A model generated the notes under the pieces. The model was given only the letters and a program-made list of their open reading frames with translations, was not told the origin of the DNA and made no database searches. A DNA stretch of 32,842 bases from Candidatus Sumerlaeota bacterium (GTDB lineage: Bacteria; Sumerlaeota; Sumerlaeia; SLMS01; JAHLLQ01): assembly GCA_021772755.1 (NCBI GenBank), contig JAJFLJ010000270.1, forward strand, positions 1 to 32,842. Direction: 5' to 3'. The translations under genes and the position numbers were made by a program. Below are positions 1 through 32,842 of this stretch, one piece after another. Position 1 is the first letter of the stretch; every line of letters begins with the position of its first letter.

Positions 1-509
1 CATACTCCGGGTACGAGAAGAGCGTCAAAAAGGACGTTGAACACCGTGCCACGCTCGAGGGCCTCCGCGGCGAACTCGGCGAGGTCGTCGTGCCCGAGGA
101 AAAGGTCGTCGAGGTCAAGGACGGCAAGAAGCGCGAATCCAGCAAGAACATCATGCCCGGCTATGTCCTCGTGCAGATGAACTACCACGAGGAACTCTTC
201 AAGATCATCGAGGAGATCAAGGGCGTGGCCGGATTTCTGGGGGCGGGGGACTCCCGCACCCCCCTCAGCGACGAGGAAGTCGCCAACATCCGCGGCATGG
301 TCGAGGACAAGAAGGACCGCCCCCGCGCGGAAATCAAGCACCGCGAGGGCGACAAGGTGAAGGTGATCGAAGGGCCGTTCTCCGGGTTCCTGGGAACGGT
401 GGACAATATCGATTTCGACCGTGCCAAGCTGCGCGTGATGGTTTCCATCTTCGGCCGCAGCACGCCCCTCGAACTCGATGTCCTGCAGGTGGAGTCGGGA
501 ACCAAGTAG
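1..509 (+). CDS. nusG: Transcription termination/antitermination factor NusG (5' partial)
   Basis: NusG binds RNA polymerase, suppresses pausing, and links polymerase to Rho or the leading ribosome. The listed ORF begins at a GTG at 90, but the same frame is open to the window edge and reads YSGYEKSVKKDVEHRA, which is the expected N-terminal NGN-domain sequence after the family's 'WYVVHT' start. The true start is therefore upstream, outside the window. The NGN domain continues through MPGYVLVQM, with a flexible linker after it. The C-terminal KOW domain begins at about EGDKVKVIEGPFSGFLGTV and ends near the stop TAG. It lies directly upstream of rplK (39 nt gap), the standard secE-nusG-rplKAJL-rpoBC order. 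Only about 20 N-terminal residues appear to be missing. Identification is secure. Confidence 0.97.
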   Translation, partial: YSGYEKSVKKDVEHRATLEGLRGELGEVVVPEEKVVEVKDGKKRESSKNIMPGYVLVQMNYHEELFKIIEEIKGVAGFLGAGDSRTPLSDEEVANIRGMVEDKKDRPRAEIKHREGDKVKVIEGPFSGFLGTVDNIDFDRAKLRVMVSIFGRSTPLELDVLQVESGTK

Positions 510-548
510 TCGAACGTCGCAGGAATTCTCCCCGCAAGGATCGCAGTC

Positions 549-980
549 ATGGCGAAGAAGAAGAAGGAAGTCGCGAAGATCAAGCTGTTCTGCAAGGCGG
601 GACAGGCCACCCCGGCGCCGCCCGTCGGCCCCGCACTGGGCCAGCACGGCCTCAACATCATGGACTTCTGCAAGCAGTACAACGCTCGCACGAAGGATCA
701 GCAGGGCCTGACCATCCCCGCCATCATCACCGTCTATGCGGACCGCAGCTTCACGTTCGCCCTGAAGACGCCCCCGGCATCGGACCTTCTCATCCGCGCC
801 GCCAAGATTCCCAAGGGCTCGGGCGTTCCCAACAAGGAGAAGGTCGGCAAGGTCACGCAGGCCCAGCTCCTCGAAATCGCCAAGATGAAGGAAACCGATC
901 TGAACGCGGCGACGCCCGAGGCGGCCGCCAGCATGATCGCCGGAACCGCCCGCAGCATGGGCATCGTCGTCGAAGGCTGA
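549..980 (+). CDS. rplK: 50S ribosomal protein L11
   Basis: L11 forms the GTPase-associated centre with 23S rRNA helices 43/44, contacts elongation factors, and is needed for RelA activation. The 143-residue length is normal. The N-terminal domain carries [34 protein letters not shown], containing the conserved proline-rich PPVGPALG hinge motif. The C-terminal rRNA-binding domain contains [14 protein letters not shown] and ends in [13 protein letters not shown] 549 gives the typical MAKKK start and is preceded by an AAGGA-like ribosome site. It sits between nusG and rplA in the expected order, with an 82-nt gap to rplA. Confidence 0.98.
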
Positions 981-1062
981 ACCCCGGACCCGATCGTCGG
1001 TATCAATTCAACCTGTGCGGGAGAGCGGCCCGGCCGCTCGCATGAACCGCGGGAGTGACAAC

Positions 1063-1764
1063 ATGGCAAGACACGGCAAGAACTACCGCGCGAAGATCGA
1101 AAAGGTCGACCGCACGAAGCGCTACACCTCCGAAGAGGCAGTCAAGCTCCTCAAGGAACTCACCTACGTCAAGTTCGACGAGACCGTCGGCCTCGACGTC
1201 CGGCTGGGAGTCGATCCCCGCAACGCCGAGCAGCAGGTCCGCGGCACGTGCGCCCTTCCCCACGGAACCGGCAAGAACGTCCGCGTCGCCGTCTTCGCGA
1301 CCGGCGACAAGGTCCGCGACGCCGAAGAGGCGGGCGCCGACATCGTCGGCGGCGAGGACCTCGTCAAGAAGGTCCTCGACGGCTTTCTGGACTTCGACGC
1401 CGCCATCGCCACGCCCGACATGATGCGCCACGTCGGCCGCCTCGGCAAGGTCCTCGGGCCCCGCGGCATGATGCCGAACCCGAAGGTGGGCACGGTCACG
1501 ATGAACGTTCGCGACGCCGTCGAGGCGCTGAAGGCCGGGCAGGTCGAGTATCGTCTCGACCGCTTCGCGATCATTCACGTCCCGGTCGGCAAGATGTCCT
1601 TCGAAGAGGGCAAGCTGCTGGAGAACGTCGATTCGATGCTGGACGCGATCGCGAAGGCCAAGCCGTCGGCCGCCAAGGGCACCTACTTCCGGTCGGTGGT
1701 CCTGAGCGGCACGATGACGCCCGGCCTGAAGCTGCTTCCGCCGGACGTTCGCGTGACGAAGTAG
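1063..1764 (+). CDS. rplA: 50S ribosomal protein L1
   Basis: L1 forms the mobile L1 stalk that helps release deacylated tRNA from the E site, and in many bacteria it represses its own operon. The ORF track starts at a GTG at 1015, but ATG 1063 gives the family-typical [16 protein letters not shown] and has a GGGAG ribosome site about 8 nt upstream, so the 233-residue form is preferred. The two-domain L1 fold is recognisable: [21 protein letters not shown] in the first half, [11 protein letters not shown] in the middle and [19 protein letters not shown] near the end. It is followed by a 216-nt gap that holds the L10 leader. Confidence 0.97.
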
Positions 1765-1781
1765 GAAGAACGATGGATTTC

Positions 1782-1807
1782 CGCCGTCGCTCCCGTGAGC
1801 GGCGGCG
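1782..1807 (+). other. Strong hairpin just after rplA
   Basis: CGCCGTCGCTC (1782-1792) pairs with GAGCGGCGGCG (1797-1807) around a 4-nt CCGT loop, giving 11 pairs with one T-G wobble. No T-tract follows, so this is not an intrinsic terminator as it stands. It may separate the rplKA and rplJL messages as a processing or 3'-protecting structure, or form part of the 5' arm of the L10 leader region that starts about 13 nt later. The pairing is seen directly; the role is inferred. Confidence 0.6.
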
Positions 1808-1819
1808 ACAGAAAGCCAC

Positions 1820-1900
1820 GGTAGGCCAGAGACAGCAGGTGGGAGCCGGCAGGCTCCCCGAAGACGGGAAAAGCCTTCCCGCAAACCTGCCGAGGCCCGG
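1820..1900 (+). promoter_or_regulatory. Ribosomal protein L10 leader (autoregulatory mRNA element)
   Basis: The stretch contains the two hallmark segments of the L10 leader family as I recall them: GACAGCAGGTG at 1831-1841 and CCTGCCGAGG at 1886-1895. GCAGG pairs with CCTGC, and flanking GGCC segments can close an outer helix. It lies immediately upstream of rplJ, where this element is found in many bacteria. In the known system the L10-(L12)4 complex binds this RNA and represses rplJL translation. Assignment is by conserved sequence and position; no covariance-model score was computed. Confidence 0.85.
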
Positions 1901-1910
1901 CACCTCCGGA

Positions 1911-1956
1911 ACGCGACCACGTCGCGTCCGACGCCCGGGCGAAGCTGAGCCCCGGG
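1911..1956 (+). other. Two hairpins between L10 leader and rplJ ribosome site
   Basis: ACGCGAC (1911-1917) pairs with GTCGCGT (1921-1927) around a CAC loop. CCCGGG (1934-1939) can pair with CCCGGG (1951-1956) around GC-rich loop sequence. The second helix ends 4 nt before the strong Shine-Dalgarno GGAAAGGAGG (1961-1970). They may transmit L10 binding to the ribosome site or simply hold it open. The pairing is visible; the function is inferred. Confidence 0.5.
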
Positions 1957-1980
1957 TGCTGGAAAGGAGGTAAAGATACA

Positions 1981-2562
1981 GTGGCAAAACCAGGAAAATC
2001 GGCAACCAAGAGACGCGGCAAGGCCCCGAAAGTGGCCGCCGTGGCCGAAATGGAACAGATGTTCCGCAGCGGCGACGGACTCGTCTTCTTCGACAACAAC
2101 GGTCTGACCGTGAAGCAGGTCAGCGAACTGCGCAGCAGTCTCCGCGAGAACAAGGTCGCGGTGAAGGTCGCCAAGAACACGCTCATCAAGCTCGCGCTGA
2201 AGAACGCCGGATACGACGTCGCGGGCCTCGAGCCCTTTCTCGTCGGACCGACCGTCGTGGCCGTTGGACTCGAGGACCCCATCTCCCCCGCCAAGGGCGT
2301 GATGAAGTTCCTCAAGGACAACGAAGAGGCCCGGCTGAGCGTGAAAGGCGGAATCGTCGGCGAAGAACTGCTCGACGCCGCCGGCGTCGACAAGCTGGCG
2401 CAGATGCCTGGACGCGAGGAGATGATCGCGCGCATGCTGGGCAGCATGAACGCCCCGGCGCAGAACATGGCCTACGTTCTCAATGCGTGCGTGTCCCAGT
2501 TCGTCTGGGGTCTGTCCGCCTACCAGCGCAAGCTGGAGGGGGAAGGCCAGGCCGCCGCGTGA
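1981..2562 (+). CDS. rplJ: 50S ribosomal protein L10
   Basis: L10 anchors L7/L12 dimers to the ribosome and forms the base of the stalk. The GTG start at 1981 is supported by a near-perfect AAAGGAGG ribosome site 10 nt upstream and by the family-like N-terminus. Conserved L10 sequence is seen in FFDNNGLTVKQVSELRSSLRENKVAVKVAKNTLIKLAL (about residues 35-75), followed by FLVGPTVVAV. The C-terminal helix (LNACVSQFVWGLSAYQRKLEGEGQAAA) is the L7/L12-binding tail. At 193 residues it is slightly longer than E. coli L10 because of a basic N-terminal extension (KPGKSATKRRGKAPK). It is preceded by its own L10 leader and followed by rplL, 54 nt downstream. Confidence 0.97.
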   Translation: MAKPGKSATKRRGKAPKVAAVAEMEQMFRSGDGLVFFDNNGLTVKQVSELRSSLRENKVAVKVAKNTLIKLALKNAGYDVAGLEPFLVGPTVVAVGLEDPISPAKGVMKFLKDNEEARLSVKGGIVGEELLDAAGVDKLAQMPGREEMIARMLGSMNAPAQNMAYVLNACVSQFVWGLSAYQRKLEGEGQAAA

Positions 2563-2616
2563 ACATGAACCGTTGAACCTTCGACCCTTACCAAATCCAG
2601 ATGGAGAAATCGCATC

Positions 2617-2997
2617 ATGGCGACTCTGACAAACGAAGAAATCATCGAGGCCATCAAGCAGAAGCCTCTCATGGAAGTTGCGGACCTCGTGAAGCTGTTC
2701 GAGGACACGTTCGGCGTTTCCGCCGCTCCGGCCGCCGTGGCCGTGGCCGCCGGGGGTGGTGAAGCTGCCGCCGCCGTCGAGGAGAAGACCGAGTTCACGG
2801 TCGTTCTCAAGGACGCCGGCAAGGAGAAGATCAAGGTCATCAAGGAAGTCCGCGCCATCACGGGCCTGGGCCTCAAGGAAGCGAAGGACCTGGTCGAGGG
2901 CGCCCCTGGCGACGTCGCCAAGGACGTTTCCAAGGAAGACGCCGACAAGTTCAAGAAGCAGCTCGAGGACGTCGGCGCGGTCATCGAACTCAAGTAG
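2617..2997 (+). CDS. rplL: 50S ribosomal protein L7/L12
   Basis: This stalk protein recruits translational GTPases and is present in several copies per ribosome. It is 126 residues, the normal length. An N-terminal dimerisation helix ([34 protein letters not shown]) is followed by an Ala/Val/Gly-rich hinge (about residues 35-55, [20 protein letters not shown]). The conserved C-terminal domain reads [39 protein letters not shown] and ends VGAVIELK. Upstream GGAGA (AGATGGAGAAATCGCATC) gives the ribosome site. It is followed 18 nt later by a UUCG-capped hairpin that probably attenuates transcription into rpoB. Confidence 0.98.
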
Positions 2998-3014
2998 TTC
3001 CAGCGGAAAGCCAG

Positions 3015-3044
3015 CGCGACCGGGTTCTTCGGAGCCCGGTCGCG
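3015..3044 (+). terminator. UUCG-capped hairpin after rplL (partial terminator/attenuator)
   Basis: CGCGACCGGGTTC (3015-3027) pairs with GAGCCCGGTCGCG (3032-3044) across a TTCG loop, giving a 13-bp stem with one G-T pair and a C(UUCG)G tetraloop. It is followed by GCTTCTTTGG, which is only weakly T-rich, so termination is probably partial. A comparable attenuator between rplL and rpoB in E. coli sets a higher output of stalk protein than of polymerase. The structure is direct; the attenuation is inferred from position. Confidence 0.7.
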
Positions 3045-3331
3045 GCTTCTTTGGATCAGGTCTTGCTTGACAGGCCTCGAAATCGCCTTGACAGGCCCTG
3101 AACCCAACCACACTGTTTCGCCCCCTTGCCGGTCATATATAAGGCAGGTGGAAGCGCAAAAAGGGCTGGCGTTGTCCCTTGCAACTGGTGCCCAGGCACT
3201 GACGCAGCATTAGGTGGTGACCCCGCGATCCGACGCTCAGAGGAGCCCGGACAGGCGGGAATTTTGCGTTTGAACCAGCCGGTCCAGGACCAGCCTCAAG
3301 CGACGCCCTTCCTCCCCAGGAGCATTTCATC
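3045..3331 (+). promoter_or_regulatory. rplL-rpoB intergenic/leader region with candidate promoter elements
   Basis: This stretch has no convincing gene; the 166-residue ORF starting at 3126 is an out-of-frame run into rpoB. It holds two near-identical 16-bp segments, cttgacaggcctcgaa (3066-3081) and cttgacaggccctgaa (3087-3102), 21 bp apart, each with a perfect TTGACA. A TATAAG hexamer lies at 3138-3143 (CATATATAAGG), but no good -35 sits 16-18 bp upstream of it, and no good -10 follows either TTGACA. The remaining ~190 nt would be rpoB leader, with only short hairpins such as GTGC-CCAG-GCAC. A secondary rpoBC promoter here is likely; its exact elements are not certain. Confidence 0.5.
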
Positions 3332-7642
<4,311 letters not shown>

Positions 7643-7708
7643 ACAGGCCGCTCGAATCGTAATGCGAAACGCACGACTTCCGACGCACTTCGCGAAAGGT
7701 GATCAGGC

Positions 7709-12100
<4,392 letters not shown>

Positions 12101-12128
12101 GACGGCTCCAAAGCCTGTTGATCCAACG

Positions 12129-12159
12129 AACCGCCGGAGTCCAGACTCCGGCGGTTTTT
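12129..12159 (+). terminator. Rho-independent terminator after rpoC
   Basis: AACCGCCGGAGT (12129-12140) pairs perfectly with ACTCCGGCGGTT (12145-12156) around CCAG, and the T-run 12155-12159 (TTTTTC) completes a textbook intrinsic terminator. The start codon of the next gene (12163) lies only 3 nt past the T-run. Confidence 0.92.
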
Positions 12160-12162
12160 CTT

Positions 12163-12444
12163 ATGCACATCCTTCTTCTCGAACTCGAACTCCACATCCA
12201 CGGCGCCCGGTCGCTGAAGGAAAAGCGCTCCGTGCTCCGGAGCCTCGTCGACCGCCTGCGGACAGGATACAACGTCTCGGTCGCCGAGACGGGCTTTCAG
12301 GACAAGTGGCAGCGCGCGGCCATCGCGGTGGTGACGGTCTGCTCCCTGAGGGACCGCGCGCAGCAGACCGCCGAACGCGTCATCGCGGAGATCGAGTCCC
12401 GCGGAACCGCCGATCTGATCGGCATCGAACAGCAGTGGCTCTGA
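12163..12444 (+). CDS. DUF503 family protein (YlxP-like)
   Basis: This 93-residue protein matches the DUF503/YlxP family, a small alpha/beta protein often encoded near rbfA, infB or nusA and of unsettled function. The family core is clear: LLLELELHIHGARSLKEKRSVLRSLVDRLRTGYNVSVAETGFQDKWQRAAIAVVTV, with the signature SLKEKR at about residues 18-23 and NVSVAE. The frame is open far upstream through the terminator, but ATG 12163 is the only start matching the family N-terminus. It begins directly after the rpoC terminator and has no recognisable ribosome site, which is odd. A glycosyltransferase gene starts 1 nt after its stop, so the two are probably cotranscribed. Confidence 0.85.
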   Translation: MHILLLELELHIHGARSLKEKRSVLRSLVDRLRTGYNVSVAETGFQDKWQRAAIAVVTVCSLRDRAQQTAERVIAEIESRGTADLIGIEQQWL

Positions 12445-12445
12445 C

Positions 12446-13546
12446 ATGAAGATCGTCCGCGTCATCAACAGCCTGCACAACGGCGGCGTTCAGCTCCGCC
12501 TCGAACGCGTCGCGCGCGACCTGGCCGCGCGCGGGCACGACGTTTCCATCGTCTGCACGGCGGAGGAAGGCCCCAACGCGCCGCGCGTCCGTGACTCCGG
12601 GGTTCGCGTCGAGGTCGTGCCGGTCGCGAAATGGAAGAGCCCCCGGGCGTGGTGGCGGCTCGCGGCGCACCTGCGGCGCGAAAGACCCGACGTCGTCCAT
12701 TCGCACATGTTCCGCCAGAACGCTCCCGCGACGATCGCCGCCCGCCTGGCCGGGGTGCGAAAGGTCTACGCCCAGGTCCACCTGGTGAACACGTACAAGA
12801 ACCGCGGATGGGTTCGTACCGACCGCGTCCTCTCGCGTCTTCGCACGGCCATGCTCGCCGTTTCGGAGGGCGTGGCGAAAGACATTCGCGATGCGCTGCA
12901 TCCCTTTCCCCCGCCGCGACTGCGCGTCCTGTACAACGGCGTCGATCTCTCGCCCTTTGCCGGCCTGGACCGCGCGAAGTGCCGCACCGACCTTCGCGCG
13001 GGGCTGCGTCTCCCGGACGACGCGTTCCTCGTCGTCAATCTCGCACGGCTGCATCCCGAGAAGAACCAGGGACAGTTGCTGGACGTGTTCGCGCGAGTCG
13101 TCGCGGACAGTCCGCGTGCGCACCTGCTCCTTGCCGGCGAGGGCGAAGCCCGCGCCGACCTGGAGTCGCACACCCGGCGGCTGGGCATCTCCGACAATGT
13201 CGTGTTCGCGGGCCAGCGCGGCGACGTTCCGGCGCTGCTGGCCGGCTGCGACGCGTTCGTGCTGCCGAGCATCCAGGAGGGATTCTCCAACGCCATCCTG
13301 GAGGCGATGGCGGCGGGTCTGCCGGTCATCGCCTCCGATACCGGCGGGGCCCGAGAGGTCGTGCGCGATGGCGAGAACGGCTGGGTCGTCGCCGTCCGGC
13401 ACCCGGCACCGCTGGAGGAGAAGCTCCGCGCTCTCGTTCACGATCCCGGACAGGCGCGCGCCATGGGCCAGGCCGGCCTTCGCATCGTGCGGGACTTCTC
13501 GCACGATGCGATGATCGAAAACACGCTGCGCCTGTATTCGGATTAG
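12446..13546 (+). CDS. GT4-family glycosyltransferase
   Basis: A 366-residue retaining glycosyltransferase of the GT-B fold, GT4-like. The N-terminal acceptor domain begins MKIVRVINSLHNGGVQLRLERVARDLAARGHDVSIVC, with the glycine-rich GGV loop, and includes DVVHSHMFRQN. The C-terminal donor domain has VVNLARLHPEKNQGQLLDVF and LLLAGEGEARADLE, and the E-x7-E signature EGFSNAILE (E278, E286) followed by AMAAGLPVIASDTGG. Such enzymes transfer sugars from nucleotide donors to lipids, polysaccharide or protein on the cytoplasmic face of the membrane. Donor and acceptor cannot be read from sequence. The start ATG is 1 nt after the DUF503 stop, suggesting translational coupling; no separate ribosome site is evident. 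It converges on the minus-strand PAD gene with only 7 nt between. Confidence 0.88.
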   Translation: MKIVRVINSLHNGGVQLRLERVARDLAARGHDVSIVCTAEEGPNAPRVRDSGVRVEVVPVAKWKSPRAWWRLAAHLRRERPDVVHSHMFRQNAPATIAARLAGVRKVYAQVHLVNTYKNRGWVRTDRVLSRLRTAMLAVSEGVAKDIRDALHPFPPPRLRVLYNGVDLSPFAGLDRAKCRTDLRAGLRLPDDAFLVVNLARLHPEKNQGQLLDVFARVVADSPRAHLLLAGEGEARADLESHTRRLGISDNVVFAGQRGDVPALLAGCDAFVLPSIQEGFSNAILEAMAAGLPVIASDTGGAREVVRDGENGWVVAVRHPAPLEEKLRALVHDPGQARAMGQAGLRIVRDFSHDAMIENTLRLYSD

Positions 13547-13553
13547 GACCTTC

Positions 13554-15236
13554 TCAGTCCGCGTCCCACCACTTCGCCGGGCCCGGATCGCGCAGCGTGT
13601 TCGTCGCGCAATGCACGTTGCCGCACCACTCGTGGTACAGACGGTCGTCCAGGAACACTTTTTTCTGGGGAAGTGTGGAGAGCAGTTCCAGGACATGCGC
13701 TTCGAGCAGGTCCGCGCCTTCCACCACCGGCCCGTTGGGCGTCGGCAGAAACAGCGTGTCGTTCACGACCAGGCTGTTCACCATGTTCGGAACCATCGAA
13801 CGGCCGTCCCGCTTGTAGTACGCCGGAACGTGCACGAGCGCATCCTCTCCGACTCCGAGTTCCGCGACGATGACCGCGTTGTTCGCGTCGATGCGGTCGC
13901 GCTGCAGCTCCTCGTTGTAGGCCCGCAACTCCCCGTCGGCGAGAAGCGAGGCCGTCGTCATGCCCTTCTCGTAGATGGAGAGGAGGGGAACGTCGCCCTG
14001 GCCCGCTTCGACCCACCCTTCCGCGAGTTCGATCATCGCGGTCACGCTCGGAACCAGCACTCTGTACGGATCGTCCGCGATTCCCGTCGGCACGAAGCAC
14101 ACCATTTCGTCGACGTGCTTGATGAGCAGCCAGCCGACGTCCATCGCCAGCGGCGGTGCCTGCACCCCCTGGGCGCGGATCATCGCGACGATTCGCGGGT
14201 CCAGCTGCGCCTCTCCATCGTCGCCGGCGGTGCCGTAGTACATCCGACCGAGAGGCCAGGCGGACGTCGGCGGCGCGATTTCGAGATTCCCGAACCAGTC
14301 GATCCACGACGTGCCGCCATCGCCCTCGCCGAAGGCGGGACGGTAGTCGCCGACGCGGTACCAGCCGAAGTCCGCCCCGAGAAGACTCGCCTTCGAAAAG
14401 TCGTCGATCGACTTGCCGCGGTTGGCCTGCAGAACGACCGGCATTCTCGCGCCCGGCATTTCCGTGTATCCGATTTCCATCGTGTCCTGCAGCCAGACCT
14501 CGTGGCTGCCGTAGGGCGCGCCGCCCGGAATCGCGAACAGCTCCGCGCCGGCGCGGGGAACGTACTCGCGCAGCGAAGCCATGAATGCGTCGTTCCTGCC
14601 GGGGAACTCCCGGGCGTACACCACCCTGCCGGCCTTGTCGTTCGCCAGCATGATCCACGGCGCGACTTTCATCTGCACGCGGTCCGACGCCTCGACGATA
14701 TCCGCGCGCTCCAGCGCCAGCGTCAGCGTCACCATGCCGTCCCATTCGGCGTCGGCGAACTGCTTCGCCTCGATGGCGAAGCCGGAGTTCGGAGCGATCG
14801 CGGCAGTGCCGTTCTCGAACGTCACGGGAGGTCCGAAGGGAACCCTGGCGCCGCTTTCCTCGCGGGTCGCGAAGATGCGAACGCGGTCGGCGGATGCGGC
14901 ATCGACCGAGAGAAGAATCCGCGATTCGTCGGCAAGCCCCTCCGGCGCGCGCGTCGAAACGAACGCGAAGTCGCCGCAGTCCGCATTCCCGTCGACGAGA
15001 TCGTTCGCGTTGTCGGGTTCGCCGTCGCCATCGTCGTCGTCGCAGTTGTTGAGGAGGATGGCTCCGCGCGCGTTCGACCAGGCGGCGCGACCGTCGAGAT
15101 CGCTCTCGAACGCCACGACGCCGTCGCGATTCGTGTCGGCGACGATCGCGAGGGCCGTGCGTTCCGCAGCCGCCCGCGGCGCAACAAGTCCCAGCGCGAC
15201 AAGCGCTCCCGCCGTGATCTTCGTACCATTCCTCAT
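13554..15236 (-). CDS. Secreted peptidylarginine deiminase (PAD family, vertebrate/cyanobacterial type)
   Basis: Predicted to convert protein arginine to citrulline. The 560-residue product starts with a signal peptide (MRNGTKITAGALVALGLVAPRAAA), so it is exported. Next comes a PAD middle-like domain (about 28-200) with GAILLNNCDDDDGDGEPDN, matching the human PAD4 calcium-binding run GAILLVNCDRDN (N64, D66 and D68 keep the ligand spacing). The catalytic alpha/beta-propeller domain (about 225-560) carries VWLQDTMEIGY (D251), FGNLEIAPP, PLGR, KHVDE (H374, D376), VPNMVN, and VHCATN (C543) followed by KWW at the end. These correspond to PAD4 D350, H471, D473 and C645. The PAD N-terminal domain is absent. 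Of the PAD4 arginine pair R372/R374 only the second appears kept (R273). It is distinct from the P. gingivalis/agmatine deiminase family. ATG 15236 has a GGAG site, 24 nt after the permease stop. Confidence 0.9.
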   Translation of the reverse strand: MRNGTKITAGALVALGLVAPRAAAERTALAIVADTNRDGVVAFESDLDGRAAWSNARGAILLNNCDDDDGDGEPDNANDLVDGNADCGDFAFVSTRAPEGLADESRILLSVDAASADRVRIFATREESGARVPFGPPVTFENGTAAIAPNSGFAIEAKQFADAEWDGMVTLTLALERADIVEASDRVQMKVAPWIMLANDKAGRVVYAREFPGRNDAFMASLREYVPRAGAELFAIPGGAPYGSHEVWLQDTMEIGYTEMPGARMPVVLQANRGKSIDDFSKASLLGADFGWYRVGDYRPAFGEGDGGTSWIDWFGNLEIAPPTSAWPLGRMYYGTAGDDGEAQLDPRIVAMIRAQGVQAPPLAMDVGWLLIKHVDEMVCFVPTGIADDPYRVLVPSVTAMIELAEGWVEAGQGDVPLLSIYEKGMTTASLLADGELRAYNEELQRDRIDANNAVIVAELGVGEDALVHVPAYYKRDGRSMVPNMVNSLVVNDTLFLPTPNGPVVEGADLLEAHVLELLSTLPQKKVFLDDRLYHEWCGNVHCATNTLRDPGPAKWWDAD

Positions 15237-15260
15237 CGTCGCATTCTCCGGAGAGTGGGG

Positions 15261-16217
15261 CTATCGGCTGCCGCGGGGATCGAACGCGTCCCGCAGTCCG
15301 TCGCCGAACAGATTGAACGCCAGCATCGTCACGCTGATGGCGATGGACGGAAAGATCAGCAGGTGCGGCGAGGAGTTCATGCTCTGGACCGCATCCGAGG
15401 CCAGAGAGCCCCAGGAGGCGAGGGGCGGCGAGATGCCCAGCCCGATGAAGGCCAGAAACGCCTCGACGAAGATCGCCTCCGGAATCGCCAGCGTCGCCGC
15501 CACCAGCAATGGCGCCATGCAGTTGGGCAGCACGTGGCGGATCAGAATGCGGGCCTGGGACGTCCCGAGCGACTCGCACGCCGCCACGTAGTCCTTCTTC
15601 GACTGGTTGATGACCTCGCTGCGGGCCAGCCGCGCCATCGTCAGCCAGTTCGAAAGCCCCAGCGCGAGATACACGCTGATCAGGTCCGGCGTGAGGAGAA
15701 TCGGCAGTTCCACGTCCGGCGGAACCCTCGCATCGATCAGCGGTTTGACGAAGACCTGGAGCAGGATCACGATCAGCAGCAGAGGAATGCTGTAGAGCGC
15801 GTCCACGATCCGCATGAGAACGGTGTCCACCTTGCCGCCGACCCAGCCGGCGATGGTTCCGATTCCCACGCCGATCATCAGATTGATGGCCATGGAAACG
15901 AAACCGACGGCCAGACTGATGCGGGCGCCCAGCATGAGGCGGGAAAGGAGGTCCCGGCCCAGGAAGTCGGTCCCCGCCGGATGAGCCAGAGAGGGAAGCT
16001 CCGGCATCCCCATCAGCGCCTCGTCGGAAGCGGTCGGGTCGATGCCCTGGATCATCGGGCCGAATATCGCCGTTCCCAGGATGAGGAGGATCACCAACAG
16101 CGAAACGACGGAAACGCCGCTGCGGCTGAAGCGGGCCAGCGCCGGGTAGCGCTTTCGCCATGTTTCCGGGGGCAGCGGGGCAGTGACAGTTTCTGCCGAC
16201 AGGGCGGTTGAGCTCAC
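15261..16217 (-). CDS. DppC/OppC-type ABC transporter permease
   Basis: A 318-residue inner-membrane permease of the dipeptide/oligopeptide/nickel type. The N-terminal OppC-like segment has a first membrane helix (GVSVVSLLVILLILGTAIFGPMI) and the conserved AHPAGTDFLGRDLLSRLMLGARISLAVG. About five more hydrophobic helices follow. The EAA loop that docks on the ATPase reads VAACESLGTSQARILIRHVLPN. The start is GTG 16217, with only a weak ribosome site. No partner permease (OppB), ATPases or binding protein are encoded nearby, so it is an orphan or works with subunits encoded elsewhere. Its stop lies 24 nt before the PAD start, so the two are very likely one operon. Substrate is unknown; peptides are the family default. 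Confidence 0.9.
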   Translation of the reverse strand: MSSTALSAETVTAPLPPETWRKRYPALARFSRSGVSVVSLLVILLILGTAIFGPMIQGIDPTASDEALMGMPELPSLAHPAGTDFLGRDLLSRLMLGARISLAVGFVSMAINLMIGVGIGTIAGWVGGKVDTVLMRIVDALYSIPLLLIVILLQVFVKPLIDARVPPDVELPILLTPDLISVYLALGLSNWLTMARLARSEVINQSKKDYVAACESLGTSQARILIRHVLPNCMAPLLVAATLAIPEAIFVEAFLAFIGLGISPPLASWGSLASDAVQSMNSSPHLLIFPSIAISVTMLAFNLFGDGLRDAFDPRGSR

Positions 16218-16237
16218 GAATCGAATCCGTTCGGAAC

Positions 16238-16291
16238 CTGAATGGGCTCAGTAGCGCGGCTTGGGGCCAGGGGAGTCAAGCGGCGCCTGGC
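16238..16291 (-). promoter_or_regulatory. Possible sigma-70 promoter for permease-PAD operon
   Basis: On the minus strand the sequence reads GCTTGACT-CCCCTGGCCCCAAGCCGC-GCTACT, that is a TTGACT -35-like hexamer, about 18 bp of spacer, and a weak GCTACT -10 (3 of 6). It lies some 30 nt upstream of the GTG start, at a suitable distance. The -35 is good and the -10 is poor, so this is a tentative call. Confidence 0.3.
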
Positions 16292-16411
16292 TCTTGGAGA
16301 CGCCGAAAAGAGCAACAAGTTGCATGTCGATCAGGCCGCCGACGGCTCCGGAGCGAAAAAGGGTTGCCACTGAGCCTCGAAAGACTTCTCAGGAAGGGTC
16401 TCTGCCAGCGG

Positions 16412-16435
16412 AATCGGGAATTCTCCCGATTTTTT
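16412..16435 (+). terminator. Orphan intrinsic terminator (plus strand)
   Basis: AATCGGGA (16412-16419) pairs perfectly with TCCCGATT (16424-16431) around a 4-nt loop, and T's run to 16435. It points in the plus direction. No plus-strand gene lies upstream until the PAD/permease genes, which are on the other strand, so it would end either a small non-coding transcript or a prematurely stopped pilM leader. Confidence 0.7.
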
Positions 16436-16719
16436 CACAGCTCTGAAATTGGCCGATTTTCCTTGCGGCGGCCCCGGCGAATCCCCGAAGTGCTGTAGCA
16501 GATTGACCGAAACCACGTAACGAACGAGCGTCGTCCGGCAGGCTTGAGCAGACCACCCCAACTCTTGAGTGGAGGTGCCCTGTCAGAGCATTCGAAGGCC
16601 TCCACCCAAGACAGTCGCATGACTGGCTCCGGGGCTAGTGGTAGCGGGAAACGCCGCCTGGTCAATTCGGCCTCCCCGTCAAAACGCCGGAAGACGAGAC
16701 TTCACGAGAAGGCTGAGCC

Positions 16720-17859
16720 ATGTTCGGTTCAAAAGCGGTTGTCGGCCTCGACATCGGGACAGACAAAGTCAAGGCCGTCCAGCTACGCAAGAAGGGCGGC
16801 TCCTACGAACTCGAAAAATTCGGAGTCGCCGACATCCACCCCGGCGGCGAGCGCCAGGCAACGGGTTCGGAGCTCCAGCGGCTCAAGGTCTCGGCAGTCC
16901 GCCGGGCCATCGAGCAGGGGCGGATCACGGCGAAGTACGCGGTCTCCGCGGTCAGTGGCGAGTCCATCATCGTCCGCTATATCCAGCTGCCCCAGATGCC
17001 CGAGGCGGAGTTGAAGAACGCTCTGCGCTGGGAGGCGGAAGAGTACATTCCGTTCAGTATCGACGAGGTGAATCTGGACTCCGTCGTTCTGGGAAGGACC
17101 AACGACAACAAGGTCGATGTCCTCCTGGTCTGCGCGAAGAAGGATCTCGTCAACGACCACCTGGAGATCATCCGCGCGGTCGGGCTGACCCCTCTCCTGG
17201 TGGACGTGGATTCCTTCGCGTTCCTCAATTGCTACGAGGCGACCTACCACCCGGGTCCCGGCGACTGCGTCGCGCTCGTCAACATCGGGGCGGGAATCAC
17301 GAACATCAACATCTACGTCGGCGGCACGTCGCGCTTCGCGCGCGACATCAGCATCGCCGGCGACGCGATGTCCACGGCCATCGCCCAGAAGACCCAGCAG
17401 CCGTTCGCCAAGGCGGAGCTGGCCAAGCACGCCATGGCGGCGCCGGTGGCGGAGAGCGGCGACGGAACCGAGGAGGAGGAATCCTCCCTCATCAGTTCCA
17501 TCCGCGGCACCGTCGAGCGCATGACCGGTTCTGACTTCGCCGAGGATTCCGGCGACGCCGGTGCCCAGAAGGCCGTCCGCAACGTGCTCTCCAATCTCGT
17601 CGGCGAGGTTCGCCGCTCGATTCAGTTCTTCGAGAACCAGAGCGGCGGCGCCACGGTCCAGCGGGTCTATCTCGGTGGCGGCACCTCCCGCATGAACAAG
17701 CTGCCCGAGTGGCTTTCCTCCGAGCTGGAGCTTCCCGTCGAACTGCTCGACCCCCTCCGCGGTTTCTCGGTGGGCGCCGGCGTCGACCAGGGGTTGCTGG
17801 GTTCGGCCCGCGAGCACCTCGGTGTCGGCATCGGACTTTCCCTGAGAAAGGCGGGATGA
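16720..17859 (+). CDS. pilM: Type IV pilus assembly protein PilM
   Basis: PilM is an actin-like cytoplasmic ATP-binding protein that binds the N-terminal tail of PilN and links the pilus motor to the inner-membrane alignment complex. The 379 residues show the actin-fold phosphate-1 loop VGLDIGTDKVKAVQL (near residue 7), LRWEAEEYIPFSIDEV, the phosphate-2 loop ALVNIGAGITNINIYVGG (about residue 186) and the adenosine motif VYLGGGTSRMNKLPEWL (about residue 317). An acidic segment of roughly 50 residues (SGDGTEEEESSLISSIRG...DSGDAGAQ) interrupts the fold at about 245-285 and looks longer than in the usual protein. ATG 16720 follows AGAAGG. First gene of pilMNOPQ, 7 nt before pilN. Confidence 0.96.
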   Translation: MFGSKAVVGLDIGTDKVKAVQLRKKGGSYELEKFGVADIHPGGERQATGSELQRLKVSAVRRAIEQGRITAKYAVSAVSGESIIVRYIQLPQMPEAELKNALRWEAEEYIPFSIDEVNLDSVVLGRTNDNKVDVLLVCAKKDLVNDHLEIIRAVGLTPLLVDVDSFAFLNCYEATYHPGPGDCVALVNIGAGITNINIYVGGTSRFARDISIAGDAMSTAIAQKTQQPFAKAELAKHAMAAPVAESGDGTEEEESSLISSIRGTVERMTGSDFAEDSGDAGAQKAVRNVLSNLVGEVRRSIQFFENQSGGATVQRVYLGGGTSRMNKLPEWLSSELELPVELLDPLRGFSVGAGVDQGLLGSAREHLGVGIGLSLRKAG

Positions 17860-17866
17860 CCCTCAC

Positions 17867-18631
17867 ATGATCGAGATCAATCTCCTCCCACAGGAAACTT
17901 CTGCACGCGCGACGACCGTTCGCACGTCCTCCGAAAGCCAGGGGACGCTGGTCGTCACGGCGGCTCTCGTCGCCGCGTACGCCGCGGTCTTCGTGGTCGC
18001 GTTCCTGATCCACAGCCATCAGAGAGCGGTCCTGCAGGAAGAAGAAGACCTGAAGGCCGAAAGCAAGAAGCTGGCGGCGGAAATCCGCGAGATCGAGGAC
18101 GAATACCGGGAACTCGTCGAGGCCCTGGCGGTGGCGAAGAACCAGATCGCCCTGCTCGAAGCCCTCGACCCCGAAGAGCGCCTTTTCTGGGCCGAAAAGC
18201 TCAATATCCTTCCCCTGCTGATCGACGACGGCGTCTACCTGACGGCCCTGGAGGTCAGCGAGAACGTGCGCGAGGTCGAGACCAAGGCGTCCCGCGAGGC
18301 GCGCGCCGAGTGGTCCAAGAACAAGAAGTCCGGCCCCGAGCCGCCCCGCCTGACCCAGCCCGTCATCACGCAGACGCTGCTGGTCAAGGGCGTCTCCTAC
18401 GTTCCGGACGGCACGAGCGACGAACAGCTCGCCCAGATCGTGACCTTCATCAACACGCTCCGCAACGAGAAGGCGGAAGTCCCCTTCTCCGGCGAGCAGG
18501 TCAGCTTCATGGACCACTTCAAGCCCGTGATTCCCTTTCGCGACGTTCGCGGGAGCAACGTGCAGGACCGCAACGTGACCGAATTCACGCTGACCCTGGT
18601 GAGCAATCCCGTGGGCGGCACCGAAGAATGA
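17867..18631 (+). CDS. pilN: Type IV pilus assembly protein PilN
   Basis: PilN is a bitopic inner-membrane protein that forms a heterodimer with PilO and recruits PilM. The first residues MIEINLLPQE match the conserved cytoplasmic PilM-binding motif (INLLP). A single membrane helix follows (GTLVVTAALVAAYAAVFVVAFLI, about 27-48), then a coiled coil (LQEEEDLKAESKKLAAEIREIEDEYRELVEAL), then a periplasmic ferredoxin-like domain. The periplasmic part includes a charged, Pro-containing insert (TKASREARAEWSKNKKSGPEPP) that makes the protein, at 254 residues, longer than the typical 180-210. The stop lies 31 nt before pilO. Confidence 0.94.
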   Translation: MIEINLLPQETSARATTVRTSSESQGTLVVTAALVAAYAAVFVVAFLIHSHQRAVLQEEEDLKAESKKLAAEIREIEDEYRELVEALAVAKNQIALLEALDPEERLFWAEKLNILPLLIDDGVYLTALEVSENVREVETKASREARAEWSKNKKSGPEPPRLTQPVITQTLLVKGVSYVPDGTSDEQLAQIVTFINTLRNEKAEVPFSGEQVSFMDHFKPVIPFRDVRGSNVQDRNVTEFTLTLVSNPVGGTEE

Positions 18632-18662
18632 CGACGCGACATGTCCCGGAGGTCGTGACAAT

Positions 18663-19217
18663 ATGAACGAGAAGCAAAAACAGGCGCTGACGGTGGGGTT
18701 GATCTTCTCCGTCCTTCTTGCCTTCATCGTCGGATACTGGTATTTCATGAACGTGCGCGACACGGTCGAGAAGTCCCGCGCGGAGCAGACGAAGATCGCC
18801 GCCGAGATCAAGAGCCAGAAGGCCCGTCTCAACGAGATCGAGGTGTTCATGGCCAACAAGGACGAGCTCGAGGAGATGCTGCTCCGCGTCGAGAAGGCGA
18901 AGCACCGCCTCCCCGACGACCCCGAAGCCATCGAGTTCCTGGCGATCCTGACCGACAGCCTCAACAAGACCGGCGTGAGCGTCATCGAGGTCTCCCCCCG
19001 CAACCATATTCCCCGCGCCCTATACGTCGAAATCCCCTACTTCATCAAGGGATCGGCGCGGTACCACGAGTTCGGCCAGCTGCTCAACCTGATCGAGTGC
19101 AACCCCGAGCGGTTCATGCGCGTCAGCACGTTCAAGATGTTCAAGAACGACAAGCGCCCCAGCATCCACCCGATCGAGGTCCAGATCGCCACCTTCATGT
19201 TCAAGGAAAGCATCTGA
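18663..19217 (+). CDS. pilO: Type IV pilus assembly protein PilO
   Basis: PilO pairs with PilN in the periplasm and the complex holds PilP and the secretin in register with the platform. The 184 residues show a short cytoplasmic tail (MNEKQKQ), one membrane helix (ALTVGLIFSVLLAFIVGYWYFM, about 8-29), a coiled coil (VEKSRAEQTKIAAEIKSQKARLNEIEVFMANKDELEEML) and a compact domain (PDDPEAIEFLAILTDSLNKTGVSV...YHEFGQLLNLIECNPERFMRV). ATG 18663 has a clear GGAGG 10 nt upstream. Confidence 0.94.
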   Translation: MNEKQKQALTVGLIFSVLLAFIVGYWYFMNVRDTVEKSRAEQTKIAAEIKSQKARLNEIEVFMANKDELEEMLLRVEKAKHRLPDDPEAIEFLAILTDSLNKTGVSVIEVSPRNHIPRALYVEIPYFIKGSARYHEFGQLLNLIECNPERFMRVSTFKMFKNDKRPSIHPIEVQIATFMFKESI

Positions 19218-19272
19218 GGCGCCGGACGATCCGGCCAGTGAACGACCGACACTCTCAAAGGAAACCGCCCTC

Positions 19273-20022
19273 ATGAAGAAAATCGCCCTCCTCTCCGCAC
19301 TGGCTGCCGCGATGCTCGCGGCGCCGGACGCGTCGGCACAGGATGCGGAGGCGGAAATCGAGGCATCCGTTCCGGAGCTCGAGGCGCTCATCTCGCTTCC
19401 CCAGCAGGCCAGGCTCGCCCGCGAGGCCGACGAGGACCTCGCCAGCCCCCGCAACCTGTTCGAAAGCGAGGCCGTACGCCGCGCACTCCTCGGGGACGAT
19501 CCCAAGTTCATCTACATCCCCGAAGGCACCGACCCCATGATCATCCCGTGGGTTCGCGCCACCATCGTGGCGGCGGAACTCTACGCCGATGCCGAGAAGA
19601 TCTTCCTGGAGGCCGCGTCGCGCGGCGACCAGGAAGCCGCCAAGCGCGCTCTGCCGAAGCTCGAGGGAATCCGCGACAACTACGCGGAAGCCGCCGACGC
19701 CGGCAAGGCCCAGGCGCTGCTGGCCCGTGTCGAGGAGTTCCTCGACCGAGATCCCAGCGACAAGAACCAGACCGTGGTCGAGGTCCCTGTAGCACCCATC
19801 GGAACCGGCGAACTGCCCCAGTGGATCACCACCAACACGACGGGGATTCTGCTGGATCTGGACACACCGACCGAGTCTCTCATCGTCGTCGGCGACTATC
19901 TCCTCTCCCAGGGAGACATCGTTGCCCGCTATCCCGACGTGAGCGTGAAGGAAATCCGCGACCAGCAGGTCGTCTTCGAGTACCAGGGACGGGACTACAT
20001 CGTCCAGGTCAAAACCCAATAA
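19273..20022 (+). CDS. pilP: PilP-like periplasmic pilus protein
   Basis: Position between pilO and pilQ and the C-terminal 45 residues (VVGDYLLSQGDIVARYPDVSVKEIRDQQVVFEYQGRDYIVQVK) indicate a PilP/GspC-type small beta domain that would contact the secretin and the PilNO complex. The 249-residue product has a cleavable signal peptide (MKKIALLSALAAAMLAAPDASA) but no lipobox cysteine, unlike typical PilP lipoproteins. The middle (about 75-160; WVRATIVAAELYADAEKIFLEAASRGDQEAAKRALPKLEGI) is a helical, Ala/Glu-rich region unlike standard PilP and could be TPR-like. AAAGGAAA precedes the ATG. The assignment rests mainly on gene order and the C-terminus. Confidence 0.75.
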   Translation: MKKIALLSALAAAMLAAPDASAQDAEAEIEASVPELEALISLPQQARLAREADEDLASPRNLFESEAVRRALLGDDPKFIYIPEGTDPMIIPWVRATIVAAELYADAEKIFLEAASRGDQEAAKRALPKLEGIRDNYAEAADAGKAQALLARVEEFLDRDPSDKNQTVVEVPVAPIGTGELPQWITTNTTGILLDLDTPTESLIVVGDYLLSQGDIVARYPDVSVKEIRDQQVVFEYQGRDYIVQVKTQ

Positions 20023-20088
20023 CCGACACCAGGGGCGCAACCACCCATGAGCAGACATACCATGGAAAAGACTTCCAAAGGAGCCGAC

Positions 20089-22041
20089 ATGCCTCTCCGA
20101 TCTCTGATCACTTCCGGGGCCCTCGCGGCCGCCGGACTCCTGCTGACGACCGCAGGAATGGCGGATACGACAATCGAAACATGGGGAATGGAGCGCACCG
20201 CCGGCCAGGAACGCGTACGGCTCCAGTGGAGCGAACCCTGCGCGGCTGAAATCGCGGAGTTCCCCTCCGCCCGCCAGGTCGTCGTCCGGCTGCCGGGCGC
20301 CACTCTGCGCGACGCCGAGCTCGCGAGCCGTACCCTGCGGGGCAGCGACCTCGTCGAGTCCGCCCGCCTGCAGCCCGTGACCCTCGCGGACGGCCAGGAA
20401 GGCGTGCAGATGACGCTGAACCTGCGGTCGTGGTCGGAGGCGTCCCTGATGACGTCGCCGAAGACGCTCACGGTCAGCATCGACGCCCCCGCCGCTGCGG
20501 CACCCGTCGGCGACAAGGTCATCACGCTGGGCAACGGCGACATCGACGAGATGCTCGACCGCTTCGGTTCCGCCGACGCCCCCGCCACCGGCGCCGGCCA
20601 GTCGGCCTCCGACGACGCGTTCTCCTCCTTCTACATCCCGCCCGACCTTTCCGTCGAGCAGAAGGCCGCCCAGATGGCCGGCGGCGACATCGGCTTCCAG
20701 AACACGGTCGATCTCTTCAACCGCACGGTGAACCTGGACTACAAGGACGCCGAGCTGGAGAACGTGCTCCGCTCGATCGCCGCGAAGCTCAAGCTCAACA
20801 TCGTCATGATGCCCGGCGACGTCGGCGGTCGCGTGACCGTCAGCCTCTCCAACGTCCGCATGGGCGACGCGTTCGACGCGATGCTCCGCGCCAACGACCT
20901 GGCGTACAAGATCGAGAAGGGCGGCATCGTCCGCATCGTCGACCGCAAGCTGGTCCAGCCCTCCGAGATCGAGACGGTCACCCACTCGATTCCGCTGAAC
21001 TGGATCGATGCCGGAAGACTGGTGGGCATTCTCAGCCCGTTCCTCAGCGGGGAGGGCGTGATCAACTCGCACCAGCAGACCAACACGCTGATCGTCTCCG
21101 ACGTGCCCGAGAAGGTGGAGATCGTCCAGGGTCTGATCACCCGTCTCGATCTTCCCGAGAAGCAGGTGCGCATGGAGGTCCGCCTCGTCGATATGACGGA
21201 GCGCGCCTTCCGCGGCCTGGGACTCGAAACGTCCATCACGAGCGAGGCGACCCTCTCCACGCTTCCCGTCGAAGGTGGCGTGGTCGGGGACGAGCTCCAG
21301 CTGATTCCCAAGTACATCTCCGGCATCGGCGGTTCGAAGGATTCCGGCGACGGTCTGGACTTCACGGCCAACAACACGTTCAGCATGTTCGGCGACGAGT
21401 ACAGCCTGAGCACGCGCCTGACGGCCCTGGAGCAGCACAGCGAGGCCATCATTCTCGCCAACCCGACGATCGTGACCCTCAACAACGTACCGGCCCAGAT
21501 CGAAGTGAAGCGCCAGATTCCCTACCTGGACGCCACCAACACCACGCAGGGCTCCGTTTCGACGGTCCGCTTCCAGGACGTCGGCATCAAGATCGATATC
21601 ACGCCGAAGATCACCAATCACGGCTACGTCATCAAGGACATCTCCACCGAGCAGAAGATCCAGGTGGGTTCGACCTTCGGCACGCCGATCATCGACGAGC
21701 GTCTCGCCACGACGACGATCATCGCCAAGGACGAGCAGACGGTCGTCATCGGCGGTCTTCGCCAGTTCGACACGCAGAACTCCGAGGACGGCGTCCCGTG
21801 GTTCATGCGCGTCCCGGTCTTCGGCCAGCTCTTCAAGACCTCCGAGGACAGCCAGTCCAAGCTGGAGCTCGCGCTCTTCGTGACGCCGCACATCGTCAAG
21901 GACCCCGAGCCCAACTCCTACGACATGGCGCTCTACGAGAAGATCGACTACAACTGGGACCTGCCCGACTACTACTTCGACCAGGTTCGCACGCGCAAGG
22001 CGCCGAACGAAACGATCGATCCCCGGGCCAAGACCCCCTGA
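20089..22041 (+). CDS. pilQ: Type IV pilus secretin PilQ
   Basis: PilQ forms the outer-membrane channel through which the pilus passes. The track starts at 20047, but ATG 20089 has a perfect AAAGGAG 5 nt upstream and yields a proper signal peptide (MPLRSLITSGALAAAGLLLTTAGMA), so the 650-residue form is preferred. In order: an AMIN-like peptidoglycan-binding domain (about 20-125), an STN domain (about 217-285, NLDYKDAELENVLRSIAAKLKLNIV), a secretin N domain (about 299-364, INSHQQTNTLIVSDVPEKVEIVQGLITRLD) and the secretin core (about 440-605). The core shows LANPTIVTLNN, DVGIKIDITPKI, VPWFMRVPVFGQLFK and LELALFVTPHIV. It ends the pil operon and is followed by a terminator. Confidence 0.97.
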   Translation: MPLRSLITSGALAAAGLLLTTAGMADTTIETWGMERTAGQERVRLQWSEPCAAEIAEFPSARQVVVRLPGATLRDAELASRTLRGSDLVESARLQPVTLADGQEGVQMTLNLRSWSEASLMTSPKTLTVSIDAPAAAAPVGDKVITLGNGDIDEMLDRFGSADAPATGAGQSASDDAFSSFYIPPDLSVEQKAAQMAGGDIGFQNTVDLFNRTVNLDYKDAELENVLRSIAAKLKLNIVMMPGDVGGRVTVSLSNVRMGDAFDAMLRANDLAYKIEKGGIVRIVDRKLVQPSEIETVTHSIPLNWIDAGRLVGILSPFLSGEGVINSHQQTNTLIVSDVPEKVEIVQGLITRLDLPEKQVRMEVRLVDMTERAFRGLGLETSITSEATLSTLPVEGGVVGDELQLIPKYISGIGGSKDSGDGLDFTANNTFSMFGDEYSLSTRLTALEQHSEAIILANPTIVTLNNVPAQIEVKRQIPYLDATNTTQGSVSTVRFQDVGIKIDITPKITNHGYVIKDISTEQKIQVGSTFGTPIIDERLATTTIIAKDEQTVVIGGLRQFDTQNSEDGVPWFMRVPVFGQLFKTSEDSQSKLELALFVTPHIVKDPEPNSYDMALYEKIDYNWDLPDYYFDQVRTRKAPNETIDPRAKTP

Positions 22042-22068
22042 GTCCCCCCGACAGCCCGATCGCTCTTC

Positions 22069-22096
22069 CGGCCGCCCCTTTCGGGGCGGCCGTTTT
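22069..22096 (+). terminator. Rho-independent terminator after pilQ
   Basis: CGGCCGCCCC (22069-22078) pairs with GGGGCGGCCG (22083-22092) around TTTC, followed by TTTTCTTT. It is a clear intrinsic terminator for the pil operon, 27 nt past the pilQ stop. Confidence 0.9.
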
Positions 22097-22256
22097 CTTT
22101 GTGCCGATAAAGCATTTACCCCTTCGGTTTGCGGCGCATCGGTGCCTCCCGCCCTCCGCACCCCGCGCCTTTTCCGTTGCGGGTGGGGGCCACGGATTTG
22201 CCCTTTCTTGACACTCGAATCGCGGCCAAAACCCGCCCGTCAGGACGACTTCGCCC
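22097..22256 (+). promoter_or_regulatory. glgP upstream region with TTGACA
   Basis: A 160-nt gene-free stretch. A perfect TTGACA lies at 22208-22213 (CTTTCTTGACACTCG), 44 nt before the phosphorylase start, but the -10 window after it (CAAAACCCGCC) is poor. No ribosome site of consensus strength precedes the ATG (CAGGACGACTTCGCCC has AGGAC at about 15 nt). This is probably the glgP promoter region, with uncertain elements. Confidence 0.35.
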
Positions 22257-24869
22257 ATGCCTCACAAACCCGTTCCGGCCGAGTTCCTCGGAACCGTTCG
22301 CGTACTGCCGAACATTCCGGAAAAGCTCGCCGGTCTCGAAGACCTCGCCTACAATCTCTTCTGGGCCTGGAACCCCCGCGCCCGCCAGCTCTTCTCGAAA
22401 ATCCACCAGGACACCTGGATCGCCGTGGACGGCAGTCCCGTCCGCTTCATCAGCCGGGTCGGCCAGGCGGACCTGGACCGTGCCGCCGACAACCCCGAGG
22501 TCGTCGCCCTCTACGACTCGGTCATGACGCAGCTGAACGACTACATGGCCAACCGCGACAGCTGGTTCACCCGCGAGCACAAGGGCCGCGAGATGAGCGT
22601 CGCCTACTTCTCCGCGGAGTTCGGCCTTCACGAATCCCTGCCCATCTATTCGGGCGGCCTGGGCATCCTCGCCGGCGACCATCTCAAGTCCGCCAGCGAC
22701 ATCGGCATTCCCCTGACCGGTGTCGGCCTGCTGTACCGCGAGGGATACTTCATCCAGCGGCTCGACTCGCAGGGGCACCAGATCGCGGAGTACCGGGCGC
22801 TGGACTGGAGCGACCTGCCCATCCGTCCGGCGCTCGACAAGCGCGGCAACGAGGTCACCGTCAGCGTCGATCTCGGCAGCCACAAGCTTCTGGCGAAGGT
22901 TTGGCGCGTCCAGGTCGGCCGCATCCCCCTCTTCCTTCTCGACTCGGACGTGGCGGGCAACACGCCGGAGGACCGCAAGCTGACCGCCCGCCTCTACGGC
23001 GGTCGCGAGGAAACCCGCATCCAGCAGGAGATACTTCTCGGCGTCGGCGGCGTCCGCGCCCTTCGGGCGCTGGACATCTCCCCCACCGCGTTCCACATGA
23101 ACGAGGGCCATTCCGTGTTCCTCGGCCTCGAACGCATCCGCGAGTACATGCACGAGCACGGCCTCACGTTCGACGTCGCCCAGGAAATCGTCCGCTCCAC
23201 GACGCTCTTCACGACCCACACGCCCGTCCCCGCCGGCAACGACGCCTTCGTTCCCGCCCTGATGGAGAAGTACTTCCGCGGATTCTGGGAATCCATCGGC
23301 CTTTCCCGCGCGCGCTTCATGTCCATGGGACTCGACACCAGCCAGGAGGACGGACGCTTCTCGCTGACGATCCTCGCCCTCAACCTGGCGTCCATGGCCA
23401 ACGGCGTCTCCGAACTGCACGGCCACGTCTCCCGGGGCATGTGGCAGCACGTCTGGGCCGATGTCCCGGGCGAGGAAAACCCCATCCGCCACATCACCAA
23501 CGGCGTGCATTCGCGGACGTGGATCAGCCTGGACATGCTGGAACTGTACGACCGCTATTTCGACGCGAACTGGCGCGAGCACATCGAGGACCCGAAGGTC
23601 TGGGCACGGGTCGACGAAATCCCCGACGAGGACCTGTGGGCCGCGCGGCAGAAGCTCCGCCGCGACCTGGTCGAATTCGCCGGCCGCCGCAGTGCCGCCC
23701 AGCACCTCCGCTTCGAGGAATCGCCCCACGAGATCGAGGAGTGGGCCCATATCCTCGACCCCAACGCGCTCACCATCGGGTTCGCCCGCCGGTTCGCGAC
23801 GTACAAGCGCGCGACGCTCATCTTCCGCGACCGCGAACGCCTCAGGCGCATCCTGCACAACCCCGACCGCCCCGTGCAGATCGTCTTCGCCGGCAAGGCC
23901 CACCCCGCCGACCAGCCCGGCCAGGAACTCATCCGCCAGGTCATGGAGATTTCGCGCCAGCCGGAGTTCAAGGGCCGCATCGTCTTCCTGGAGAACTACG
24001 ACATCAACATCGGCCGCCGCCTCACCAGCGGCGTGGACGTGTGGCTCAACAACCCCCGCAAGCCCCTGGAGGCCTCAGGCACGTCCGGCATGAAGGTTCC
24101 CCTCAACGGAGGGATCAACTGCTCCATCCTCGACGGATGGTGGCTCGAAGCCTGGAAGATGAACAACCTGTCGGGATGGGCGCTCGGCGACGGCGTGTCG
24201 TACTCCGACGAGAACCGCCAGGACGAGGCCGACGCCGACACGATCTACGACATCGTCGAGAACCAGATCGCGCCCATGTTCTACGACCGCGACGAGAACG
24301 GCATCCCCCACCAGTGGATCCGCCGCATGCGCGAATCCATGAAGACCGTCTGCTGGCAGTTCTCCACCAACCGCATGGTCGAGGAGTACTCCGACCGCTT
24401 CTACCTTCCCGGGTCGAACCGCCACGGTCTGTTGACGTCGGGCAAGCACAAGCGCGCGAAGGAGAACGCGGCGTGGAAGGACGGCATTCGCGCCGCATGG
24501 CCGGCCATTCGCGTCAACGCCCGCGTCGATGGGGGAAAGAGCGGTGCCGGAACCCTGCGCGTCCGCGAAAAGATCGATGTTCTCGCCGAGGTCTATCTCG
24601 GCACCATCGACCCTGCGGACGTCGAAGTCTCGATCTACGTCGCCCCAACCCGCCAGCCGAAGAATCCCTGGATCGGCGTCAAAGGCGGCAGCATCCCGAT
24701 GCGGCCGGGCGACCGGAACGACGACGGCAGCATCCTCTACCGGGGCAGCCTCCTCGAAGGCGATTCCGGCGAATACGCCTACACGGTTCGCGTCGTCCCC
24801 AAGCACCCCGACCTGGTCCATCCCCACGAAATGGGTCTCGTCGCGTGGGCACGACCCATGGAAGCGTAG
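22257..24869 (+). CDS. glgP: Alpha-glucan (glycogen/maltodextrin) phosphorylase, DUF3417 type
   Basis: A GT35 enzyme that releases glucose-1-phosphate from glycogen or maltodextrins by phosphorolysis in the cytoplasm. The 870 residues match the subfamily with an N-terminal DUF3417 segment (LPNIPEKLAGLEDLAYNLFWAWNPRARQLF, about 18-47), found in archaea, actinobacteria and thermophiles, rather than the E. coli MalP/GlgP type. Conserved motifs are VAYFSAEFGLHESLPIYSGGLGILAGDHLKSASDIGIPLTGVGLLYREGYF (about 115-165), FHMNEGHSVFLGLERIRE, HITNGVH, and the PLP-lysine loop EASGTSGMKVPLNGG (K613). After about residue 745 a beta-rich tail is present (REKIDVLAEVYLGTIDPADVEVSIYV...GEYAYTVRVVPKHPDL), as in this subfamily. 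It stands alone, with no glg operon, between the pil and heat-shock loci. Confidence 0.94.
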   Translation: MPHKPVPAEFLGTVRVLPNIPEKLAGLEDLAYNLFWAWNPRARQLFSKIHQDTWIAVDGSPVRFISRVGQADLDRAADNPEVVALYDSVMTQLNDYMANRDSWFTREHKGREMSVAYFSAEFGLHESLPIYSGGLGILAGDHLKSASDIGIPLTGVGLLYREGYFIQRLDSQGHQIAEYRALDWSDLPIRPALDKRGNEVTVSVDLGSHKLLAKVWRVQVGRIPLFLLDSDVAGNTPEDRKLTARLYGGREETRIQQEILLGVGGVRALRALDISPTAFHMNEGHSVFLGLERIREYMHEHGLTFDVAQEIVRSTTLFTTHTPVPAGNDAFVPALMEKYFRGFWESIGLSRARFMSMGLDTSQEDGRFSLTILALNLASMANGVSELHGHVSRGMWQHVWADVPGEENPIRHITNGVHSRTWISLDMLELYDRYFDANWREHIEDPKVWARVDEIPDEDLWAARQKLRRDLVEFAGRRSAAQHLRFEESPHEIEEWAHILDPNALTIGFARRFATYKRATLIFRDRERLRRILHNPDRPVQIVFAGKAHPADQPGQELIRQVMEISRQPEFKGRIVFLENYDINIGRRLTSGVDVWLNNPRKPLEASGTSGMKVPLNGGINCSILDGWWLEAWKMNNLSGWALGDGVSYSDENRQDEADADTIYDIVENQIAPMFYDRDENGIPHQWIRRMRESMKTVCWQFSTNRMVEEYSDRFYLPGSNRHGLLTSGKHKRAKENAAWKDGIRAAWPAIRVNARVDGGKSGAGTLRVREKIDVLAEVYLGTIDPADVEVSIYVAPTRQPKNPWIGVKGGSIPMRPGDRNDDGSILYRGSLLEGDSGEYAYTVRVVPKHPDLVHPHEMGLVAWARPMEA

Positions 24870-24880
24870 GGCCCGGGCAC

Positions 24881-24926
24881 GAAGTCGTTCCCCCGGCGAA
24901 CGGTGACCACCGGGGGAACGAACTTC
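24881..24926. terminator. Long hairpin between convergent glgP and hsp20
   Basis: GAAGT plus CGTTCCCCCGG (24881-24896) pairs with CCGGGGGAACG plus ACTTC (24910-24926, one bulged A) around a 13-nt loop, making 16 bp. There is no clean T-run on either side (CTTCTTCCC on plus), but its place between two convergent genes suggests a shared terminator or message-end structure. Confidence 0.55.
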
Positions 24927-24956
24927 TTCCCGCTTCGGGCGGCCTGGAGGATTCCG

Positions 24957-25490
24957 CTACGAAACGGCGATCTTCACACGGCGCGATCTGGCGATCGCGG
25001 TTTTCAGCATCTTCACGATGAGCAGGCCGTCCTTCGTCTTCGCCGAAACCCTGGCCGTCTCGACTTCCGCCGGCAGCTCGACGCTTCGCGTGAACCTGCT
25101 GCTCCACGACGCGCGGCGGTAACCGGCTCCGCTCCCGTCCTCCTTCTCGCGCCTGGCGCGTCCGCGAACCACCAGGCGGGTCGGCGTCACATCGACGTCG
25201 AGATCCTTCTCGCTGAATCCGGGAACGTCGATTCGGGCCACGATTTCCCTGTCGAGGTTCTCGAGTTCGACGTTCGGGAAGCGAAGCGGCGGAAGACTCG
25301 AAGGCCAAAACGAATCGAAGCGATTCATCAGCGAGCCGGCGATCGTCGGCTCCGGCAGGAGTTCCGACCTCGGCTCCGCATCGACATGGGTTTCCCTTGT
25401 CCGCAGACGCTCCGCCGTCTTCTCGAAGGCGTTGGCGATATCCTCTCTCATGCGGGAGAGCAGACCGGGCTTGTTGCCTTGGGCGTTCAT
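24957..25490 (-). CDS. hsp20: Small heat-shock protein (Hsp20/alpha-crystallin), longest of three
   Basis: sHsps bind unfolding proteins without ATP and hand them to DnaK/ClpB. This 177-residue copy has a long N-terminal arm (about 1-75, containing AEPRSELLPEPTIAGSLMNRFDSFWPSSLPPLRFPNV) and an alpha-crystallin domain with VARIDVPGFSEKDLDVDVTPTRLVVRGRARREKE and SVELPAEVETARVSAKTKDGLLIVKMLKT. The usual G-V-L signature is replaced by DGLLIVKM, which still fits the fold. It ends RRVKIAVS, an I/V-x-I/V anchor. A perfect AAAGGAGGA precedes ATG 25490. It is the last of three tandem minus-strand sHsp genes, 83 nt after the second. Confidence 0.9.
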   Translation of the reverse strand: MNAQGNKPGLLSRMREDIANAFEKTAERLRTRETHVDAEPRSELLPEPTIAGSLMNRFDSFWPSSLPPLRFPNVELENLDREIVARIDVPGFSEKDLDVDVTPTRLVVRGRARREKEDGSGAGYRRASWSSRFTRSVELPAEVETARVSAKTKDGLLIVKMLKTAIARSRRVKIAVS

Positions 25491-25573
25491 GACCTGTTCC
25501 TCCTTTCGTCGATCGGCGAACCGGCCGGAGGGGGCTGGCGCAGCCCTCCGGCCGCGGCGATGCGCGTCGCCGG

Positions 25574-25975
25574 CTACGCGAGACTGACTTCGATGCGGCG
25601 CGGCTTCACCTCTTCGTCGAAGGGAAGATTCAGGGTCAGCACGCCGTTGCTCACTGCCGCCCTGATCCTCGCGCGGTCGATCTTCTCGCCCAGGCGGAAC
25701 TGGCGGTAGTAGCTGGTCAGCTCGAACTCGCGAGAGACCGCGTCCCGGTGCTCGCGCTCCGGCACGTTGCCGCGAATCGTCAGAACGTCGTTGTCGACGT
25801 CGATGTCGATTCCGTCCTTCGCGACACCGGGCAGGTCGGCGACGACCGTAAGGCCTTCACCCGTTTCGTAGATGTCGACCGGCGGCGTCACGTAGCGTTC
25901 GGGTTCGTATGTCGTTTCGTGAACGACTTCGGGGTTCTTGCCCTGCTCCTTGCGGGCGATGGTGGATTCCGTCAT
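25574..25975 (-). CDS. hsp20: Small heat-shock protein (Hsp20/alpha-crystallin), middle copy
   Basis: A 133-residue sHsp. A short polar N-terminus (MTESTIARKEQGKNPEVVHETTYEPERYVTPP) leads straight into the alpha-crystallin domain: VDIYETGEGLTVVADLPGVAKDGIDIDVDNDVLTIRGNVPERE, FRLGEKIDRARIRAAVSNGVLTLNLPF. The family signature (A-x-x-x-N-G-V-L) is intact in AAVSNGVLTL. The C-terminus is RRIEVSLA. The N-terminal arm is too short to drive large oligomers by the usual route, so it may work as a partner of its neighbours. The ribosome site is AAGGAGG. The gap to the first sHsp gene is 40 nt. Confidence 0.93.
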   Translation of the reverse strand: MTESTIARKEQGKNPEVVHETTYEPERYVTPPVDIYETGEGLTVVADLPGVAKDGIDIDVDNDVLTIRGNVPEREHRDAVSREFELTSYYRQFRLGEKIDRARIRAAVSNGVLTLNLPFDEEVKPRRIEVSLA

Positions 25976-26015
25976 GGCTGAACCTCCTTGGTCAGGTGGA
26001 ATTCGCTTCGGCGCT

Positions 26016-26447
26016 TCAGGCGACCGCGACTTCGATGCGGCGGGGCCTGGCGGCTTCGGACTTCGCGAGGCGAATCGCGAGAACCCCGTTGGCGTATTCC
26101 GCTTTCACGCCATCGGGATCGATCTCCGCCGGCAACGCGATCTTCCGGACGAACTTGCCCGCCGCGCGTTCCTGGCGGTGCCAGGCCTCCGGTTTCACAT
26201 CCTCGCTCTGGCGGCGCTCCCCGCTGATGGTCAGTTCGTTGCGAACCACCTGCAGATCGAGAGCCTTGGGATCGATACCCGGCAGGAGCACCTCGACCTC
26301 CACGTCGTCGCTGTTCTCGTAGACGTTGATCTGAGCGGGAGCCAGGGACGACCGGCTCAGGAGCGAGCCGCCCGTGTACCCGTTGAAGATCCGGTCCACT
26401 TCTCGTCGGACTGATTCCAGCTCTCGGAAGGGGTTGTAGTAACGCAT
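26016..26447 (-). CDS. hsp20: Small heat-shock protein (Hsp20/alpha-crystallin), first in operon
   Basis: The track extends this frame to 26534, but ATG 26447 has a perfect AAGGAGG and gives the family-typical N-terminus MRYYNPFRELESVRREVDRIFNGY (bacterial class A style), so the protein is 143 residues. The alpha-crystallin domain reads APAQINVYENSDDVEVEVLLPGIDPKALDLQVVRNELTISGERR and IALPAEIDPDGVKAEYANGVLAIRLAKSEAARPRRIEVAVA. The signature AEYANGVLAI and the C-terminal I-x-V anchor are present. It is the promoter-proximal gene of the sHsp operon and diverges from grpE-clpB. Confidence 0.94.
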   Translation of the reverse strand: MRYYNPFRELESVRREVDRIFNGYTGGSLLSRSSLAPAQINVYENSDDVEVEVLLPGIDPKALDLQVVRNELTISGERRQSEDVKPEAWHRQERAAGKFVRKIALPAEIDPDGVKAEYANGVLAIRLAKSEAARPRRIEVAVA

Positions 26448-26818
26448 GGCGAACCTCCTTGTTCGAAGAAATCTGTCGATAGGGAGTATTACAAGCAGTT
26501 TGCCAGGTTGCAAAGATCGACATAAGTCCAGCAAGATCAGTCATGATCGTTCTCCACTCCCGACAGGACAGGAGCGTTGTGATACATGCGATCAAGGAGC
26601 CCTTCTCGTTTCGCCAGGTCGATGTGTCCAAAACACACATGTCGTGCCCTTCCGGGCTCACTCGTCACGATGCAAAAAGACACATACGCACCGCGCCTCC
26701 GACTGAAACCACTCGTCTTGCCGCTGCCACGACACCGGCACGAGACTGGATACGCACAAGGCTGCCTGGGTCGGCTCACGCTGTTCCCGCTGGCCACATC
26801 CAAGGGAGTTGCCGAACG
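26448..26818. other. Divergent heat-shock intergenic region
   Basis: A 371-nt gene-free stretch between the sHsp operon and grpE. Besides the sHsp promoter it contains an inverted repeat ATGTGT-ccaaaac-ACACAT (26622-26640) and a GCCC-TTCC-GGGC mini-hairpin. I see no CIRCE (TTAGCACTC-N9-GAGTGCTAA) or HAIR element and no convincing sigma-32-like promoter for grpE. A plus-strand TTGCAA (26508-26513) with CAAGAT 18 bp later is a weak candidate. Confidence 0.4.
26486..26513 (-). promoter_or_regulatory. hsp20 operon promoter: overlapping sigma-70 and sigma-54-like elements
   Basis: The minus strand reads TTGCAA-cctggcaaactgcttg-TAATAC, a -35/-10 pair with 16-bp spacing (26513 down to 26486). Inside it is TGGCAA-actgc-TTGTA (26505-26490), matching the sigma-54 consensus TGGCAC-N5-TTGCA at 5 of 6 and 4 of 5 positions with the right spacing; the -12 GC is GT here. 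Either could drive the operon, about 40 nt upstream of the start codon. Confidence 0.5.
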
Positions 26819-27355
26819 ATGACAGGACCAAACCGACAGGAGACCGATGAGATGCTCTGGAACCGGCGCGACCCCCAGGAAACGGACGAAGGCGCTGCGC
26901 CGAAAGACGTCCCCGGTACTCCGGCGGAAGTCGAGGAGACCGCCCTCTGGATGGAGAAGGCGCACCGCATCGCTGCGGAGCTGGACAACGTCCGCAAGCG
27001 CGCGCGCCGCGATCTCGAACGTGCCCGCCGCGACGAGCGGGTCGGCGTCGTTGGAGGCTTTCTCGACGTGCTCGACAACTTCGACCGCGCCCTCGCCATG
27101 CCAGGTGCCGAGTCGAACCAGTGGATCGAGGGCTTCGAAGCAACCCGGGCGCAGATGCTCGACGTCTTCGCGCGCTTCGGCGTTCGGCCGTTCGAGTCCC
27201 TCGGCCAGGCCTTCGATCCCAACTTCCACGAGGCCGTCGCGATGGCTTCGGTCGCGAACGCCGAAGAGGGAACCGTCGTCGAGGTGATCCAGACGGGCTA
27301 CGTTCTCGACGAAACGGAGGTCATTCGCCCCGCGAAGGTGGTCGTGGCGAAGTAG
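26819..27355 (+). CDS. grpE: GrpE nucleotide-exchange factor
   Basis: GrpE releases ADP from DnaK to reset the Hsp70 cycle. The track starts at 26543; the best starts are ATG 26819 (AAGGGAG 11 nt upstream, 178 residues) or ATG 26852. The long-helix/four-helix-bundle core is clear: HRIAAELDNVRKRARRDLERARRDERVGVVGGFLDVLDNFDRAL (about 55-100), then IEGFEATRAQMLDVFARFGVRPFESLGQAFDPNFHEAV and the beta-wing, ending GYVLDETEVIRPAKVVVAK. The N-terminal tail is short and few coiled-coil residues precede the core. No dnaK or dnaJ is adjacent; instead clpB follows after 47 nt, so this copy may be dedicated to disaggregation, or the DnaK locus lies elsewhere. Confidence 0.92.
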   Translation: MTGPNRQETDEMLWNRRDPQETDEGAAPKDVPGTPAEVEETALWMEKAHRIAAELDNVRKRARRDLERARRDERVGVVGGFLDVLDNFDRALAMPGAESNQWIEGFEATRAQMLDVFARFGVRPFESLGQAFDPNFHEAVAMASVANAEEGTVVEVIQTGYVLDETEVIRPAKVVVAK

Positions 27356-27402
27356 CCTCCGAAGATCGCGCACCGACGCATCACGGATGAGGGAGGAACA
27401 CG

Positions 27403-30036
<2,634 letters not shown>

Positions 30037-30039
30037 ACG

Positions 30040-30080
30040 CCGAAAAGGACCGAAACCCTTGGGATTCCGGTCCTTTTCGG
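30040..30080. terminator. Terminator after clpB
   Basis: CCGAAAAGGACCG (30040-30052) pairs with CGGTCCTTTTCGG (30068-30080), with partial inner pairing of ACCC and GGGAT. The GGACCG/CGGTCC stem is flanked by AAAA and TTTT, giving a bidirectional-looking intrinsic terminator 3 nt past the clpB stop. Confidence 0.8.
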
Positions 30081-30162
30081 TGCAAGTGGTCGGTCGAGAC
30101 TCTGCGGCAAGGCGCTTTGTCTTGACTCCGGGAGAGACTTGAGCCAGATTCAGGCCAGAAAG

Positions 30163-30184
30163 TGTGCCCGTATTTTGCTATAAG
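30163..30184 (+). promoter_or_regulatory. rpoN promoter with extended -10 (and sigma-54-like overlap)
   Basis: TTTTGCTATAAG contains an extended -10 (TG-C-TATAAG, 30176-30184) about 73 nt upstream of the rpoN ATG, without a good -35. The same bases can be read as GTGCCCG-tatt-TTGCT, resembling the sigma-54 -24/-12 site (TGGCACG-N4-TTGCW) but lacking the invariant GG. The sigma-70 reading is preferred. Confidence 0.5.
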
Positions 30185-30256
30185 GGCTTGTCAAGCCGAA
30201 AACACTCGTCGTTCGCCACAGAACCGGATCACCGGTCGGACCAAAAGGCAGGATTC

Positions 30257-32164
30257 ATGGCGATCTCGCTCCACCAGCAAATGCGTCAGACGCAGAAGCT
30301 GATCATGACGCCGCAGATGCAGCAGTCCATCCAGCTGCTTCAGCTCAACAGCATGGAGCTGGAGCAGATGATCTCCCAGGAGATGATGGAGAACCCCTTC
30401 CTGGAGCTCTCGGACGACGAGGAGAACCTGCAATCCAGCAACGAGGAGCGCGACCAGGCCGACGCCGGAGCCGATGATTCCCCGGACGACTCGGGCCTCT
30501 CCGAGCAGGCCAAAGCGGAGTCCCCGACCGCCAACGACAGTGTGTTGCCGGACGAGCGGGAGGACACCCGCCAGAAGGGCGAGGAGACCGGCGACGCGAC
30601 CCCCGACGAAACCGGCAAGGACGCCGCCGAGGACTTCGAGAAATTCGAGAAGAACGACGTCGACTGGGACAGCGAGTACGGCGATTCCGACACCTCCGCC
30701 TACCGCGCCACCCGCGAGGATTCCGAAGAAAGCGACTTCACCACCTACACCGCCCTCAACGAGAGCCTCTACGACAGTCTGATGCGCCAGGTGCGCCTCT
30801 CGGTCCTGGCGGGCGACGAGATCGAAATCGCCGAGTTCATCGTCGGGAATCTGAACGAGGACGGCTTCCTGGACTGTTCGCCGGAAAACCAGGCGATGAT
30901 CATGCTCTACCCCCCCGAGCTGTTCACGACGAAGCCCACCACCCAGACCTCCGAACGGCTGCGGGGAATGCTCAAGAAGCTGCGGGGCAGCGAAGCCGCC
31001 GTGTACGCGGTGGAGCTCAAGCACCGGCAGCTCGTCGCGATGGTCGTCGGCGCGCTGCTGAAGATCACGCCCGACGAGGCGATGACGATGTCCAGACGCG
31101 AGCAGGCGCTGGCGCTGGTCGCCCGAAAGCTGAAGAAGCCTGCGGAGGAGGTCGCGGAGGCGAGACCCGAGGACCTGGTCCTCGAGACCGTCGCGTGGCG
31201 CATGAAGAGCGATGCGCAGACGGTGTTCGACGTGCTCGAGGTGGTCCACGACTTCGAGCCAACGGGCGTCGCGGCCCGCAACCTGGGCGAGTGCCTCCGC
31301 CTTCAGGCCGAAGAGCGCGGCATCCGCGACCGCGTGCTCTACGAGATTCTGGAGAACCATCTGCCGAACCTCCAGCAGAAGCGGTTCCGCGAGATCGCCC
31401 AGGCGCTCGACGTTCCCGAGAGCCGCGTCCAGGACGCGTTCCACACGATCGCGCGTCTCGACCCGCGGCCGGGGCGCTCGACGACGAAGGACTCCCCCCG
31501 CTACATCAAGCCCGACGTCTTCGTGAAGAAGATGGACGGCCGGTACATGTACTTCCTGAGCGAGGGCGACGCCGGACGGCTGCGCATCGCGTCGAACTAC
31601 CGCCGCATGGCGAGCCGCAACGCGCGCGAGGCCGCGCAGAACGGCAACGGAAGCAACGCGTACGAGACGGGACAGGCGCAGTACGCCAACGAGAAGTACA
31701 AGAACGCGGTCTGGCTCATCAAGAACATCGAAAAGCGCAAGTCCACGGTCCTTCGCGTGACGGAAGCCATCATGGAATACCAGATGGAGTTCCTGGAGAA
31801 GGGCGTCGAGCACCTGCGCCCCCTGACGCTGCGCAACATCGCCGAGGTCGTCGGCATGCACGAATCGACGATCGCCCGCGTCACGACGAAGAAGTACGTC
31901 GAGACGCCGCGGGGCATCTTCGAACTGAAGTACTTCTTCAGCTCAGGCCTCGAGACCGACAGCGGCAACGACGCGTCGTCGCGCTCCATCAAGGAGATCA
32001 TCACGCAGATGATCGAGCTGGAGAACCCGCGCCGCCCCCTCAGCGACCAGAAAATCGCCGACATGCTGAAGGACCGCGGCATCCAGATCGCCCGCCGCAC
32101 CGTCGCCAAGTACCGCGAACAGCTGAAGATCCTTCCCGCGAAACTGCGCAAGGAAGTGAGCTGA
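30257..32164 (+). CDS. rpoN: RNA polymerase sigma-54 factor, enlarged
   Basis: Sigma-54 directs core polymerase to -24/-12 promoters and needs an ATPase enhancer-binding protein. The track starts at GTG 30164; ATG 30257 gives the canonical start MAISLHQQMRQTQKLIMTPQMQQSIQLLQLNSMELEQMI (region I, 1-50) and is preceded by an AAAAGGCAGGA site. Region II (about 52-165) is a very long acidic linker. Core-binding region III starts at LYDSLMRQVRLSVLAGDEIEIAEFIVGNLNEDGFLD (171-206), but about 110 residues (207-320) are inserted before VFDVLEVVHDFEPTGVAARNLGECLRLQ. The HTH (TLRNIAEVVGMHESTIARVTTKKYVETPRG, 524-553) and the RpoN box ARRTVAKYRE (612-621) are intact. At 635 residues it is well above the usual ~480. 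Confidence 0.96.
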   Translation: MAISLHQQMRQTQKLIMTPQMQQSIQLLQLNSMELEQMISQEMMENPFLELSDDEENLQSSNEERDQADAGADDSPDDSGLSEQAKAESPTANDSVLPDEREDTRQKGEETGDATPDETGKDAAEDFEKFEKNDVDWDSEYGDSDTSAYRATREDSEESDFTTYTALNESLYDSLMRQVRLSVLAGDEIEIAEFIVGNLNEDGFLDCSPENQAMIMLYPPELFTTKPTTQTSERLRGMLKKLRGSEAAVYAVELKHRQLVAMVVGALLKITPDEAMTMSRREQALALVARKLKKPAEEVAEARPEDLVLETVAWRMKSDAQTVFDVLEVVHDFEPTGVAARNLGECLRLQAEERGIRDRVLYEILENHLPNLQQKRFREIAQALDVPESRVQDAFHTIARLDPRPGRSTTKDSPRYIKPDVFVKKMDGRYMYFLSEGDAGRLRIASNYRRMASRNAREAAQNGNGSNAYETGQAQYANEKYKNAVWLIKNIEKRKSTVLRVTEAIMEYQMEFLEKGVEHLRPLTLRNIAEVVGMHESTIARVTTKKYVETPRGIFELKYFFSSGLETDSGNDASSRSIKEIITQMIELENPRRPLSDQKIADMLKDRGIQIARRTVAKYREQLKILPAKLRKEVS

Positions 32165-32220
32165 GCGGGCGCGCCTCGCCGCGAAGCGTTTCGACTTCAC
32201 CAGCCAAAGGACAGCGCTTC

Positions 32221-32842
32221 ATGCAGCCACGCCGCTTTCTCGTCACCGGAGGCAGCAAGGGGATCGGTGAATCTCTCGTCCGTCTCGCCCGCAAGATCGG
32301 CCACGAGGTCGTCTTCACCGGGCGCGACGCGAAGCGCCTCGCCGCCGTCGCCGGCGAAACGGGCGCACACGCGCTCGAAGCCGACGTCGCCAGCCCGGAG
32401 GACAACGCGCGCACCGTCGAGTTCGCCACCGAAACGCTGGGCGGCATCGACGTGCTGGTCAACAACGCGGCGGTGGCGTACGGCGCGCACATCGGCGAGA
32501 TCGACATGAAACGACTGCGGGCGCAGTACGACGTGAACCTCTTCGGTCTCGTCGACCTGACGAACCGCGTCGTTCCCGCCATGAAGCGGCAGGGCTCCGG
32601 CGACATCGTGAACGTCTCGTCCACCTCGGGAATGAAGGGGCACGCCAACGGGACGGCCTACAGCGGCAGCAAATGGGCGCTGCGGGGAATCTCGCAGTGC
32701 TGGCAGGCGGAGCTTCGCCCGCACGACATCCGCGTGATGTGCGTCTGTCCCTCCGAGGTGCAGACGGGGTTCAACGGCGGCGCGAAGGGCGACGACGCGA
32801 AGAAGCTCGTCGCCGACGACATCGCCGGCAGCATCATCGGAT
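32221..32842 (+). CDS. Short-chain dehydrogenase/reductase (3' partial)
   Basis: This gene runs off the window end and is missing from the ORF track. ATG 32221 follows AAAGGAC and the frame is open for 207 codons. It is a classical SDR using NAD(P)H: Rossmann glycine motif TGGSKGIG (9-16), VNNAA (80-84), active-site serine in IVNVSSTSG (about 133-134) and catalytic YSGSK (Y147, K151), with CPSEVQTGF after. The K at position 13, next to the glycine motif, and the R at position 35 (TGR) lean toward NADPH. Substrate cannot be read. It starts 56 nt after rpoN with no visible terminator between, so readthrough is possible. Confidence 0.92.
   Translation, partial: MQPRRFLVTGGSKGIGESLVRLARKIGHEVVFTGRDAKRLAAVAGETGAHALEADVASPEDNARTVEFATETLGGIDVLVNNAAVAYGAHIGEIDMKRLRAQYDVNLFGLVDLTNRVVPAMKRQGSGDIVNVSSTSGMKGHANGTAYSGSKWALRGISQCWQAELRPHDIRVMCVCPSEVQTGFNGGAKGDDAKKLVADDIAGSIIG

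Follow-up and report, generated by a model that had tools for sequence, protein, structure and literature searches.

Lineage-specific insertions are well documented in the core subunits of RNA polymerase. An example is i11 of the beta subunit, with a length of 54-69 residues (PMC2939025). In published structures of sigma-54 (RpoN), the core-binding domain (CBD) lies on the beta' side, at the RNA exit, where it touches alpha-CTD, the beta flap and the beta' zinc finger without contacting DNA; activators contact region I, and dissociation of the CBD has been proposed to accompany promoter escape (PMC7057263, PMC10786286). A limited literature search, covering few subscription journals, returned no report of a lineage-specific insertion in sigma-54.

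Here we describe an insert in the sigma-54 CBD encoded by a Candidatus Sumerlaeota genome (312 contigs, 81% complete), within a stretch of 32,842 nucleotides that was analysed as a whole and is further called the window. We regard it as a new insertion of the lineage-specific kind within a known protein; it is fixed in one clade and absent in the sister clades. Like the RNA polymerase core insertions (beta i4, i9 and i11, beta' i6), it is a module restricted to one clade and set between regions of a transcription protein that other lineages share; unlike these, it sits in a sigma factor and is a predicted row of helical hairpins that matched no known domain by sequence.

The rpoN gene and its divided core-binding domain

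Every feature that can be tested on the sequence identifies the window RpoN as a sigma-54, full-length and otherwise orthodox. Its TIGR02395 match exceeds the family cut-off and PDB sigma-54 chains match it with E-values down to 1e-79. The Q/L-rich N-terminal activator-interacting domain is present (PF00309, E 2.1e-17), the DNA-binding domain is matched by PF04552 (E 6.2e-62) with the motif ARRTVAKYREQ in the translation, and the CBD is recognized in two stretches that flank the insert (PF04963, E 1e-46). Canonical sigma-54 (E. coli structures 5NWT, 6GH5 and 8RE4) has all three domains, the RpoN box and the element order in common with the window protein, which differs by a 100-residue helical insert between the E. 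coli-equivalent CBD positions 157 and 161 (Table 1). As region I is intact and the genome contains GAFTGA activators (about 14 strong PF00158 matches to the bEBP AAA+ domain and at least 7 sites with the exact GAFTGA codon motif, all on contigs with strong PF00158 matches), activator coupling looks conserved. The clpB gene immediately precedes rpoN on the same strand (window 27403-32164), a neighbourhood that is conserved in G001 (same genus) and G003 and not in G002.

Table 1. Features of the rpoN gene and its insert (window positions; residues are those of RpoN)
Feature	Position	Strand	Description
rpoN (sigma-54)	30257..32164	+	635 aa, start ATG (MAISLHQQ...); Pfam PF00309, PF04963, PF04552, TIGR02395
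rpoN domains			AID residues 7-51; split CBD ~161-448; DBD 475-632 including RpoN box ARRTVAKYREQ
Order-specific insert	30875..31174	+	residues ~207-306 (100 aa), between E. coli sigma-54 residues ~157 and 161
Insert N-terminal part	30941..31009	+	predicted helices H229-243 and H245-251 (LRGMLKKLRG...); AlphaFold2 and alignment
Repeat unit 1	31022..31093	+	residues 256-279; predicted hairpin H256-268 / H272-277; AlphaFold2 and self-comparison
Repeat unit 2	31094..31165	+	residues 280-303; predicted hairpin H280-292 / H296-301; AlphaFold2; best self-match, offset 24
Insert end and native CBD element	31166..31249	+	predicted hairpin H304-315 / H320-331

The boundaries of the insert were drawn from an alignment of 41 RpoN sequences, the split Pfam CBD match and an alignment to the E. 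coli chain. The Pfam CBD profile matches window positions 30740-30904 with its columns 3-57 and positions 31181-31600 with its columns 50-185, two pieces that are apart in sequence yet contiguous in the profile, with the break after LNEDGFLD and the insert in between; the original prediction of an extra segment within the sigma-54 core-binding region was thus borne out. In the best PDB alignment, residue 208 of the query pairs with residue 157 of E. coli sigma-54 and residue 308 with residue 161, which places the insertion in the short loop that leads from the helix with NLNEDGFL at its end to the next CBD helix. The motifs G-[FY]-L and F-[DE]-P are 130 residues apart in the window's family f1 and 133-134 in the sister family f2, compared to 30-31 in nearly all insert-free Sumerlaeota, and the insert therefore counts 100 residues in f1 and 103-104 in f2 instead of the roughly 110 first estimated. 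Its proposed start at residue 207 (nucleotide 30875) agrees with the alignment, while the proposed end at residue 320 (nucleotide 31216) was about 14 residues too far, since LETVAWRMKSDAQ pairs in the alignment with LEEIAxxLxVxxxx, the native CBD helix of the relatives; residues 307-320 form this native helix and fall outside the insert.

A frameshift or misassembly, named beforehand as one of the outcomes that would overturn the prediction, is ruled out by the presence of the insert in 12/12 genome assemblies of the order, the rpoN reading frame that runs continuously through it, its matching GC3 (0.91 versus 0.89-0.94 elsewhere in the gene) and purifying selection in close pairs (see below). 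Nothing speaks for an artefact of any kind, be it frameshift, misassembly or wrong boundary, apart from the shift of the C-terminal boundary by about 14 residues; this reading is already refuted and has a negligible probability.

Distribution and conservation of the insert

The insert goes back to a single gain in the ancestor of one Sumerlaeia order and has since become fixed. All 12 genomes of this order (families f1 and f2) carry it, with a length of 100 residues in 5/5 f1 sequences and of 103-104 in 7/7 f2 sequences, and the RpoN alignment that had been proposed to check its lineage specificity revealed that the proteins of the remaining Sumerlaeota families are without it; in the relative G037, assessed by the CBD profile instead, the match is unsplit. 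In a maximum-likelihood tree calculated without the insert columns, a branch with 100/100 support separates the 12 carriers from the other sequences. A profile of the insert, run against 386 genomes, detected a single copy per genome in all 12 members of the order.

The insert is under purifying selection and nearly invariant in length. In close pairs for which dS could be estimated, its dN/dS is about 0.1 (L012/L013), 0.2 (L011/L045) and 0.4 (L005/L006), values above those of the CBD core and DBD; region II exceeds the insert in L005/L006 and is about equal to it in L012/L013. In the pair formed by the window sequence and its nearest relative, pS has reached saturation and pN in the insert is 0.10. 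Leu28 and Arg29 of the insert are invariant in 12/12 sequences, and together with N4, Q5, Y11, D66, M71 and A82 they make up its conserved core positions. In more distant pairs the insert evolves faster, with 44-59% identity versus 72-81% in the rest of the CBD. Its net charge varies from -3 to +4 within the order, so that no specific binding surface is evident and nucleic-acid binding by charge was rejected.

A survey of CBD splitting with the PF04963 profile in 156 genomes, from which the rows L126 and L129 (wrong-frame ORFs) were excluded when comparing inserted sequences, showed that the CBD match is also split at profile positions ~50-58 in G091, G118 and G077, all outside the phylum, by unrelated sequence. 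Unrelated insertions at this loop were observed in L113, L114, L115 and L123 (G091, G118, G077 and G082, outside the phylum). Within the Sumerlaeota, the same loop of family f4 (L042, L043) independently acquired ~60 residues of acidic low-complexity sequence, and family f7 has ~18 extra residues of unrelated sequence at the same point. The insertions of f4, G091, G118 and G077 share with that of the window their position after NL(N/D)EDGYL and differ from it in being mostly polar or acidic, unrelated in sequence and shorter, with the exception of that in G077, which is about as long. From these sequence comparisons, unrelated insertions appear at the CBD loop in at least three other phyla, as is to be expected of a surface position, and the loop has thus received insertions several times. 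What sets the insert of the order apart among them is that it is long, ordered-looking and fixed.

This record provides the main rival to a dedicated role in transcription, namely a tolerated, well-folded and functionally mild expansion, in which a loop that accepts insertions acquired a stable fold that was then inherited near-neutrally. The unrelated, often polar or acidic insertions in f4, G091, G118, G077 and G082 point in this direction, as do the faster evolution of the insert relative to the rest of the CBD and its unconserved charge; against these stand the absence of any loss in 12 genomes of two families, the length fixed per family, the purifying selection and the conserved core positions. 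On balance we regard such a near-neutral expansion as a real possibility with less than even chances.

Predicted fold and source of the insert

AlphaFold2 was run on the full protein with an input of six sequences, only two of them with the insert. Within the insert, helices are predicted at residues 229-243, 245-251, 256-268, 272-277, 280-292 and 296-301, followed by helices 304-315 and 320-331 at the native CBD element, with a block-mean pLDDT of 74-89 over residues 220-330; the earlier expectation of a helical, ordered segment is consistent with this model. The insert modelled in isolation gives nearly identical helices with a mean pLDDT of 54. The helix starts at 256, 280 and 304 are spaced 24 residues apart, and the element at the end of the insert, which corresponds to LEEIAxxLxVxxxxVExVLxxIQ in the relatives, is in register with the two repeat units. 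Independently of the model, comparing the insert profile with itself brought out offsets 24 and 48 as the top two matches. The p value was 0.0035 when columns were shuffled freely and 0.004 when hydrophobic class was preserved, and 0/3000 of the class-preserving shuffles reached the sum of the two. In the predicted fold, helix hairpins thus follow one another every 24 residues and are stacked in a row onto the native CBD helix, and the repeat units themselves likely grew by hairpin duplication. As profile-profile comparison of the insert with the native CBD of insert-free relatives gave no significant relation (p 0.11 ungapped; HHalign probability 0.6%), it is unproven that the insert arose by duplicating the native element.

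Profile searches in Pfam, NCBIfam and PDB assigned the insert to no family by sequence and returned chance matches only, in line with the earlier remark that no standard sigma-54 domain has this content. A designed PPR protein in the PDB (4.4e-6) was rejected, its score being the sum over eight copies of a 3-bit match. No credible phage or plasmid relative and no paralogue elsewhere in the window genome were found, and a fold search with the low-confidence model of the isolated insert gave no match at E <= 0.001. The best non-sigma fold matches obtained were weak ones to designed alpha/alpha toroid repeats. An intein, which would have Hint domain motifs and a sufficient size, was dismissed given the length of just 100 residues and the lack of a Pfam family for the insert. 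The HABAS-type insertion, a four-stranded open beta-sheet (PMC11515920), was discarded as well, the window insert being predicted all-helical by AlphaFold2.

That the insert is a domain captured from a different protein, such as an HTH module (sigma-70 region 4-like or other), could be suggested by the HTH-like look of the hairpins and by the one marginal match of the insert profile outside the order among the 386 genomes, to an ECF sigma factor of a distant genome (E 2.7e-4 per genome). However, TIGR02937 matches the RpoN of an insert-free relative too and does not match the inserts alone, HHalign to sigma region 4 yields a probability of 5%, the NCBIfam scan of the inserts is without sigma-70, and no Pfam, PDB, phage or plasmid relative was found. 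An origin from sigma-70 region 4 was therefore rejected, and capture in general is very improbable.

Proposed role at the RNA exit

We put the chances at about even that this is a working sigma-54 in which the insert serves as a helical contact module for core and RNA exit, tuning retention and promoter escape. In this model, the CBD grew once, when an alpha-helical module of 100 residues was added to the surface loop that follows the NLNEDGYL helix. As the CBD lies over the RNA exit, held by the beta flap, the beta' zinc finger and alpha-CTD, the module would widen its footprint over the exit channel. Added contacts to the core or RNA exit might then tune how tightly and for how long sigma-54 stays on RNA polymerase, with possible consequences for holoenzyme competition and for release at promoter escape, while promoter recognition and activator coupling would be unchanged. 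The low confidence of the fold in isolation, the variable net charge of the insert and the unchanged alpha-CTD (see below) weigh against this model, as does the lack of a significant profile relation to the native CBD for its duplication part. With the CBD at the RNA exit and activators on region I, the role is most likely on the core/RNA-exit side; of the two effects originally suggested, altered core binding is plausible from the position of the insert and an altered activator contact is not supported.

Other parts of the transcription machinery of the order were compared as well. The RpoB protein has an order-specific insertion of 64 residues at the position of E. coli beta i11 (residues 1154-1217, window 6791-6982), something like which was seen in just G022 (family f4) among the other Sumerlaeota checked, and RpoC has an order-specific insertion of ~39 residues (residues ~569-607, window 9413-9529), absent in 15/15 other Sumerlaeota RpoC examined. 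ClpB, used as a control, gave one continuous match without insertion, so insertions are not general in the order and a pervasive tendency to acquire them was rejected. In RpoA (L161-L189), alpha-CTD, one likely partner of the CBD, is unchanged in the order, and its co-change with the insert was rejected; the linker before it is less acidic and its helix starts with IQxxLDKS instead of xEEKLDKS.

Helical hairpin repeats are typical protein-protein scaffolds. The insert might accordingly be a docking platform at the RNA exit for an order-specific partner (a regulator, an anti-sigma-like protein or an RNA-processing factor), a reading consistent with the weak fold matches to designed alpha/alpha toroid repeats and with the acquisition of RpoB and RpoC insertions by the same order; considering that there is no candidate partner and that the conserved residues look mainly like core packing, we consider it unlikely. 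Also doubtful, and to be held quite loosely, is a dedicated RNA-exit module that co-evolved with the beta i11-like RpoB and the RpoC insertions, which would give longer retention at escape or recruit an RNA-exit factor of the order's own.

The insert adds a conserved, inherited helical extension, with a role that is putative, to a well-studied transcription factor in one order of the little-known phylum Sumerlaeota. The loop after LNEDGYL is marked as a tolerant insertion site across phyla, which is useful for tagging sigma-54. Because the CBD must vacate the RNA exit for promoter escape, this natural and fixed enlargement allows one to ask what sets the release of sigma-54.
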